This document shows positions 1 through 64,000 of a stretch of 64,000 nucleotides of DNA, piece after piece. This stretch comes from a bacterium (GTDB lineage: Bacteria > Lernaellota > Lernaellaia > JACKCT01). Where the stretch lies: positions 1 through 64,000 of the forward strand of contig JAIOHV010000034.1 of assembly GCA_019912885.1 (NCBI GenBank). Direction: 5' to 3'. The notes beneath the pieces were generated by a model. That model was not told the origin of the DNA and ran no database searches. It saw nothing but the letters and a program-made list of their open reading frames with translations. The translations under genes were made by a program, and so were the position numbers. Position 1 is the stretch's first letter, and the number at the start of each line of letters is the position of its first letter.

Positions 1-385
1 GTTGTGCGCCCAGCATGGGCGCTGTCTTGTAGGTGTAAGTCCGACCGAGAGGAGGCCATCCCGATCGAAGCGAAGCGCAACTGCGGAAGGGCGACCGACC
101 GTGGGGAGGAAGCGTGGAGCGAACCCGCGGGCCGACGTACAGAAACCGGATTCGAGGCGACGCCGGGCGGGGCGAGCGGGCAATTGACCGCGAAGCTCCG
201 ATGGCCAAAGCCCAGGCGGCGTAAATCCGGCGGTCGTGCGGGGAAGGACAGCGTTCTTACCTGGGGAGATCTCGCCTTGCGCCTGAAAGGGCGACTCCGC
301 GAAAGCGGGGGAGCGAGAAGTCAGCCGAGGCCGTAGTAGTTCCGCGCGGGACGAAGGGCCGAACGGAGAGGAGGGCGATACGACC

Positions 386-1759
386 GTGCGCCTCGAAGGA
401 GCCAGGCCTCAGATGTCCGGGCAACTGGAGCTCGCGTTCATGGCGAAGGGTGAAGCCCGACGCGGGGAGCGCAGCGAGGAAGCTTCGACGGCGGCGCGCG
501 GAAACGAGCGCTCGGGAGCGAGCGGTCTGCTGGAGGCGGTGTTGAGCCGCGCGAACCTTCAGGCCGCGCTGAAGCGGGTGCGCCGGAACAAGGGCGGCCC
601 CGGCATCGACGGGATGACGGTGGATGAACTGCCGGATTACCTGCGGGATGAATGGCCGCGCCTCCGAGAAGACATTCTCTCGGAGACGTACCGTCCCTCG
701 CCGGTGAAGCGGCAGGCGATTCCCAAGAGCGGCGGCGGGACGCGCGAACTCGGCATCCCGACGGTGCTCGACCGTTTCATCCAGCAGGCCCTTTTGCAGG
801 TCCTGCAACCTCAATTCGATCCGAGCTTTTCGGAGCACAGCTACGGCTTCCGGCCGAAACGCCGGGCGCACGACGCGATCGTCGCGGCGCAGCGTTACGT
901 TCAGGAAGGCCGCCGCATCGTGGTGGACGTGGACCTGGAGAAATTCTTCGACCGCGTGAACCATGACGTGCTGATGGGACGGCTCGCGAAACGGATCGAG
1001 GACGCTCGTGTGCTGAGGCTGATCCGCCGCTATCTCGAAGCCGGCCTGATGTCGGACGGGGTGGCGACGGAGCGGCACGAGGGGACGCCGCAGGGCGGTC
1101 CCTTGTCGCCGCTGCTCGCGAACGCGCTGCTGGACGAAGTGGATAAGGAGCTTGAGAAACGCGGTCACGCTTTCATCCGCTACGCCGACGACTGCAATGT
1201 TTACGTTCGGTCGCAGCGAGCGGGGGAGCGCGTCATGAGGCTGCTTCGGCGGCTCTTCGCGGACCTTCGGCTCCGCGTCAACGATGCCAAGAGCGCGGTG
1301 GACGCGGCGACGAAGCGGAAGATTCTGGGCTACTCCTTCTGGATCGGTCCGGGTCGGACGGTGAAACGCCGCGTGGCGGGCAAGGCTCTTGCGACGATGA
1401 AGGACCGGGTGCGGGAAATCACGAGACGCAGCGGGGGGCGGAGCATTGAGCGGGTCGCCAGGGACTTACGGAGCTACCTCGTTGGATGGAAGGCGTATTT
1501 CCAACTGGCGGACACGCCCGGAGTCTTCCGCGAACTCGACGAGTGGATTCGTCACCGGTTGCGGGCACTCCACCTGAAACATTGGAGACGCGGCAAAACG
1601 ACGTACCGCGAGCTGCGCGCGCGAGGCGCGACGCCGACGGTGGCGGCGACGGTCGCGGCGAACACCAAGCGATGGTGGAAGAACTCGGCGATGTATCTCC
1701 ACATGGTCCTGACCATCCGCTACTTCGACCAGTTGGGAGTCCCCCGGCTGGCCGCGTGA
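386..1759 (+). CDS. ltrA: Group II intron-encoded reverse transcriptase/maturase
   Basis: This protein of about 457 residues is the intron-encoded protein that helps splicing and copies the intron during mobility. It has the RT fingers/palm blocks (GIPTVLDR near residue 125, YGFRPKR near 155, DLEKFFDRVNHD near 183, TPQGGPLSPLL near 235, catalytic YADD near 267) followed by a maturase/thumb domain with a conserved RSYLVGWKAYF segment. No C-terminal HNH endonuclease domain is present, and the protein stops after GVPRLAA. The reading frame is intact, so the protein is probably functional. The start is uncertain: GTG at 386 has a GAGGAGGG stretch upstream, while ATG at 413 has AAGGAG upstream and would remove nine residues. 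Confidence 0.93.
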   Translation: MRLEGARPQMSGQLELAFMAKGEARRGERSEEASTAARGNERSGASGLLEAVLSRANLQAALKRVRRNKGGPGIDGMTVDELPDYLRDEWPRLREDILSETYRPSPVKRQAIPKSGGGTRELGIPTVLDRFIQQALLQVLQPQFDPSFSEHSYGFRPKRRAHDAIVAAQRYVQEGRRIVVDVDLEKFFDRVNHDVLMGRLAKRIEDARVLRLIRRYLEAGLMSDGVATERHEGTPQGGPLSPLLANALLDEVDKELEKRGHAFIRYADDCNVYVRSQRAGERVMRLLRRLFADLRLRVNDAKSAVDAATKRKILGYSFWIGPGRTVKRRVAGKALATMKDRVREITRRSGGRSIERVARDLRSYLVGWKAYFQLADTPGVFRELDEWIRHRLRALHLKHWRRGKTTYRELRARGATPTVAATVAANTKRWWKNSAMYLHMVLTIRYFDQLGVPRLAA

Positions 1760-1770
1760 CCTCAACTCGC

Positions 1771-1851
1771 CGAACCGCCGGATGCGGACCCGCTTGTCCG
1801 GTGGTGTGGCAGGGGAACTCCGAGGCTATTCCTCGGAGCCCCTATGCCGAT
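1771..1851 (+). ncRNA. Group II intron domains V and VI
   Basis: Directly after the maturase stop, 1772-1806 folds as the short domain V hairpin. Then 1811-1825 pairs with 1831-1843 as a 13-bp stem around a CTATT loop. The only interruption is a two-base AA bulge on the 5' side, the expected position of the branch-point adenosine of domain VI. The boundaries are read by eye from complementarity. Confidence 0.7.
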
Positions 1852-1863
1852 CGCGCGCCATCT

Positions 1864-1925
1864 TCACGACTATTTCCTCCCTCCTCTTTCCTCTTTTCTC
1901 TTTCCTGTTTCGACCTTCCTGTTTT
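1864..1925 (+). repeat. Polypyrimidine low-complexity tract
   Basis: Just beyond the intron the plus strand is almost pure C and T for about 60 bases, built from irregular CTTTCCT-like units. The same motif occurs as a perfect heptamer array near 59590. No gene is seen between the intron and 1973. Confidence 0.5.
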
Positions 1926-1972
1926 CTCCGGCTCGCATCCGCTAAAATCGCCCGTGCAACACGGGAGACTGC

Positions 1973-2368
1973 ATGCCGAGCCTTCGTACCAAGCTCCAGA
2001 TCCGCGAGGGATGGCGGGGTCGCATCGTCGCGCCGCCGGACGACCTTCGCCTGAAAGAATTGAACGCGCTGCCCCAGGCCCGAAGCTCCGACGCGGAGCT
2101 CGACTGGGCGCTCGTTTTCGTGACGAACGAGGAGGAGATCGAATCGCGCGGCAAGGGCATCGTTCGCGTACTGCGCGAGGACGGCGTCCTCTGGTTCGCC
2201 TATCCGAAAAAGACGTCGGGCATCGCCGCCGATATCACGCGCGACCGCGGATGGGATTCGCTCGACGCGCTCGGTCTTCGCGCGGTGCGCCAGATCGCGC
2301 TTGACGACACCTGGTCCGCGCTGCGCTTCCGCGCCAGGGAACGCGTCAAACGCAAAACGGATACGTAA
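1973..2368 (+). CDS. DUF3052-like small protein
   Basis: This is a 131-residue cytoplasmic protein with no signal or membrane segment. Its C-terminal half contains LWFAYPKKTSG, DITRDRGW, GLRAVRQIALDDTWSALRFR, which resembles the conserved core of the DUF3052/YdeI-related family (a compact alpha/beta fold of unknown role). The match is from memory of the family pattern. ATG at 1973 has GGGAG eight bases upstream. It is the first gene after the intron, and a small membrane protein follows after 3 bases, so the two are probably co-transcribed. Confidence 0.6.
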   Translation: MPSLRTKLQIREGWRGRIVAPPDDLRLKELNALPQARSSDAELDWALVFVTNEEEIESRGKGIVRVLREDGVLWFAYPKKTSGIAADITRDRGWDSLDALGLRAVRQIALDDTWSALRFRARERVKRKTDT

Positions 2369-2371
2369 CCC

Positions 2372-2599
2372 GTGCGCCCGGGTCTCGACAAGATCGGCGG
2401 CGCGATTTTTCTTGCCGCGCTTGGCGTCTCGCTCGTATTTCCGGCCGTCGATCTCGGCCAGGAGTTGCCGTTTGCCGTTCGCCGCGCGATCGGCCTTGGT
2501 TGCATGGGCGCCGCGCTCGCGGGGATCGTGCTTATCGTCGTCGGGCGCGTTCAGCGACGCCGCGAACGCGCCGGCGGCGCCGTCAATCCGCCGCGGTGA
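2372..2599 (+). CDS. Small two-helix membrane protein
   Basis: The 75-residue product starts at GTG and has two hydrophobic helices, roughly residues 10-26 and 36-60, separated by a short polar loop and followed by an Arg-rich cytoplasmic tail. I do not recognise a family. It begins 3 bases after the DUF3052-like gene and runs 17 bases into the 3' end of the convergent methyltransferase gene on the other strand. Confidence 0.55.
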   Translation: MRPGLDKIGGAIFLAALGVSLVFPAVDLGQELPFAVRRAIGLGCMGAALAGIVLIVVGRVQRRRERAGGAVNPPR

Positions 2600-3452
2600 T
2601 CTCGAGGACGATATCAAGCGACCGTTTCTTCACGTCGATATCCGTGAATCCCGCCGCGTGGACATTGCTGACGGTCTCCCGATCGATATGCGCGCCCCAG
2701 ATGTGAAACGGAATCGGGTCGAGCCATCGCATCAACGGGCGCAGTCCCGGTTTTTCCGACAGCACGTGTTCGAGCATCAGGAGCTTGCCGCCGGGTCTCA
2801 GCACGCGGCGCGCCTCGCGCAAGCCCTGCACGGGATCGGGCACCGAGCAGAACACGCAACTCGTCACAATCGTGTCAAAGCTCGCATCCGGGTACGGCAG
2901 CGCCTCGGCGTCGGCCACCTCGAAGCGCGCGGATGACAGCCCGAGCTTTTTCGCCGTCTTCTCCGCGCGCGCGAGCATGCGCGGCGACAGGTCGATCGCC
3001 ACGATCGCGGCGTCCTTCGGATACAGCGCCAGGTTGCGCCCGGTGCCGACGCCAATCTCGAGCACGCGCCCGCGCGCGCGCGACCACATCCCGCGCCGCC
3101 ACTTGCGCGTTTGAAGCGCGGACGCCAGCTCCACGAGATCGTACAGGGGCGCGATGCGGTCGTAGCGCCGGCGCGTCACCTCCGTCGGCGACAACGTGCG
3201 CCACTCGCGGATCGACACGAAACCGAGCCAGACGAACCACGCACCGAGCGGAATGAGCAGCAGATGCGCCCAGGACCCCGCGAGGTGAATCGCGATGAAC
3301 GCGGCGATCGAGACGACCGCGGTGATGCCGGTCAGGATGCGCCGCCTGACGGTCCGCTTCGCCGATGCGGGCGCGGTCACCTCCGGCGCGGAAACCGCGG
3401 CCGGCGCGATTTCCGGGGCTGGGGTTGTGTCCGTCCGTGTGTCGGCCGTCAT
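2583..3452 (-). CDS. Membrane-anchored class I SAM-dependent methyltransferase (UbiE-like)
   Basis: The product has about 289 residues. An Ala/Thr/Pro-rich N-terminus leads to two hydrophobic helices (roughly residues 40-80), then a Rossmann methyltransferase domain with motif I VLEIGVGTGRNLALYP, DLSPRMLARA, and the post-motif stretch FDTIVTSCVFCSVPDP with RVLRPGGKLLMLEH. This resembles UbiE/COQ5-type enzymes. The substrate is unknown. ATG at 3452 was chosen because AAAGGA lies upstream and because it overlaps the stop of the next methyltransferase gene as ATGA. It is the last gene of the copper run. Confidence 0.8.
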   Translation of the reverse strand: MTADTRTDTTPAPEIAPAAVSAPEVTAPASAKRTVRRRILTGITAVVSIAAFIAIHLAGSWAHLLLIPLGAWFVWLGFVSIREWRTLSPTEVTRRRYDRIAPLYDLVELASALQTRKWRRGMWSRARGRVLEIGVGTGRNLALYPKDAAIVAIDLSPRMLARAEKTAKKLGLSSARFEVADAEALPYPDASFDTIVTSCVFCSVPDPVQGLREARRVLRPGGKLLMLEHVLSEKPGLRPLMRWLDPIPFHIWGAHIDRETVSNVHAAGFTDIDVKKRSLDIVLEITAAD

Positions 3453-4114
3453 GGGTCGGCGTCCTTTGTTGAGGTGGCGATGATAAATGTTCCGGCGTTG
3501 AAGCGTTCGACGGACACGTTGCCGAAAACCGAGCGCATGGCGGCCGGGATGTCGCGGTCCGGGTTCCAAGCCGTCAGCCGAACGTAAACGGCGCGCACGA
3601 GCGGATTGAATATCCGGAGCGCGCCCGAAAACAGGCTTGCGTCGCAGACCGCGAGCGTTCCTCCCGGCCGCAACACGTCGCGGCATCGTCTCAGCACCGC
3701 GGCGAGGTCGGGCATCACGGACATCGCCAGCGCGGACAGGACGCCGTCAAACGGTTCATCGCCGAGGTCGAGTACCGCGGCGTCGCCCTGAACGAGTTCC
3801 ACGTTTTCCCAACCGCGCCGCGCGACGAGCGCGCGAGCCGCGTCGAGCATCGCTTCCGTGTAATCGAAGCCGACCAGGCGTCCGGTCGGGCCGATCAATT
3901 CCTCGATGTACGGGAAATTGCGCCCGCTGCCGCAGCCGACCTCGAGAACGCGCGCCCCCGCGCCGACGCTGGTCGCCGCGGCCGCGCGTTGCCGGATCGT
4001 GCGGTGCCGGCCGAGAAAGGTGATCGCGTCCTGCGCGTCGTAGAGTCGCGGGTGCCTCCCCCAGGCCGAGTAAACGCGACGTACGCGCGCGAGATCCTGC
4101 TTCGACTCAGGCAT
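3449..4114 (-). CDS. Class I SAM-dependent methyltransferase
   Basis: This is a soluble protein of about 221 residues. VRRVYSAWGRHPRLYD precedes the SAM-binding motif VLEVGCGSGRNFPYIEE, then GFDYTEAMLDAAR and RDVLRPGGTLAVCDAS. It is related to the methyltransferase encoded just downstream but lacks the membrane helices. ATG at 4114 (MPESK) overlaps the stop of the upstream ATC-hydrolase-like gene by 8 bases. The open frame extends further upstream, but that stretch lies inside the neighbouring gene. The substrate is unknown. Confidence 0.8.
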   Translation of the reverse strand: MPESKQDLARVRRVYSAWGRHPRLYDAQDAITFLGRHRTIRQRAAAATSVGAGARVLEVGCGSGRNFPYIEELIGPTGRLVGFDYTEAMLDAARALVARRGWENVELVQGDAAVLDLGDEPFDGVLSALAMSVMPDLAAVLRRCRDVLRPGGTLAVCDASLFSGALRIFNPLVRAVYVRLTAWNPDRDIPAAMRSVFGNVSVERFNAGTFIIATSTKDADP

Positions 4115-4757
4115 GCCGTCGCTCGGACTTCGTGTTCTCGCCGCGCGGGATCCATCGAAAATCGCATGCGAGATCTCCGGCGGCGATCGATCCGTGGCGC
4201 TCAAGGTGCGCGTCCCACCGCTCGGCGAGCGCATAATCGAGATTGCACCAGGACGTGACGCACAGCTCGCCGAGTCCGTGCTCGCGAAAATATCGCGCCA
4301 CGGGGCAACGACGCACGTCGAACGCCACGATCCCGTTCTCGGCGGGAAGGTTCACCATCTCGTACGACGGCGCGCTAAACGGGAATTTGCGAAAGACGTT
4401 CGTCGCGCGCCGCAGCCGCGCGTCGGCGCCTGGCGCGCCGACCCGCGAGAGAAGCGTGGGGAAAAAAGCCATCTTCTCGTAGGCGAGTGCCGTTACGCGC
4501 CCGGTCAGCCAGCGCGCGTCCTCCGCGGTAAGGTCCCGGATGACGAGGGCGCGATAAAACCCGATCGTTAACGCGGCGAGGTGGACCATCATTCTGCCGC
4601 CTAGCGACGCCTCGCGAGGCAGCTTCGCCTGTTGCGCCTCATAGTCGGCGAGCGCGTCATCGAGGATACGGGCGGTTTGCGCTCGCTCGAACGTCAACGC
4701 GAGGCCGCGCCGCGCGAAATGTGCGAGGAACGGGCGCAGAAGACGCATGGCGCTCAT
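4107..4757 (-). CDS. L-2-amino-thiazoline-4-carboxylic acid hydrolase-like protein
   Basis: This 216-residue protein matches the ATC_hydrolase family pattern in its second half: RCPVARYFREHG, CVTSWCNLDYALAE, then GSIAAGDLACDFRW. The founding member opens a thiazoline ring to give cysteine derivatives, but most relatives are uncharacterised and this copy's substrate is unknown. The ring-opening chemistry and the Cys residues are of interest in a copper operon, because thiazolines and thiols bind copper. The gene overlaps its upstream neighbour by 4 bases and its downstream neighbour by 8, so translation is probably coupled. Confidence 0.75.
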   Translation of the reverse strand: MSAMRLLRPFLAHFARRGLALTFERAQTARILDDALADYEAQQAKLPREASLGGRMMVHLAALTIGFYRALVIRDLTAEDARWLTGRVTALAYEKMAFFPTLLSRVGAPGADARLRRATNVFRKFPFSAPSYEMVNLPAENGIVAFDVRRCPVARYFREHGLGELCVTSWCNLDYALAERWDAHLERHGSIAAGDLACDFRWIPRGENTKSERRHA

Positions 4758-5425
4758 GGCCGGCCTCCCGCGTACATTTCATGTTGCCGGCGAAGCCGCG
4801 GAATCCATCCTGGCGTACGGGCGGCGTATTCCTCCCACGCTCGCCCGAATGCCCGCCGCGCGTCTGTTTCCTCGCGCCGCGCTAGACGAACGTACACGGC
4901 GACGAGTATCGGAAACATGACGAGCGTGACCAGCGTCGGCCATTGCGCCAAAAAGCCCAGCATGATCACGCCAAACGCCGCGTATTGGGGATGGCGGATT
5001 ACGGCGTAGGGTCCGCTTGACGCCAGCCGATTATCTTTTTGCGCCTGGTAGAGAACACGCCAGGCCGACGCGAGCAGGAAGAATCCCGCGACGATGAGGA
5101 CGTTGCTGAGAACGTGGACCGGATTCGCGTGCGGGTCGCCGCGAAATCCCAGGACCGAGTACCAGATATGGCCGCCCTCATGGCTGAAAAGATCCACGCC
5201 GGGGAATTTTCGGACAAGCCATCCCGACAGCAGGTAGATCGTCAGCGGAAAGCCGTACATCTCGGCGAAAAGCGCCACGACAAACGCGGCGAAACCGCCG
5301 AACGTGCGCCAGTCGCGCCCTGTACGCGGCGTGAAGAAACTGTACGCGAACGCGATGAAGATCGCGGAGTTGATGAAGACGAGGGTCCAAAGCCCGTAGG
5401 CCGGGGCGTCGGTCGGGTGGTTCAT
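4754..5425 (-). CDS. Isoprenylcysteine carboxyl methyltransferase (ICMT)-family membrane protein
   Basis: The 223-residue integral membrane protein has about five helices. The C-terminal third carries the ICMT/PEMT signature: SGPYAVIRHPQYAAFGVIMLG, then YVRLARREETDARRAFGRAWEEYAARTPGWIPR, the SAM-binding region of this family. Bacterial members near metal-resistance genes have no settled substrate. The gene overlaps both neighbours by 4 bases (ATGA-type junctions), placing it firmly in the operon. Confidence 0.83.
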   Translation of the reverse strand: MNHPTDAPAYGLWTLVFINSAIFIAFAYSFFTPRTGRDWRTFGGFAAFVVALFAEMYGFPLTIYLLSGWLVRKFPGVDLFSHEGGHIWYSVLGFRGDPHANPVHVLSNVLIVAGFFLLASAWRVLYQAQKDNRLASSGPYAVIRHPQYAAFGVIMLGFLAQWPTLVTLVMFPILVAVYVRLARREETDARRAFGRAWEEYAARTPGWIPRLRRQHEMYAGGRP

Positions 5426-5682
5426 GACGCACCTCCCGTCTTCTCCACGTGCGCTTCACGCCCGCGTTCGCGCACGGGCCCGTGAACGCCGTGGTGGCGG
5501 TGTAGGAATAGGTGGATCACCGGGCAAAGGAGCAGCAAAACCCAGGGCAAGATGCCGAGGATGTGCGCTCGGTGCTCTTCCCACAGCATGAAACCGGCGA
5601 TGGCGAGAAAGGCGCAAAAAGCGATCAGCACACGATTCAACGACAGGACGCTCCGCTCGGGATTTTGCGTTGAGGCGTTCAT
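5422..5682 (-). CDS. DUF2933 small membrane protein
   Basis: The product has about 86 residues, with two hydrophobic segments around a conserved EEHRAHILGILPWVLLLLCPVIHLFLHRHH block. That block, with two helices and a His-rich end, is typical of DUF2933 proteins. These often sit beside ICMT-like proteins and copper or mercury transport genes, and their role is not established. ATG at 5682 is preceded by AAAGGAG at good spacing, so the longer upstream frame is discarded. Confidence 0.78.
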   Translation of the reverse strand: MNASTQNPERSVLSLNRVLIAFCAFLAIAGFMLWEEHRAHILGILPWVLLLLCPVIHLFLHRHHGVHGPVRERGREAHVEKTGGAS

Positions 5683-5785
5683 GACGATTTTCTCCTTTCG
5701 AGGTCGGGCGCGGCGGGGGCAATTCCCGCCGACCATGCGGATTCGGCGCCCGCCGCGGCGTCCCCGGACGCCGAAATCGCATCGC

Positions 5786-6007
5786 TCAGGCGTTCAGGTC
5801 GCTTATCATTCGTTCATATGTTTCGCGGTCGATTTCTCCGGCGGCGTACCGCTTTTTCACGATCTGCTCGGGTGTTTCGCGTCCGTTTCGCGCGTTGCCG
5901 TCCTTTCGCCCGCGCCAAAAGTAGAGCGCGAACATCACGCCGATCGCGGCCGCAATTAACCAGATCGCGAGATTCTGGAAGTGGTACCCCATTGCGTGCT
6001 CGCCCAT
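5786..6007 (-). CDS. SHOCT-domain small membrane protein
   Basis: The product has 73 residues, or 68 if translation starts at the in-frame ATG at 5992. One N-terminal membrane helix (WLIAAAIGVMFALYFW) is followed by a charged linker and a C-terminal SHOCT motif, ETPEQIVKKRYAAGEIDRETYERM. SHOCT motifs are short helical hairpins found at protein ends and thought to mediate oligomerisation. It is a paralogue of the next gene. Confidence 0.75.
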   Translation of the reverse strand: MGEHAMGYHFQNLAIWLIAAAIGVMFALYFWRGRKDGNARNGRETPEQIVKKRYAAGEIDRETYERMISDLNA

Positions 6008-6033
6008 GCCTCACCTCACTTTCTGGCGCCTTT

Positions 6034-6228
6034 TCAGGTGCCGAGATTCGCGCGCATTCGCCGATACGTCGCGCGGTCGATCTCGCCGACCGCGTAGCGT
6101 CGACTCACGATGTCGATCGGCGTTTCGTGCCGGGCCGCCATCGCGCGAATTGCCAACTGGATGACGGGCCGCGCCAACGCGGCGACCAACATCGCGATCG
6201 CCAGCCATACGGAGATCAGGAATTCCAT
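6034..6228 (-). CDS. SHOCT-domain small membrane protein
   Basis: This 64-residue protein has one N-terminal helix (FLISVWLAIAMLVAALA) and a C-terminal SHOCT motif containing RRYAVGEIDRATYRRM, clearly similar to the neighbouring SHOCT protein. ATG at 6228 has AAAGGA upstream. Two adjacent copies suggest duplication, perhaps to form a hetero-oligomer at the inner membrane beside the metal pumps. Confidence 0.75.
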   Translation of the reverse strand: MEFLISVWLAIAMLVAALARPVIQLAIRAMAARHETPIDIVSRRYAVGEIDRATYRRMRANLGT

Positions 6229-6337
6229 GGCTTGGTCCTTTCCGCCCCGGAGTCATCGCGAAGGATTGTGCCAGGGCGCGCGGCCGCGGCGCCGGCACGG
6301 AAACCGGCGCCACGGCCGTTTATGAGCCGACTTCCGC

Positions 6338-6880
6338 TCAATGTTGATGTTTCGAATGATCCGTCTCGTCGGCGTCCGGCGATACTTCTTCTTCGTCGTT
6401 CGACATCATCGGGCACTCGCCCTTTTCCATCATGGCCATGTGCTTACCGGCGTGCTCGCGCAGCGCGGGCAGGTCCTTGGCATCCTTCGGGCGTACGACG
6501 ATGCGCGCGCCGCCTTCGATGTCCTCGGAGGTCGCGGTCGAGGCAGGCATCATCATGCCGCCTTCCTTGTGCATGCCGCCGTGCATCATGCCCTCGGGGT
6601 GCTTGCCCATGTCGTCATGCATCGCCGCCATCACCTTCACGCGCTTGCGTAGCTCGACCACGTTGTCGCCGCTGGTCGTGAATTCGAACGCGATGCCGCC
6701 GTCAACGTCCGTGCGCGCGACCTTGGTGTCCGCGACGTGCATGGGGCACATGTCCGTCATGTCGGACATTTTTCCGTGCTGGTGGCCTTTGTGGCCGTCG
6801 CCACTCTCGCCCCACGCGAGTCCGACGAAAAGCGACGTCGCGGCGATCGTCATGACAATCAACAGGGTTCTCATCTTCAT
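6338..6880 (-). CDS. Periplasmic Met/His-rich putative copper-binding protein
   Basis: The product has about 180 residues, with a signal peptide (MKMRTLLIVMTIAATSLFVGLAWG) and a mature part very rich in Met and His: HKGHQHGKMSDMTDMCPMH near the N-terminus, DDMGKHPEGMMHGGMHKEGGMMMP in the middle, KHMAMMEKGECPMM and SKHQH at the end. Such Met/His clusters bind Cu(I) or Ag(I). No known fold was recognised. ATG at 6880 follows AAAGGAGTGAGG. It lies 13 bases after the pump ATPase gene and probably buffers or delivers periplasmic copper. Confidence 0.75.
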   Translation of the reverse strand: MKMRTLLIVMTIAATSLFVGLAWGESGDGHKGHQHGKMSDMTDMCPMHVADTKVARTDVDGGIAFEFTTSGDNVVELRKRVKVMAAMHDDMGKHPEGMMHGGMHKEGGMMMPASTATSEDIEGGARIVVRPKDAKDLPALREHAGKHMAMMEKGECPMMSNDEEEVSPDADETDHSKHQH

Positions 6881-6893
6881 TTCCTCACTCCTT

Positions 6894-9188
<2,295 letters not shown>

Positions 9189-9215
9189 GGCTGCCTCCTT
9201 TCGCGTCGAAGAACG

Positions 9216-12200
9216 TCATGGCGACACCTCCTCGGAATGCGCGAACTCGCGTCCCTTCCAGAAAGCGAAGATCGCCGGATACACCGTGAGCTCCAGGAAG
9301 AACGACGTGACCAGGCCGCCGATCATCGGCGCGGCGATGCGCTTCATTACGTCCGCGCCGGTGCCGGTTGACCACAGGACGGGCGCGAGGCCGATCATCG
9401 TCGTCAGTACGGTCATGAGTTTGGGGCGGATGCGCCGCGCCGCGCCGTCCACGATCGCCTCGCGCAGGTCTTCAAACGAACGCATGGCGCCCTCTTTCCG
9501 GTGACGCTGATACGACAGCTTGAGATACAGCAGCATCACGACGCCGGTTTCGGCGTCCAGGCCCGCCAAGGCGATCAGGCCCACCCACACCGCGACGCTC
9601 ATGTTGTAGTCGAGCAGGTACAGCAGCCAGACCGCTCCGATGAGTGAAAACGGCACCGCCAGCAACACGATGAACGTCTCCACGACGGATTTCGTGTTGA
9701 AGTAGAGCAGCACGAAGACGATGAGCAATGTCAGCGGCACGACGATCTTGAGCTTTGCCTTGGCGCGCTCCAGGTAGCGGAACTGGCCCGTCCACGACAG
9801 GCGCACGCCCGCCGGCAACTCGACGTTTTGCTCAAGCGCGCGCCGGCCCATTTCGACGTAGTTCGCCATCGGCACCTTGCCCGGATCGACGAACACGAAG
9901 CCGACGAGCTTGCCGTCCTCGCTGCGGATCATCGGCGGGCCGTTCACGTGCTTGATGTCGGCGACCTGGGAAATCGGGATCTGCGCGCCGCTTTTCGTCG
10001 CGATCAGCACGTTGCCGAGCTGCTCCGGATCGTCGCGGAACTCGCGCGCGTAGCGGACGTTGATGGGGTAGCGTTCGCGGCCCTCGACCGTCTCGGCGAT
10101 GCTCATGCCGCCGATCGCCATGGTGACGACCTCGTTCACATCACGCACGGTCAGGCCGAAACGCGCGGCCTTTTCCCGGTTGACGTGGATATCGATGTAA
10201 AACGCGCCGGCGGATCGCTCGGCCACCGCCGTGCGCGTGCCGGGCATGTCCGTGAGGACGCGCTCGACCTCCACGCCCGCGCGCTCGATCGACGCGTAAT
10301 CGTCGCCAAACACGAGCACCGCAAGCGGCGAGCGCACGCCGGTGGCGAGCATCTCGGTGCGCGTCTGGATCGGCATCCACCAGATGTTCGGCAGGCCGGG
10401 CACGCGGATCTTCTCGTCGAGTTCGGCGATGAGATCGTCCCACGTCAGGCCCTCGCGCCACTCCTCACGGGGCTTGAGCACGATGGTGGTTTCCGCCATG
10501 TCGACCGGCGCCGGGTCGGTCGCGGTTTCGGCGCGGCCCATCTTGCCGAACACCGATGCGACCTCCGTCACCTCGCGGATCTGCCGGTCCATCGCCTGGA
10601 TGACGGCGGACGCCTGCGTGACCGACATGCCCGGCGGGGAGGACGGCATGTGCAGGATGGCGCCCTCGTTGAGCGGCGGCATGAACTCGCCGCCCAGGCG
10701 CAGGAACGCCGGCACTGTCACGATCATCGCGACAACCGTCGCCACGATGACCGCGAGCCGGTGCGTCACCACGAAACGCACGACGGGCGTGTAACCCGCG
10801 ACGAGCCAGCGGTTCAGCGGGTTTTCGTCCTCGCGGCGGATGCGGCCGCGCACGACGAGCGCCGCCAGCGCGGGCGTGAGCGTGACGGCGAGGATCGCCG
10901 CGAAGCCCATCGAATAGGTCTTGGTGAACGCGAGCGGCTTGAACAGGCGCCCTTCGGTCGCCTCGAGGGTGAACACCGGCATGAACGACACGGTGATGAC
11001 GAGCAGCGAGAAGAAGATGGACGGGCCCACCTCCTTCATGGCGTCCACCATCGCGCCGACGCGGTCGCCGGCGCGCCCGCCGGCCTCCCATTCCTCGAGG
11101 CGTTTGTGAATGTTCTCGATGATGATGATCGACGCATCGACCATGGCGCCGATGGCGACCGCGATGCCGCCAAGCGACATGATGTTCGCCGTCAGCCCCT
11201 GGTAGAACATCGGAATGAACGAGAGCAGCACGGCGATCGGCAGCGTGATGATCGGCACGAGCGCGCTGCGCGCGTGCAGCAGGAACAGGAAGATCACGAT
11301 CGACACAACGATCATTTCCTCGATGAGCGTGTGCTTCAGCGTGGCGATCGAGTCCTTGATCAGCCCGGACCGGTCGTAGGTGATCTCAAAGCGCACGCCC
11401 TCGGGCAGGCCGGCCTTGATCTCATCGATGCGCTCCTTGACGCGTTCGATGACGGTGAGCGCGTTTTCGCCGTAGCGCATCACCACGACGCCGCCGACCA
11501 CCTCGCCTTCGCCGTTGAGCTCCGCGATGCCCCGGCGCATATCCGGCCCGAGCGTCACCTCCCCGACCTGCGACAGCAAGACCGGCGTGCCGTGCTCGTC
11601 CACGCGCAAGGGGATGCTCTCCAGGTCGGAAATATCCTTCACGTAGCCGCGCCCGCGGATCATGTGCTCATGCCCCGCGACTTCGACGACGTGCCCGCCG
11701 GTGTCCTCGTTGCTGGCCTTCACGGCGTCGGCGACGTCCATCAGCATCACATCCAGGGCGCGCATGCGGACGGGATCGAGGTGGATCTGGTATTGCTTCA
11801 CGAACCCGCCGATCGAGGCGACGTCCGCGACGCCGGGAACGGCCGCAAGCGCGTAGCGCACATTCCAGTCCTGAATCGCGCGAAGCTGTTGCAGATCGTG
11901 TTTGCCCGTGTCGTCCACGAGCGCGTACATGAACACCCAGCCGACGCCCGTCGCGTCGGGGCCGAGCGTCGGCGTCACGCCGTCGGGCAGCTTGCCCGAA
12001 AGGCCGGTCATGTATTCGAGCACGCGCGTGCGCGCCCAATACATGTCCGTGCCGTCCTCGAACGTCGCGTACACGAACGACAGCCCGAAGAACGACTGCC
12101 CGCGCACGGCGGTGACCTTCGGCGCCGACAAAAGCGCCGACGAAATCGGGTAAGTGATCTGATCCTCGACGAGGTCCGGGCTGCGTCCGGACCATTCGGT

Positions 12201-12380
12201 CAGGACGATGACCTGCACGTCGGACAGGTCGGGGATGGCGTCAAGCGGCGTGCGCATGAGCGCGTACCAGCTCCAGGCGACGAGCGCCGCGATCAAAAGC
12301 AGGGTAATGAACGGATTTCGCGCCGAGTTCTCGATGATGCGGCCGATGAGGCCGCTTTTTTCAGGATCAGTCGGTTGCAT
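9216..12380 (-). CDS. cusA: Heavy-metal RND efflux pump, inner-membrane subunit (CusA/CzcA family)
   Basis: The 1054-residue RND permease has the usual plan: TM1 near residue 27, a large periplasmic loop, TM2-6, a second loop and TM7-12. HME-RND hallmarks are visible: TPLDAIPDLSDVQVIV after TM1 and the TM4 segment AIGAMVDASIIIIENIHKRLE with its proton-relay Asp. Together with the CusB- and CusC-like proteins it should expel Cu(I)/Ag(I) across both membranes. ATG at 12380 has TGGAGG upstream and overlaps the cusB stop by 14 bases; a longer in-frame extension lies inside cusB and is not used. Confidence 0.94.
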   Translation of the reverse strand: MQPTDPEKSGLIGRIIENSARNPFITLLLIAALVAWSWYALMRTPLDAIPDLSDVQVIVLTEWSGRSPDLVEDQITYPISSALLSAPKVTAVRGQSFFGLSFVYATFEDGTDMYWARTRVLEYMTGLSGKLPDGVTPTLGPDATGVGWVFMYALVDDTGKHDLQQLRAIQDWNVRYALAAVPGVADVASIGGFVKQYQIHLDPVRMRALDVMLMDVADAVKASNEDTGGHVVEVAGHEHMIRGRGYVKDISDLESIPLRVDEHGTPVLLSQVGEVTLGPDMRRGIAELNGEGEVVGGVVVMRYGENALTVIERVKERIDEIKAGLPEGVRFEITYDRSGLIKDSIATLKHTLIEEMIVVSIVIFLFLLHARSALVPIITLPIAVLLSFIPMFYQGLTANIMSLGGIAVAIGAMVDASIIIIENIHKRLEEWEAGGRAGDRVGAMVDAMKEVGPSIFFSLLVITVSFMPVFTLEATEGRLFKPLAFTKTYSMGFAAILAVTLTPALAALVVRGRIRREDENPLNRWLVAGYTPVVRFVVTHRLAVIVATVVAMIVTVPAFLRLGGEFMPPLNEGAILHMPSSPPGMSVTQASAVIQAMDRQIREVTEVASVFGKMGRAETATDPAPVDMAETTIVLKPREEWREGLTWDDLIAELDEKIRVPGLPNIWWMPIQTRTEMLATGVRSPLAVLVFGDDYASIERAGVEVERVLTDMPGTRTAVAERSAGAFYIDIHVNREKAARFGLTVRDVNEVVTMAIGGMSIAETVEGRERYPINVRYAREFRDDPEQLGNVLIATKSGAQIPISQVADIKHVNGPPMIRSEDGKLVGFVFVDPGKVPMANYVEMGRRALEQNVELPAGVRLSWTGQFRYLERAKAKLKIVVPLTLLIVFVLLYFNTKSVVETFIVLLAVPFSLIGAVWLLYLLDYNMSVAVWVGLIALAGLDAETGVVMLLYLKLSYQRHRKEGAMRSFEDLREAIVDGAARRIRPKLMTVLTTMIGLAPVLWSTGTGADVMKRIAAPMIGGLVTSFFLELTVYPAIFAFWKGREFAHSEEVSP

Positions 12381-14226
12381 CGGCGGGCCTCCAGAACTTG
12401 GCGGCGGAGCGAATCCGGCTTTCCGCGGCAATCAGGAAATTTCCGGAACTGACGACGATTTCGCCCTCGGCAAGGCCCGAACGCACCGCGAACCACTCGC
12501 CGTAGCGCGCGCCGATCTGGATCTCCTTCGGCCGCAGGCGCCCCTGGCCGAGATCGATGAACACGAGCCGCCGCGGCCCGGTGTAAATCACCGCCTCAAC
12601 CGGCACGGCCAGGTGCTCGCCGCTGTCCACCTCGAACGTGACGTTCGCGTACATGTCGGGCTTCAGCGCGAACTTCGGATTGGCGATCTCAAGCCGGATC
12701 TTCGCCGTGCGTCCCATGCCCTCGAGATAGGGATAGATCTCGGAAATCTTCGCGGCGTGCGTTTCGCCGGGAAAATACGGGAACGAAACCTCGGCCTTCT
12801 GTCCGCGAGACAAAAACGGCAGGTCGTTCTCGTACACGTCCGCGTCGATCCACACGCGCGATAGATCGGCGATGCGGTACAGTTTCTCGCCGGGCATCAC
12901 TCTCATGCCCTCGATCACCATTTTTTCGACCACGAATCCGCTCGCGGGGGAGGGGATGGCGATCGTGTCGGTCGCGCTGCCGCGCTCGATGATCGCGTCG
13001 ATCCGCTCATCGGCGATACCGAACAGGCGCAGGCGCCGGCGTGCGGCATTTTCAAGCGATCCGCCGCGCGCGCGGGCGATCAGGAGCTCTTCCTGCGCGG
13101 CCACGATCTCCGGGCTGTAAAGTTCGAACAGCGTCTGGCCGCGGCCGACGCGCTGGCCGGGCGAATCCACGCGGAGCTTTTCGACCCAGCCGTCGATGCG
13201 CGTCGTCACGTCGTGCAACCGCGTTTCGTCATAAGCCACGACGCCGACGGCGCGGATGCTTTTGGTCAGCGCGCGCCGGGCGATCGTCTCGGTGCGGATG
13301 CCGAGCTGCTGGCGACGCACTTCGTCAACCGTCACGACGCCGGTGGCGAGGTCGCCCTTTGTCACGGGTTGCAGGTCCATGTTGCAGATCGGGCATTTGC
13401 CGGGATCGGGTTGCCTCACGCTGGGGTGCATCGAGCAGGTGTAGTAGGCGATCTCGTCGCCGCCCTCGATGTCGGCCATGGCATCCTCGACCGCTGCGTC
13501 TTTTCCCGCGGCCGCGGCCTTCCAGTCCGCCTCGCCACCGCAGGTCGGCATTTTGCTTCCCATGTATGGGTTTTCCGTGCCGTCGCCGGGCTGCATCCAG
13601 TAGCCGTAGCCCTCGACCATCGGGCACTCAAACAGATTTCGTCCCTCGCGCAGACGCGTATCGATCGCCGCCAGGCGAACGAGCGCATGCGAAAAGTCGG
13701 AAAAATGCGCGCGCGCGGCGTCGATGTCCGTGGCTTCGCCGAGCCGCGCGGCGGTTTCCCCGGCGTCGTCGAGCGCCTGGTGAACGGCGTGCGGCGCCGC
13801 GTCCGCGTTCTGGCCCGCGGCGCGAGCCGAGGTCAGCGCATTTTTCGCGTGTTTGGCGATATTCGCGAAATTGTCGTTGGCCAGATCCTTGCGGACGGCC
13901 TCATAAGCCGCGAAGAGATTCCCGAGTTCCTTGATGGCGGCGTCGGAAAATCGATGCGCGGGCACGGCCTGCAGCTCGTGCGACGCCATGTCTTTTTCCG
14001 CGTGTCCTGGCGCAACCTCATCAGTTTGGGCGGGCGCCGTCGCGCCGCCGTGCTGATGGCCGCCGGCCATGGGTTTGGCGGACGACGGAGCGTCTTCGCG
14101 CAGCGGGCCGGCAAACCATTGGACAAGCGGTCCGCGGAAAAGAAACAGCAGCGCGCCGAGCGCGACAAGTGCGATGACGACGGCGGGACCGCGGCCGCGC
14201 CCGATGCGTTCGATGTTGGTTTTCAT
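12367..14226 (-). CDS. cusB: RND efflux periplasmic adaptor (CusB family) with DUF3347-like and HMBD insertions
   Basis: The 619-residue membrane fusion protein has an N-terminal helix (residues 15-30), a His-rich segment (GGHQHGG), an added helical domain at about 93-235 resembling DUF3347 (AAYEAVRKDLANDN ... LFECPMVEGYGYWMQ), then an HMBD zinc-ribbon-like module (TCSMHPSVRQPDPGKCPICNM, about 260-285), and the standard adaptor part with barrel-sandwich (VAYDETRLHDVTTRIDGWVEKL), hairpin and beta-barrel. It links CusA to the outer-membrane channel. The extra domains probably bind copper and hand it to the pump. It overlaps both neighbours. Confidence 0.92.
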   Translation of the reverse strand: MKTNIERIGRGRGPAVVIALVALGALLFLFRGPLVQWFAGPLREDAPSSAKPMAGGHQHGGATAPAQTDEVAPGHAEKDMASHELQAVPAHRFSDAAIKELGNLFAAYEAVRKDLANDNFANIAKHAKNALTSARAAGQNADAAPHAVHQALDDAGETAARLGEATDIDAARAHFSDFSHALVRLAAIDTRLREGRNLFECPMVEGYGYWMQPGDGTENPYMGSKMPTCGGEADWKAAAAGKDAAVEDAMADIEGGDEIAYYTCSMHPSVRQPDPGKCPICNMDLQPVTKGDLATGVVTVDEVRRQQLGIRTETIARRALTKSIRAVGVVAYDETRLHDVTTRIDGWVEKLRVDSPGQRVGRGQTLFELYSPEIVAAQEELLIARARGGSLENAARRRLRLFGIADERIDAIIERGSATDTIAIPSPASGFVVEKMVIEGMRVMPGEKLYRIADLSRVWIDADVYENDLPFLSRGQKAEVSFPYFPGETHAAKISEIYPYLEGMGRTAKIRLEIANPKFALKPDMYANVTFEVDSGEHLAVPVEAVIYTGPRRLVFIDLGQGRLRPKEIQIGARYGEWFAVRSGLAEGEIVVSSGNFLIAAESRIRSAAKFWRPADATD

Positions 14227-15617
14227 GGCAGGGCTCCTTCCGTGTTTTCACCGGGTACGCGGCCAAGAGCGCGTTCAAGCTCGGCGGCCATGCGCCACGC
14301 GTTGGCGATCGCCTCATGACGGCGCAGTTCGAGCGTGCGCAGCGAGCGCTCCGCTTCGATCGTGGCCATGAAGTCGTTGCGTCCGGTTTCGTAGCCGGCG
14401 CGGGCGGCGATCTGCCGGTCGCGCGCGGCGGGGATGATTTTCGTCTCGTAAAGTTCGGCGACGCGGCGGGCTTCCTCAAAGCCGATGCGCGCGGTTTCGA
14501 TCTCGCCGATCGCTTCCTGTTTCATATGATCGAGCAGGCGGCGGCTTTTTTGGCCGCGCGCGCGAGCTTCGTCGAGCGCGCCGCCGCGCCGGCCAAGCTG
14601 GATCGGCACGTTGACGGACACGCCGACCATGTAGCGCGACTCTTCCATCGGCTGCATCGTCGAGTACGCGCCCGATACGCCGATGTCCGGGAAATACTCG
14701 CGCCTGGCGAGTTTTTCGGCCGATTCGGCAGCCTTTTCCTCGGCCTTCAGCATCGCAAGCTCCGGCAACGCGGACTCGAGCGACTCGGGCATCGGGGCGT
14801 CGTCGACCGGCAACGCGAGCTTGCCCGGCGCCGGCGGCAGCGGCGCGTTCGGCGTCGTGTGCAACAGCGTGTTGATGCGCGCCACGATCGTGTCGCGGCG
14901 CGCCGTTAGCATCACGCGCTGCTCCTCGAGCATCGCCAGTTCCACCTCGGCCTGCAGGGGGTCCTGCTGCGATCCGTGGCCCACGACGTATTGCGCCTCG
15001 GCGCTGACCGCGAGATCGGCGACCAGTTCCTGGTGCTCCTTGTTGATGTCGAGGGCCCGTTCCGTGGCGTAGTAATCGGCGTGCAGCATGGCGGCCATGT
15101 TGGCAAGCGACAGGCGCACCGCCGCGAAGTCCTCGCGCTTCATCGCCGCTTCCGCCACCGCGATTTCGCCCATCAGGCCGCGCTTGCCGGGAAACGGGAG
15201 CATCTGCTCGAGCATGAACTCCTGCATCGGGTCCACCATGTCCGAGCCAATCGACATGGGCGCCACGCGGTAACTCGCGCGCGGGTCGTCGAGCGCGGTC
15301 ATCTGCGGGTATTTCGCGAGCGTCTCGCGCCAGGCCTGCCGCGCGGCCTCGATGGACGGGTTGCGTTCGAGCACCCGGCGCACAAGGGCGTCGCGCGAAA
15401 GCGTCGCCTGCCCGGCGAACGGGTTGTCGGATTCGTGATGTTGATCCGGCGGCGTCGCCGGCGCGGCTTGTTCCAGCTCGTCCGACAACGCGTTGTATTC
15501 CGCACGCGGCGCGCCAAGGGCGCAGCCGCTTGCAACGAATAATGCGGCAAGCGCCAACGCGAGCGGCGTCAATCGGAGCCGCGACCGTGAGGGAGCGGTC
15601 GCCCCGTCCTTCGACAT
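14223..15617 (-). CDS. cusC: Outer-membrane efflux lipoprotein (CusC/TolC family)
   Basis: The product has about 464 residues. A lipoprotein signal (LALAALFVASGC) precedes two OEP repeats rich in long helices, with PFPGKRGLMGEIA and VSVNVPIQLGRRGGALDEARA typical of the family. It should form the outer-membrane duct for the CusAB pump. ATG at 15617 is preceded by GAGAGG; a start 33 bases upstream is less convincing. It ends in ATGA overlap with cusB. The signal-peptide region is written over a REP-like palindrome (15574-15607) that also occurs near 59517. Confidence 0.92.
   Translation of the reverse strand: MSKDGATAPSRSRLRLTPLALALAALFVASGCALGAPRAEYNALSDELEQAAPATPPDQHHESDNPFAGQATLSRDALVRRVLERNPSIEAARQAWRETLAKYPQMTALDDPRASYRVAPMSIGSDMVDPMQEFMLEQMLPFPGKRGLMGEIAVAEAAMKREDFAAVRLSLANMAAMLHADYYATERALDINKEHQELVADLAVSAEAQYVVGHGSQQDPLQAEVELAMLEEQRVMLTARRDTIVARINTLLHTTPNAPLPPAPGKLALPVDDAPMPESLESALPELAMLKAEEKAAESAEKLARREYFPDIGVSGAYSTMQPMEESRYMVGVSVNVPIQLGRRGGALDEARARGQKSRRLLDHMKQEAIGEIETARIGFEEARRVAELYETKIIPAARDRQIAARAGYETGRNDFMATIEAERSLRTLELRRHEAIANAWRMAAELERALGRVPGENTEGALP
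15574..15607 (-). repeat. REP-like palindromic element inside the cusC signal-peptide coding region
   Basis: The 34 bases match 59517-59550 with one mismatch, in inverse orientation. The core is an inverted repeat, GCGACCG/CGGTCGC, around an 8-base loop where the mismatch falls. Here it encodes residues just after the cusC start (TAPSRSR), so the element is part of the gene. Confidence 0.6.
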
Positions 15618-15740
15618 GGCGGCCTCTCGGAAGAATTGATGGAGGTGCATGATCCTCGCTCCTCGTTACGGGTTTCGATACGCGGCGCGCGGCACGCGGA
15701 TGCACGTGCGCACACCGGCTCTAAAGGCCGTAAGGAGCGA

Positions 15741-16136
15741 TCAGATCAGGTAGGAAGAAACGAGAATGTAGATCGGGACATCGGCGCCGGGAGGGGCGCG
15801 ATCCGCCTCGCCGGCTCCCGCCGCGCGCGCGATGGTCGCGGATCCATCGACCGCCGGGAGGCGGACGATTTCAGAATCCGCGCCATCGGCGCCCGGCGCC
15901 AGCGCGGCGCGCGGCGACTCGGCGCTGATGGTGAACGGATCGCAGCAAGCCTTTTCGACGAGGTTTGTCCCCGTCGATTCCGTCGCTTCGTCCGAGGCGC
16001 AGCAGCACCCGTTGGCGTGGACACCGCCGCCCATCGTGCAAAGGAACATCACGCGCCCGAACGCGCTCGTGGCGACGACAAGGGCCGCCGTCAGGGCGAC
16101 AAGGGCGATGCGATGATGGCGTGCGGTGCGATTCAT
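15741..16136 (-). CDS. Small secreted Cys-rich protein, first gene of the copper operon
   Basis: The 131-residue product has a signal peptide (residues 8-27), then a striking FLCTMGGGVHANGCCCA motif and a second KACCDPF motif, five to six Cys in all, followed by a low-complexity Ala/Asp-rich tail ending in a hydrophobic VPIYILVSSYLI. The Cys clusters and His suggest periplasmic metal binding. I do not recognise a family. The ATG at 16136 has AGCAGG directly abutting it. A TTGACA hexamer lies at 16204-16209 on this strand but with a poor -10. The gene stands 123 bases upstream of cusC. Confidence 0.6.
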   Translation of the reverse strand: MNRTARHHRIALVALTAALVVATSAFGRVMFLCTMGGGVHANGCCCASDEATESTGTNLVEKACCDPFTISAESPRAALAPGADGADSEIVRLPAVDGSATIARAAGAGEADRAPPGADVPIYILVSSYLI

Positions 16137-16221
16137 CCTGCTCGAAATATCGGCCCGTCGATCGGCAAAGTCAAGTTGGACATCGCACTTTTTGTCTGAC
16201 TTATGTCAAGCGCGCGGCTGA

Positions 16222-16250
16222 CCGGAGCCGGCCGCTCGGGCCGGCTCCGG
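16222..16250 (-). terminator. Strong hairpin after the VOC gene
   Basis: A perfect 12-bp stem, CCGGAGCCGGCC with its complement, encloses a 5-base loop. It lies 15 bases beyond the stop of the leftward VOC gene and before the copper operon. No U-tract follows, so termination is inferred from stem strength and position only. Confidence 0.55.
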
Positions 16251-16264
16251 CAGTCCCACACGCT

Positions 16265-17056
16265 TTACGCGTTCGACGGCATCTCGGGCTTCAGGAAGCC
16301 GATCACACCCCCCAGCGGATCCATCAGGACTCCGAGCCGCCCGACGTTCGGCACGTCCATCGGCCCGGCCAGAACCTGTCCGCCGAGTTCCCTGGCGTTC
16401 GCCGCGGTGGCGTCCGCGTCTTCGACAATCACATACGGGCACCAGAAGCTGGCCGGCGTTTCCGGCATTTTCTGCATCAGGCCGCCTTCGCCCATCGGGT
16501 TGCCCGCGTCGGTCTTGGCCACATTGTAGGTCATGTTTTCGGACATCTGCATGGCGTCATAGGTCCACCCGCAAATCCGCGAATAGAATTTCTTGGCGCC
16601 TTCGATGTCGGCCGCCTGCAGTTCGTTCCAACAGAATTCGCCCGGCTTGGGCCCATGCGCGTGTTCGCCCTGCGGCCCGGCGGCCTTGTACGCCGAAAAC
16701 ACCGCGCCGTCCGGATCCTGGCAAACCACGAAGCGCCCGATGTCCGGGATGTCCATCGGCTCGGTCAGCGTCTTGCCCCCTAGCTCGGCGACCTTCTTCG
16801 CCGCGGCGTCGACGTCGTCGACCGCCAGGTATCCGCACCAGTGCGAAGGCACATCCGGCGGAAGCTGCGGCGGCTGAAAAATCCCGCCTCCCGCGCTTTC
16901 GTCGTTTGCGATGCGCAGCCCGCGATATTCGCCCCCGCCGCCGGGCACCGGCATGCGATTGATCGTCCAGCCGAAAAGCTGCGTGTAGAACTCCTCCGCC
17001 TGCTCCGGCTTGTGCGTCACGAACTCGTACCACACCCAGCGTCCCGCGCCCCCCAT
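16265..17056 (-). CDS. Two-domain VOC (glyoxalase/bleomycin-resistance superfamily) protein
   Basis: The 263-residue cytoplasmic protein has two VOC modules. The first starts GRWVWYEFVTHKPEQAEEFYTQLFGW and ends GRFVVCQDPDGAVFSAYK; the second starts GEFCWNELQAADIEGAKKFYSRICGW and ends GRLGVLMDPLGGVIGFLKP. This is the CFP30B-like subgroup, usually annotated as glyoxalase-like with unknown substrate. ATG at 17056 follows AAGGAGG, so the longer frame is not used. It sits upstream of the copper operon on the same strand but is separated from it by a strong hairpin. Confidence 0.85.
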   Translation of the reverse strand: MGGAGRWVWYEFVTHKPEQAEEFYTQLFGWTINRMPVPGGGGEYRGLRIANDESAGGGIFQPPQLPPDVPSHWCGYLAVDDVDAAAKKVAELGGKTLTEPMDIPDIGRFVVCQDPDGAVFSAYKAAGPQGEHAHGPKPGEFCWNELQAADIEGAKKFYSRICGWTYDAMQMSENMTYNVAKTDAGNPMGEGGLMQKMPETPASFWCPYVIVEDADATAANARELGGQVLAGPMDVPNVGRLGVLMDPLGGVIGFLKPEMPSNA

Positions 17057-17207
17057 GATGGCCTCCTTGGATTGAATGTGCGTTGCCTGGCGCCTTCGCG
17101 CCGCTCGATAATACGGTTCCGGCGAAAAAAACGTGGCAGGAAAATTACAAGATCGGAAATTTCCGAGGATCGCCGCGGATTTCGTCCGACGGGGCGCAAG
17201 AGAAACC

Positions 17208-17221
17208 TTGATATCGGTCAA
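17208..17221 (+). promoter_or_regulatory. FNR/CRP-family-like operator upstream of nifJ
   Basis: TTGATATCGGTCAA matches the FNR/Dnr consensus TTGAT-N4-ATCAA at 9 of 10 defined positions. It is 115 bases upstream of the PFOR start codon. A weak -10-like TACATT lies at 17256-17261. Control by oxygen fits an oxygen-sensitive enzyme, but binding is inferred. Confidence 0.45.
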
Positions 17222-17335
17222 GGGGACTCCCCTACGCCGCGGCCCGCACACCCCCTACATTGTTGATGCGGAAGTTCTATCTTCAGGGGCCGCGACAATC
17301 TCGCCGGCGGCCGGTCGAATTTCAGGAGAAACGCC

Positions 17336-20300
17336 ATGGAGCCCCGCCGCGTTCTGACGATTGACGCGAACGAAGCGGTCGCGATGGTGGCGCATCGCCT
17401 GGCCGAGGTCATCGCGATTTATCCCATCACGCCCGCGACGCCCATGGGCGAATACGCGGACGAATGGACCGCCCGTCACCGCACGAATCTTTGGGGCGTG
17501 CCCCCGAAAATCGTCGAGATGCAATCCGAGGGCGGCGCGGCGGGCGCCGTGCACGGCGCGCTGCAGGCCGGAGCGCTGGCGACGACGTTCACCGCGTCGC
17601 AGGGCCTGCTGTTGATGATCCCCAACATGTACAAGATCGCCGGCGAACTGACGGCCTTTTGCATGCACGTCGCGGCGCGCACCCTGGCGACGCACGCCCT
17701 GTCCATCTTCGGCGATCACTCCGATGTCATGGCGTGCCGGCAGACGGGCTTCGCGCTTCTGGCCTCGGCGAACGTGCAGGAGGCGCACGACATGGCCGCG
17801 ATCGCGCATGCGGCGACGCTGCAATCGCGCGTGCCGTTCCTGCATTTCTTCGACGGTTTCCGCACGTCTCACGAGATCGGCAAGATCGAGGTCGTGGACG
17901 ACGCCACTCTGCGCGCGCTGATTCCCGACACGGCGATCCTCGCGCACCGCGAACGCGCGCTGTCGCCCGATCGCCCCGTCATTCGCGGTACCGCGCAAAA
18001 TCCCGATACGTTTTTTCAGGCGCGCGAGGCGGCCAACCGATTCCACGATGCGTGCCCCGCCACGGTGCGCGAGACGATGGCGCGTTTCCATGAACTTACG
18101 GGCCGAAGCTACGGCCTGTTCGAATACGAGGGGCACCCCGAGGCCGAACGCGTCGTCGTCATCATGGGATCGGGCGCGGATACCGCATGCGAAACCGCCG
18201 CGCATCTCGCGAAACGCGGCGAGCGCGTCGGCGTCGTGAAGGTGCGCCTGTATCGCCCGTTCGCCATCGATGCGTTCGTCGCCGCGCTGCCCGCGAGCGT
18301 GAAGTCGATCGCGGTTCTGGATCGCACGAAGGAGCCGGGCGCCGTCGGCGAACCGCTGTATCTCGACGTTGTCGCGGCCCTCGGCGAGGCGCTTGACGAC
18401 GGCGCCGCGCCGTTTGACTCCATGCCCGCCGTCATCGGCGGACGCTACGGTTTGTCCTCCAGGGAATTCACGCCCGCGATGGTCAAGGGCGTTTTCGATC
18501 ATCTGGCCGAGTCGTCGCGAAAGCGCCATTTCACCGTCGGCATCGTCGACGACATCACGCACCATTCGATTCCGTACGACCCCGCGTTTTCGATCGAGCC
18601 GGATTCCGTCGTGCGCGCGGTCTTTTTCGGGCTTGGTTCCGACGGCACCGTCGGCAGCAACAAGAACACCATCAAGATCATCGGCGAGGAAACGGACAAC
18701 TTTGGCCAGGGCTATTTCGTTTACGATTCCAAAAAGTCCGGCGCGATGACCATCTCGCATCTGCGTTTTGGCCCCGAGCCAATCCGCGCGCCGTACCTCA
18801 TCCGCGAGGCCGGTTTTGTCGCCTGTCACCACGCGCCGTTCCTCGACCGGATCGACGTGCTCGCCTGCGCGAAACCGGAAGGCGTCTTCTTGCTGAACAC
18901 GCCGACGCCGATCGACGATCTATGGGAATCGCTGCCGACGAAAGTCCGCCGCGCGATCAAGGAAAAAAATCTGCGCGTGTTCGCGATCGACGCCTATGCC
19001 GTCGCGGGCAAGGCGAATCTCGGCCGGCATATCAGCACCGTCATGCAGACCTGTTTTTTCGCGCTTTCCGGCGTCTTGCCGATGGACGAGGCGATCGAAA
19101 AAATCAAGGGCGCGATCAAAAAAACGTTCGGCAAACGCGGCGACGAGATCGTTCGGCGCAACGAAGCGGCGGTCGACGCGGCGCTCGGGCATCTGCGCGA
19201 ATTGCCGATCCCCGATGCGATCGGGCCGGCGCGCGAGCCTGCGCCCACCGTGCCGCGCGAGGCGCCCGAGTTCGTCCAGCGCGTCACGGCGGTCATCCTG
19301 GAAGGGCGCGGGGACGAACTTCCCGTCAGCGCGTTCCCCGTGGACGGCACGTGGCCGACCGGCACGACGCAATGGGAAAAGCGCGCCATCGCCCTTGAGA
19401 TCCCCATCTGGGATCCCGACGTGTGCATCCAGTGCGCCAAATGCGCGATGGTCTGCCCGCACGCGACGATCCGCGCGAACCTCGTCGAGCCGTCCGTGCT
19501 CGACGGCGCTCCAGGCGAATTTCGCGTCAAGGACAATCGCTTCATCAAGGGCTTCGACGGCTGGAAATACATTATCCAGGTCGCCCCCGACGATTGCACG
19601 GGCTGTGGGCTGTGCGTCGCGGTGTGCCCGGCCAAGGACAAGTCGAATCCGCGCCACAAGGCGATCGACATGCGGCCCGTCGGCGAGCACCGCGAGCGCG
19701 AGCGCGCGAACTGGGCGTATTTCACCACGCTGCCCGAGCCGCCGCGCGAAAAGTTGCCGCTCGACATCAAGGGCAGCCAGCTTCGCGAACCGCTTTTCGA
19801 GTTTTCCGGCGCGTGCGCGGGCTGCGGCGAGACGCCCTATATCAAACTGCTCACGCAGCTTTTCGGCGACCGCCTGCTGATCGCCAACGCCACGGGTTGC
19901 ACGTCGATATACGGCGGCAACCTGCCGACGACGCCGTATCGCGCGAACGGGCAGGGGCGCGGACCCGCGTGGTCGAACTCGCTGTTCGAGGACAACGCGG
20001 AATTCGGCCTGGGCTTCCGGCTGGCGGTCGACGCGCAGCAACGCCTCGCCGCCGAGCTGCTCTCGCGCTTGTCCACGGTGATCGATGACAACCTCGCCGA
20101 CGCCATCATGAACGCGGCGCAGGACGACGAAGCCGGCATCGCGGCGCAGCGCGAGCGCGTGCGGATGCTGCGCGAGCGCCTCGCGAACACGAGCAACCCC
20201 GTCGCGCGCCGTCTCGACGCCGTGGCGGAATCGTTCGTGCGCAAGTCGGTCTGGATCGTCGGGGGCGACGGCTGGGCGTACGATATCGGCTACGGCGGCC

Positions 20301-20923
20301 TCGACCACATCCTGTCGCTGCCGCACGATGTCAACGTCCTCGTGCTCGACACGGAGGTGTATTCGAACACCGGCGGGCAGATGTCCAAGGCCACGCCCAT
20401 CGGCGCGGCGGCGAAGTTCGCGGCCAAGGGCAAGACGACACCCAAGAAGGATCTCGGCATGCTCGCCATGTCGTATGGCCACGTTTACGTGGCGCACGTC
20501 GCCTTTGGCGCCAGGGACGCGCAGACGGTGCGCGCGTTCGTGGAGGCCGAGGCGCACCGCGGACCGTCGCTCATCATCGCGTACGCGCATTGCATCGCGC
20601 ACGGATACGATCTTTCGCAGGGCGCGGAGCACCAGCGCCTCGCGGTGCAATCCGGCGTTTGGCCGCTGTTCCGGTTCGATCCGCATCGCATGTCCCGGGG
20701 CGAGCCGCCCCTTGTGCTCGACTCTCCCGCGCCGACGGTGCGCGTGGCCGACTATATGCGCCGCGAGGGGCGATTCCGCATGGTCGAGCTCGCCGATCCG
20801 CGCCGCTACCAGCAACTTCTGGAGTCCGCGGAGCGCGAAACCAACGCGCGGTTCGCGATTTATCAACAACTGGCCGGCGTGCGCGTGCCCGCGCCGAACG
20901 GTTCCAACAAGGGCGGAGCCTGA
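17336..20923 (+). CDS. nifJ: Pyruvate:ferredoxin (flavodoxin) oxidoreductase
   Basis: This 1195-residue single-chain PFOR oxidises pyruvate and CoA to acetyl-CoA and CO2, reducing ferredoxin or flavodoxin. Domains in order: pyrimidine-binding N-terminal domain (IYPITPATPMGEYAD near 27), the gamma domain (GLGSDGTVGSNKNTIKII near 435), a ferredoxin domain with two 4Fe-4S motifs (CIQCAKCAMVCP near 697, CTGCGLCVAVCP near 754), and the TPP domain with CAGCGE near 826, GCTSIYGGNLPTTPY and GGDGWAYDIGYGG. Length is that of the family. AGGAG precedes the ATG. A DHOD-like gene follows after 10 bases, and an FNR-like box lies upstream. Confidence 0.97.
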   Translation: MEPRRVLTIDANEAVAMVAHRLAEVIAIYPITPATPMGEYADEWTARHRTNLWGVPPKIVEMQSEGGAAGAVHGALQAGALATTFTASQGLLLMIPNMYKIAGELTAFCMHVAARTLATHALSIFGDHSDVMACRQTGFALLASANVQEAHDMAAIAHAATLQSRVPFLHFFDGFRTSHEIGKIEVVDDATLRALIPDTAILAHRERALSPDRPVIRGTAQNPDTFFQAREAANRFHDACPATVRETMARFHELTGRSYGLFEYEGHPEAERVVVIMGSGADTACETAAHLAKRGERVGVVKVRLYRPFAIDAFVAALPASVKSIAVLDRTKEPGAVGEPLYLDVVAALGEALDDGAAPFDSMPAVIGGRYGLSSREFTPAMVKGVFDHLAESSRKRHFTVGIVDDITHHSIPYDPAFSIEPDSVVRAVFFGLGSDGTVGSNKNTIKIIGEETDNFGQGYFVYDSKKSGAMTISHLRFGPEPIRAPYLIREAGFVACHHAPFLDRIDVLACAKPEGVFLLNTPTPIDDLWESLPTKVRRAIKEKNLRVFAIDAYAVAGKANLGRHISTVMQTCFFALSGVLPMDEAIEKIKGAIKKTFGKRGDEIVRRNEAAVDAALGHLRELPIPDAIGPAREPAPTVPREAPEFVQRVTAVILEGRGDELPVSAFPVDGTWPTGTTQWEKRAIALEIPIWDPDVCIQCAKCAMVCPHATIRANLVEPSVLDGAPGEFRVKDNRFIKGFDGWKYIIQVAPDDCTGCGLCVAVCPAKDKSNPRHKAIDMRPVGEHRERERANWAYFTTLPEPPREKLPLDIKGSQLREPLFEFSGACAGCGETPYIKLLTQLFGDRLLIANATGCTSIYGGNLPTTPYRANGQGRGPAWSNSLFEDNAEFGLGFRLAVDAQQRLAAELLSRLSTVIDDNLADAIMNAAQDDEAGIAAQRERVRMLRERLANTSNPVARRLDAVAESFVRKSVWIVGGDGWAYDIGYGGLDHILSLPHDVNVLVLDTEVYSNTGGQMSKATPIGAAAKFAAKGKTTPKKDLGMLAMSYGHVYVAHVAFGARDAQTVRAFVEAEAHRGPSLIIAYAHCIAHGYDLSQGAEHQRLAVQSGVWPLFRFDPHRMSRGEPPLVLDSPAPTVRVADYMRREGRFRMVELADPRRYQQLLESAERETNARFAIYQQLAGVRVPAPNGSNKGGA

Positions 20924-20933
20924 GGAGCAAACG

Positions 20934-21926
20934 ATGGATCTCTCGACCACCTGGCTTGGACTGCCGCTTTCCAATCCGCTCATTCCCGGCGCGTCGCCGC
21001 TGGCCGATCGCACCGATCCCGCGCGCCGCCTCGAGGACGCCGGCGCGCCGGCGATCGTCATGCGTTCGCTGTTCGAGGAACAGATCGTCCGCGAACAGGT
21101 TGCCGCCCATCGCCACATGGACGTCCCCGGGGATTCGTTCGCCGAGGCGCTGTCGTATTTTCCGCCGTCCGAGGCGTTCGCCATGGCGCCGGATCATTAC
21201 CTCGAACAGATCCGCCGCCTGCGCGAGGCGCTTGGCATTCCCGTGATCGCTTCGCTCAACGGCACGACGCTCGGCGGGTGGCTGGAGTTCGCCGGTCTGA
21301 TGGAACAGGCGGGCGCCAACGCGCTGGAACTGAACCTCTACGAATTCACGTCCGAGACCACCCAGGACGCGGGAGCCATCGAGACGCGCCACATCCAGGT
21401 CGTGCGCGAGGTGACAAGCCGCGTCGGCATTCCCGTCGGCGTCAAGCTGTCCCCCCACCACACCGCGTTGCCGAATTTCATTGCCCGCCTCAAGGAAGCC
21501 GGTGCGCGCGGCGTCGTGCTGTTCAATCGCCTCTACCAGCCGGAGATCGATCCGGAAACGCTCGAGGTGTCGCGCGCGCTGCACCTGTCGGATTCCTCCG
21601 AACTCGGGCCGCGCCTGCACGCCATCGCGGTGATCTCGCCGCATGCGGGGTTGTCGATCGCCGCTAGCGGCGGCGTGCACACGGCCATCGACGTTGTCCG
21701 CGCGGGCATGGCCGGCGCCGACGCGACGCAGCTCGTGTCCGCGCTGCTTCGCCACGGCGTGCCCTACATGCGCGAGCTGCGCGCCTGGCTCGCTGAGTGG
21801 TTGCAGGAGCACGAATACGTCTCCTGGCGGCAGCTCGTCGGCAGCATGAATCTTGAACGCTGCCCGGACCCCACGGTTTACCAGCGCACGAACTACATCC
21901 ACCTCCTGCATTCCTGGCACGGGTAG
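20934..21926 (+). CDS. Dihydroorotate dehydrogenase-like protein
   Basis: The 330-residue TIM-barrel flavoprotein resembles class 1 dihydroorotate dehydrogenase (LGLPLSNPLIPGASPLA at the N-terminus; NALELNLYEF, GVKLSPHH, ARGVVLFNRLYQPEID, GLSIAASGGVHTAIDVVRAGMAGADATQLVSALLRHG). In many anaerobes and facultative bacteria a gene of this kind follows PFOR, so a role in electron transfer or pyruvate metabolism is as likely as pyrimidine synthesis. ATG at 20934 follows GAGGAG. The two genes are clearly one operon. Confidence 0.85.
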   Translation: MDLSTTWLGLPLSNPLIPGASPLADRTDPARRLEDAGAPAIVMRSLFEEQIVREQVAAHRHMDVPGDSFAEALSYFPPSEAFAMAPDHYLEQIRRLREALGIPVIASLNGTTLGGWLEFAGLMEQAGANALELNLYEFTSETTQDAGAIETRHIQVVREVTSRVGIPVGVKLSPHHTALPNFIARLKEAGARGVVLFNRLYQPEIDPETLEVSRALHLSDSSELGPRLHAIAVISPHAGLSIAASGGVHTAIDVVRAGMAGADATQLVSALLRHGVPYMRELRAWLAEWLQEHEYVSWRQLVGSMNLERCPDPTVYQRTNYIHLLHSWHG

Positions 21927-21934
21927 GGTATTGT

Positions 21935-21969
<35 letters not shown>

Positions 21970-21987
21970 ACTTTGACGGTGGGCAAA

Positions 21988-22482
21988 ATGGACATCATGG
22001 ACCGGATGGACAAAGAGAACCTGGCGACTCGTTTTGGCTCGCGCGCTGACGCCTGCGGCGCTAATGCCGCACGCCGTTTCCGCGTGCTTCTCGCCGCTAT
22101 GTTCGCCGCCGTCGCCTTCCTCGGGTTTGCGACTGTCGTCCTTGCCGCGGACGACCTCTGCCTCAAGCGCCTCGCCGGCACGTGGAACGTTGAAACGTCG
22201 GGCTCCGGTGAACAAACCGCCGAGAAGGTTTTCGGCCCGATGTCGATGACCTTCGACACCGACGCGAAAACGATGACCGCGAAGATCGGCCCGAAAGAAA
22301 AACCAGCCAAGCCGTTCACCTTCATCGGCTGCGAGACGGACGCCGCCGTCTTCGACATGGCCAATGTGAAGGGCGAAACCGAGCGCGTGACGATTCGCTT
22401 CACCGGCGAAGGCACGGCCGATTTCACGTCCGCGGATCCCAGGGACAAGGACCGGGTCATCAAGCTTCGCCGCGCGCCGTAA
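21988..22482 (+). CDS. Small secreted protein of unknown function
   Basis: The product has about 164 residues. A charged N-terminus precedes a hydrophobic signal segment (FRVLLAAMFAAVAFLGFATVVLAAD), then a mature domain of about 105 residues beginning DLCLKRLAGTWNVE and ending in alternating strands (VTIRFTGEGTADFTS), suggesting a small lipocalin-like beta-barrel (GTWNVE resembles the GxW lipocalin start). Two Cys (DLC, GCET) may form a disulfide. ATG at 21988 is the first in a short cluster; the exact start is uncertain. No clear family. Confidence 0.6.
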   Translation: MDIMDRMDKENLATRFGSRADACGANAARRFRVLLAAMFAAVAFLGFATVVLAADDLCLKRLAGTWNVETSGSGEQTAEKVFGPMSMTFDTDAKTMTAKIGPKEKPAKPFTFIGCETDAAVFDMANVKGETERVTIRFTGEGTADFTSADPRDKDRVIKLRRAP

Positions 22483-22566
22483 CGGCTGGGCGGGCCGCGG
22501 GGTTGTATCGCCGGGGCGCCTGCCCGTGTAAAATAACGGCCTGATATTTCCGGTTGGAGGTTCCCG

Positions 22567-24144
22567 ATGCGCGACGCGCGCCTGTTTGTCTTGTTTGTCG
22601 GACTGGCCGCCATAGTCCTTCTCGTGGCGTCTTGCGGCTGCGGCGACGATGACGATGACGACGCCGGCTCGCCCGTCGATGACGACGCGGCGGACGACGA
22701 CGACTCGGCTTCCGGCGATGACGACGCGGACGACGATGGGAACGACGATGCCGTCGATGACGACGACGCGGGCGACGACGATGTCGACGATGACGCCGCG
22801 GACGACGACACCGGGGACGACGACGGGCAATGGGAGCCGTCCGCTGTCGTGCCGATCGACGTTTACGGCACGCCCCGTGGCTACACGGTCGCGCGCGGCA
22901 TGATCCACATTCACAATGTCTATTCGCACGACGGTTGCGATAATCGCCCGCTGCCCGGCGGCGTCCCAAACGCCAAATGCCTCGCGCAGTTCCGCGAAGC
23001 GATTTGCCTGACAAACCAGCAGTTCATCATGTTGACCGATCACGGGACGCACTTCGGCGAATTCGATTTCCCGGCGGTCCTGCTGCATGACGAAGCGGCG
23101 GGCGACACGCTTTTATACGACGGCGACGACCCGATCGCGAATGTCGTGCATTGCGCCGACGGCAACGACGTGACGCTGATGGCCGGCAGCGAGAACAAGC
23201 TGATGCCGATCCATTTTCGCCGCATGCCCGACGGCACCGTGGCCGAACGCAAGGCGTTTCTTGGCCGCTCCGACGCCCCGGTCGTCGCCGAAATGGAGGC
23301 ACTCGGCGCGGCGGTTTTCATCGCGCACCCCGAAGGCTGGACGACCGAGGAAATCCGCGCCGTGCCGGTCACTGGCTGGGAGTTTTACAACTTGCACGCC
23401 AACATCGATCCCGGCATTCGCGCCGACGATCTCGGGCTTCCCGCGCTCAGCTTTATCCTCGATCTGTTCAAATTCATCTTCCCGTTCGAGGAGGCCGGCC
23501 ACTCCGATCTCATGCTCCTGACGTTCCTGTCGGAGAACGGGCCGGGGCTCGACCACATGGACCGCATCCTCGCCGAGCGCCGCGTCGTCGGAACGATGGG
23601 CACCGACGCGCACCGCAACGCCCTGCCGTTTCCGCTGCTCGACGGCGACCGCGCCGACAGCTACCGCCGCATGATGCGCTGGTTCGCGAACTACGCGCTT
23701 ATCGACGAGGCGACGCCCGAAGGCTACATCGACGCGATCGACAACGGCCGCATGTACGGTGCATTCCAGGTGTTCGGAGAGCCGGTCGGCTTCGATTTCC
23801 GCGCCGATCACGACGGCGGCGTCGCCGAGATGGGCGAAACGGTCGATCTGGCCGACGCGCCCACGCTCGTTGTCGAAGTGCCGACATTCTTCGACATGCC
23901 GTCGGGCCTTCCCGCGCCGGATTTCCGAACGCGCATCATCATGGCCGATTCCGACGGCGGCATCGTCGTCGCCGAAACGACAACCGGGGACGAACTGACG
24001 TACGACGTACTCGCACCCGGCGCGTATCGCGCGGAGGTCTACGTCACGCCGCACCACCTCGAGCCATGGCTCGGCGCCGACGCGGCGGACTTCATCCACG
24101 AATATCCGCTGATCTACGGCAACGCGATCTACGTGACGGATTAG
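22567..24144 (+). CDS. Lipoprotein with poly-Asp tether and PHP-type phosphoesterase domain
   Basis: The 525-residue lipoprotein has a signal peptide with lipobox LVASC (Cys 22), an Asp-rich tether of about 65 residues and a catalytic domain of PHP type. Metal-binding motifs are visible: MIHIHNVYSHDG (about 111-122), LTDHGTHFGEFD, FIAHPEGW (about 252) and GTDAHRN (about 344). A C-terminal beta domain follows (DAPTLVVEVPTFF onward). PHP proteins hydrolyse phosphoesters, but secreted members are poorly known. GGAGG precedes ATG 22567. Its anchor-plus-tether plan is shared with the GDPD lipoprotein at 55525. Confidence 0.8.
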   Translation: MRDARLFVLFVGLAAIVLLVASCGCGDDDDDDAGSPVDDDAADDDDSASGDDDADDDGNDDAVDDDDAGDDDVDDDAADDDTGDDDGQWEPSAVVPIDVYGTPRGYTVARGMIHIHNVYSHDGCDNRPLPGGVPNAKCLAQFREAICLTNQQFIMLTDHGTHFGEFDFPAVLLHDEAAGDTLLYDGDDPIANVVHCADGNDVTLMAGSENKLMPIHFRRMPDGTVAERKAFLGRSDAPVVAEMEALGAAVFIAHPEGWTTEEIRAVPVTGWEFYNLHANIDPGIRADDLGLPALSFILDLFKFIFPFEEAGHSDLMLLTFLSENGPGLDHMDRILAERRVVGTMGTDAHRNALPFPLLDGDRADSYRRMMRWFANYALIDEATPEGYIDAIDNGRMYGAFQVFGEPVGFDFRADHDGGVAEMGETVDLADAPTLVVEVPTFFDMPSGLPAPDFRTRIIMADSDGGIVVAETTTGDELTYDVLAPGAYRAEVYVTPHHLEPWLGADAADFIHEYPLIYGNAIYVTD

Positions 24145-24148
24145 AAAA

Positions 24149-24305
24149 GGCTGGAAGACGGAAAGGCTGAAAGACGGAAAGGTCGTCGCAACGCGTTTTT
24201 CTTCAGCGGTACACAGAGCACACAGAGGAGACACAGAGAGCACAGTCGTTTGTATTTTAAAATCTGACTCCTTGTCCTCCGTGTCTTCGCCGTGTTCTCT
24301 ATATA
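24149..24305. repeat. Intergenic repeat region between convergent genes
   Basis: Between two converging genes lie a direct repeat of GACGGAAAGG units (24149-24182), then a block of CACAGAG-type repeats (24210-24245) and, 25 bases on, a partly complementary block rich in CCGTGT and GTTCTCT (24270-24300). The two blocks could pair as an imperfect hairpin and serve as a bidirectional terminator. Confidence 0.45.
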
Positions 24306-24319
24306 CCGTCGAAACCGTT

Positions 24320-25717
24320 CTAAATAAAATCTTCCTTCGGCGGCCGCAGCAAAAACGAGCCCAACCGCATCAGGCTTTCCAGCGCGTCGCGCGGGTGCGA
24401 CAGGATGCGCGAAAGGCGCCTCAACACATATCCCGGACGCAGATAAAACCGCCGGTAAAACTCGCGCTCGCGGCCGAGCACGCGCGCGTACGCGTCGCGG
24501 TCGCGCGGCACGAATTCGAACGGCGTGGGGTGGTCGATCTGGTCGCGCCGCTCGTCGAATAGCGCCGTGCCGGGGTGGTATTGCAGGCGCGTCACGATGA
24601 CGAAATCAACCTTCGCGCGACTGGCAAGACGAACGCTCTCCTCGAAATCCTCGCGCGTCTCGGCCGGGTCGCCCACGATGAAAAACGCGGACACCTCGAT
24701 ACCGGCGTCGTGCATCGTCTTCACGCCCGGCGCGACGGCGGCGAGATCAAGACCCTTTTTGTAGCCGTCCACAACGCCCTGCGCGCCGGACTCCACGCCC
24801 ACGTAAACGCGCTTGCACCCCGCGCGGCCCATCGCCTGCGCGCTCGCGGGCGTCACGTGGTCAATGCGCGCGAGCGCCGACCACGCAAGCCTCCCTTCGG
24901 CGGCAAGCCCTTCGCAGATCGCGATCGCGCGCGCCTCGTCGATGTTGAACGTGTCGTCCATGAAACGCAGGTTGCGGATACCAAGGTCACGGATGACGTG
25001 GCGCGCCTCGGTAAGCACGGATTCCGCCGAACGCTTCGACAGCCTCCGCCCGAATGTCCGCACGCAGAACGTGCACGGATACGGGCAGCCGCGCGCGGTG
25101 AAAAGCGCGGCGAGCCGTCGGCCGACGAGCACCTCGCTGTAGTCGTTGGCGTCCACCGCCGCGTGATCCGGGAAGGGCAGGTCGTCGAAATTCGGCACCG
25201 GCTTTGCGGGCGGGCCCTCGACGATCGCATCGCCGCGCCGCGTCCACACGCCCGCCACGTCGTCGGCCGCGCCGCCGTTTGACCACGCGTTCAAAAGTTC
25301 GGCGAACGCGATCTCCGGCTCGCCAAGCACGATCGCGTCAAGGTCGGAGTGTTCCATAACCTCGCGCGGCATCACCGTGGGCAGATAGCCCATCGCCACC
25401 ACACGCGCGCCCGTCGCCGCGCGCACGCCCCGGCAAAACTCCAGGTCATCCTCGATCGTCGCGAAGCCGAGCTGCGCGAACACGACATCCGGCGCCGTCT
25501 CCGCGACACGGGCGATTGCGCTTTCCCGCGTCCAGGATTTCGCCACCGCGTCGAGCACGTGCGTTGCCGCGCCGGCGAACGCGCGCGCGGACGACGCGGC
25601 GTAGAGCAGATCGGTCGGCGGCATGAGGAAGTTCGGCGCGAAGTACGACGCCGTGAAGCGTCGCTGCACACGCCGGCGGAAGGGCGGATTGACGAAGGTG
25701 ACGCGCGGCGCGCTCAA
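24320..25717 (-). CDS. Cobalamin-binding-domain radical SAM protein
   Basis: The 465-residue protein is a B12-binding/radical SAM fusion of the BchE-like kind. The N-terminal Rossmann part (VTFVNPPFRRR ... DVVFAQLGF ... MGYLPTVMP) leads to the radical SAM cluster motif CPYPCTFC (about 211-218), then RFMDDTFNID, GVESGAQGVVDGYKKG and FFIVGDPAETREDFEES, and a C-terminal FYRRFYLRPGYVLRRL segment. Such enzymes typically methylate or rearrange unreactive carbon atoms; the substrate is unknown. It is the last gene of a leftward set that includes a carbamoyltransferase and glycan enzymes. Confidence 0.88.
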   Translation of the reverse strand: MSAPRVTFVNPPFRRRVQRRFTASYFAPNFLMPPTDLLYAASSARAFAGAATHVLDAVAKSWTRESAIARVAETAPDVVFAQLGFATIEDDLEFCRGVRAATGARVVAMGYLPTVMPREVMEHSDLDAIVLGEPEIAFAELLNAWSNGGAADDVAGVWTRRGDAIVEGPPAKPVPNFDDLPFPDHAAVDANDYSEVLVGRRLAALFTARGCPYPCTFCVRTFGRRLSKRSAESVLTEARHVIRDLGIRNLRFMDDTFNIDEARAIAICEGLAAEGRLAWSALARIDHVTPASAQAMGRAGCKRVYVGVESGAQGVVDGYKKGLDLAAVAPGVKTMHDAGIEVSAFFIVGDPAETREDFEESVRLASRAKVDFVIVTRLQYHPGTALFDERRDQIDHPTPFEFVPRDRDAYARVLGREREFYRRFYLRPGYVLRRLSRILSHPRDALESLMRLGSFLLRPPKEDFI

Positions 25718-25872
25718 GGCGGTCCCTCGGCAAGGTGCGTCGCGAGAGCCTGTCGCCGCTTTTCGTAATCCGCGCGACGCACCCGGTTCTGAATCACGCC
25801 GCCGATGCCGAGTAGTACGCCGACGGGGATCATCACGATCGCGATCAGGTATCGCAGGATGAGCTTAACCAA
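25714..25872 (-). CDS. Tiny single-pass membrane protein
   Basis: Translation from TTG at 25872 gives about 52 residues: one hydrophobic helix (ILRYLIAIVMIPVGVLLGIGGVI) then a basic tail. GGGAGG lies ten bases upstream of the TTG. The gene overlaps the PP-loop gene stop by 8 bases and the radical SAM start by 4, so coupled translation supports it. A longer frame upstream lies inside the PP-loop gene. Confidence 0.55.
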   Translation of the reverse strand: MVKLILRYLIAIVMIPVGVLLGIGGVIQNRVRRADYEKRRQALATHLAEGPP

Positions 25873-26725
25873 GGACGAGATCCTCCCATGTCGCGGGCAG
25901 ATGCTCCGTCGCGCGCCGCAAATCCTCGATGCGCGCGGAAAGAGCGGGCGACGCACCCGCGAAACGCGCGGCGACGAGATTGTCGATCAGCGGATATCGC
26001 TCTTCGCTGTATTCGAACGTGTCCACCTCGCGCGCGTCACGCGACGCTTCGCCGTAAAACAGCTTGGCGTACACGTCCGCGGGCACGCCGACCGCGCAGG
26101 TCGGTTGCGTGTCGTACAATATGAACTGGCGCTTCAGGTGCGGCGTCGTCGAGACCCCGACCTCGTCCAGGCGGATGTCGCTGTGCGCCTCGTGATAGAT
26201 CGGCGAATAGTGGCGGATGCCATAACGCTCCCAGAGCCGCCGCCGGTTCGCGCGGATAAACCCGTCGAGCTGTTCGGGGATCGACGACTGCTCCATGATC
26301 GAACCGTCCGCCACGATCGGAATGCCGTTTTCCAGGTTGTAGATCAAGGCCGCCGCGTGCATCGACATGCGGCACCCCAGGCACACGAGCGCGGTGAGGT
26401 TGAAGCCGTATTTTTTCAGATCCTCTTTCGGGCGCCCGAGCAGAATGCGGCGAATGGCGTCCTTGATCGGAATGATCTCGTGCGTCACGCGGTCCGTGCC
26501 GAGTGCGTTGCGCAACGCGTCCGCGTGGCGCTTCGAATTTTCGATAAAAAAGATGAAGCCGTTATCGAACGTCAGAAGCGTCACGTGACGCACGCGTTCC
26601 GCCACTCGCCACGCGGCGAACGTCGAATCGGTGCCGCCGGAAAACAGGACGGTTGCCCGTTCGGCGACGAAATTCTCGGTACTTTGCGCAACCACCGGTC
26701 TCTCCCCGAAAGAAAGCGACATCAT
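25865..26725 (-). CDS. PP-loop ATP pyrophosphatase-superfamily protein
   Basis: This 286-residue protein has the nucleotide-binding PP-loop SGGTDST (residues 29-35), which adenylates carbonyl oxygens in enzymes that form amides or thiolate nucleosides. LVCLGCRMSMHAA in the middle gives a Cys pair that could bind metal or carry sulfur, and VADGSIMEQSSIPEQ may contact substrate. It does not match LarE, QueC or TilS motifs that I know. Being next to a polysaccharide deacetylase, a GT2 and a carbamoyltransferase, it may amidate or thiolate a sugar or peptide. Confidence 0.7.
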   Translation of the reverse strand: MMSLSFGERPVVAQSTENFVAERATVLFSGGTDSTFAAWRVAERVRHVTLLTFDNGFIFFIENSKRHADALRNALGTDRVTHEIIPIKDAIRRILLGRPKEDLKKYGFNLTALVCLGCRMSMHAAALIYNLENGIPIVADGSIMEQSSIPEQLDGFIRANRRRLWERYGIRHYSPIYHEAHSDIRLDEVGVSTTPHLKRQFILYDTQPTCAVGVPADVYAKLFYGEASRDAREVDTFEYSEERYPLIDNLVAARFAGASPALSARIEDLRRATEHLPATWEDLVLG

Positions 26726-26773
26726 AGCGACCGCGCGGCAGGTGCGTCAAAAAAAGCCGTCAGCGATCAGCGG

Positions 26774-28036
26774 TCAGCCGCCGGCAATCTTCAATCTTCG
26801 ATTCGCCGCGGCTTCCGCGCACGTCATCGACGCCATCGCGCCCTCTGACGATAAACCGCGCCACAGCCGCTCGAACACATCCGCAAAGCCGAAGGGGTAA
26901 TACGCCTTGCAGGCGTGTGTGCAGAGAACGGCCACTCCGCCGGCGGCAAAAACGCGTTCGGCCTTCGCGGTCCACGTCGCCACGGGATCGCGTTCCCCGA
27001 GCGTGAACAGGCGATCGTCGAGCGGCAGTGTGATCGGCAGTTCGCGGATGCCCGTCGCGTCAAACGGCGCCAACGCGCCGCAGCCGTGGTGGACGCCCGC
27101 CTCGCCATACACGTCCGTGTCGGGTATCGACGAGTCGTACGCGAACAGCTCACCGAGTGCGCGTCGCAACGCCCGCGACGTCAGAAGGCTCGGTGAGCGA
27201 AATCCGCGCACGTTGTAGCGTTCGATGTCGTACGCAAAACCGCGAAGGTGGAAAAGATAATCCGTGGGAGCGATCGAAAGATGCCGGTTGTCGTGACGAA
27301 TGCCGTGAAAGCCGATCTCGTGCCCGAGCGCCGCGAGTCGGTCGAACACGGGCCGGTGCGCGCGGATCATCTCCGCCGGCGCGAAAAACGTCGCGCTAAC
27401 GCACGCATCCGCCTCGACCGCGGCGATTTCTTCCGCGAACGGAAGCTGCTCCGCCCCGTCGATGTCGTGGCTAAACACGACGACGCACGGATTCGTTCGT
27501 GCCCTGTTCACGACGACCGCCCCGCACGCGCGCGCAATATCGGCGAGCAGCGCCAGCGCGCCCCACGTCGGCCACACGCCGGCGGTCACCTCCGGATGCA
27601 ACCGCCGGCGCGCGCCGACAAGCCAACGGTGCGCGCGCACGAGCGCCTGTTCGGGGATGCGCCGGTAATGAAACGGTAAGAACGTCGTCACCGAACGCGC
27701 CGGGCGCGCGTAATCGTCGTCGAGCAGATCGTCCGCCGCGCGAGCGAGATCGGTCGCAAGTCGCACGCCGCCGCCGCGCACCGCCAACGGTCGCCAGATG
27801 TCGCCGATGCGCGCCTCGTACAGCGTATCGCCGCGCGGTGCGTCGAAATCGAACTCGCGCAGATAAAGCGGCGTGCCGACGCCGGTGTCGCCAAAGGCGC
27901 GCACGGGCACGCGTACCGCGTAACCGTCCGCGAGCGGCGCGAGCGCGTCGGTTTCGTGCAGCCGCGCCTCGAACGCGCGCGCAAGCGCATCAACCGCCGC
28001 ATCGCCGAGCACCGAGCGCGCGGGACCCATCGTCAT
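26774..28036 (-). CDS. Polysaccharide deacetylase-family protein
   Basis: The product has about 420 residues. A unique N-terminal part of about 170 residues is followed by a NodB-like deacetylase domain: VVVFSHDIDGAEQLPFAEE (metal-binding Asp-Asp motif), FFAPAEMIRAHRP, GHEIGFHGIRHDNRHLS (HxxxH motif) and FRSPSLLTSRALRRAL. Such enzymes remove N- or O-acetyl groups from glycans. No signal peptide is seen, so it may act on a lipid-linked precursor in the cytoplasm. ATG at 28036 overlaps the GT2 stop as ATGA; upstream in-frame sequence lies inside the GT2 gene. Confidence 0.82.
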   Translation of the reverse strand: MTMGPARSVLGDAAVDALARAFEARLHETDALAPLADGYAVRVPVRAFGDTGVGTPLYLREFDFDAPRGDTLYEARIGDIWRPLAVRGGGVRLATDLARAADDLLDDDYARPARSVTTFLPFHYRRIPEQALVRAHRWLVGARRRLHPEVTAGVWPTWGALALLADIARACGAVVVNRARTNPCVVVFSHDIDGAEQLPFAEEIAAVEADACVSATFFAPAEMIRAHRPVFDRLAALGHEIGFHGIRHDNRHLSIAPTDYLFHLRGFAYDIERYNVRGFRSPSLLTSRALRRALGELFAYDSSIPDTDVYGEAGVHHGCGALAPFDATGIRELPITLPLDDRLFTLGERDPVATWTAKAERVFAAGGVAVLCTHACKAYYPFGFADVFERLWRGLSSEGAMASMTCAEAAANRRLKIAGG

Positions 28037-28734
28037 CGCTTCACCAGAAACGCAAAAAGCTCCGCGAGCGTTTTCACAACGACCGACGGTTTGCTGCCCT
28101 TGGCGACGCCCGCCGCGCGCCGGCGAAAGTCCGATTCGATCTCCACCACGGCAAGCCCCAACCGCGCCGCGCGCGCCAGAAGCTCCTGCTGCATGAACAC
28201 GCCACGCGCGCGAAGGGGCAGGGGCGCGATGGAGCGCCGGCGCCACAGATGCACCCAGTTCACGTCGCGAAAATTCTGCCGGAACACGAGATTGACGATC
28301 GCCAGGTACGCGCGCGACTGCAACCGCCGCCACGCGCCATACGGCGCGCGATCGCGACGCACCCCGACGACGATATCCGCGCCGCTTGCGTCCGCGGCGT
28401 CGGCGAACACCGGGATTTCGGCGGGATCGAACTGCCCGTCCGCGGGGATGTACAGCACCAGGTCGCCCGTCGCCGCGCCAAACCCGGTGCGGATCGCCAT
28501 GCCCGCGCCCTGGTTTGTCGCGTGCCGCAACAGTCGAATGCGCCCCGCATCGGCAAGCGACGCGACCGCGTCCGCCGTGCCGTCGGCGCTGCCATCTTCG
28601 ACGACGATGATCTCGAATGCGCGCCCGCTTGCGTCCATCGCGGCGAGCGTCTCGCCCACGATGTCGCGGATTGTCGCGGCCTCATTGTACGCGGGGACAA
28701 TCACGGAAACCGACGATCGATCGCTGTCGGGCAC
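28033..28734 (-). CDS. Family 2 glycosyltransferase (dolichyl-phosphate mannosyltransferase-like)
   Basis: The 233-residue GT-A fold protein has VSVIVPAYNEAATIRDIV, EIIVVEDGSADGTAD, ATNQGAGMAIRTG and LVLYIPADGQFDPAEIP, the acceptor-side metal motif of DPM1-like enzymes. There is no C-terminal membrane domain. It probably moves a sugar from a nucleotide to a lipid phosphate or saccharide. It lies 7 bases after the carbamoyltransferase gene and overlaps the deacetylase gene. Confidence 0.88.
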   Translation of the reverse strand: MPDSDRSSVSVIVPAYNEAATIRDIVGETLAAMDASGRAFEIIVVEDGSADGTADAVASLADAGRIRLLRHATNQGAGMAIRTGFGAATGDLVLYIPADGQFDPAEIPVFADAADASGADIVVGVRRDRAPYGAWRRLQSRAYLAIVNLVFRQNFRDVNWVHLWRRRSIAPLPLRARGVFMQQELLARAARLGLAVVEIESDFRRRAAGVAKGSKPSVVVKTLAELFAFLVKR

Positions 28735-28741
28735 GGCCCGA

Positions 28742-30433
28742 TCACTTCGTCACGAGAAACGGCCCGACGAAAAGCGCGTCCAGGCCGGAAGTGAAAAGGC
28801 ATGCGAGCCCGTCCTCGAGGCTCGCGCAAATCGGCTCGCCGCGCTTGTTCAGCGAGGTGTTCACCACCATCGGAACGCGCGCGATCTCCGCGAACGCGCT
28901 CACCAGGCGGTACAGCTCGGGGTCGTGCGTCTCGCCGACCGTCTGCACGCGCACCGTGCCGTCGTCGTGCACGATGGCCGGCGCGCGGTCGACCGTCTCG
29001 GACTTCGCCATATAGACCTTGTTCATATAAGGCGTCGGGCGCGCATCGTCGAAAAACCGCGTCGCGGCGCTCTCGATGACGATCGGCGCGAAAGGCCGGA
29101 ACGGCTCGCGATACTTGATGCGCGCGTTGAGCCGATCCTTCGTCGCCGGGTCGCGCGGATCGGCCAGGATGCTCCGCGCCCCGAGCGCGCGCGGTCCGTA
29201 TTCCATCCGCCCGCTCATGCGGCCGACGATCTTGCCGCCCGCGATCGTCTCGGCCGTCGCCGTCGCGGGATCCTCGACGTGCTGATAACGCACGCCATAC
29301 GCACGCAACCGCGACTCGGCCGACGCCGCGTCGATGTCCGGACCCAGCCGATCGTCGTACGCATCGCCCGCGAGGGTGGGCGCGACACCGCCCCGCGCGC
29401 TGGCGAGCCACGCCGCCCCAAGCGGCCCGCCGCCGTCGTGCGCGGGCGGAAGCACGAACAGCTCCGCGAATGGTGTGTCGCGCTCGAGCCGCCCCATCGC
29501 CACGGCATTGAGCGCCACTCCGCCGGCGACGCAAAGCCGTGTCTCGCCCGTGCGCTCGTGAAGGATATTCGCGACGTGCGTCAACGCACGTTCGGTCGCG
29601 GTCTGTAGCGCGGCGGCGAGGTCCAGGTCGCGCTCTGTCAGCGGCGATTCGGGCGCGCGTGGCGCACCGAACTTCGCGACGAATCGATCCGACACGCGCG
29701 ACCGGCCGGGCATGTAATACGAGAACATCGAAAGATCGACCGCGAAGCCGTCATCCTCCAGGCGCACGATGTCCTCGAACGCCGCGGCGTAGCGCTCCGC
29801 GTTGCCAAGGCCCGCGAGCGCCATCACCTTGCCCTCGCCGCTGTTTGGCGAAAAGCCGAGGAACTGCGTCACCGCGGCGTAAACCGAGCCGATCGAATGC
29901 GGAAAACGCACCTCGCCGACGTTCGCGATCGCGCCGTCTTTTCCGTGCGACAGGCGGCAACTCGCTTCCTCGCCGTAGCCGTCCACGGTCAGGATCGCCG
30001 CGGATTCAAGACCCGACGCGTAAAACGCGCCCGCCGCGTGGCAGAGGTGGTGATCGAAAAACGTCGCGTCGAGCGTGCGCCCCTCGAGCTCGATCGAAAG
30101 GCGCGTCGCCTCGCCCGCGACCGCCTCGGGCGTCATGGCAAGGAGCCTGGCGGGGATGATGTCGAGGTATTCGCGATGGTCACGGAACATCGCCTCGCGC
30201 CGCCGATTCGGGTGGAATAGGTGCGCGCCCGCGTTCCAGGACACCGCCACCGCGTCCACCTCGGCCAGGCGCAAGCCCGCGAAATCAAGAACGAATTGGA
30301 TCGATCGGCGAGGGAACGCGCCGGAGTGCTTCACGCGATCGAAGCGCTCCTCGAGCGCCGCGGCCACGACGCGGCCGTCGATGACGAGAGCCGCCGCCGC
30401 GTCCGTGGAGAAATTCAGGCCAAGGACCCGCAA
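28742..30433 (-). CDS. Carbamoyltransferase (NodU/CmcH/TobZ family)
   Basis: The 563-residue two-domain enzyme transfers a carbamoyl group from carbamoyl phosphate, via carbamoyl-AMP, to a hydroxyl of a sugar or other metabolite. The Kae1-like N-terminal part shows LGLNFSTDAAAALVIDG, EERFDRVKHSGAFPRRSI, FFDHHLCHAAGAFYASG and TVDGYGEEAS; the C-terminal part shows RMEYGPRALGARSILADPRD, YREPFRPFAPIV and VVNTSLN. Length is typical. As first gene of the leftward set it probably decorates the glycan made by the neighbouring GT2 and deacetylase. Confidence 0.93.
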   Translation of the reverse strand: MRVLGLNFSTDAAAALVIDGRVVAAALEERFDRVKHSGAFPRRSIQFVLDFAGLRLAEVDAVAVSWNAGAHLFHPNRRREAMFRDHREYLDIIPARLLAMTPEAVAGEATRLSIELEGRTLDATFFDHHLCHAAGAFYASGLESAAILTVDGYGEEASCRLSHGKDGAIANVGEVRFPHSIGSVYAAVTQFLGFSPNSGEGKVMALAGLGNAERYAAAFEDIVRLEDDGFAVDLSMFSYYMPGRSRVSDRFVAKFGAPRAPESPLTERDLDLAAALQTATERALTHVANILHERTGETRLCVAGGVALNAVAMGRLERDTPFAELFVLPPAHDGGGPLGAAWLASARGGVAPTLAGDAYDDRLGPDIDAASAESRLRAYGVRYQHVEDPATATAETIAGGKIVGRMSGRMEYGPRALGARSILADPRDPATKDRLNARIKYREPFRPFAPIVIESAATRFFDDARPTPYMNKVYMAKSETVDRAPAIVHDDGTVRVQTVGETHDPELYRLVSAFAEIARVPMVVNTSLNKRGEPICASLEDGLACLFTSGLDALFVGPFLVTK

Positions 30434-30511
30434 TCGTCCCCCTGTGAGGTGGAAACTTGTCGGTGTGTAGCAAACCTGTTATGGGTGGTCAACGAAATTT
30501 CGAAAGATTTT

Positions 30512-30560
30512 GCGCCTTCGGGCGCTTTTGGAGCACGGAATTTTTTGCGCCAGAAGGCGC
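30512..30560 (+). promoter_or_regulatory. Two tandem hairpins in the radical SAM gene leader
   Basis: The 140-base divergent region holds GCGCC-TTCG-GGCGC (30512-30525) followed by TTTT, which looks like a small terminator, and then GCGCC-AGAA-GGCGC (30547-30560) preceded by six T. The second ends 13 bases before the ATG at 30574. Identical stems could pair alternatively, as in an attenuator; the first alone may be a simple terminator. Confidence 0.4.
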
Positions 30561-30573
30561 GCGGAGCCGAAGG

Positions 30574-31647
30574 ATGAAACGCCCCATCGATATCCTTCGC
30601 CGGTTGCCGAAGTTTTCCCGGTACCTGGTCAAAAAGCCGCTGTTTGCGTGGCAGGCCCTCGACAACATGCGGCGGACGCGGCGCGGCGAACTCACCCTGA
30701 ACGCGCTCGAATACGCGGTCGTCATGAGCTGCAACGCGGCGTGCCCCAAGTGCTCGTCCGACAAGATGCAGGACAAGGGCCGCCCGCGCCTTTCTCACGA
30801 GAAGATCCGCGAGCTGGCCGACACCGCCCGCAGGCTTGGCACCTACGAGGTCAACTTCACCGGCGGCGAGCCGACCCTCGACAAGAACCTCGAGGACATC
30901 GTCAGCTACTTCCACCCCGAACGCACGTTCCTCGGGCTCAACACGCACGGCGGCTTCCTCACGCCCGAACGCATCCGGAGCCTGGCCGAGGCGGGGCTCG
31001 ATCTCATCAAGTTCAGCCTCGATTCCCCGGACCCCCACGAGCACGACACCTGGCGCGGCATCGAAGGCCTGTGGAAGCACAACTTCGAGCTTGTCGATTT
31101 CATCAACCGCGAGATGCCCGGCCTGCGCAGCCACTTTTGCATGACGGCGACGCGCGAGCTGGTCGATTCGGGCAAGGTCGTCGAGGCGCTCAAGCTCGCG
31201 AAAGAGCACGATGTCACCATCGGCTACGTGCTGCCGACGGCCGTCGGGCGGTGGGACAACCATCGCGAGGTGTCGCTTTCGCCCGAGCAGCGCGCTCGGC
31301 TGAACGAGCTGCAAAAAGATCCCAGCGTCTTCGTGCACGCGAACGTCGGCAACGGCCCGTACGAGTGCCCTTGCGGCGTCAAGGAAATCTACGTCAACTC
31401 GTATGGCGACGTGATCCCGTGCCCGTACATCCAGATCAGCTTCGGCAACGTGAAGGACGAGCCGCTCGACGCCATCCTCGCGCGCATGAGCGGATGGAGC
31501 GAGTTCCGCGAAGGCGCCAGCATGTGCCGCAGCTCCGAGGACGAGCGCTTCATCGACACCTACATCGAGCCGCTCAAACAACATCCCGTCCTGCCGCTGC
31601 CCTTTGACAAACACCCCGCCATCGCGCCGGAGGACATGCGGGCGTAA
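30574..31647 (+). CDS. Radical SAM/SPASM-type protein
   Basis: The 357-residue protein begins with a basic, partly hydrophobic segment and then the radical SAM motif SCNAACPKC (near 51-59), NFTGGEPTLDKN, LGLNTHGGFLTPERI and KFSLDSPDP. The C-terminal part has Cys at ECPCGVKEIYVNSYGDVIPCPYIQISFGNV, the pattern of a SPASM/twitch auxiliary cluster. Such enzymes modify peptides or sugars or act as MoaA relatives; the substrate is unknown. ATG at 30574 was chosen for the GAAGG ahead of it and the start-proximal hairpin; it stands alone on the plus strand. Confidence 0.82.
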   Translation: MKRPIDILRRLPKFSRYLVKKPLFAWQALDNMRRTRRGELTLNALEYAVVMSCNAACPKCSSDKMQDKGRPRLSHEKIRELADTARRLGTYEVNFTGGEPTLDKNLEDIVSYFHPERTFLGLNTHGGFLTPERIRSLAEAGLDLIKFSLDSPDPHEHDTWRGIEGLWKHNFELVDFINREMPGLRSHFCMTATRELVDSGKVVEALKLAKEHDVTIGYVLPTAVGRWDNHREVSLSPEQRARLNELQKDPSVFVHANVGNGPYECPCGVKEIYVNSYGDVIPCPYIQISFGNVKDEPLDAILARMSGWSEFREGASMCRSSEDERFIDTYIEPLKQHPVLPLPFDKHPAIAPEDMRA

Positions 31648-31668
31648 GGTGTCATAGTGAGCGCGTTT

Positions 31669-31698
31669 GTCATTCTGAGCGAAGCGAAGAATCTCACC
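31669..31698 (+). repeat. GTCATTCTGAG-type dispersed intergenic repeat
   Basis: A 30-base copy of a GTCATYCTGAG...AAGRATC element, an internal partial palindrome (TTCTGAG/AAGAAT). Related copies lie at 47170-47301 in this window. Confidence 0.5.
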
Positions 31699-32173
31699 GC
31701 GAAGGCGCAAAGAGCGCGAAGAAACCTGGGACCGCGGGCGGCCCGCCCGCTTCGAATCGCGCCGTCAGTGCCGCAAACGAAGGCCCCGCTCCGAGCGGGG
31801 CCGGAGTGCGCGGTCGGCGCCGCCCGGGCAAAATCTCGTTGCGCCATCGGGGCCGCCCCGCGCGGGTTGCGACGAACAGAGCCGCGCGCGCCCGGCACGC
31901 CGAAACCTTGGCGAAGGCGGGTCCCCGCCTGCTCCGAAAATATTCCGCCGAAATCCGGCGGTTTGTTTTGATTTTCGAATCAAGTTCGCCCGCGTTTGGG
32001 TCGCTGAAATCGCTCTGCGCTGACGGCTCGCGAAGGCGCTCGCACTATCTAAAAATAACTTTAATGGGTGACTGTCCCGAATGGCGCTATTAACGAGAGT
32101 AGCGCAGGGAATAAGAGTCGAGAAATTGTTCTAGGACGTTGGTTTCTCAGACGTGTACGACTTGGGGGATATC
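31699..32173. other. Intergenic spacer between radical SAM gene and small membrane gene
   Basis: Beyond the repeat, this stretch of about 475 bases contains no convincing gene. It starts GC-rich and becomes AT-rich after about 31960, which I take as the left edge of the restriction-modification island. Short reading frames in it have no ribosome-binding site or recognisable product. Confidence 0.5.
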
Positions 32174-32416
32174 ATGGAGAAAGGTGGATGCGCATCTCTT
32201 TTCTGGACGCTGCCAATGCTGTTTGCAATGCTCGCGGTCACTTTCGCCGTGTTGGGCTTTGCCGCCGGCATTGGGATCGGCGCGTTTAATTGGGCGATCC
32301 AATGTTTCGGGGTCGAAGTCGAACTTTCATTCGATTTTGGTATCTTCACGGCATTTTTGACCGCTCTGGCTGCCCTTGCGGTTTGGAAAATTAAGCTGGA
32401 TAAGGGTAGTGGCTAA
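32174..32416 (+). CDS. Small two-helix membrane protein at the edge of the RM island
   Basis: The 80-residue product has two hydrophobic stretches, residues 8-33 and about 52-74, joined by VELSFDFGI. ATG at 32174 is preceded by GGGGGAT. No family was recognised. It faces the restriction subunit tail to tail with 20 bases between the stops. Composition is as AT-rich as the RM genes, so it probably arrived with them. It could be an accessory protein or an unrelated passenger. Confidence 0.5.
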   Translation: MEKGGCASLFWTLPMLFAMLAVTFAVLGFAAGIGIGAFNWAIQCFGVEVELSFDFGIFTAFLTALAALAVWKIKLDKGSG

Positions 32417-32436
32417 CGCTGTTATCGCACCTATTA

Positions 32437-35067
32437 TCACTGAGAGATGATCGATCGAATCGCTGCCCAATCTTTTCCCTTCGGCATGACGAACAAGCAT
32501 TTCCCTTCGCTGCGGTTCGCCCATAGCTCGCCGATGTTCCGCTTCTCCTTCGAATCGTCGTTGCTCCAAAGGTGTTCGCCCTTATATTCAACGACCAGGG
32601 TACGTCCATCTTTCAGCTTCGCGACAAAGTCCGGATAGAAACGATCGGAAGAAGTCTGGAGCGAAAAAGCGAATCGGCCACGCGATACGTTTCGCACCCA
32701 AAAATCGACTGCATCGAGGGCATCGATAAATTGCCCGCACTCGAATTCTTCTTTGGTGGTGAAGTCCTCGACATCGGGATAATAATGCTTCTTGAATCTG
32801 TAATTTCCGCGATAAGTCCGATTCGCCGGATACTGGCGCGGGTCAAAACGGAAGCACAAGTCCGTCGTCACCACGAGCGGCGTCTCGAAATGCGGATCCA
32901 GAAATAGTTGGTAGGCTTCGTTTTTTGCTTCGTGCCGCAACTCGTTGATTTTTTTCTCCACAGCTCGACGAAAACGAAACTTGTCGTGAACGAGCGTCTC
33001 CAAGGGGATGCTCCGTTGGTCCACCATCGCCTGAACGAGCCTCGTGAGGAACACCCCCGTCTCCTGCGGGGAAATGTCTTGATGAGGGAAGGCGCGATCG
33101 AGCCAATACACGAGATCGGCCAACTTCCATCCCTGCCCGGACTCGTACAGCGCCATCTGATTTTGAAGCGTTCCGAGAAACTCGTATCCCACGGTGCCCT
33201 TTTCAGTGATGTCGATCGTGCCTTGCTCCGTACCGGTGCGCACCGCAGAGTAGTCGTTTTCGGAAAGAAGCGCATCGCAATTCGACAGGCTCCACGGGTG
33301 ATCGAGCAGATGTGTTTCTTCGAATTTCTCAAACATGTCGTATTGTCGGATCGCCAATTCGGGCACAGCAAACTCGATTTGCCTCTCCGACGGCGTACCA
33401 CGAACGGTCTCGGGAAACCCATTGTAAACGCGCACGGCTTTTTCAACGGCGTTCTGTCCCGCGTCGGTCTTGAAAGCTGCTTTCACTTCCTCTTGTTCAT
33501 CCCGCGTGAGCGGACCATTGATCGTGAGCGTCTTCTTTTTCGTGTCGATGGAAACCTTTTTTTGGACCTCCGGTGAAAACCGCTTTACAGAGGGCAATTC
33601 CGGCAATTCCACTGTCGCCGTGCCCATCGCCGGTCCGTGGCCGTCGAATGGCAGCTCGTCCTGGCGACCGTAGTCGGGCGCCTTGACGATCAATTCCCGG
33701 GCTTCCTGACGATCGAATCCGTTTTGGACTAGCGCATCGGTCAGCGAATTCGCCACGTCGTAGAAGTGCCGGGACGCGACGAATGCATAGGACATGTTCA
33801 AGTCCACGCGCTTCTTCCAGTCCGCTTTCGGTAAACGCATTATGCGCCCAAGAATCTGTTCCACGTAAGTTGTGGACTTCATTTCCGCGACGCTGCACAA
33901 CACGTAGGCGAATGGACAATCCCACCCCTCGCGGAGCTTTTGGACGGTCACGATGAATCGAATGGGACAGTCGTGGGCTTCGATGTCTTCCACGGATTCA
34001 AGTTCTTCTTTTTCGCCCGTGGAGACGGCAATTTGCGATCGCGGAATCCTGAAATCTTTTTCGAGCGCGTCAAGGACAACATCTACGGAAACAGTGTCCC
34101 GTGTCTTGCTTTGGGGTTGCGCTTGAATGAGCAGGATCGGGCGGATGAACTCTCCGGATTCCTGGCGCTCGAGTGCGGCGAGTTTCTCAAGTCTGACCCT
34201 GCAGGCGATAGCATCGGCGAGAAGTTCCCTCCAATCCGGCCGGGTTTCCAGACGGATCGGCATTTTTATCATTGCCTCGGCCTTTAGTTCCGCCGCCGAG
34301 GCGGTGTAAAGCACGTTGCTCGGATTCCTCTCCAGGTCCGGGGTAGCCGTAAACTCGAGAATGCAGGATGGGTTGAACCGCGCCAAGGTTTCAAATGTCA
34401 GGGGCGTCCGCGCGTTGTGGGCTTCGTCCACGATCACAATCGGACGACGCAAGCGAAGCACGTTAGCCAACGAGTGGTAAAGATTCCCGGCTTCACCTCG
34501 ATCCAGCCCCGCCAGTACCGCCTCCGGTAAGCCACTGAAATGGTCCATAAGATCGCCATTATTTTTGTAAACCCTGCGCCCCACCGTATCTTCGACCTTG
34601 AACGCTTGCATGGTGGAAACGATCACTGTCACGCCCGTGTCAAGGTCGGCGGGTTTGACGTTGAGCGCCTGTTCAACGTCAAGGACGTTCGCCCCTTTCG
34701 TCACTGATTCGAGCGCCTTCCGATAGGGGTGCTTCCGGTCCTTCAGGTTTTTCAGGGTTTGTTCGCGGATGGGATTGGACGGGACGAGCCAAAGGACCAA
34801 GGCGCTACTCGTGTGGAGAAGGTTACGGGAAGCGAGTCCAACGGCGTGACTCGCCACGAGCGTTTTGCCGCCACCTGTGGGGATTCTAATGCAGACGTAT
34901 GGCAGACCAGGAAGCTCCTTCACGGGATTATAGGAAATCCCCCGGCCGATTGTTTTCCGGGTCATCGAGTAATAGGCGGTGTCGGCGTCACGGGTACTGA
35001 CGCACTCCTCAAAGTAAGCATTCAGGGCGTCCAAGGCGAGCTGTTGGTAGTCTTTGAGGGTCAGCAT
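32437..35067 (-). CDS. res: Type III restriction enzyme, Res (helicase/nuclease) subunit
   Basis: The 876-residue subunit pairs an SF2 helicase with a C-terminal nuclease. Walker A RIPTGGGKTLVASHA (near 62), DEAH-type VDEAHNAR (near 212), EFTATPDL, and helicase motif VI-like QILGRIMRLPK are visible. The C-terminal YPDFVAKLKDGRTLVVEYKG (near 810) is a PD-(D/E)XK nuclease site. With the methylase it forms the Mod2Res1-type complex that cuts unmodified DNA after ATP-driven movement. ATG at 35067 overlaps the mod stop by 7 bases, and GAGGTGAAGG precedes it. Confidence 0.93.
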   Translation of the reverse strand: MLTLKDYQQLALDALNAYFEECVSTRDADTAYYSMTRKTIGRGISYNPVKELPGLPYVCIRIPTGGGKTLVASHAVGLASRNLLHTSSALVLWLVPSNPIREQTLKNLKDRKHPYRKALESVTKGANVLDVEQALNVKPADLDTGVTVIVSTMQAFKVEDTVGRRVYKNNGDLMDHFSGLPEAVLAGLDRGEAGNLYHSLANVLRLRRPIVIVDEAHNARTPLTFETLARFNPSCILEFTATPDLERNPSNVLYTASAAELKAEAMIKMPIRLETRPDWRELLADAIACRVRLEKLAALERQESGEFIRPILLIQAQPQSKTRDTVSVDVVLDALEKDFRIPRSQIAVSTGEKEELESVEDIEAHDCPIRFIVTVQKLREGWDCPFAYVLCSVAEMKSTTYVEQILGRIMRLPKADWKKRVDLNMSYAFVASRHFYDVANSLTDALVQNGFDRQEARELIVKAPDYGRQDELPFDGHGPAMGTATVELPELPSVKRFSPEVQKKVSIDTKKKTLTINGPLTRDEQEEVKAAFKTDAGQNAVEKAVRVYNGFPETVRGTPSERQIEFAVPELAIRQYDMFEKFEETHLLDHPWSLSNCDALLSENDYSAVRTGTEQGTIDITEKGTVGYEFLGTLQNQMALYESGQGWKLADLVYWLDRAFPHQDISPQETGVFLTRLVQAMVDQRSIPLETLVHDKFRFRRAVEKKINELRHEAKNEAYQLFLDPHFETPLVVTTDLCFRFDPRQYPANRTYRGNYRFKKHYYPDVEDFTTKEEFECGQFIDALDAVDFWVRNVSRGRFAFSLQTSSDRFYPDFVAKLKDGRTLVVEYKGEHLWSNDDSKEKRNIGELWANRSEGKCLFVMPKGKDWAAIRSIISQ

Positions 35068-36686
35068 CGGTCTACCTTCACCTCGTATGGGATTTGCCGA
35101 AAAACGACATTCGACCGTCGCAAACGTTCCGCTCCGACACGGCAACTCGTTCCGTAAACGACTTTCGGTCCGTCGTGCCGTGGCAGGGAATCAAGCACGG
35201 CGCGCGTAAGAACGTTCCCGGCGTTTGGCTTCTTGTCTTTTAGGACGCCGTTGTAAAGAAGAAAAATCGCTGTGCCTTTGTGCGCTCCAATAAAAGGCGT
35301 CATCCCCGTCACTTCTGCGACCAGCGGTGAACCCGTTTCAACAAAATAAACTTGAGATGCGAGGTCAACAAAAGAAACGTGAGCATTAATCTCGCCACAT
35401 TCATTGAATAGCGGCTTATCAATGATGCAATAATTAATGCCGCCGCCGAGTGTCGCAACTTTTGCATTCGAATCACCTGATTTTTTTGCCCTATAGCCAT
35501 TGATTGCCTTTTCAAGTCGCTTACGAGTTACATCTACGCAAATACCTTTTTCCATTTCAATCAAAATGAAATTAAGATTCATTCCCGTTTGCGCGTTTAA
35601 AGACAGCACCGCATGGCCCGTCGTGCCACTCCCCGCGAAAGAATCAAGAATAATGTCACCTGGAGAACTCGTCATTTGTACGAGTTCCTCAATAAGACGC
35701 CTCGGTTTCGGAAATGAAAAAATTTTCCCATCCCCAAACATTGCTTTAATTTCATTTGTTCCCTGTTGTGTATATATGCCTTCGATAATTGAATAGGGCT
35801 TTCTTGCCCGTTCCTCGCCCATATCGTCTTTAAGATACTGTTTGTAATTTACGGTGTATTTACCTCTTGTGTCTTTTATTACAAGCTCATCGTTCGCCAA
35901 GGCCGTCAATGTTCTCGCCTTGGACCACTGCCACTGCTTTTCTGGCCAAATTTTTTCTCTTCCATATTGAATCGCATATCTTAGATTTTCGCGATCGTCC
36001 ATGCTATTGGTAGCCAATGGCTGAAGCCTGTATGGCCCTCGTGTTTTATATTTGCTATCTTTAAATTTATAATACTTTAATATTTTTTCGTCGGGTGGAA
36101 GGGCGATTGGGTTTACCTTTGAGATATCACGCGCAAAGCACAATATGTATTCGTGTAGATTGACAATATGCTTTGATTTGGCCCCGCCTCCGTAGCTCTT
36201 TTTCCATATAATCGTTTCTAGCCGATTGCTAGCGCCGAAGATTTCGTCCATTAATAACTCTAAGTATCTGTGCTCGTTTTCGTCTACGCTAACGAAAATT
36301 AACCCATCGTCCCTTAAAAAATAATATAACAGCTTTAGTCTCGGATACATCATGCAAAGCCATTTGTCATGCCGCGAAAGATCCTCGGACTCGCGCCCGA
36401 CAATCTTCCCGAGCCACTCTCGGATTTCCGGGCTATTCACGGCGTCGTTGTAGACCCAGTTTTCATTGCCGGTGTTGTAGGGCGGATCGATGTAAATGCA
36501 CTTCACCTGCCCAGCGTAGCGCGGCAGAAGTGCCTTGAGCGCCACGAGGTTGTCGCCCTGGACGAGCAAGTTCCCACTTTCCGTATCGCCCACGGATAAG
36601 CGCGCGTCGCGCTTCAGTAGGTGGAACGGCACCTCTCGGTGATGATTCAGAACGGCTTTCTTTCCGATCCAATCAAGAGTCGGCAA
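35061..36686 (-). CDS. mod: Type III DNA methyltransferase (Mod), beta-class N6-adenine/N4-cytosine
   Basis: The 541-residue methylase has motif IV first (YIDPPYNTGN, near 64-73) and motif I late (LDSFAGSGTTGHAV, near 347), the beta-class order typical of type III Mod. The target-recognition region lies between. GC content changes inside the gene: the ends are moderately GC-rich, but about 35350-36350 is clearly AT-rich, suggesting exchange of the central part. The start is TTG at 36686 with GAGGAG upstream. It sets the recognition sequence for the Res partner. Confidence 0.92.
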   Translation of the reverse strand: MPTLDWIGKKAVLNHHREVPFHLLKRDARLSVGDTESGNLLVQGDNLVALKALLPRYAGQVKCIYIDPPYNTGNENWVYNDAVNSPEIREWLGKIVGRESEDLSRHDKWLCMMYPRLKLLYYFLRDDGLIFVSVDENEHRYLELLMDEIFGASNRLETIIWKKSYGGGAKSKHIVNLHEYILCFARDISKVNPIALPPDEKILKYYKFKDSKYKTRGPYRLQPLATNSMDDRENLRYAIQYGREKIWPEKQWQWSKARTLTALANDELVIKDTRGKYTVNYKQYLKDDMGEERARKPYSIIEGIYTQQGTNEIKAMFGDGKIFSFPKPRRLIEELVQMTSSPGDIILDSFAGSGTTGHAVLSLNAQTGMNLNFILIEMEKGICVDVTRKRLEKAINGYRAKKSGDSNAKVATLGGGINYCIIDKPLFNECGEINAHVSFVDLASQVYFVETGSPLVAEVTGMTPFIGAHKGTAIFLLYNGVLKDKKPNAGNVLTRAVLDSLPRHDGPKVVYGTSCRVGAERLRRSNVVFRQIPYEVKVDRC

Positions 36687-36859
36687 CGCTCTCCTCGCTT
36701 CCTATCGCGATTTCGGAAACCCGAACAAAAGAATTGGGCGTTTAGCGCGTTGAAATTTCCAGTTAAAAAAAGCAAGCGTAAAGCGTGATCGCCGGAAACC
36801 TTAGCCGACTTCGTTTTGGCGCTCAATCCTCAAAAGTTGTCAACGGAACTCGAATAATT

Positions 36860-39217
36860 TCAAAACCACTCCGCCAAATACTCCCCCCTCGGCGCGACAC
36901 GCCCCTCCAGCACGTCGATCGCATCCTTCCCCATAACCCGCTCTCGCTTGATGCCTATGAGCTTCGCGGTCGTGGCGAGGATGTGCGTCCACGTCTGTTC
37001 GTTCAGGAACAGCATGCCGCCCACGTCGAACGTGCCGCCTCGGTTGCGGTAACCGAGTGCGAGCGTTTTTGGCCCCGTGTCGATCACCTGCATCATCCCC
37101 TGCACGCGGCCGGAGCGGGTGTGCGTCACGAACAGGCGCGGCAGGACGGCGGGAGGATAGAAGCGGTCGCGCGTTTCGGCGGTGTGGCAGATTTTCGCCT
37201 CGTGCCGATCTTTCGGTTCGGTGAAACGGCGCGGCTCCAGGAGGTACACGACGTTGTGCGCGATGCCGCGCGCGTCAAGCTCCGATGACGCCTTGAGTAC
37301 CTGCTGCAACTGATACGCGCCGATCGCCGTCAGGACGATGCGCGGCTTTTTCGCCTGCTTCACGACGATGCCGCCCTCGCGCACGAGGCGTTTTGCGTCG
37401 CGTGCGTCGAACACCACCGGCAGCTCGCGCTTGGGCACGACGAGCGTGAAGATGCGCCCGCGCGTGTTGTACACCTCCGCGATCGACGCGGCGGCGGAAT
37501 TGTAATCCGCGGGAAACAGCACGCGCGAGACGTGCGCGGCCTCGCCCATCAGCGCCTCGCAGACGACCGGGTCCTGATGCGACTGCTCGTTCTTGCCGTT
37601 CTCGTACGTGTGCGACGTGAGGACGAGCGGCACCGACAGCCATTTCTGCGGCCGTCCCATCTCCTGGCAGTGCGCGGAGAAGATAATCTCCTGTCGCACG
37701 ATGCCGAGCATCTTCGCCGCGAACGCCTCGTAGCTGTGCACGAGGCTGATCCCGCCCTTGTTGCCGAGCGCGGCGCACGCGACGGCCTCCTCGTTCAGCA
37801 CGGTGATGACCTTGCCGTGAACGTCCTCCGCGACGCCCGGCTCCGGGCTGGTGACGCGGTGCTTGAACGTGTCGAGCGTGCGGTCCAGGCGATTCGAGCG
37901 CATCTCGTCCGGATTGCCGATGCGCGGACGCAGGTGCGGATTGGCGAGGCAAATTTCGGTGAACGTGTTGTCGATCGCGCGCATGGGCGCCGCCATTTCG
38001 CCCGGCTTTTTGAATTTCGGCGCGGGCTTTTTCTTTAGCGACACGTCGCGCGTGGCCAGCGCGTGATCGCGCTCGATCGGCCGGCGCCGGTGCTTGCGAA
38101 ACGTCGCGACCGCGTCGGACAGATCCTCCGCCGGAACGTGCAGGCGTTTGGTGTGGCGGTTGAACGCCTCGATCGCCTCCGCGTTCATCTTCGATCCGAT
38201 CGGCAGATTGTGCGCCGCGTTCGTGCCCGCGCCGGCAAATCCGAATCCTTTCTCCACGACCGCAAGCCCATACGGCAGACGCACGGGATACGCGCGCGGC
38301 GCGCCGGCAAGGCGGCGCTCCATCTCCAGGATCAGCCACGCATACGCGGCCGGATCGCCGCCGTCGATTTCGATCGGGTCGAAATGATTCAGGCGCAGGT
38401 GCCTGGCGAGCCAGTCGGTGCCGCCGGCCATCGCCATTGTGGAGCGCTGGTCGATGCGCCGGCCGTTCATGATCATGATCGGCGCGACCAGCCCGCAGTC
38501 CTCGTGCCGCCACCACCGCGGCGCCCAGTCCGGCCCGCGCTGCTCCTCGAACGCGCCGTCGGACAGGAACGTGACGAGCTTCTCGCCCGGCAGCGGCATG
38601 TGGACGTATTCGAGCCCGGCGAAGCCGAGATAGCCGCCTTCCAGGATGCCGCCCGCGGTATTCGGGTTGACGTGACTGCCGCGCGGGCTCGCGGCGTCGC
38701 CGTTTTTCGTGACGCCGTAGTTGTAGAAATCACGCACAAAGCGCGTCAGCCCGGCGTCGTCCACGGTGTACCGTTTGAACGCCGGCGTGATGTTGCGAAC
38801 CAGCACATTCACGCAATCGATACCGCTGACCGCGTGGCCCTGCTCGGCGACCCACCCGCGCGTGTCGCCTGTGATCATGTTCGCGAGCAGGTAGCCGACG
38901 TACGCGGGGATGATGTTGAGCGCGCTTCCGGTGTGGCCCTCGGGCGTGTCCTTGAAATCGCCGGAGGCGAGCGTGCGCCCGTCGAGATGGACGTTGCGCG
39001 CGTACGTGTCGTGCACGGTCAGCCACATCGCGGCGCTCGTTAAGCGGTCGGCCGCGACAAGCGCCTCTCCGATCGACGGGCCGTCGTGCGTTTTCGGGAA
39101 TAGGCGCATGAGGTCCGCGACACGCGCGCGGGTTTTCGCGCCGTGGCGGATCGGGCCGTGTCCCTTTTTCCAAGCGGCGTACGCCTCGTCGTCGTTTGCG
39201 AATCGCGTGCGTTTCAT
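36860..39217 (-). CDS. xfp: Xylulose-5-phosphate/fructose-6-phosphate phosphoketolase
   Basis: The product has about 785 residues. It splits xylulose-5-P (or fructose-6-P) with phosphate into acetyl-phosphate and glyceraldehyde-3-P (or erythrose-4-P) using TPP. Visible marks: DHAVSGIDCVN-like AVSGIDCVNVLVRN, LGFAGLEYVHMPLPGEKLVTFLSDGAFEEQRG, NGRRIDQRST, HSYEAFAAKMLGIVRQ and QDPVVCEALMGE. Length is normal. ATG at 39217 overlaps the acetate kinase stop as ATGA; the frame upstream lies in that gene. Paired with acetate kinase it gives ATP from acetyl-phosphate. Confidence 0.95.
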   Translation of the reverse strand: MKRTRFANDDEAYAAWKKGHGPIRHGAKTRARVADLMRLFPKTHDGPSIGEALVAADRLTSAAMWLTVHDTYARNVHLDGRTLASGDFKDTPEGHTGSALNIIPAYVGYLLANMITGDTRGWVAEQGHAVSGIDCVNVLVRNITPAFKRYTVDDAGLTRFVRDFYNYGVTKNGDAASPRGSHVNPNTAGGILEGGYLGFAGLEYVHMPLPGEKLVTFLSDGAFEEQRGPDWAPRWWRHEDCGLVAPIMIMNGRRIDQRSTMAMAGGTDWLARHLRLNHFDPIEIDGGDPAAYAWLILEMERRLAGAPRAYPVRLPYGLAVVEKGFGFAGAGTNAAHNLPIGSKMNAEAIEAFNRHTKRLHVPAEDLSDAVATFRKHRRRPIERDHALATRDVSLKKKPAPKFKKPGEMAAPMRAIDNTFTEICLANPHLRPRIGNPDEMRSNRLDRTLDTFKHRVTSPEPGVAEDVHGKVITVLNEEAVACAALGNKGGISLVHSYEAFAAKMLGIVRQEIIFSAHCQEMGRPQKWLSVPLVLTSHTYENGKNEQSHQDPVVCEALMGEAAHVSRVLFPADYNSAAASIAEVYNTRGRIFTLVVPKRELPVVFDARDAKRLVREGGIVVKQAKKPRIVLTAIGAYQLQQVLKASSELDARGIAHNVVYLLEPRRFTEPKDRHEAKICHTAETRDRFYPPAVLPRLFVTHTRSGRVQGMMQVIDTGPKTLALGYRNRGGTFDVGGMLFLNEQTWTHILATTAKLIGIKRERVMGKDAIDVLEGRVAPRGEYLAEWF

Positions 39218-40290
39218 CGTTGGTCCCCCAAGGTTTCGACGGTCCGGCGCGCGATGAGCAACTCCTCGTTGGTCGGAATCGCCCAGGCCGCAAGCCGCGA
39301 GCCGTCCGTGCTGATACGCCCGTCGCCCTTGGCATTTCGCCGCTTGTCGATGACGCACCCAAGCGCCTTCAAATGCGACACGATGCGCGCGCGGATCGCG
39401 GCCGAGCGCTCGCCGATGCCGGCGGTGAACACCACCGCTTGGGCGCCGCCGAGCGCTGCGTGATACGCGCCGACGTATTTGGCCGCGCGATAGCAGAACG
39501 CGTCGATCGCAAAGCGCGCGTCGTCATCGTCGCGGGCGAGCAGCTCGCGCATGTCGTTCGTGCCGCCGAGCGCACGCAAGCCGGACTCCCTGTTCAGAAG
39601 ACGATCCACTTCGTCCACGCTCCGCCCGTCACGGATAAGGCGAAGAACGATCTCCGCGTCAACATCGCCGGGACGCGTGCCCATCACCAAGCCCTCGAGG
39701 GGAGAAAAGCCCATCGACGTATCGACGCTTACGCCGTTTTTGATCGCGCAGGCAGATGCGCCGTTGCCCAGGTGCAGCGTGACGATCGTCGGCCTCTTGC
39801 GTCGCGCGCGCCTGGAGTATTCCTCGCAGACGTATTGGTGGGAGATGCCGTGGAACCCGAAGCGGCGGATCGTCTCGCCCGCCGTCTCAAGCGGCGGCAG
39901 CGCGTAGCGGTACGCCACCGGCGGCAGCGTGGCGTGAAACGACGTGTCGAACACCGCCACCATCGGCACGCCGAGCTTTCGCGCGCGCCGGATGCCCGCG
40001 ACGGCGGGCGGGTTGTGCAGCGGCGCGATCGGCGAAAGCGCCTCGATCGTACGCAGCACGTCCTTGTCGATCACCGTCGGCCGCGTGAACTTCGATCCGC
40101 CGTGCACGACGCGATGGCCGATCGCATCGACGCGCGCGGAAAGGCTTGCGAGGACTTGCGCGACCGCGTCCTCGTGTTCGCCCTCGACCTCGACGATGCC
40201 GCCGTCGATTTCGCGCGGCGTGCCGCGCCTCGCCTCAAAGTGGCGGTATTTGACCGTGGAGCTACCGCAGTTCAGAACGAGAACGAACAT
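39214..40290 (-). CDS. ackA: Acetate kinase
   Basis: The 358-residue protein transfers phosphate from acetyl-phosphate to ADP, giving acetate and ATP. Family marks: FVLVLNCGSSTVKYRHFE at the start, HRVVHGG, HLGNGASACAIKNGVSVDTSMGFSPLEGLVMGTRPGDVD, and FTAGIGERSAAIRARI. It is about 40 residues shorter than the common 400-residue form, the loss being spread over loops. It is cotranscribed with the phosphoketolase gene (ATGA overlap) and follows the DUF302 gene by 21 bases. Confidence 0.94.
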   Translation of the reverse strand: MFVLVLNCGSSTVKYRHFEARRGTPREIDGGIVEVEGEHEDAVAQVLASLSARVDAIGHRVVHGGSKFTRPTVIDKDVLRTIEALSPIAPLHNPPAVAGIRRARKLGVPMVAVFDTSFHATLPPVAYRYALPPLETAGETIRRFGFHGISHQYVCEEYSRRARRKRPTIVTLHLGNGASACAIKNGVSVDTSMGFSPLEGLVMGTRPGDVDAEIVLRLIRDGRSVDEVDRLLNRESGLRALGGTNDMRELLARDDDDARFAIDAFCYRAAKYVGAYHAALGGAQAVVFTAGIGERSAAIRARIVSHLKALGCVIDKRRNAKGDGRISTDGSRLAAWAIPTNEELLIARRTVETLGDQR

Positions 40291-40311
40291 ACAGCGCGGT
40301 CGCGCTCCCGG

Positions 40312-40707
40312 TCAGTTCGGTTGCAGGGCGTGAAACACCGTACGCAGGAGCTTTGCGGCTTCCTCGGCGACGGGCGCCACATCGGGATTGTCGACGATCT
40401 TGAACATCGCCGCGGGATCGGCGATCTCGACGGCCGTCGTTCCGTTGCCCGCGTCGCGCACGACGACGTTGCAAGGCAGCAACAAGCCAACGTGAGGATC
40501 GCCCGAGAGCGCGCGATGCGCGAGCTTCGGATTGCACGCGCCGAGGATCGCGTAGCGTGGAAAATCGACGCCGATCTTCTTTTTGAGCGTCGCATCCACG
40601 TCGATGCGCGTCAGGATTCCGAAGCCCTGCTCGGCAAGCAGCGCGGTGACGCGCTCGACGGCAACGTCAAACGATTCGGTCAGATGAACTTCCCATCCGT
40701 ATTCCAT
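40312..40707 (-). CDS. DUF302 protein
   Basis: The 131-residue cytoplasmic protein has the DUF302 pattern: a short beta-alpha unit with VERVTALLAEQGFGILTRIDVDATLKKKIGVDF, LGACNPKLAHRALSGDPHVGLLLPCNVVV and KIVDNPDVAPVAEEAAKLLRTV. The domain's role is unknown, although it often appears near redox and metal genes. GGGGG precedes the ATG, and a perfect TATAAT lies about 43 bases upstream at 40750-40755. It is the first gene of the leftward ackA-xfp operon. Confidence 0.85.
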   Translation of the reverse strand: MEYGWEVHLTESFDVAVERVTALLAEQGFGILTRIDVDATLKKKIGVDFPRYAILGACNPKLAHRALSGDPHVGLLLPCNVVVRDAGNGTTAVEIADPAAMFKIVDNPDVAPVAEEAAKLLRTVFHALQPN

Positions 40708-40749
40708 CTCAAACCCCCTTTGACGGAAAAGCGGCGCTTCGCTCCGCGA

Positions 40750-40755
40750 ATTATA
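40750..40755 (-). promoter_or_regulatory. Candidate -10 (TATAAT) for the DUF302-ackA-xfp operon
   Basis: A perfect TATAAT on the minus strand lies at the 3' end of the radical SAM gene and 43 bases before the DUF302 start. No good -35 is seen at 16-18 bases, so activation by a regulator is possible. This is inferred from the motif alone. Confidence 0.4.
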
Positions 40756-42184
40756 CCTGGGCCGAGCCGATTCGCGGTGAGGGAAAAGGCCGAATCCACG
40801 ATTTCGCGCGACGCCACAGATGCAGAATCGACAGTCGCGCGAGTTCGAGGTTCACCCACCACGTCCGGCGCACGAACAGCCGTTTCAGGACAAAACGGGG
40901 CCGGAAGTAGAATCGGCCGTAGGCTTCGTCAACGAGCGCCTGCACGCCTTCCGTCGAGAGACGGTAGTGCGGCGACGCGTCCCGGAAATTGTCCGCGCCG
41001 GTATCCCAGGAAAGGTCGAGGTCGCGCGTCATCTTCGCGCCGGCGAACGGGCGAAATATGAAGTAGATCGCGAAATCCGAATCGACCGCGATCGACGTGT
41101 CGATCGTTTCGCGCATTTCGGATTCCGTTTCGGTCGGGAAGCCCAGGATGTAGTTGGCGATCACCTCGATGCCCGCGGCGCGCGCGTTTTTCATCGCGTC
41201 GAACGCCTGGCGCACGTTGGCGCCCTTTTTCGTGAAATCGAGAACGCGGTCGTTGCCGGACTCCACGCCAAGCTCGATGCGGTAGCAGCCCGCGCGGCGC
41301 ATCAGCTTCAACAGGTCCGCGTCCATGAGATCCATACGGCTGCAGCACATCCAGTCGAATCGCTCGCCTTCGGAAAGCGCCAGCTCGCAAAAATCGCGCG
41401 TGATGCGCTTGTGGATCATGAACACGTCGTCGATGAAGCGGATGTCGTGGATGCCGTGATCGCGGCGGATTTCGCGCACCTCGTCGAGGATGCTCGCCGC
41501 GGACCGAAAGCGCATCGGCCCGGCCTCCGAACCCTGCTCGCAGAACGTGCACGTGTAGGCGCAACCGCGATGCGTGTAGATGCTGGTGCTGTGCCGCCGG
41601 CGTTTGTAGGCCGGTCCGCCGCGATACGCCTTCAGCGCGACCAGCCGGCGCGCGGGGAAGGGTGCGTCGTCCGCGCGAATCGGCGCCGGCAGCGGCGGTA
41701 CGTCCGCCCCGCGCGGCATCACACCCGGCTGGGCCGCGATCTCCGGCGCGCTCTCGACGACGCGCGCGATCGTCGTGTCCGACTCCCCGACGATCACCGC
41801 GTCGAACAGGTTCGTATCGGCCCACACGCGCGGGCGCACGGTGGCGTCGTTGCCGCCGGCCAGGATCGTCGCGGGGCGTTTGGCCGCGCCGCGCGCCCAT
41901 CCGGCGAGTTTCAGGATCGAATCGGCGCACGGCGCGAGCGTGCCGAAGGCGAGCACGTCGGCGTCCATCGACGGCCACTCGCGCATGAAGCGTTCGCGTT
42001 CGCCCTCACGATTGAGGTCGAAAACGGAAACGGCGTGACCCGCGTCCAGCAGCCTGCGCGCGGCGTAAAGCGCGCCGAGCGGCGGCAGATCCGACTGCGC
42101 CAGCTTGTCGAAAAGGTCGCCGCCGCCGGGTGACGGGTGGACGAAAACGACGCGCCGGCGCGAGTCTCGCAGGGCGGAACGCAT
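40751..42184 (-). CDS. Cobalamin-binding-domain radical SAM protein (paralogue of 24320)
   Basis: The 477-residue protein has the same plan as the gene at 24320: an N-terminal B12-like domain (VVFVHPSPGGGDL, DLNREGERERF, ADVLAFGTLAPC), the radical SAM motif CAYTCTFC (about 203-210), RFIDDVFMIHKRI, YRIELGVESGNDRV and NYILGFPTETESEM, then FYFRPRFVLKRLFVRRTWW at the end. It probably modifies an unreactive carbon in a lipid or sugar. It is just upstream of the DUF302 operon on the same strand and diverges from the sugar operon at 42270. Confidence 0.87.
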   Translation of the reverse strand: MRSALRDSRRRVVFVHPSPGGGDLFDKLAQSDLPPLGALYAARRLLDAGHAVSVFDLNREGERERFMREWPSMDADVLAFGTLAPCADSILKLAGWARGAAKRPATILAGGNDATVRPRVWADTNLFDAVIVGESDTTIARVVESAPEIAAQPGVMPRGADVPPLPAPIRADDAPFPARRLVALKAYRGGPAYKRRRHSTSIYTHRGCAYTCTFCEQGSEAGPMRFRSAASILDEVREIRRDHGIHDIRFIDDVFMIHKRITRDFCELALSEGERFDWMCCSRMDLMDADLLKLMRRAGCYRIELGVESGNDRVLDFTKKGANVRQAFDAMKNARAAGIEVIANYILGFPTETESEMRETIDTSIAVDSDFAIYFIFRPFAGAKMTRDLDLSWDTGADNFRDASPHYRLSTEGVQALVDEAYGRFYFRPRFVLKRLFVRRTWWVNLELARLSILHLWRRAKSWIRPFPSPRIGSAQV

Positions 42185-42269
42185 GCCTCGAAGCTATCAC
42201 AGCGAATTGCGGGCGCAAAACCCGCCAAGGCGATTGACAAGGAAAAGCCCGCTAAGGAACACTCCGCGC

Positions 42270-43241
42270 ATGCCCGACGACCAAACGCGCAAGAGCGCCG
42301 GCCGGCTGTTCATCACCGGCGGCGCGGGGTTCCTTGGCGCCGCCATCGCGGCGCGCGCCTCGAAGACCTGGGACGTCACGGTTTTCGACAATTTCGCGCG
42401 CGACAGCCTGCGTTTCCTCGATCGGCCGGTCGCCGCGCGCCTCCACGTCGTTCGCGGCGATGTGGGCAGCCGCGCGTCGCTCACGGAGGCGGCGGCGGGC
42501 GCTGACGTCATCTTGCACCTGGCGGCGATCGCCGGCGTACCGCGCTACTACGAGGCGCCCTACGACGTCATGCGCGTCAATTTGCGCGGCACGATGAACC
42601 TTTTGGACGCGGTCGAGTCCTCGCCGCCAAAACGCCTCATCTATTTTTCGACGAGCGAGGTTTACGGCGACAAGGCGCGTAACGCGAATGAGGACAACGC
42701 CCTTGTCGCGGGGCATTACGCCGAGCCGCGCTGGGTGTACGCGGTCTCGAAGATCGCGGCGGAGAAGGCCGCGTTCATGTGGGGACGTCAAAACGGCGTC
42801 GATGTCACGAGCCTTCGCCCGTTCAACGTGTTTGGCCCCGGGCAGACCGGCGACGGCGCGGTGCACGACATGATTCTTTCCGCCCTCTACGGGCAGGACG
42901 TCGTCGTTCACGGCGGCGGCCGGCAGCGGCGCGCGTGGTGTTATCTCGACGATTTCGTCGACGCGGCGATGGCGTCGCTTGTCGCCGAAAACATCGCGGG
43001 AGAGGCGATCAACGTCGGCAATCCCGAAAACGATGTCTCCGTGCGCGAATTGGCCGATATCATCCTGAAACTCGTCGACGGCCGGTCGGCATTGCGCGAC
43101 GAGACGCATTTCGGCGCCGACGTGAAGGACCGCTCGCCGAACATCGACAAGGCCCGGCGCCTTTTGGGCTTTGAGCCGCGCGTCGATCTGCGATCGGGCC
43201 TGAAAAAAACGATCGACTGGTACCGCGCCCATGCCAAATGA
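42270..43241 (+). CDS. NAD-dependent sugar epimerase/dehydratase (extended SDR)
   Basis: The 323-residue SDR has the NAD motif GGAGFLG, LHLAAIAGVPRYYEAP, STSEVYGD and the catalytic Tyr/Lys pair in YAVSKIAAEK, then GEAINVGNPENDVSVREL. It is of the UDP-glucose 4-epimerase/dTDP-glucose 4,6-dehydratase class; the exact reaction is unclear. ATG at 42270 follows AAGGA; the longer frame overlaps the divergent radical SAM gene and is not used. It is the first gene of a five-gene rightward operon and overlaps the next gene by 11 bases. Confidence 0.9.
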   Translation: MPDDQTRKSAGRLFITGGAGFLGAAIAARASKTWDVTVFDNFARDSLRFLDRPVAARLHVVRGDVGSRASLTEAAAGADVILHLAAIAGVPRYYEAPYDVMRVNLRGTMNLLDAVESSPPKRLIYFSTSEVYGDKARNANEDNALVAGHYAEPRWVYAVSKIAAEKAAFMWGRQNGVDVTSLRPFNVFGPGQTGDGAVHDMILSALYGQDVVVHGGGRQRRAWCYLDDFVDAAMASLVAENIAGEAINVGNPENDVSVRELADIILKLVDGRSALRDETHFGADVKDRSPNIDKARRLLGFEPRVDLRSGLKKTIDWYRAHAK

Positions 43242-44349
43242 TTCGAGCGGCCGCGAGCCCATTCGCCTGGCGCACCCTTCGTTTTCCGCCAGCCTGCCGG
43301 CGCGTATCGGGGAAATTCTCGACTCGGGGGTGCTCGTCAAAGGGCGCGCGCGTGTCGAACTCGAGGCCGAACTTTGCCGCGCGTTCGACGTGCCGTATGC
43401 CGTCACGTACTCCTCGGGGACCGTCGCCCTTGTCGCCGCGCTGGCGGCGGCGGGCGTCGGCGAGGGCGACCGCGTGGCCGTGCCGGACTATGGATTCGTC
43501 GCGACGGCGAACGCCGTCAAATATCTCGGCGCGACGCCCGTCTTCGTCGATGTCGCCGGTGATTTTCAAATCGACCCGGACGCGCTCGCGTTGGTACGCG
43601 GCCTTGCCGCCGTCATTGTCGTGCATCAGTTCGGCCGGCCCGCGCGCCTTGCGGACATCCAGGGACTGGCGCGAGACGGCGGATATCGCGTCGTCGAGGA
43701 TTCGGCGTGCGCGTACGGAACGCGCGTCAACGGCCGCCCGCTTGGCGCGCAAGGCGGCCTTGGCATCCTCAGTTTTCACCCGCGAAAGCTCGTCACCGCC
43801 GGCGACGGCGGCGCGCTTTTGACGGCCTCGGAAGCCACTTACAAAAAGGCGTGGGCGTTTTCCGACCACGGCATCGTGCCGGGCGACAGCATCTCGACCG
43901 GCGTCGGCCTGAATCTGCGCCTGCCGGAGATTTCGTGCGCTCTCGCGCTCGACGGGGCGCGGCGCATCGAGGAAATCGTCGCCGCGCGCCGGCACGTGGG
44001 AGAGATTTACCGCCAGGAATTGGCTGAAACGCCGGAGATCGCCCTGCCGGAGGAATTGCCGGGCGTGGAATGGAATCACCAGACTTTTGCCGTCCATTGC
44101 CGCGACGCGCGCCTCAGGGACGGGCTTGTCGCGTCGCTTGCCGAAGCCGATATCGAGGCGGCCGTCCCCGCGCGGTCGCTCTCCGATTCGCCCGTTTTTG
44201 CATCGGGCGGCGCCGAAATTCCCGCGCATCCGGGCGTATCGCGCCGCCTGACGCAGGTATCCCTGGCGCTGCCATGCCACGAAAAAATGCGTGACGAGGA
44301 CGTTCGCCGCGTCGCTTCCGAGTTGAAACGTTGCGTGGCCTTCCTTTAG
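43231..44349 (+). CDS. DegT/DnrJ/EryC1/StrS-family PLP aminotransferase
   Basis: This 372-residue enzyme of the sugar aminotransferase family has SSGTVALVAALAAAGVGEGDRV, DYGFVATANAVKYLGATPVFVDV, VVHQFGRPA and the PLP-Lys loop SFHPRKLVTAGDGGAL. These enzymes transaminate keto-sugar nucleotides. Its substrate is probably the product of the SDR encoded just before. It overlaps the SDR gene by 11 bases and is followed by a dehydrogenase gene after 10 bases. Confidence 0.9.
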   Translation: MPNDSSGREPIRLAHPSFSASLPARIGEILDSGVLVKGRARVELEAELCRAFDVPYAVTYSSGTVALVAALAAAGVGEGDRVAVPDYGFVATANAVKYLGATPVFVDVAGDFQIDPDALALVRGLAAVIVVHQFGRPARLADIQGLARDGGYRVVEDSACAYGTRVNGRPLGAQGGLGILSFHPRKLVTAGDGGALLTASEATYKKAWAFSDHGIVPGDSISTGVGLNLRLPEISCALALDGARRIEEIVAARRHVGEIYRQELAETPEIALPEELPGVEWNHQTFAVHCRDARLRDGLVASLAEADIEAAVPARSLSDSPVFASGGAEIPAHPGVSRRLTQVSLALPCHEKMRDEDVRRVASELKRCVAFL

Positions 44350-44359
44350 TATCGCCAAT

Positions 44360-45397
44360 ATGACGAGTCTTCCGTGGCCGCGCGTCGCCGTTGTCGGCGC
44401 GGGCTATTGGGGTCCGAACCTTGTCCGCAATCTGCTGCGGATTGATTCGGGCGCCGTGGCCGCCGTTTGCGATCTTGACGAGGCGCGCCTTGCCGCCTTG
44501 CGTAACGCCTTTCCCGGCGTCCGCACGACGGCGAGCCTCAACGACATCGTCACCGCTCCGGACATCGACGCGGTGATGCTGGCGCTGCCGCCGGGCCTGC
44601 ACGTCGAGACCGGCCTGCGCGTGCTGGCGGCGGGCAAGGATCTTTTTGTCGAAAAGCCCGTCGCGCTCGACGTCGAGGGCGTGTTTCGGCTGACCGAGGC
44701 CGCCCGCCGCGGCGGCCGCGTGTTCATGGCGGGATTCACTTATCTGTACAACCCGATGATCAACGCGCTCGGCGAACGCATTGCCGCCGGCGAATTGGGA
44801 TCCGTGCGCGCGGCCCATTCGCGCCGCGTCAATCTCAACACGCGCCGCAAGCATATGAACGTCGTGTGGGCGCTTGCGCCGCACGATGTCGCGATTTTTC
44901 AGTCCTGGTTCGGCGGGGAGCCGAGCGGGGTTTCGGGCTTGATCTCGCGCGAGCGCGACGCCCGCTTCGCCGACGTGGCCGACGTGGGCATGGATTTCGC
45001 CGGCGGCGTGCGGACCTCCATCCGCCTGTCGTGGCTCGCGCCGACCAAAACACGCCGCCTGATTGTTGTGGGCGAGCGCCGCGTCGCGGTTTACGACGAA
45101 ACGGCCGCGGCGCACCGCGTCGATCTGTACGAAAACAACGCGGGCGCGGATGCGGATATCGAGGCGCTCGATGGCCGTTTACTCGACGCCCTGGGGGCGC
45201 CGGTCGACGCGATCGAAGCGGCGGGCGGCATGGAGGAACCGCTTGGCGTGGAATGCCGGCATTTTCTCGAATGCGTCCGCGATCGAACCGATCCGCGAAC
45301 CGGCGGCGCGGAGGCGCTCGCGGTGACGCGCACCGTCGAGCGCCTGCTTGAGGCCGGGCGCCACCTGAGCCCGCGCGCCGCCGTCGGCGCGATGTAG
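44360..45397 (+). CDS. Gfo/Idh/MocA-family sugar dehydrogenase (WbpB-like)
   Basis: The 345-residue NAD(P)-dependent oxidoreductase has VAVVGAGYWGPNLVRNLLRI and GKDLFVEKPVALDVEG (catalytic Lys in EKP), and GFTYLYNPMINALGERI, a pattern seen in WbpB-like 3-dehydrogenases of diacetamido-uronic sugars. In the WbpB-WbpD-WbpE pathway this step makes the 3-keto sugar that the transaminase aminates. The next two genes are exactly WbpD- and WbpE-like, which supports this. Confidence 0.85.
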   Translation: MTSLPWPRVAVVGAGYWGPNLVRNLLRIDSGAVAAVCDLDEARLAALRNAFPGVRTTASLNDIVTAPDIDAVMLALPPGLHVETGLRVLAAGKDLFVEKPVALDVEGVFRLTEAARRGGRVFMAGFTYLYNPMINALGERIAAGELGSVRAAHSRRVNLNTRRKHMNVVWALAPHDVAIFQSWFGGEPSGVSGLISRERDARFADVADVGMDFAGGVRTSIRLSWLAPTKTRRLIVVGERRVAVYDETAAAHRVDLYENNAGADADIEALDGRLLDALGAPVDAIEAAGGMEEPLGVECRHFLECVRDRTDPRTGGAEALAVTRTVERLLEAGRHLSPRAAVGAM

Positions 45398-45410
45398 CGC
45401 CCGGCGCGCC

Positions 45411-46010
45411 ATGGACCTAACCGCACGGATTCTCGACAACGTTCGCATCGACGGCGCGCCCGACATCGGTCCGTTCGCCGTCATCGGTCAGCCGCCGCGC
45501 GACGGGAAGGCGGGCGAAACGATAATCGGCGAGGGCGCGCGCATCCGGTCACACGCGGTGATCTACGCCGGCGTCACGATCGGGCGCGATTTTTTCTGCG
45601 GGCACCACGCGCTTATCCGCGAGGGCTGCCGCATCGGCGACGGTGTGTCGATCGGATCGGGCGCGGTGCTCGAACGCGATGTGATGGTCGAGGACCACGC
45701 TCGCATCCACTCGATGGTCTATATCCCCGAATACACGCACATCGGGCGCGGCGTCTTTGTCGGGCCGCGCGCGTGTTTTACCAACGCGAAATACCCGACT
45801 TATCCGGGCGTGCGCAAAAACCTGCGCGGCGCGGACGTGCGCGACGGCGCGATCGTCGGCGCGAACGCGACGATCCTTCCGGGCATCGTCATCGGCGAGC
45901 GTGCGGTCATCGGCGCGGGGGCGGTGGTCACGCGCGACGTCGAGGCGGGCACGGTCGTCGCGGGCAACCCCGCGCGCCCCGTCGGCCGCGCGGACGGGAT
46001 CGGATATTGA
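45411..46010 (+). CDS. Left-handed beta-helix acyltransferase (WbpD-like)
   Basis: The 199-residue protein is almost wholly hexapeptide repeat (IGPFAVIG, ARIRSHAVIYAGVTIGRDFFCGHH, VSIGSGAVLERDVMV, AIVGANATILPGIVIGERAVIGAGAVVTRDV), with the PARPVG end typical of sugar N-acetyltransferases. It should acylate the amino group that the following aminotransferase adds. The stop overlaps the TTG start of that gene. Confidence 0.88.
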   Translation: MDLTARILDNVRIDGAPDIGPFAVIGQPPRDGKAGETIIGEGARIRSHAVIYAGVTIGRDFFCGHHALIREGCRIGDGVSIGSGAVLERDVMVEDHARIHSMVYIPEYTHIGRGVFVGPRACFTNAKYPTYPGVRKNLRGADVRDGAIVGANATILPGIVIGERAVIGAGAVVTRDVEAGTVVAGNPARPVGRADGIGY

Positions 46011-47182
46011 CGCACACCATCGACATTCCGCTTTCGCGGCCCGGTGCGGAATACGCCGAGTTTCGCGCCGAAATCGATGCGGCGATCGCGCGCGTGCTCG
46101 CCTCCGGCCGTTTTGTGAAGGGGCCAGAGGCGACGGAATTCGAACGCGAGTTTGCGGCGTACACGGGCGCGGCGCACGCCGTGGGCGTCGGCAACGGCAC
46201 GGACGCGCTGGCGCTCGCGCTTGCCGCATCGGGTGTCGGGCGGGGTGACGAGGTGATCGTCCCGGCGATGACGTTCGTCGCCACCGCGGAGGCCATTTTG
46301 CTCTGCGGCGCGGCACCGCGCTTTGTCGACGTCACCGAATCCGCGCTTCAACTCGACGCGGCAGCGGTCGAATCCGCCGTCAACGAACGCACGCGCGCGA
46401 TCGTCCCGGTCCATCTCTACGGATATCCCGCGCCGCTCGGCGAAATCGCGCGTCTTGCGTCTTCGCGCGGCCTTGCGGTCATCGAAGACGCGGCGCAGGC
46501 GCACGGCGCGCGCATCGGCGGCCGGCACGCCGGCACGTTCGGCAAAGCCGGCGCGTTCAGCCTGTTCCCCGCCAAGTCGCTCGGCGCGTTCGGCGACGCG
46601 GGCGTCGTCGTCACGGATGACGCGGACCTCGCCGCGTGCGTTCGCCATCTGGCGGATCACGGGCGAGGCGGCATCACGGCGAGCGCCGATCTCGCCGGGT
46701 TCGCGCACCTGCCGGGATCCAACAGCCGCCTGGACGAGATGCAGGCGGCGATCCTTCGCGCGAAGTTGGCGCGCCTGCCGGAGTGGATCGAAAAGCGCCG
46801 CCGCATCGAGGCGACGTACCGCGAGCGGCTGGCGGGCACCGGCGACCTGTTGTTTCTCGACTCGCCTCCGGGCGCCGAAACCGCGCCGCTGAACGTCGTC
46901 ATCCGCGCGGCGCGCCGCGACGCCCTCGCCTCGCACCTGGCGACGCACGGCATCGAGGCCAAGCCGCATTATCCCGTCGCGGTTCATCAGGTCGAGGCGT
47001 ATCGCCGATACGCCGAGGGCGCGAGCTTCCCGGTCGCCGAACGCGCCGCCGCGACGCTGCTCAGCCTGCCGAATCATCCGTCGATGACGGAAGAGGAGGT
47101 CGATCGCGTCGTTAAGGGTGTGGCGGCTTTTTTTTTGATGAGCGGACGTCGAAGCCGTCGACGCGCGACTCGTCATCCGTAG
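46007..47182 (+). CDS. DegT/DnrJ/EryC1/StrS aminotransferase (WbpE-like)
   Basis: This PLP enzyme of about 391 residues carries PLSRPGAEYAEF at the start, GNGTDALALALAASGVGRGDEVIVPAMTFVATAEAI, VIEDAAQAHGARIGG and the Lys loop SLFPAKSLGAFGDAGVVVT. This is closer to WbpE-type 3-aminotransferases than the copy at 43231. The start is TTG at 46007 within ATTGA, overlapping the acyltransferase stop; no ATG is available early enough. It closes the operon. The C-terminal 15 residues after FFLMSG are basic and look unfolded. Confidence 0.87.
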   Translation: MTHTIDIPLSRPGAEYAEFRAEIDAAIARVLASGRFVKGPEATEFEREFAAYTGAAHAVGVGNGTDALALALAASGVGRGDEVIVPAMTFVATAEAILLCGAAPRFVDVTESALQLDAAAVESAVNERTRAIVPVHLYGYPAPLGEIARLASSRGLAVIEDAAQAHGARIGGRHAGTFGKAGAFSLFPAKSLGAFGDAGVVVTDDADLAACVRHLADHGRGGITASADLAGFAHLPGSNSRLDEMQAAILRAKLARLPEWIEKRRRIEATYRERLAGTGDLLFLDSPPGAETAPLNVVIRAARRDALASHLATHGIEAKPHYPVAVHQVEAYRRYAEGASFPVAERAAATLLSLPNHPSMTEEEVDRVVKGVAAFFLMSGRRSRRRATRHP

Positions 47183-47524
47183 GGGAGCGCAGCGAGTTGT
47201 CATCCTGAGGGGAGCGCAGCGACCCGAAGGATCTGGCTCCGCATCGGTTGCAGCGAGGCCGTCAGCAGGGGCCGGCCGGATCCTTCGCTTCGCTCAGGAT
47301 GACGAATCGCGAAAACCCGCGATTACGACGCGCGAAACGACGTTCGGCGCTCGGCGCTCGACACTTGACCCTCGGCGCTCGACACTCGGCACTCGAACCT
47401 CGGCGCTCGGCGCTTGCCGTGACCTTCCAGACTTTCCGCCTTTCTGCATTTCCGTCTATTCCTTCGGGCACGGGCACGGGCACGGGCACGGGCATGGGCA
47501 CGGGCGCCGACACGCCGCCTTCCC
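47183..47524. repeat. Intergenic repeat block between the sugar operon and the DUF362 gene
   Basis: No gene was found in these 342 bases. In order they contain two GTCATCC...GGGGAGCGCAGCG units (the first starting inside the previous gene at 47170, the second 47197-47231), an inverted copy (47276-47301), a stretch of about 80 bases of CTCGGCGCTCGACACT-like repeats (47341-47420), a CTTTCC-rich segment, and six GGGCAC hexamers, one of them GGGCAT (47466-47501). The second unit and the inverted copy can form a hairpin of about 25 bp. Confidence 0.65.
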
Positions 47525-48667
47525 CTACGCTGACAACACCCGCGCGACGATCGACTTGTTCAGGTGGATCCCGTCGTTCGGGCAGACCATGTAACAGGCC
47601 ATGCAGTCGATGCACGTCTTCATGTCGATGGCGACGCGGCGGTTCGCGATCGTGATCGCATCGACCGGGCAGGCGCGCTCACAATCGCCGGCAAGCTCGC
47701 AACCGGGCTCGTTCCAGCGCGGGCGCACGTGGAAGAAATGATTGTTCATGATGTTGAGAAGCGGTTTTGGCGCCGCGCGCATCACCGCGTTGCTCGTCAG
47801 CTTGAAGTCCTTCGGACGCAACGCCTCGATGGTTTCGCCGACGATCTCTATCTTCGCCGCGTCGTTTTCGCCGATGCCGCGCTGCGCCGCCGGGGCAATC
47901 GTCGTCACGGTCATCGGGTCCTGGCCGACAAGGCGCGACGCGACGTGGTCGAGCGCCACGCCGTCCGCGGACGCCAAAACCGCGCCGACGTGTTTGGGCT
48001 TGCCCCAGCTCGGCCCTTTGCCCTCCATCGCAAGGATCGCATCCATGACGCAAAGGCGCGGCTTCATCCGGCCGTAGATATCGAGGAGCGCATTGCCGAG
48101 GTCGATCGGCCCGGGCGCGCGGCGGTGCAGCGAAAGCTTGTAAGCCCCCGGCAGCACGCCGAACATGTTTTTCACCGCGCCGGTGATGTGCGTTTCGACG
48201 TGGGTCTTCAGTTTCGGAACGCTGATGATCGCGTCCGCCGCGAGCACCGCGTTCGACACGTAGATCTCGTGAAGGAAGCGCGCATTCGGCACGTCGATCC
48301 GCGTTGCGCCCGCCGTCTCGAAGACGACAGTCTCGATCCCGTGCTCGCGCGCCAGCGGCGCGATGCCGCATTCCTCGAGCGCGGTCGCCGACAGCCCATA
48401 CGCCTTCGCGCCGCCGCACGAATCGCCGATGACGGGCGTCGCACCGGCGTCGCGGACCATCCGCGCCAGTCCGATGGCGACGGCGGGGTGCGTCGTCGTG
48501 GCCGCCTCCGGCGGCGCGGGGCGCAGCATGTTGATCTTCAAAAGCACGCGCTCGCCAGGCGCAACGAACGCGCCGATGCCGCCGAGCGGCGCGAGCGCTT
48601 CGGCAAGCGCGGTCATGACGCGGTCGAGGTCGTAATCGACGCAGCGGATTAGGGATACGCGGGTCAC
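47525..48667 (-). CDS. DUF362 protein with C-terminal 2[4Fe-4S] ferredoxin domain
   Basis: The 380-residue protein has a DUF362 body (LLKINMLRPAPPEAATTTHP, VIGDSCGGAKAYG, SVPKLKTHVETHITGAVKNMFGVLPGAYKL, KPRLCVMDAILAMEGKGPSWG) and a ferredoxin end with two clusters (CELAGDCERACPVDAI near 325 and CIDCMACYMVCPNDGI near 355). The family is common in anaerobes; the reaction is not known. The start is GTG at 48667. It has a good promoter (48701-48729) of its own. Confidence 0.9.
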   Translation of the reverse strand: MTRVSLIRCVDYDLDRVMTALAEALAPLGGIGAFVAPGERVLLKINMLRPAPPEAATTTHPAVAIGLARMVRDAGATPVIGDSCGGAKAYGLSATALEECGIAPLAREHGIETVVFETAGATRIDVPNARFLHEIYVSNAVLAADAIISVPKLKTHVETHITGAVKNMFGVLPGAYKLSLHRRAPGPIDLGNALLDIYGRMKPRLCVMDAILAMEGKGPSWGKPKHVGAVLASADGVALDHVASRLVGQDPMTVTTIAPAAQRGIGENDAAKIEIVGETIEALRPKDFKLTSNAVMRAAPKPLLNIMNNHFFHVRPRWNEPGCELAGDCERACPVDAITIANRRVAIDMKTCIDCMACYMVCPNDGIHLNKSIVARVLSA

Positions 48668-48700
48668 CGGGCACGTTCCGTCTCGTTAATGGGCGTACGC

Positions 48701-48729
48701 ATTCAGGCAGGCGCCTTGCGCGATGTCAA
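48701..48729 (-). promoter_or_regulatory. Sigma70-like promoter of the DUF362 gene
   Basis: On the minus strand TTGACA (48724-48729) and CTGAAT (48701-48706) are separated by 17 bases; the start codon is 34 bases downstream of the -10. It is read by eye from the motifs. Confidence 0.5.
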
Positions 48730-48898
48730 CGCGCGGCGTGCTCGCACTTTTTAAATCGTGATAGACTCGCGGCTTGATTTCGAGGGTAGCCCAGGGAGAG
48801 CGGCGGGTCGCGGGCGCGCGCATTGTCGCGCCATGACATGAAACGACCGTCGTCGCGCGCACCGAAAATTCGTGTTCGACAGCGTGGGAGCGCCGGGC

Positions 48899-50065
48899 GT
48901 GAACGTTCCCGATAGTTCAACGCGCGATAATGATTCCGGCGGCGACACCGCCGTCCCGACGAGGCTCGCGGATCGACGCGGCGCCGCGCCCTCGCGGCCG
49001 ATCGCGCCGTTTTTCATCTTCGCACTCTACGCGGCCGTCGCGATGCCGATCCTGTGCGTGTGGCTCACGAATCCGGGCATCGAAGGGTTCGCTTCGGCGA
49101 ACTATCTGGCGATGGTGCAGGGCAAGGCAAAAAAGCCTTACGTCATGCGCGCGCTGACGCCGGCCGTGATTCGCGGCGTCGCGTCGGTCATCCGCCCCGG
49201 CATCGACCCCGAGGCGGCGAATCGAACCTTTGACCGGCTTCTCGCGATTCTGAACAATTCGTCCGACAACGGCTTTCGTAAATTGTCGCTCTGGCGGTTT
49301 CAGCAGGGTTATCAGGCGGAGTATCTCGCGGGGATCCTCGTCCTCTACGCGGCGCTCGTCGGCTTTGCGTTCGCGCTGCGGCGGCTGATGCTCGATCTCT
49401 ACGACGTGACGCCGCGCGTCGCGCTGTTTGCGCCGGCGATCGGCGTGGCGTGCCTGCCGATCATGTTCCGCTACTACAGCTACGTGTACGACTTTCCTTT
49501 GTTGTTTGTCATGACGTTGGGACTTGTCGCCTTGCATCGGCGGAACATGCCTCTTTTCTGGACGGTGTTCGTCGTCGGGCTGTTCGTCAAGGAAACGGTC
49601 GTCCTTTTTGCATTCGTGTTCTGGCTTCAATACCGAAACGACACGCGCCGGAAAAAATGGATGCGCGCTCATCTCGCCGGCATGGCTGTCGTGTTTGTCG
49701 CCGTTCGCGCGATCCTCTCGGCGATCTTCCGCGAAAATTCCGGCGCGGGCGTCGAGTTTCATCTATTCGACCACAACATCTTCTACCTGTGGACGCAAAA
49801 CTACGGAGCGACGGTCGTCGTGACGATCGGCGTGCTCGCGCTTGCCTTATTCCACCGGTGGAAAGAAAAGCCGGTATTCCTCAGGCATGCGCTCGCGATG
49901 GCGGTTCCCATGCTCGTTCTTACCGCGCCGCTTGGATTCCTTGATGAGTTTCGAGACTATTACGAGATCTATCCTGCGGGTTTCCTGCTCGTGACGCAGT
50001 CTTTTTGCGCCGCGCTTGAGATTCCCTTCCAACCGAAATCCGCGGCGCGATCGCCCGAACTGTAA
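48899..50065 (+). CDS. Multipass inner-membrane protein (GT-C-like), unknown function
   Basis: The product has about 388 residues. A soluble Asp/Arg-rich N-terminus is followed by eight or nine hydrophobic helices (FFIFALYAAVAMPILCVWL, LAGILVLYAALVGFAFAL, VALFAPAIGVACLPIMF, PLLFVMTLGLVAL, FWTVFVVGLFVKETVVLFAFVFWL and others). The repeat of helices with charged loops (VKETVVL is often conserved in dolichol-type transferases) suggests a membrane-embedded glycosyltransferase or polymer protein, but no catalytic motif is certain. GTG at 48899 has GGGAG upstream; a GTG at 48872 is the longer alternative. Confidence 0.65.
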   Translation: MNVPDSSTRDNDSGGDTAVPTRLADRRGAAPSRPIAPFFIFALYAAVAMPILCVWLTNPGIEGFASANYLAMVQGKAKKPYVMRALTPAVIRGVASVIRPGIDPEAANRTFDRLLAILNNSSDNGFRKLSLWRFQQGYQAEYLAGILVLYAALVGFAFALRRLMLDLYDVTPRVALFAPAIGVACLPIMFRYYSYVYDFPLLFVMTLGLVALHRRNMPLFWTVFVVGLFVKETVVLFAFVFWLQYRNDTRRKKWMRAHLAGMAVVFVAVRAILSAIFRENSGAGVEFHLFDHNIFYLWTQNYGATVVVTIGVLALALFHRWKEKPVFLRHALAMAVPMLVLTAPLGFLDEFRDYYEIYPAGFLLVTQSFCAALEIPFQPKSAARSPEL

Positions 50066-50169
50066 GCAAACACGCAAGAATTTCTCTGGCCAATTCGTCG
50101 GGCTTCGACGTAGGGTTCACGGCGATGTGATTCTCATCGTCGTCGGGACGTTTGTTCGGAGGTTGCGAT

Positions 50170-52500
50170 ATGCGCCGGTTCATTTCGATTGTGGCATCCG
50201 CTTATCTGGTGGTTCTTGCCTTGGCGGTCCCCTCGCAGGCCCGCGTCGTGCTCTGGGAGGATTTCGACTTCAACCCGGACGGCATCCCGGGCGACTGGTC
50301 GGTGATCGACAATCTGGGCGGCGAGAAGACCTGGCAGGGATACGACGGGTTTCTCTACGGCAATCTTTCGAACATGTTCGAAAATTTCGCGTCGGTGAAC
50401 AACCTTCATTATCTCGGCTATCTCGCGGATACGGACTTGATTTCGAGCGTCATTGATTGCTCCGAAATTTCGAATACGCGGCTTCGCTTCAACAGCTATT
50501 TCGGCGAATTTTTCATTCCGGGCTACGACGCTTACGGAACGCCGTCGGTCTCGAGCGGCGGCGTCGTTTACAACGACATCGTAACGCTCACCGCGGACGA
50601 CGTTTCGAGCTTCGATTTCGACATTTCGGCGACGGCCGACGGGCAAAACGACGTTCGCCTGAAATGGAATTATCAGACGGACGATTTCGGCGCCGGATTC
50701 TGGGGCGTCGATAACGTCTGCGTTTCCGGGGATTGCGCCGGCGGCATCGAGGAATGGTTGCAAGACGACGGCGGATCGGAAACCTACACCACGGCAAGCG
50801 TGGCCGGCGCCGAATACATCACGTGCGTGAATCCGACGACCAAGCCGTATTACGTCAGCGGCGTGAAGGGATTTTTCGGCGCCACGAGCGGCGGCGATCC
50901 CGTTCAGTTCGTCATCTATTACGCCGACACGGGCTTTGACCCCGTCATCAGTCCGCGGTTCGTTTCGCACCCGTTCGTGCCGGCCGACGGGGAATGGGTC
51001 ACGATGGATCTTTGCGAGGCCGAACTCCTGTTTGACGGATATCTCGACAAACTGGCGCAGGGCGAGGTGTGCGTCGGCGTGCGCCTGCTCGCGCCGAACC
51101 AGAACACGGGCGTCGGTACGGACACGACGGGTTCTTTCACCGAGCGTAGTTACGTGGGAAACGGCGTGACCGCGACGCCTTACGTCGGCGGCAATTTCAT
51201 GCTGCGTGCGTACGGCGATATATGCCCAACGACAACGACGACAACGACAACCACAACCACCACAACAACGACCACGACAACGACGACCACGACCACGACG
51301 ACCACGACAACGACGATGACCACGACGACTAGTTCGACAACGACGACGACATCGACCTCCACGACGCAGCCAACGACGACCACCACCTCAACGATCATAC
51401 CGACGACGTCGACGACGACAACGACCGTCACAACCACCACGACGACCACGTCGTCGACGACGACGACAACGTCCACGACGACCACGACGACCACGTCAAC
51501 GTCGCCGACGACGACAACGATTCCGCCGCCGGACTTTGACGAGATTCTGTGTCCGCTCTTGACCGAACTCGTGGTGCTCGGCGGCTCGGACGATTTCGTC
51601 GAGATCCTGAACCCGAACGCGGCGCTCGGATTTTTCGATTACGAAGACACCGCGCTCGATCTGTCGACACTGCACCTGTCGAACAGCAATCTCTATTACG
51701 GCGTCGTGAAGCAGAACGGCAGCGTCGATACGAACTCCGGCGCGGGCGGATATTTCAACGCGAAGTTCCCGGCCGGAACGATCATTCAACCGGGCGATGT
51801 GTGGACGATCGCGCTCGGCGGATCGGACGCGTTTCGCGCCAAATACGGCGTCGATCCCGATTGGGAGTTGTACGAAGACGGTGACGGGAGCGACCTGATT
51901 CCCGAACTCGAGGAGGCGTTTGCCGGATCGGTCGGCGGGCAGGGGCATCTTGGTCAATCCGGACCGGCGGTCGCGATTTACCGTTGGGACGGCAATACCG
52001 ATCTCGTGTGCGATTGCGACATCGCCAGCTTCGGCGATCGCTCCGGCTTCATCGACAAGACCGGCGTCGAGATCGACGGCCCGGACGCGGATGCCGTCCC
52101 GGGCACGTATCAGGAAGATCAATCGGTCGCGACGCAGGACCGCGTGAAAAGCACGCCTCACGCCGTGGACAAGAGTTTTCAGCGATGCGACGCGAGCGAA
52201 GGGATCGAGCCCATTCGCGTTCCGTGCAACGGCTGCCCCCGGCCGCCGAACGACGATGAGGCCGACGATTTCGGCACCGTCTTCGAGGACGAAACCAGCG
52301 AAAACCTGTCGGAAACGTGGCAGGAATCATCCGTGACGCCCGGTGCGTACATCTCCGATTGTTCCGGAGAGAATCCCGGCGACGACGATGCCGCGGACGA
52401 TGACGCCGCGGACGATGACGCCGCCGACGATGACGATACGCCCGGCCGAGGCGGCGACGATGACGACGATGACGCTTGCGGATCGTCCTGCGGCTGCTGA
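50170..52500 (+). CDS. Large secreted protein: choice-of-anchor-like domain, Thr-rich stalk, LTD-like domain, Asp-rich Cys tail
   Basis: The 776-residue exported protein has a signal peptide (residues 1-24), a beta-sandwich at about 25-195 resembling choice-of-anchor J/MAM (VVLWEDFDFNPDGIPGDWSVID ... GFWGVDNVCVSG), a second beta domain to about 350, a stalk of about 100 residues made mostly of Thr with some Ser/Val/Pro/Gln (encoded by ACN codons, 51227-51526), then a region like a lamin-tail domain (LTELVVLGGSDDFVEILNP), a Cys-rich segment and an Asp-rich end finishing CGSSCGC. The tail may be a sorting or anchoring signal. ATG at 50170 has GGAGG nine bases before. It is probably a surface protein. 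Confidence 0.75.
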   Translation: MRRFISIVASAYLVVLALAVPSQARVVLWEDFDFNPDGIPGDWSVIDNLGGEKTWQGYDGFLYGNLSNMFENFASVNNLHYLGYLADTDLISSVIDCSEISNTRLRFNSYFGEFFIPGYDAYGTPSVSSGGVVYNDIVTLTADDVSSFDFDISATADGQNDVRLKWNYQTDDFGAGFWGVDNVCVSGDCAGGIEEWLQDDGGSETYTTASVAGAEYITCVNPTTKPYYVSGVKGFFGATSGGDPVQFVIYYADTGFDPVISPRFVSHPFVPADGEWVTMDLCEAELLFDGYLDKLAQGEVCVGVRLLAPNQNTGVGTDTTGSFTERSYVGNGVTATPYVGGNFMLRAYGDICPTTTTTTTTTTTTTTTTTTTTTTTTTTTTTMTTTTSSTTTTTSTSTTQPTTTTTSTIIPTTSTTTTTVTTTTTTTSSTTTTTSTTTTTTTSTSPTTTTIPPPDFDEILCPLLTELVVLGGSDDFVEILNPNAALGFFDYEDTALDLSTLHLSNSNLYYGVVKQNGSVDTNSGAGGYFNAKFPAGTIIQPGDVWTIALGGSDAFRAKYGVDPDWELYEDGDGSDLIPELEEAFAGSVGGQGHLGQSGPAVAIYRWDGNTDLVCDCDIASFGDRSGFIDKTGVEIDGPDADAVPGTYQEDQSVATQDRVKSTPHAVDKSFQRCDASEGIEPIRVPCNGCPRPPNDDEADDFGTVFEDETSENLSETWQESSVTPGAYISDCSGENPGDDDAADDDAADDDAADDDDTPGRGGDDDDDDACGSSCGC
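51227..51526 (+). repeat. ACN trinucleotide repeat encoding a Thr-rich stalk
   Basis: Codons ACA, ACG, ACC and ACT alternate for about 300 bases within the secreted protein gene. Antisense frames (poly-Val) are artefacts of this repeat. Confidence 0.8.
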
Positions 52501-52504
52501 AATC

Positions 52505-52540
52505 GCGCGCGGCCGAGGCCCGTGAATTCGGGCCGCGCGC
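52505..52540 (+). terminator. Hairpin after the secreted-protein gene
   Basis: GCGCGCGGCC (52505-52514) is complementary to 52531-52540. An inner GGCCCG/CGGGCC pair with a TGAATT loop is an alternative fold. No U-tract follows, so it is a likely but weakly supported terminator, 4 bases after the stop. Confidence 0.4.
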
Positions 52541-52694
52541 CGCGGCCGGCCGCCGGTGGTTTGACGTGCGCGCATCGATCGACCCTTGACCGCGTGGGGC
52601 GATTTGCCGAAACTCCGCGCGCGTCACGCGATGACCGCGCCAGCCTCGCGCGGCGTCGTCGAATTCTTCGGCGGCGGCGGCATTTGGGCGGATT

Positions 52695-53900
52695 TTGAAG
52701 CACGTCATCGGCACGTACGATTTTCTTCTGATCCTGACGTTGCTCGTCGTGGCGGCAGGGCTTTGGGAATACGTGCGGCACAAGATGACGCTTTCCCGCG
52801 TTCCCATCCGGATTCACGTCAACGGCACGCGAGGAAAATCCAGCGTCACGCGGCTCATCGCCGCGGGCCTGCGGGAGGCCGGCATCCGCACGAGCGCGAA
52901 AACCACGGGAACGCTCGCGCGCATGATCTTTCCGGACGGGCGGGAGGTGCCCGTATTTCGCCCGTCGGGCGCGAATGTCATCGAGCAGATCCGCATCGTC
53001 GCGGCGGCCGCGGCGAACAAGTCGAAGGCGCTTGTCGTCGAGTGCATGGCGCTACAACCCGATCTGCAATATCTGTGCGAGTCGAAGTTCATCCGCGCGA
53101 CGCACGGCGTGGTCACGAACGCGCGCGAGGATCATCTGGATGTCATGGGCCCGGGCGAGCGCGAGGTCGCGCTGGCGCTGGCGGGCATGACGCCGATTCG
53201 CGGAAAGATGTTTACATCCGACCGCCGTCACGTGGACGTGTTCAAGGCGGCGGCCGACGAGCGCAAGTCGCAATTCGTCGCGATCGGCGAGGAGGACATC
53301 TCGTCCGTGACCGTGGACGACCTGGCCGGTTTCTCCTACACCGAGCACCCGGACAACGTGGCGCTTTCGCTGGCGGTTCTGAAGGACCTTGGCGTCGACC
53401 GCGAAACGGCGATTCGCGGCATGTGGAAGCTCAATCCCGACCCGGGCGCGATGACCGAGCACCCGATCCACTTTTTCGGGCGCGATCTGGTGTTCGTGAA
53501 CGGCTTCGCGGCCAACGACCCGGAATCGACCGAGCAAATCTGGAACCTGGCGATCGGCAAGCACCCGCGCATGAAAACGCGCATCGCGATCTTCAACTGC
53601 CGAAGCGACCGCCCGGATCGCTCGCGCCAGCTCGGGCAGGTCGTGGCCAAATGGACGCCTCCGGACAAGATCGTCCTTGTCGGCACGGGCACCTACATCT
53701 TCGCGCGCGAGGCGGTCAAGGGCGGCGTGGATATCGGCAAGATCGTGTTCGCCGAGGATTTGCGCGTGGAGGAGATCTTCGAGACGGTCATCGGCCTCAT
53801 CCCGAAAACCGCGCTGGTCATGGGCATGGGGAACATCGGCGGCATCGGGCTCGAGATCGTTCGCTTCTTCAAGAATCGCGAAGCCCCCAAGGAGGACTGA
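52695..53900 (+). CDS. pgsB: Poly-gamma-glutamate synthase subunit PgsB/CapB (amide ligase)
   Basis: The 401-residue Mur-ligase-like enzyme activates and adds glutamate (or a similar residue). It has an N-terminal hydrophobic helix (FLLILTLLVVAAGLWEYV), the ATP P-loop HVNGTRGKSSVTRLIAAGL, TGTLARMIFPDG, VVTNAREDHLDVMG and the C-terminal GTGTYIFAREAV and LVMGMGNIGGIGLEIVRFF. The start is TTG at 52695. pgsC and pgsW follow in close order, which confirms the call. Confidence 0.93.
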   Translation: MKHVIGTYDFLLILTLLVVAAGLWEYVRHKMTLSRVPIRIHVNGTRGKSSVTRLIAAGLREAGIRTSAKTTGTLARMIFPDGREVPVFRPSGANVIEQIRIVAAAAANKSKALVVECMALQPDLQYLCESKFIRATHGVVTNAREDHLDVMGPGEREVALALAGMTPIRGKMFTSDRRHVDVFKAAADERKSQFVAIGEEDISSVTVDDLAGFSYTEHPDNVALSLAVLKDLGVDRETAIRGMWKLNPDPGAMTEHPIHFFGRDLVFVNGFAANDPESTEQIWNLAIGKHPRMKTRIAIFNCRSDRPDRSRQLGQVVAKWTPPDKIVLVGTGTYIFAREAVKGGVDIGKIVFAEDLRVEEIFETVIGLIPKTALVMGMGNIGGIGLEIVRFFKNREAPKED

Positions 53901-53901
53901 A

Positions 53902-54366
53902 ATGGGCGGCGAGCTTCTCGTATTGTCGATCGGCATCGGGCTCATCCTGAGCCTCGTGTTCACGGAGATGTTCGGCATGGCCGCCGGCGGCATGGTCGTG
54001 CCCGGCTACATCGCGCTGAATCTCTGGAATCCCGTCGATTGCCTTCTGACGATCCTGGCCGGCTTCGTGACCTTCGTCATCGTCCACAGCCTGTCGTCGA
54101 TTCTCATCATCTACGGCCGGCGCCGCACGGTGATGATGATCCTCGTCGGCTACCTCATCGGCATGATCGTCCGGTCCGTGACGCACACCATCACCGCGCC
54201 GCTCGGCACGGACTACGACGTCATCGGTTTCATCATCCCCGGCCTCATCGCGATCTGGCTTGACCGCCAGGGCGTGGTGGAGACGGTCTCCGCGCTCGTC
54301 ACGGCGTCGGTCGCGGTGCGTCTTATCCTCATCCTCGCCGTGGGCATGGACGTTCGCGCGGTATGA
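53902..54366 (+). CDS. pgsC: Poly-gamma-glutamate synthase membrane subunit PgsC/CapC
   Basis: The 154-residue membrane protein has four to five helices (LLVLSIGIGLILSLVFTEMFG, MVVPGYIALNLWNPVDCLLTILAGFVTFVIVHSL, MMILVGYLIGMIV, VIGFIIPGLIAIWLDRQG and the final VRLILILAVG). The FTEMFGMAAGGMVVPGYIAL segment is the family signature. AAGGAGG precedes ATG 53902. It forms the ligase complex with PgsB. Confidence 0.93.
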   Translation: MGGELLVLSIGIGLILSLVFTEMFGMAAGGMVVPGYIALNLWNPVDCLLTILAGFVTFVIVHSLSSILIIYGRRRTVMMILVGYLIGMIVRSVTHTITAPLGTDYDVIGFIIPGLIAIWLDRQGVVETVSALVTASVAVRLILILAVGMDVRAV

Positions 54367-55508
54367 AGAAGGTTTTTTGGCGCCCGCATAAGGTTTCCCG
54401 CGTCGTTCTCGCGCTGATCGCGACCCTGTCGATCGCGTTCCTTTCGATCATCGAGACGCGTCTGGAAAAGGTGAAGCAGCCGCGTTACGGCGAAAAAATC
54501 GAGGCGTCGCGTCTTACGAAGGACGCATTCGAGGTCGTCAAAGCCTACAAGCTCAAGCGCGGCTGGAAGCCGGATCTGGAGGCCGACCCGGCGCAGACGG
54601 GCCTGGTCGGCGTTCTGATGTCGCCCGTCACGACGAACACGGGCCATCTGCAAGCCAAGCAGACGTCGGTCAATCCGAACTTCGCCGCGGTGATCGTTCA
54701 TCTGCTCGAACGCGCCGGAGTGAAGGAGGGCGACACGGTCGCGCTTGGATTGTCCGGCTCGTTTCCGGCGCTCAACATTTGTGCGTACGCCGCGGTGCAA
54801 ACTCTCGATCTGTTCCCGGTCGCCATCTCCAGCGCCTCGGGATCGCAGTGGGGCGCGAACGAAACGAACGCGCTGTGGATCGACATGGAGCGGTGGCTTT
54901 TCGAGCGCGAGGTGTTCACGTTCCGCTCGGTCGCGGCGTCGCGCGGCGGCGTCGAGGACCGCGCGCTCGGCCTTTCCAAGCAGGGCCGCCGGCTGATCGA
55001 CCAGGCCATCGACCGCAACGACCTGCCGATGATCCGCCCGGCGACGTATGCGGAAAGCGTCGAGATGCGCATGAAGTTCTATTACGAAAACGCGGGCGAC
55101 GCGCCGATCAAGGCGTACATCAATGTCGGCGGAGGCACCACGTCGGTGGGCACGCGCGTGGGCAAGCGCATGTACGAGCCGGGCCTCAACATGACGGCGC
55201 CGCGCGGGTCGCTGGCGATCGATTCGGTGATGACGCGATTCGCGCTCGACGGCGTGCCGATCATCCACCTGGTGAGTATCGACGAATTGGCGATGCGCTA
55301 CGGCCTGCCGCTGCAGCCGATCGTCACGCCGCCCGTGGGCGAGGGCACGATCTTCGTCAAGGAGGAATACAACGACTACCTCGTCGTCGGATCGCTCGTC
55401 ACGATCTTCGCGCTCATGGTCGCGTTCATCCGCTTTGACTGGGGCTATCGCATCACCGGCGCCGCGAAGCGCGAACGCAAGAAACAGGCCCCGGAGCAGA
55501 TGGTGTGA
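54363..55508 (+). CDS. Poly-gamma-glutamate system protein PgsW-like
   Basis: The 381-residue protein has an N-terminal membrane helix (VVLALIATLSIAFLSII), a soluble domain with VALGLSGSFPALNICAYAAVQTLD and YINVGGGTTSVGTRVG, and a C-terminal helix (YLVVGSLVTIFALMVAFIRF). This matches the family often named poly-gamma-glutamate system protein that replaces or joins PgsA in many bacteria. It overlaps pgsC by 4 bases (ATGA). Its biochemical role is unknown. Confidence 0.85.
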   Translation: MKKVFWRPHKVSRVVLALIATLSIAFLSIIETRLEKVKQPRYGEKIEASRLTKDAFEVVKAYKLKRGWKPDLEADPAQTGLVGVLMSPVTTNTGHLQAKQTSVNPNFAAVIVHLLERAGVKEGDTVALGLSGSFPALNICAYAAVQTLDLFPVAISSASGSQWGANETNALWIDMERWLFEREVFTFRSVAASRGGVEDRALGLSKQGRRLIDQAIDRNDLPMIRPATYAESVEMRMKFYYENAGDAPIKAYINVGGGTTSVGTRVGKRMYEPGLNMTAPRGSLAIDSVMTRFALDGVPIIHLVSIDELAMRYGLPLQPIVTPPVGEGTIFVKEEYNDYLVVGSLVTIFALMVAFIRFDWGYRITGAAKRERKKQAPEQMV

Positions 55509-55524
55509 GGGAGGATTGAGGATC

Positions 55525-56553
55525 GTGGATCGAGGATTGAGGATCTCGTTTCTTGCGATACTTTTCGTCCTTTCTTGCGCGCTCGCGCCGGGGTGCTCGT
55601 GCGGTGACGATGATGACGACACGGGCGCGGCGAACGACGACGCGGCGGACGACGACACCGGTGCGGATGATGACACCGCCGTCGATGATGACGACGCCGC
55701 TGACGACGACGAAACCGACGACGACACGCCCGATGACGATTCGTCCGACGACGACACATCGGACGACGACGCGGGCGACGACGACTGCGTTCCGCTCTAT
55801 CCGAACGTGCTTATCTCCGCGCACCGCGGCGGCAGCACCTACGCGCCGGAGAACTCGCTTCAGGCCATGGAGCAGGCGTTTGCGCGCGGGGCGACGATCG
55901 TCGAGATGGACGTGCGCGACACCGCGGATGACGAGTTCGTGCTGATGCACGACGACACGGTCAACCGCACGACAAACGGCGACGGCCTCGTCTCGGGCAT
56001 GACGCTCGCCGAGATCAAGGCCCTCGAACTGAATCGCTGGATGTACCCGTGGATCGACGAGGTCGTGCGTGTGCCGACATTCGGCGAGGCGATGCAGCTC
56101 GTCGCCTCGCACGGCGGGCAGGCGTACGTCGATCTGAAAACCGACGCGGTGGAAGGCGCCATGCATGTGCTCATCGACCTGGGGCTCGAAACGAGCGCGT
56201 TCGTCTATTCCGGCAACCTCTCCAAGCTCGACCGCGTGCGCGCCGTGTCGCCGGACATCCGAATCCAGCCGCCCACGGCGTCCGTCGCCGAGACGCAGGC
56301 GCTTCTCGACCACTTCGATCCGGACCCGGAGCACATCGAGCTGAATGGCGAGGCGGGCTTGTCCGCGGCGAACGTCGCGCTTATCAAGTCCGTCGGCGCG
56401 ACGATCTCCATGGATTCACTCGGTGTGCGGGACATCATCGCCATCCTCGGCTACCCACAGGCGTGGACGACGATGATGGAGGAGGGCGTCGACATCATCT
56501 CGACCGACTTCCCCGGCGCGCTCGCGGGCCATCGCGACAGTCTGTGCGAGTGA
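55525..56553 (+). CDS. Lipoprotein glycerophosphodiester phosphodiesterase with poly-Asp tether
   Basis: The 342-residue lipoprotein has a signal peptide with lipobox (FVLSCALAPGC), an Asp-rich tether (about residues 28-85) and a GDPD domain with SAHRGGSTYAPENSLQAMEQA, IVEMDVRDTADDEFVLMHDDTVNRTTNGDG and a final HIELNGEAGLSAANVALI. His in AHRG, Glu in EMDV and His in MHDD are the expected catalytic residues. It releases sn-glycerol-3-P from phosphodiesters or cleaves other envelope phosphodiesters. The start is chosen as GTG 55525 (after GGAGG); TTG at 55516 or 55537 is possible. The 5' end lies in short direct repeats. Confidence 0.82.
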   Translation: MDRGLRISFLAILFVLSCALAPGCSCGDDDDDTGAANDDAADDDTGADDDTAVDDDDAADDDETDDDTPDDDSSDDDTSDDDAGDDDCVPLYPNVLISAHRGGSTYAPENSLQAMEQAFARGATIVEMDVRDTADDEFVLMHDDTVNRTTNGDGLVSGMTLAEIKALELNRWMYPWIDEVVRVPTFGEAMQLVASHGGQAYVDLKTDAVEGAMHVLIDLGLETSAFVYSGNLSKLDRVRAVSPDIRIQPPTASVAETQALLDHFDPDPEHIELNGEAGLSAANVALIKSVGATISMDSLGVRDIIAILGYPQAWTTMMEEGVDIISTDFPGALAGHRDSLCE

Positions 56554-56595
56554 CGGGCCGGGCGCGTTATCGGCGACGAAACGGTTGTCGGAAAT

Positions 56596-58341
56596 TCAGA
56601 CCGGACGATATCGCCGCTTCAACCGATACCCCCCAAACACCAGGCAACCCACGACCGCGAGCCACGTAATCCAAAGGCCGATCCGCACGGCGCCGGACGA
56701 GTGGCGGAGCACGACGTGATGTTCGCCCGCGACCGGCAGGCGCACGCCGAGGATGCCGCGGGGACGCACGACGCGGCCAAGGCTCGCCGTCCAATCCCGG
56801 TCATGGTTGCGGTTCACGGCCACCACCGCGTTCGGGCGCTCGGTCGTCGCGGTGAACGAAATGACGCGCGCGCCGAGATGCGCGTTCGTCACGCGGCCGT
56901 GGCGATCCTCCACGCGGATCTCCGAGCGATGTTGCCGGTTGTAGCGAACCGCGCGCCCCTGCGAATAAAGCCGGTATTTTGGCGTGGCGCGTTGCGGTCC
57001 CCGGAATGCGGTCAAGGCGTTCGTCACGCCCTTGCCTTCCATCACATAGAGCGTCGGATGCAGATAGACCGGCGGGTCGCCTCCCGGAGGGCGCGTCACC
57101 GCGACCTGCGTCATGCGATCGGTGCGCGCGGAGGTGAGCAATTCGACAGGCTCGGGCGGCGCGGCCGTTCGCGGCAGGCGATCCAGATGCGCCACGAGTG
57201 CAAGCGCCGCGAGCCCGCCGGCGGCAAACGTCGCGGCGCGCGGATCCCAGCGCGACAGGCGATCGAGTCCGACGGCCACAAGCGGCGCGAGCGCGACGAG
57301 CAGGACAAACGGCGCCGCCGCATCCGGGCGGGCGATGGGGCGCAGCATCGCCGGCAGGGCGCGCACGCCGCCGCCGGGAAACGCGCCGGGCAAGAGCGCC
57401 AGAAAGAACATCGACGCGGCGAGCAGCCCCCACCCGCGCCGGTTAGCGTCGAGCGCCGCGCCGATTAGCGCGAAGGTCGCGATCACCAGAACGATCCAGC
57501 CGAACCCGCCCGGCGCCACGAGATCGAACAGGGCATCGGCGCGCGCGGGCAGGGCGACGACGTCGCGCGCGTGCCCCAGCGCCGCGGCGCGGACGTTGGA
57601 GGTCGTCCAGAGCTCGGAGGCGGGGATCCACTTCGCGGCCGCGAACAGCAGCGTAAAAAGCAAAAGCCAGCCGAGCCCCGCGCCCGCCGGACGCCTCTCG
57701 TCCGGGCGCATCAGCATGCGAAAAAGCGCCGCGAGAATGAGCGCGACGAGCGCGAACAGGACCAGCGATCCGCCCTGATAGGCGCCTAGCGCCAGCAGCG
57801 CGGCGGCGAGCGCGCCGCGCGTCCAGCGACCGTCGCCGGCGACCACGTATCCGAACGCGGGCGCGGTGAAGAGAATTTGCAGATCGAGCGGCGAGGAGGC
57901 GACACGATCGCGCACGAACCCCGACGCGGGCAGAAGGAGCGCGCCGGCGATCGACGCGAGAGCGCTTGCGCCCGCGCGCCGCGCGAACGAAAAAAGGGCG
58001 AGCGTGCCGACGATGATCGCGGCGAGCGTCTTCCATTTGGCCGCGCCGATCGGCGATAGCGGCAAAAGCGCGAGCGTCAGCGGCGAGAGGGTGCCGTCGG
58101 ACGGATGCGCGCCAAGGGGCATGCCGCCGTCGACAAAGGGGTTTTGCGTCGCGATGACGCCGAATCGGTCGAGCGACGCGCGCAACGCGGCGTCAAATAG
58201 CGCCGCGTCGAGCCACGCGCGCATGCCGGCGTCGCCGGCGGCGGGCAGGGCGTCGTTCGGATTCAGCAGAAACGGAAACAGCAGCGCGACGCCGAGCGCC
58301 AGCGCCGCGTACAGCGCAACGTATCGACGCGGCGCGGTCAC
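56596..58341 (-). CDS. YfhO-like large multipass membrane protein
   Basis: The 581-residue protein has a predicted eight to eleven helices in the first 400 residues and a soluble C-terminal domain, ending with a last helix (GLWITWLAVVGCLVFGGY) and a basic tail. NPFVDGGMPLGAHPSDGTLSPL and NRNHDRDWTASLGRVVRPRGILGVRLPVAGEHHVVLRH resemble the YfhO (bacterial membrane glycosyltransferase-like) family. It may be used in decorating teichoic-acid-like or other envelope polymers. It is convergent with the GDPD gene. Confidence 0.65.
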   Translation of the reverse strand: MTAPRRYVALYAALALGVALLFPFLLNPNDALPAAGDAGMRAWLDAALFDAALRASLDRFGVIATQNPFVDGGMPLGAHPSDGTLSPLTLALLPLSPIGAAKWKTLAAIIVGTLALFSFARRAGASALASIAGALLLPASGFVRDRVASSPLDLQILFTAPAFGYVVAGDGRWTRGALAAALLALGAYQGGSLVLFALVALILAALFRMLMRPDERRPAGAGLGWLLLFTLLFAAAKWIPASELWTTSNVRAAALGHARDVVALPARADALFDLVAPGGFGWIVLVIATFALIGAALDANRRGWGLLAASMFFLALLPGAFPGGGVRALPAMLRPIARPDAAAPFVLLVALAPLVAVGLDRLSRWDPRAATFAAGGLAALALVAHLDRLPRTAAPPEPVELLTSARTDRMTQVAVTRPPGGDPPVYLHPTLYVMEGKGVTNALTAFRGPQRATPKYRLYSQGRAVRYNRQHRSEIRVEDRHGRVTNAHLGARVISFTATTERPNAVVAVNRNHDRDWTASLGRVVRPRGILGVRLPVAGEHHVVLRHSSGAVRIGLWITWLAVVGCLVFGGYRLKRRYRPV

Positions 58342-58543
58342 GCGCCGGTCCCGCGCGCGATCACACCCGTGGCGTGCGCCGGCACGTTATCTATATTTGT
58401 ATCAAGGCTACCCGAATGCATGCGGCACGATCTTAGACGCAAAAACGGAATCGCCGAAAGGCCACGAATATTGCGAAACCGGCGCCGGCTCTCCGCTTTG
58501 ACCCACGGCCCGCGGACGATCGCCCGCCGCCTTTCGCCGCCGT

Positions 58544-58572
58544 TTGACAGGCGAAGGCGCATCCGCTAAAAG
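58544..58572 (+). promoter_or_regulatory. Sigma70-like promoter of the small basic protein
   Basis: TTGACA (58544-58549), 17 bases, TAAAAG (58567-58572), 40 bases ahead of the ATG at 58613. It is a perfect -35 with a fair -10. Confidence 0.55.
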
Positions 58573-58612
58573 CGGCAACCTTCATGCGCGGACGGCCGCG
58601 CCGGAGCAGACC

Positions 58613-58762
58613 ATGGCCTCGAACACCAAGCAGACCGAATCGATTCGCAAGCGAAAGCATCGGCACTCCGGAAAGATCCGGAAGAAGAAGCTCGACAAGG
58701 ACGGCACGACGCCCGTTTTTCCGGTTCACCCCGAATCGAAAAAAGCGACAAAACAGGGCTGA
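58613..58762 (+). CDS. Small very basic protein (conserved in deltaproteobacteria-like genomes)
   Basis: The 49-residue product starts MASNTKQTESIRKRKHRHS and is over a third Lys/Arg/His. Similar MAS-xKQT-xxIRxRK short proteins are seen in deltaproteobacteria, from memory. The role is unknown; the charge suggests nucleic acid or ribosome binding. It has GGAG before the ATG and a good promoter (58544-58572). It converges with nadD, 14 bases between stops. Confidence 0.6.
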   Translation: MASNTKQTESIRKRKHRHSGKIRKKKLDKDGTTPVFPVHPESKKATKQG

Positions 58763-58776
58763 CGGGCCGCGGCCTC

Positions 58777-59436
58777 TCAAGCCCGCGATTCGCCTCGATA
58801 CAATCCGTGCGTTTCGATATACGCCGCGACCGCCGCGGGGACGAGATCCCCGATCGGCGCGCCGCGCCGGATACGTTCGCGCACGTGCGTGCTCGATACG
58901 TCAAGCGGCGGGATCTCGACCAGGCGAATCCACGCACCGGTTGACCGATCCGCGAGCGCGCCGTCCGCGTCCATCGAGAATGTATCGGCCGCGACGCCGA
59001 GCGATACGGCAAGCGGCTCCATCGGCCCGCCGGGCCGGCGCAGCACGCCCCAATCCGCAAGACGCAACACCTCCGGGAAACGATACCACGTGCCGATTTC
59101 GCGCCACGCATCCGTGCCGAGCAAAAAAACGAATCGCGCATCCGGCCGCGCGGCGGCGAGCTGCGTGAGCGTGTCGAACGTGTAACTTGATCCGCCGCGC
59201 GCGATCTCGATATCCGATGCCGAAAACGCGGGCTCGTCCTTGATCGCGAGCCTTACCATCGCCATGCGGTGAGCGCCGCTCGCGCCGTTTGACGGCTTGT
59301 GCGGGGGCAGGGCACTTGGGATGAAAATCACCTCGTCGAGGCTGAGCGCCTCGCGCGCGCGGGCGGCCGCGTGCAGATGCCCGAAATGCACCGGGTTGAA
59401 CGTCCCGCCAAGAATGCCGATCGCGCGTTTTTGCAC
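58777..59436 (-). CDS. nadD: Nicotinate-nucleotide adenylyltransferase
   Basis: The 219-residue enzyme joins ATP and nicotinate mononucleotide to deamido-NAD. It has the nucleotidyltransferase motif GILGGTFNPVHFGHLHAA at the N-terminus, FIPSALPPHKPS, LLGTDAWREIGTWYRFPEVL and the second motif SSTHVRERIRRG. Length and motifs are typical of bacterial NadD. It is alone on its strand. Confidence 0.94.
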   Translation of the reverse strand: MQKRAIGILGGTFNPVHFGHLHAAARAREALSLDEVIFIPSALPPHKPSNGASGAHRMAMVRLAIKDEPAFSASDIEIARGGSSYTFDTLTQLAAARPDARFVFLLGTDAWREIGTWYRFPEVLRLADWGVLRRPGGPMEPLAVSLGVAADTFSMDADGALADRSTGAWIRLVEIPPLDVSSTHVRERIRRGAPIGDLVPAAVAAYIETHGLYRGESRA

Positions 59437-59516
59437 GCCGCATCTGTAGCAGCCGCGAGGGGAGCGGGCAACGCGATGCCGACGTCAGCCTTCCGTCGTC
59501 CGGCTCATGGACGCGG

Positions 59517-59550
59517 ACGGGGCGACCGCTCCCTGACGGTCGCGGCTCCG
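59517..59550 (+). repeat. REP-like palindromic element
   Basis: This is the second copy of the 34-base element seen inside cusC (15574-15607), one mismatch between them, with a GCGACCG/CGGTCGC stem. Here it lies in non-coding DNA. Confidence 0.6.
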
Positions 59551-59589
59551 TTTGGCACGCTCTCGCGCGTATTGACGATGTCGATCTTC

Positions 59590-59645
59590 TTTCCTCTTTC
59601 CTCTTTCCTCTTTCCTCTTTCCTCTTTCCTCTTTCCTCTTTCCTC
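59590..59645 (+). repeat. Perfect (TTTCCTC)8 heptamer array
   Basis: Eight uninterrupted copies of a 7-base unit lie immediately upstream of the gene starting at 59662. Such arrays are prone to slipped-strand length change. Confidence 0.85.
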
Positions 59646-59661
59646 ATCTAGATTATCGCCC

Positions 59662-60138
59662 GTGAATCCGCCGTCCGTTTTTCTCGAAGATCTCGCGCGC
59701 CCGCTTGTGGTGATCCACGCGGTGTGCGCGTTCGCGTCCGCGGCGGTCGCGGTGCATCTTGCGCTGTGGGCGACAAACGGCATGCGGCGCGGCAAATACA
59801 CGCTTCGCGGCGGCACATACGCGCGCATTCTCGCGATCGTTTTTGGCGCCACCATCGTCGCCGGATTTCTGGCGTATCCGACGTACCGCTACTTCACGCG
59901 CGCGATCTACCTTGACCGCCAAGAGCCCTGGGCCGCGAATCTTTTCGACATCAAGGAAAACCTCGGCTTGCTGCTTCTGCCCGTCGTAGCGATGGTGGTG
60001 ATTCTGCAGCGCGCGGTACGCGGCGAATTCCGCCCGGGCGCCGGGCGCGTGCTCGTCATCGCGGCGTGGATGGCTGCCGCGGGGCTGATCGCGTGCGTCC
60101 TGTCGGGGCTGTTCGTCGTTCTCGCGAGGGGCGTGTAA
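59662..60138 (+). CDS. Four-helix membrane protein, unknown function
   Basis: Translation from GTG at 59662 gives 158 residues with four hydrophobic helices (residues 15-35, 51-67, 99-116, 130-152) and short charged loops. The loop FTRAIYLDRQEPWAANLFDIKENLG is well ordered and may be functional. No Shine-Dalgarno is clear, because the heptamer repeat array lies in front of it. It ends with the stop directly before the ATG of the next membrane protein (no gap), so the two are co-translated. No family was recognised. Confidence 0.6.
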   Translation: MNPPSVFLEDLARPLVVIHAVCAFASAAVAVHLALWATNGMRRGKYTLRGGTYARILAIVFGATIVAGFLAYPTYRYFTRAIYLDRQEPWAANLFDIKENLGLLLLPVVAMVVILQRAVRGEFRPGAGRVLVIAAWMAAAGLIACVLSGLFVVLARGV

Positions 60139-60528
60139 ATGGACGCGCGCCGTCTCGTCATCGTCGGGTCCGCCGCGACCATCGTCTACATCTGGGCTTT
60201 CACGTTCGCGATGATCGCCGGCTGGCCGGTGCCCTGGTACATGCTGCCCGAGGGCGACTGGAAGATTGCCTCAGGCATGCCGGGCGCGGTGGGGATCGAC
60301 CTGTACGGCCGTTTTCTCATCGGCCTTGTCGCAGGTTCGATCGCCGGTGCTATCGCGTGGTTTGCGACCGGCCGCAAAAAAATCGGCGCGCCCGCATCGC
60401 CGGACATCCCAAACGCGGCAATCTGGGCGTTTGTCGTCGTCGCGGCGGCGATGCTGTATTTCGTCGTAACGCTGGCGATGCGCGATCCCCAGCCGATCCC
60501 GCTTCCGGAGTGGTACGTGCCGCGTTGA
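60139..60528 (+). CDS. Three-helix membrane protein, unknown function
   Basis: The 129-residue product has three hydrophobic helices (residues 6-29, 55-76, 90-110) and a periplasmic-type loop GWPVPWYMLPEGDWKIASG. It starts at the base after the stop of the previous membrane gene, which suggests a two-component membrane complex. No family was recognised. Confidence 0.65.
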   Translation: MDARRLVIVGSAATIVYIWAFTFAMIAGWPVPWYMLPEGDWKIASGMPGAVGIDLYGRFLIGLVAGSIAGAIAWFATGRKKIGAPASPDIPNAAIWAFVVVAAAMLYFVVTLAMRDPQPIPLPEWYVPR

Positions 60529-60606
60529 TTGCCCGCGCGCGTGCCGCGCGGATATGATCGCGGCGCGCGCGCATCGTTTCGGTCGCGCCAAACAACGCGG
60601 AAGATC

Positions 60607-61386
60607 ATGACGCCCGAAGAAATCCTCGCCCTGCTCAACGATGTCGCCGGCGGTAAGCGCACGCCCGCGGACGCACTGACGCGGCTCGCGAACATGCCGT
60701 ACGAAGATTTGGAGTTCGCCAAGCTCGATCATCATCGCCTGATCCGGCGCGGATTTCCGGAGACGGTGTTCGCCCAAGGTAAAACAGTTGACGATCTCCT
60801 CGGCATTCTCGAACGCCTGCGGGAGCGCGGCGCGCCGATCCTGGCGACGCGCGTCGGCGACGAGGCGGCCGCCGCCGCGATCGCGGCTTTTCCGGACCTG
60901 ACACATACCGTCCGCGCGCGAACGCTGCATCGCGGCGAAATGCCAAGGCAGGGACGCGGCGCGGTGCTCGTGCTGACGGCGGGGACGTCCGATATCCCCG
61001 TCGCCGAAGAGGCGGCCATCACCGCGCGCGTCTTCGGCAACGAGGTCGAGGTCATCCACGATGTCGGCGTCGCGGGGATCCATCGCCTGATGGCGGCCCG
61101 CGACGCGTTCCGGCGCGCGTCGGTCATCATCGTCGCCGCGGGGATGGAGGGCGCGCTCGCATCCGTCGTCGCGGGGCTTGTCGCCGCGCCGGTCATCGGC
61201 GTGCCGACGAGCATCGGCTACGGTGCGGACTTCGGCGGCGTCGCGCCTTTGCTGTCGATGCTGAACTCGTGCGCGGGCGGGCTGTCGGTCGTCAACATCG
61301 ACAACGGTTACGGCGCGGCCGTCGTGGCCTCGCTCATCAACCGCGGCAATTTTGCCTGGCCGGCAAGCGGGGAGGGCGCGCCGTGA
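60607..61386 (+). CDS. larB: Nickel pincer cofactor biosynthesis protein LarB
   Basis: The 259-residue enzyme carboxylates and hydrolyses nicotinic acid adenine dinucleotide to pyridinium-3,5-biscarboxylic acid mononucleotide. The PurE-like C-terminal part shows VLTAGTSDIPVAEEAAITARVFGNEVEVIHDVGVAGIHR, IIVAAGMEGALASVVAGLVAAPVIGVPTSIGYGADFGGVAPLLSML. Start ATG 60607 has GGAAG before it. LarC follows with overlapping stop/start (GTGA). Confidence 0.93.
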   Translation: MTPEEILALLNDVAGGKRTPADALTRLANMPYEDLEFAKLDHHRLIRRGFPETVFAQGKTVDDLLGILERLRERGAPILATRVGDEAAAAAIAAFPDLTHTVRARTLHRGEMPRQGRGAVLVLTAGTSDIPVAEEAAITARVFGNEVEVIHDVGVAGIHRLMAARDAFRRASVIIVAAGMEGALASVVAGLVAAPVIGVPTSIGYGADFGGVAPLLSMLNSCAGGLSVVNIDNGYGAAVVASLINRGNFAWPASGEGAP

Positions 61387-62720
61387 CGACGCTCTACATT
61401 GACGCCTTCGGCGGCGCGTCGGGCGACATGTTGCTTGGCGCGCTGTGCGACCTGGGATTTGATCTGAACGAACTGCGGCCGGTGGCCGACGCGCTTGGGC
61501 TGCCGCCCGGCGCGCTCACCGTTTCGAGCGTCATGCGTGGCGCGCTCGCCTGCAAGAAAGTGCGTTTTTTGGTCGATGGCGAAGATCTCGATCACCCGGC
61601 GTCGCACGGCCACGATCATCACCACGATCACGATCATCCGCACGAACATCATTCCGGGCACGGGCACGATCATCACCACGATCACGATCATCATTACCAC
61701 GGCGACCACGAACATCATCACCACGGCGACCACGAACACCGCTCGCCCGGGGATCTGCTCGCGATCGTCGATGCCGCGCCGTACGAAGATCGCATCAAGG
61801 ACGACGCGCGCCGGGCGCTGAAATATCTTGCCGAGGCGGAGGCGAAGATCCACGGGATCGACGTAGCCGACGTGCTTTTTCACGAGGTCGGCGCCGCCGA
61901 TAGTCTGCTCGATGTGATTGGCGTGTGCCTGGGCGTCGCGCGCCTTGGCGTCACGCGCGTTGTCGTTTCACCCATGCCGACCGGCGGGGGATTCGTCGAT
62001 TGCGCGCACGGCCGGCTGCCGCTTCCGGCGCCCGCGACGCTCGCGTTGCTCGCGGGCGTGCCGACGCGCCCGGTCGACGCGGACGTGGAGTTGGTGACGC
62101 CGACCGCCGCGGCCCTCGTGCGCGTGCTCGCGGACGGTTTCGGACCCATGCCCGCGGGCGTCGTTCGCGGCGTGGGTTACGGCGCGGGCACGCGCGAGAT
62201 GAGCGGCGCGTCGCCGAACGCGCTACGCGCCATTCTGGTCGACGAGGAGCCCGTGCCGGCGACTGACACGCTCGTCATCGAGACGAATATCGACGACATG
62301 AACCCGCAGCTATGGCCGTCGGTGTCCGACGCGCTGCTCGCAGCCGGCGCGCTCGACGTGGCGTGCGTTCCCGCACTGATGAAACGCGGGCGGCCGGGCC
62401 AGCTCGTGCAGGTGCTCGCGCCGCGCGACGCGCTCGAGGCGATCGCGGGCGTGTTGATGGATCAGACCCCGACGATCGGCGTGCGCTACCACGCCACGGA
62501 CCGCATCGTCGCCGAGCGCGAAATGCGCCGCGTTTCCACGGACTTCGGCGAGGTGGCGGTGAAGGTGACGCGGCACGGCGGGCACGTTTCGAACGTGCAG
62601 CCGGAGTTTGCCGACTGCGAGCGTCGCGCCGCCGATGCGGGCGTGCCCGTGAAGGTGGTGCTGGCCGCGGCCATCGCCGCGAGTGCCAATCTCTACGAAC
62701 GTCCGCCGCGCGATCGCTGA
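61383..62720 (+). CDS. larC: Nickel insertion protein LarC
   Basis: The 445-residue protein inserts nickel into the pincer cofactor. It starts GTG (TTLYIDAFGGASGDMLLGAL). A His/Asp run of about 45 residues follows (residues 75-120, with HDHHHDHDHPHEHH), suited to Ni binding. The C-terminal LarC2 part has VIETNIDDMNPQLW, PALMKRGRPGQLVQVL and RHGGHVSNVQPEF. LarE and LarA are not in the window. The gene is tail-to-tail with the subtilase gene, overlapping by 28 bases. Confidence 0.93.
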   Translation: MTTLYIDAFGGASGDMLLGALCDLGFDLNELRPVADALGLPPGALTVSSVMRGALACKKVRFLVDGEDLDHPASHGHDHHHDHDHPHEHHSGHGHDHHHDHDHHYHGDHEHHHHGDHEHRSPGDLLAIVDAAPYEDRIKDDARRALKYLAEAEAKIHGIDVADVLFHEVGAADSLLDVIGVCLGVARLGVTRVVVSPMPTGGGFVDCAHGRLPLPAPATLALLAGVPTRPVDADVELVTPTAAALVRVLADGFGPMPAGVVRGVGYGAGTREMSGASPNALRAILVDEEPVPATDTLVIETNIDDMNPQLWPSVSDALLAAGALDVACVPALMKRGRPGQLVQVLAPRDALEAIAGVLMDQTPTIGVRYHATDRIVAEREMRRVSTDFGEVAVKVTRHGGHVSNVQPEFADCERRAADAGVPVKVVLAAAIAASANLYERPPRDR

Positions 62721-64000
62721 ACGCGCGCGCGGGCCTCGCGGCGTTGCACCCGACGCGCGAAGCCGACGCCGATCGTCAATAGGCCGAGCACGAATACCGC
62801 CGACAAAGGCGGCTCACCGGAGGCGGCGCGGCATCCGCATCCGCCGTCCTCGGATTCGCGCGTGGGCGATTTGGGCGGATCGACGTTGAGCGTGAGCGTC
62901 GCGCTGTCGGCCTTGCCGAACTTGTCGATGACCGTGAGCACCACGTCGAACTCGCCGCCTTCCTCGAAGGTGAATTCGATCTCGACGCCGGTGCGCAAAA
63001 CCATGTTCGGCAGGCTCCAGCGGTATTCCTCGATGTTCTGGTCCGGGTCGCTCGAGGCGGCGCCGGAAAAACGAACGGTCAGCGGCGCGCGGCCGTCGAG
63101 CTTGTCGGCGCCGGCGTGAGCCTCGGGCGGCTGGTTCGGGATGCCGTCGGCCAGCGCATCGACGGATGCGCGCGCGTCGATCTCGCCCCAGCCGAGCTCG
63201 ACGGAAAATGCGTCGATCGGGCGGTGCGCCGTCTCGATCATCACCTGCGCGATGACTTCCGGATCGTAGTCGTCCGGCGTGAGCGAAATCAAAAGCGCCG
63301 CGAGACCGGCCGCGTGCGGGCTCGACATCGAGGTGCCGCTCGCCGCGAAATAGCCGCCGCCGTGTTGACTGCTCCAGCCTTCCTGCACGACGGACTCGCC
63401 GGGCGCGACGAGGTCGAGCGCGTCGCCGTAAGTCGAAAAATCCGAGCGCGCCGGCGCGTCGCCCGGCGAATGCGGGCGCGAGCTGCCGACCGCGATGACG
63501 GAGTCGTACGCAGCCGGGTATTCCACCTTGCCCTGCCCGTTGTTGCCGGAGGCGGCGAACAAAAGGACGCCCGCGGCGCGGGCATCCCGCGCGGCACGAT
63601 TCGAGACGCCGGAAAAATCGCCGCCGCCCAAAGACATATTGATGACGTGCGCGCCGTTGTCTTGCGCATAACGGATCGCGTCCGCGATGTCGGAGTCGTA
63701 AGCGCCGTCGTCGTGATCGGGAAAAACCTTCAGTGGCATGAGGCGCGCATCAGGGGCGATGGACGCGCATCCGATCCCGTTATTCGTCTTTTCGGCCACG
63801 ATATTTCCGACGAGGGTGCCGTGGCCAAGGAAGTCCGTCGGGTCGTCGTCCTGGTCGCGAAAATCGTAACCGGCGACGACCTTCGCCGCGTCCGACAATT
63901 CGTCACGGTATCCGCTGTCGATCACGGCGACGATGACGCCCTCGCCGCGCGCGTAATCCCACGCGTACGGCATACGAATCTGCCGTAAATTGTCCTGGTA
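62693..64000 (-). CDS. Subtilisin-like serine protease (S8) with PKD-type domain and MYXO-CTERM-like tail, truncated by window edge
   Basis: At least 435 residues are coded; the frame is open to the window end (YQDNLRQIR before the first visible Met), so the signal peptide and propeptide are outside. The catalytic triad is visible, counting from the first Met at 63973: Asp in AVIDSGY (about 19), His in GHGTLVGN (about 51), Ser in SGTSMSSPHAAGLAA (about 215). A PKD-like domain follows (about 285-370), then a GGCGCR motif, a hydrophobic helix (AVFVLGLLTIGVGFA) and an Arg-rich end. The last part resembles the MYXO-CTERM surface-sorting signal. It is probably a secreted or surface protease. Confidence 0.88.
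   Translation of the reverse strand, partial: YQDNLRQIRMPYAWDYARGEGVIVAVIDSGYRDELSDAAKVVAGYDFRDQDDDPTDFLGHGTLVGNIVAEKTNNGIGCASIAPDARLMPLKVFPDHDDGAYDSDIADAIRYAQDNGAHVINMSLGGGDFSGVSNRAARDARAAGVLLFAASGNNGQGKVEYPAAYDSVIAVGSSRPHSPGDAPARSDFSTYGDALDLVAPGESVVQEGWSSQHGGGYFAASGTSMSSPHAAGLAALLISLTPDDYDPEVIAQVMIETAHRPIDAFSVELGWGEIDARASVDALADGIPNQPPEAHAGADKLDGRAPLTVRFSGAASSDPDQNIEEYRWSLPNMVLRTGVEIEFTFEEGGEFDVVLTVIDKFGKADSATLTLNVDPPKSPTRESEDGGCGCRAASGEPPLSAVFVLGLLTIGVGFARRVQRREARARVQRSRGGRS

Follow-up and report, generated by a model that had tools for sequence, protein, structure and literature searches.

We analyzed a window of 64,000 nt (contig JAIOHV010000034.1, positions 1 to 64,000), in which six genes lie on the minus strand between positions 24320 and 30433. 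Read along that strand, they encode a NodU/TobZ-type O-carbamoyltransferase (28742..30433, 563 aa, TTG start, PF02543 and PF16861), a GT2 glycosyltransferase (28033..28734, 233 aa, PF00535), a CE4/NodB-type polysaccharide deacetylase-like protein (26774..28036, 420 aa, conserved motifs with a PF01522 match below the cut-off), a PP-loop (AANH) protein (25865..26725, 286 aa, assigned by alignment, a 26-member family and kinship to YcfA), a single-helix membrane protein with a basic C-terminal tail (25714..25872, 52 aa, assigned by its kept position in two relatives), and a B12-binding radical SAM enzyme (24320..25717, 465 aa, CxxxCxxC, PF02310 and PF04055). A preliminary description had placed these six genes on one strand in this order, and all were found there. 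It had also noted that most starts overlap, which is the case at three of the five junctions. The carbamoyltransferase and GT2 genes are separated by 7 bp and the deacetylase and PP-loop genes by 48 bp; the overlaps are of 4 bp (GT2/deacetylase), 8 bp (PP-loop/52-aa gene), and 4 bp (52-aa gene/B12 radical SAM). The set of six had nevertheless overlooked a seventh member, a divergent SPASM radical SAM protein on the plus strand (30574..31647, 357 aa, PF04055 and PF13186).

The carbamoyltransferase scores over the cut-off for both of its domains (Carbam_trans_N 169 bits, Carbam_trans_C 205 bits), has the FDHHLCHA motif, and has orthologues at 57-58% identity. Its closest solved relatives are TobZ, GdmN, and the novobiocin enzyme, which it matches over the full length (E from 1e-74 to 4e-77); both domains are shared with these enzymes, whereas the window neighborhood differs from theirs. 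The GT2 (Glycos_transf_2 over the cut-off, orthologues at 50-60%) has ArnC and dolichol-phosphate-mannose synthase as closest solved structures and is devoid of C-terminal membrane helices. The deacetylase falls just below the cut-off of Polysacc_deac_1 (22.2 versus 23.1 bits, E 1.4e-4). Its orthologues retain the motifs SHD.D, HG.RHDN, and R.P, and the top fold matches of its predicted core, in a low-confidence model (pLDDT 48.7), are CE4 structures. In the 465-aa enzyme the Radical_SAM and B12-binding domains are both over the cut-off. Orthologues of this enzyme share 57-63% identity within the phylum, and one from another lineage shares 34% over the full length, with the N-terminal block and the KDFI/KEDFI tail in common.

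To place the locus among its relatives, we compared gene order within this little-known phylum, which counts seven genomes. A genome of another family (G006, locus L022) carries all seven genes in the same order and strand, its proteins being 42-69% identical to those of the window. Six of the genes are syntenic in a genome of a sister genus (G002, locus L010), where the deacetylase homologue sits outside the cluster. This homologue (50% identity, at C1:153392, with unrelated neighbors) rules out a loss of the deacetylase in G002. Two separate PP-loop copies in G002 are also ruled out: the assembly has split a single locus, since the end of C24 recurs, as a 98% copy, at the start of contig C7. 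The SPASM radical SAM gene holds an identical position in both relatives, and the 52-aa gene is kept in both between the PP-loop and radical SAM genes. The check proposed with the preliminary description, a comparison of gene order with related genomes, thus found the order conserved in G006 and, minus the deacetylase, in G002. Since order and strand are conserved in relatives, the genes are not neighbors by chance; that they are unrelated and merely adjacent is a reading for which we found no supporting point and to which we give almost no credence. Judged from this conservation in the sequences, the locus is a real, conserved functional set.

The PP-loop protein carries the motif SGGTDS at residues 29-34, i.e., SGGxDS, and only three cysteines, a CxxC pair (C115/C118) and C210. 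SGGxDS, CxxC, Q207, and C210 are invariant among 10 aligned members. The full CxxC...C pattern is complete in 25 of the 26 family members, the exception being L066, which lost the second cysteine, and the third cysteine is present in all 26. The predicted model has low confidence at residues 199-206, directly before C210. The family lacks a good match in Pfam or NCBIfam. The closest solved relative is YcfA from Erwinia amylovora (6-thioguanine thioamide synthetase; PDB 9kq6, 9kq7), both by sequence (profile E 8.5e-26, single-sequence E 4e-11) and by fold (TM 0.65/0.83, the latter target-normalized). The two have the PP-loop chemistry in common, but the CxxC is missing from YcfA, which reads VLLGEKL at the aligned site, so the activity of YcfA is not directly transferable to the window protein. 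YcfA operates with a NUDIX partner, YcfB (PMC7994395), and no such domain was found among the scanned window neighbors. The combination of SGGxDS, CxxC, and a distant third cysteine also occurs in TtuA, NcsA, TtcA, the LarE of T. maritima, and CtaC. Cluster cysteines are arranged as in the window protein in NcsA (C142/C145/C233; PMC10067955), LarE carries a CXXC-C motif (PMC9283937), and CtaC has C154/C157/C284 (PMC6772006). Overall similarity to these enzymes is weak (fold E ~1e-4, TM ~0.4), and the window protein differs from them in context, which is free of tRNA, NPN, or NRPS functions, and in lacking the N- and C-terminal zinc-finger cysteine sets of TtuA and NcsA, as all three of its cysteines belong to the cluster motif. 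Taken together, the sequence features indicate that it is probably a [4Fe-4S] sulfur-insertion enzyme.

The PP-loop family is present in 14 of 386 genomes, and the B12 radical SAM orthologue in 6, five of which carry the PP-loop family. Within the phylum, the PP-loop gene lies less than 4 kb from a carbamoyltransferase in 6 of 11 members, where ~1% is expected per locus; these proximity probabilities ignore relatedness, and when each orthologous set is counted a single time, the value for the link to carbamoyltransferases is ~0.002. The pair recurs in another bacterial lineage (G426, locus L072). Outside the phylum, four genomes from three families have a SufS-type cysteine desulfurase adjoining the PP-loop gene, and an Rrf2 regulator heads one of these operons. 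The window locus itself has neither a cysteine desulfurase nor a sulfur carrier, and the desulfurase adjacency is restricted to relatives of ~28-35% identity. A wider taxonomic spread of the window-type PP-loop gene was not borne out: in the phylum of locus L011 (a Myxococcota record), only one of 195 genomes has it, and a scan of genome contigs gave two matches. A plasmid search gave two weak matches and a phage search none.

How might these enzymes act together? The GT2, close to ArnC and dolichol-phosphate-mannose synthase, and the deacetylase, which appears to be of the CE4 type, point to a sugar or lipid-linked sugar. What follows on the sulfur transfer, the substrate, the sequence of steps, and the class of product is inference. 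The seven-gene unit would build and tailor a compound that contains sugar, with the inner membrane as the probable site. The polyprenyl-phosphate-type GT2 would place a sugar, the deacetylase would unmask an amine or hydroxyl, the NodU/TobZ-type enzyme would attach an O-carbamoyl group, and the two radical SAM enzymes would modify carbon positions. The PP-loop protein would adenylate a carbonyl (an amide, carbamate, or lactam being the candidates) in an ATP-dependent manner and exchange its oxygen for sulfur carried on the three-cysteine [4Fe-4S] cluster, while the 52-residue protein may serve as a membrane tether for it or for the radical SAM enzyme. We give about even odds to a conserved glyco-tailoring pathway that includes such an Fe-S-dependent sulfur insertion; the occasional position of the deacetylase outside the cluster counts against it, as do the lack of a desulfurase and a sulfur carrier in the window locus, the missing CxxC of YcfA, the low-confidence residues before C210, the lost cysteine of L066, and the use of nitrogen nucleophiles by PP-loop enzymes. 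It is a more tentative proposal that a distinct, YcfA-related family of three-cysteine [4Fe-4S] PP-loop enzymes inserts sulfur into a carbonyl carried by a sugar or lipid-linked sugar, perhaps converting the O-carbamoyl group itself into a thiocarbamate. The preliminary description had held that each gene can modify a sugar or lipid-linked precursor. This is supported in part: it fits the GT2 and the deacetylase, whereas the PP-loop protein is probably not just a further sugar modifier. The same two enzymes make its unusual decorated glycan or metabolite plausible, but the PP-loop protein alters the prediction: as a probable sulfur-insertion enzyme, it leads one to expect a different product and mass shift.

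The same sulfur step could serve a pathway to a small thio-metabolite that is secreted and resembles a nucleoside or aminoglycoside, instead of a surface glycan or glycolipid. The carbamoyltransferases closest to ours act on antibiotics, AprD4 and TokK from antibiotic pathways are among the matches of the B12 radical SAM enzyme, and YcfA and CtaC make thio-antimetabolites. Against this, the GT2 resembles polyprenyl-phosphate transferases, related clusters carry membrane proteins of the GT-C type (PMT_2) or LPG_synthase_TM proteins, and the conserved set is devoid of NRPS, PKS, exporter, and resistance genes, which leaves this reading rather unlikely.

PP-loop enzymes can also employ nitrogen nucleophiles. 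If glyco-tailoring is conserved but the PP-loop protein works in this way, as do QueC, GMP synthase, and WbpG, it would yield an amide, amidine, or nitrile, and its cysteines would bind zinc or a structural cluster. The fold is common to QueC, which is among its weak sequence and fold matches, and O-antigen pathways include WbpG-type enzymes. Yet the QueC identity is ruled out by a score far under the cut-off (TIGR00364, 18.5 versus 150.3 bits), and that of a WbpG-type amidotransferase by the lack of any match to the NCBIfam model of N-acetyl sugar amidotransferases (WbpG/PseA) at E up to 0.01. The locus has no glutaminase partner, and the CxxC with a distant cysteine, together with the SufS neighbors in relatives, is the pattern of sulfur insertion. 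We consider nitrogen transfer slightly less likely still than a secreted thio-metabolite.

Hopanoid tailoring follows the logic of a GT2, a deacetylase, and a B12 radical SAM enzyme in series (HpnI, HpnK, HpnJ), the same trio as here, and could act on a polyol lipid that is then carbamoylated. Among the NCBIfam models, HpnJ indeed matches the radical SAM enzyme best, but at 139 bits, far under its cut-off of 577.6, and HpnH, the entry enzyme for the hopanoid side chain, has no match over the cut-off in any of the seven phylum genomes. These scores rule out a hopanoid set, and with a deacetylase that appears to be of CE4 rather than HpnK type, even a hopanoid-like route is very improbable. The Nod-factor genes nodB, nodC, and nodU bring together a CE4 deacetylase, a GT2, and a NodU-type carbamoyltransferase that act on a single saccharide, and the window locus has a similar set with a probable CE4 deacetylase. 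The window locus differs in its sub-cut-off NCBIfam equivalog scores (NodU 160 of 1000, NodC 30 of 550, and NodB 16 of 240 bits), in having no acyltransferase, and in its additional PP-loop and radical SAM members. By the criteria applied, the locus belongs to none of the Nod-factor, hopanoid, WbpG, and YcfA systems. Our literature search found no report of this gene combination, nor any record of a sulfur-for-oxygen step in glycan or lipid-sugar pathways.

Known targets of sulfur insertion by PP-loop enzymes are tRNA, cofactors, and a few antimetabolites. If the proposed glyco-tailoring pathway with sulfur insertion is true, it would extend this chemistry to glycans or glycolipids. If the more tentative insertion into a carbonyl of the sugar also holds, bacteria of several little-known phyla would have an enzymatic route to thiocarbonyl-bearing glycoconjugates. 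A YcfA-like PP-loop protein with CxxC...C adjoining a NodU-type carbamoyltransferase, a B12 radical SAM enzyme, or a cysteine desulfurase would then serve as a search marker for thio-decorated products in uncultured bacteria, and the PP-loop family, in spite of its poor coverage in Pfam and NCBIfam, would gain a testable function.

The locus comprises six genes on the minus strand (30433-24320) and a divergent seventh gene on the plus strand (30574-31647), which encodes a SPASM radical SAM protein. The six encode, in order, a carbamoyltransferase (563 aa), a GT2 protein (233 aa), a deacetylase (420 aa), a PP-loop protein (286 aa), a membrane protein (52 aa) and a B12 radical SAM enzyme (465 aa), with successive junctions of +7, -4, +48, -8 and -4 bp (positive for gaps, negative for overlaps). 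The preliminary description had proposed a six-gene set for carbamoylation and glycan modification, and the gene calls in the window place these genes exactly where, and in the order and with the content, that it claimed. The genome (4.8 Mb, 230 contigs) has ordinary genes around the locus, i.e., pyruvate:ferredoxin oxidoreductase, phosphoketolase, acetate kinase, metal-efflux proteins and a type III restriction-modification pair. This pair (ResIII and N6_N4_Mtase, 32437-36686, minus strand), right beside the locus, was probably acquired recently, since its GC content is 0.46-0.57 against around 0.65 in the surroundings. Convergent with the locus is a gene (22567-24144, plus strand) for a lipoprotein that carries long stretches of aspartate and matches nothing in Pfam. 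The window has one more B12 radical SAM gene, at 40751-42184 (minus strand), which shares 31% identity with that of the locus.

To assess conservation, we searched the phylum, sampled by only seven genomes. All seven genes were found in identical order and orientation in G006, a genome of the same class but another family (locus L022). The identities to the window are 51% for the SPASM radical SAM protein, 58% for the carbamoyltransferase, 50% for GT2, 42% for the deacetylase, 62% for the PP-loop protein, 57% for the B12 radical SAM enzyme and 69% over 29 residues for the membrane protein. An additional B12 radical SAM gene lies upstream of the G006 copy (L022:16165-17679). G002, of the same family but another genus, has the set without the deacetylase, a homologue of which (50% identity) is located elsewhere; its contig stops within the radical SAM gene, the remainder of which is supplied by the following contig, whose start overlaps the first at 98% identity. 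Hence, the order is kept in both relatives (without the deacetylase in G002), against the possibility, raised in the preliminary description, that no relative would conserve it. The remaining four of the seven genomes lack a close copy of the PP-loop gene.

A NodU-type carbamoyltransferase lies within 4 kb of the PP-loop gene in 6 of the 11 cases in the phylum, when around 1% per locus would be expected given 5-8 such genes per genome. Three of these pairs are in window-type clusters and three (L016, L023, L025) in a second type with a divergent PP-loop gene, one or two carbamoyltransferases, a B12 radical SAM enzyme and a multi-helix 501-aa protein. In the latter, GT2 is clear in two of three loci, and L023 has LPG_synthase_TM. 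Counting each cluster type once, the probability of this proximity is near 0.002.

The PP-loop protein has only sub-threshold or marginal matches in curated libraries (DUF7411, ThiI, QueC). Among solved structures, the closest to it in sequence is YcfA (9kq6 and others; E 8.5e-26 by profile and 4e-11 by single sequence), which also matches the fold of its AlphaFold model (mean pLDDT 83; E 2e-10, TM 0.65/0.83), followed by TtuA, NcsA, ThiI and QueC (E near 1e-4 to 1e-5). According to PMC7994395, which also cites the thioamide-forming reaction of YcfA, this protein is a member of the 6-thioguanine operon. YcfA lacks a CxxC at the corresponding position. The window protein has three cysteines in all, C115, C118 and C210. 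SGGxDS, these cysteines, M122 and Q207 are common to the ten members aligned (from the phylum and one Myxococcota record). Q207 and C210 are kept in 22 of 22 members of a wider set, picked partly by SGG and CxxC but not by these two residues. Among four further members missed by that filter, three have all three cysteines and one (L066) lacks the second. The same CxxC...C arrangement is found in NcsA (C142, C145, C233; PMC10067955), in T. maritima LarE and CXXC-C homologues (PMC9283937) and in CtaC (C154, C157, C284; PMC6772006), in all of which a [4Fe-4S] cluster with three cysteines is used to replace oxygen by sulfur in an ATP-dependent way. By the criteria applied, the locus is neither a Nod-factor set nor one for hopanoid tailoring, its PP-loop protein is no WbpG-type amidotransferase, QueC or TtuA/NcsA (the protein has no zinc fingers), and the locus differs from a YcfA operon in lacking a NUDIX partner and in its cysteines.

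The PP-loop family is present in 14 of the 386 genomes searched. In four genomes of three families, all outside the phylum, the gene adjoins a SufS-family cysteine desulfurase (PF00266; L059, L060, L063, L064). The best NCBIfam match of the two desulfurases scanned is SufS, with scores (394 and 412 bits) that do not reach the subfamily cut-off of 475. L060:7422-11764 and L059 have an Rrf2 regulator, which heads the operon in L060, and two tandem PP-loop paralogues with the SufS-type desulfurase between them. Since these relatives share only around 28-35% identity with the window protein, and the window locus has no cysteine desulfurase, this adjacency is evidence for the family and not directly for the window copy. 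Outside the phylum, the low-GC genome G426 has a PP-loop gene followed by a carbamoyltransferase (39%, E 4e-125; L072). Its second locus, L063, has GT2, SPASM radical SAM, an orthologue of the window B12 radical SAM enzyme (34% over full length, with the N-terminal block and DFI tail in common), a methyltransferase, a second B12 radical SAM enzyme, a PaaK-like ligase, PP-loop, a 121-aa membrane protein and SufS. This orthologue occurs in 6 of the 386 genomes, five of which also have the PP-loop family (hypergeometric 2e-7, uncorrected for kinship). In a Myxococcota locus (L011:9917-15215), a 46% PP-loop homologue, of a type found in 1 of 195 genomes of that phylum, is beside a Wzm/Wzt-like ABC transporter with a Wzt_C domain. 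At L062:1962-5815, a PP-loop gene, a PaaK-like ligase and a small membrane protein come immediately after a phage-type integrase, a hint that this sub-module is mobile.

The carbamoyltransferase has both domains, the FDHHLCHA motif and whole-length likeness to TobZ, GdmN and the novobiocin enzyme. For GT2, the closest proteins are ArnC and dolichol-phosphate-mannose synthase, whose membrane helices it does not share; this likeness suggests, without proving it, a polyprenyl-phosphate acceptor. The deacetylase scores slightly below the Pfam cut-off, keeps its motif residues in three orthologues, and has CE4 enzymes as first fold matches of a low-confidence model. The HpnJ, BchE and AprD4 models match the B12 radical SAM enzyme at a fraction of their cut-offs; it is a generic B12-binding member.

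We propose that the locus would assemble and decorate a compound that quite likely contains sugar, and whose placement in the membrane or envelope is an even call. A small thio-metabolite instead of a glycoconjugate seems a rather improbable product, and one that would share the sulfur step. In our proposal, the PP-loop protein would insert sulfur by an Fe-S-assisted reaction, a chemistry that we somewhat favor; an enzyme using nitrogen in its place is unlikely. One may speculate that the thionated carbonyl is that of the carbamoyl group. We found no description of this gene combination in the open-access literature, to which the search was confined. The closest working parallel would be sulfur insertion of the CtaC/LarE kind, placed here in a carbamoylating glyco-tailoring pathway.
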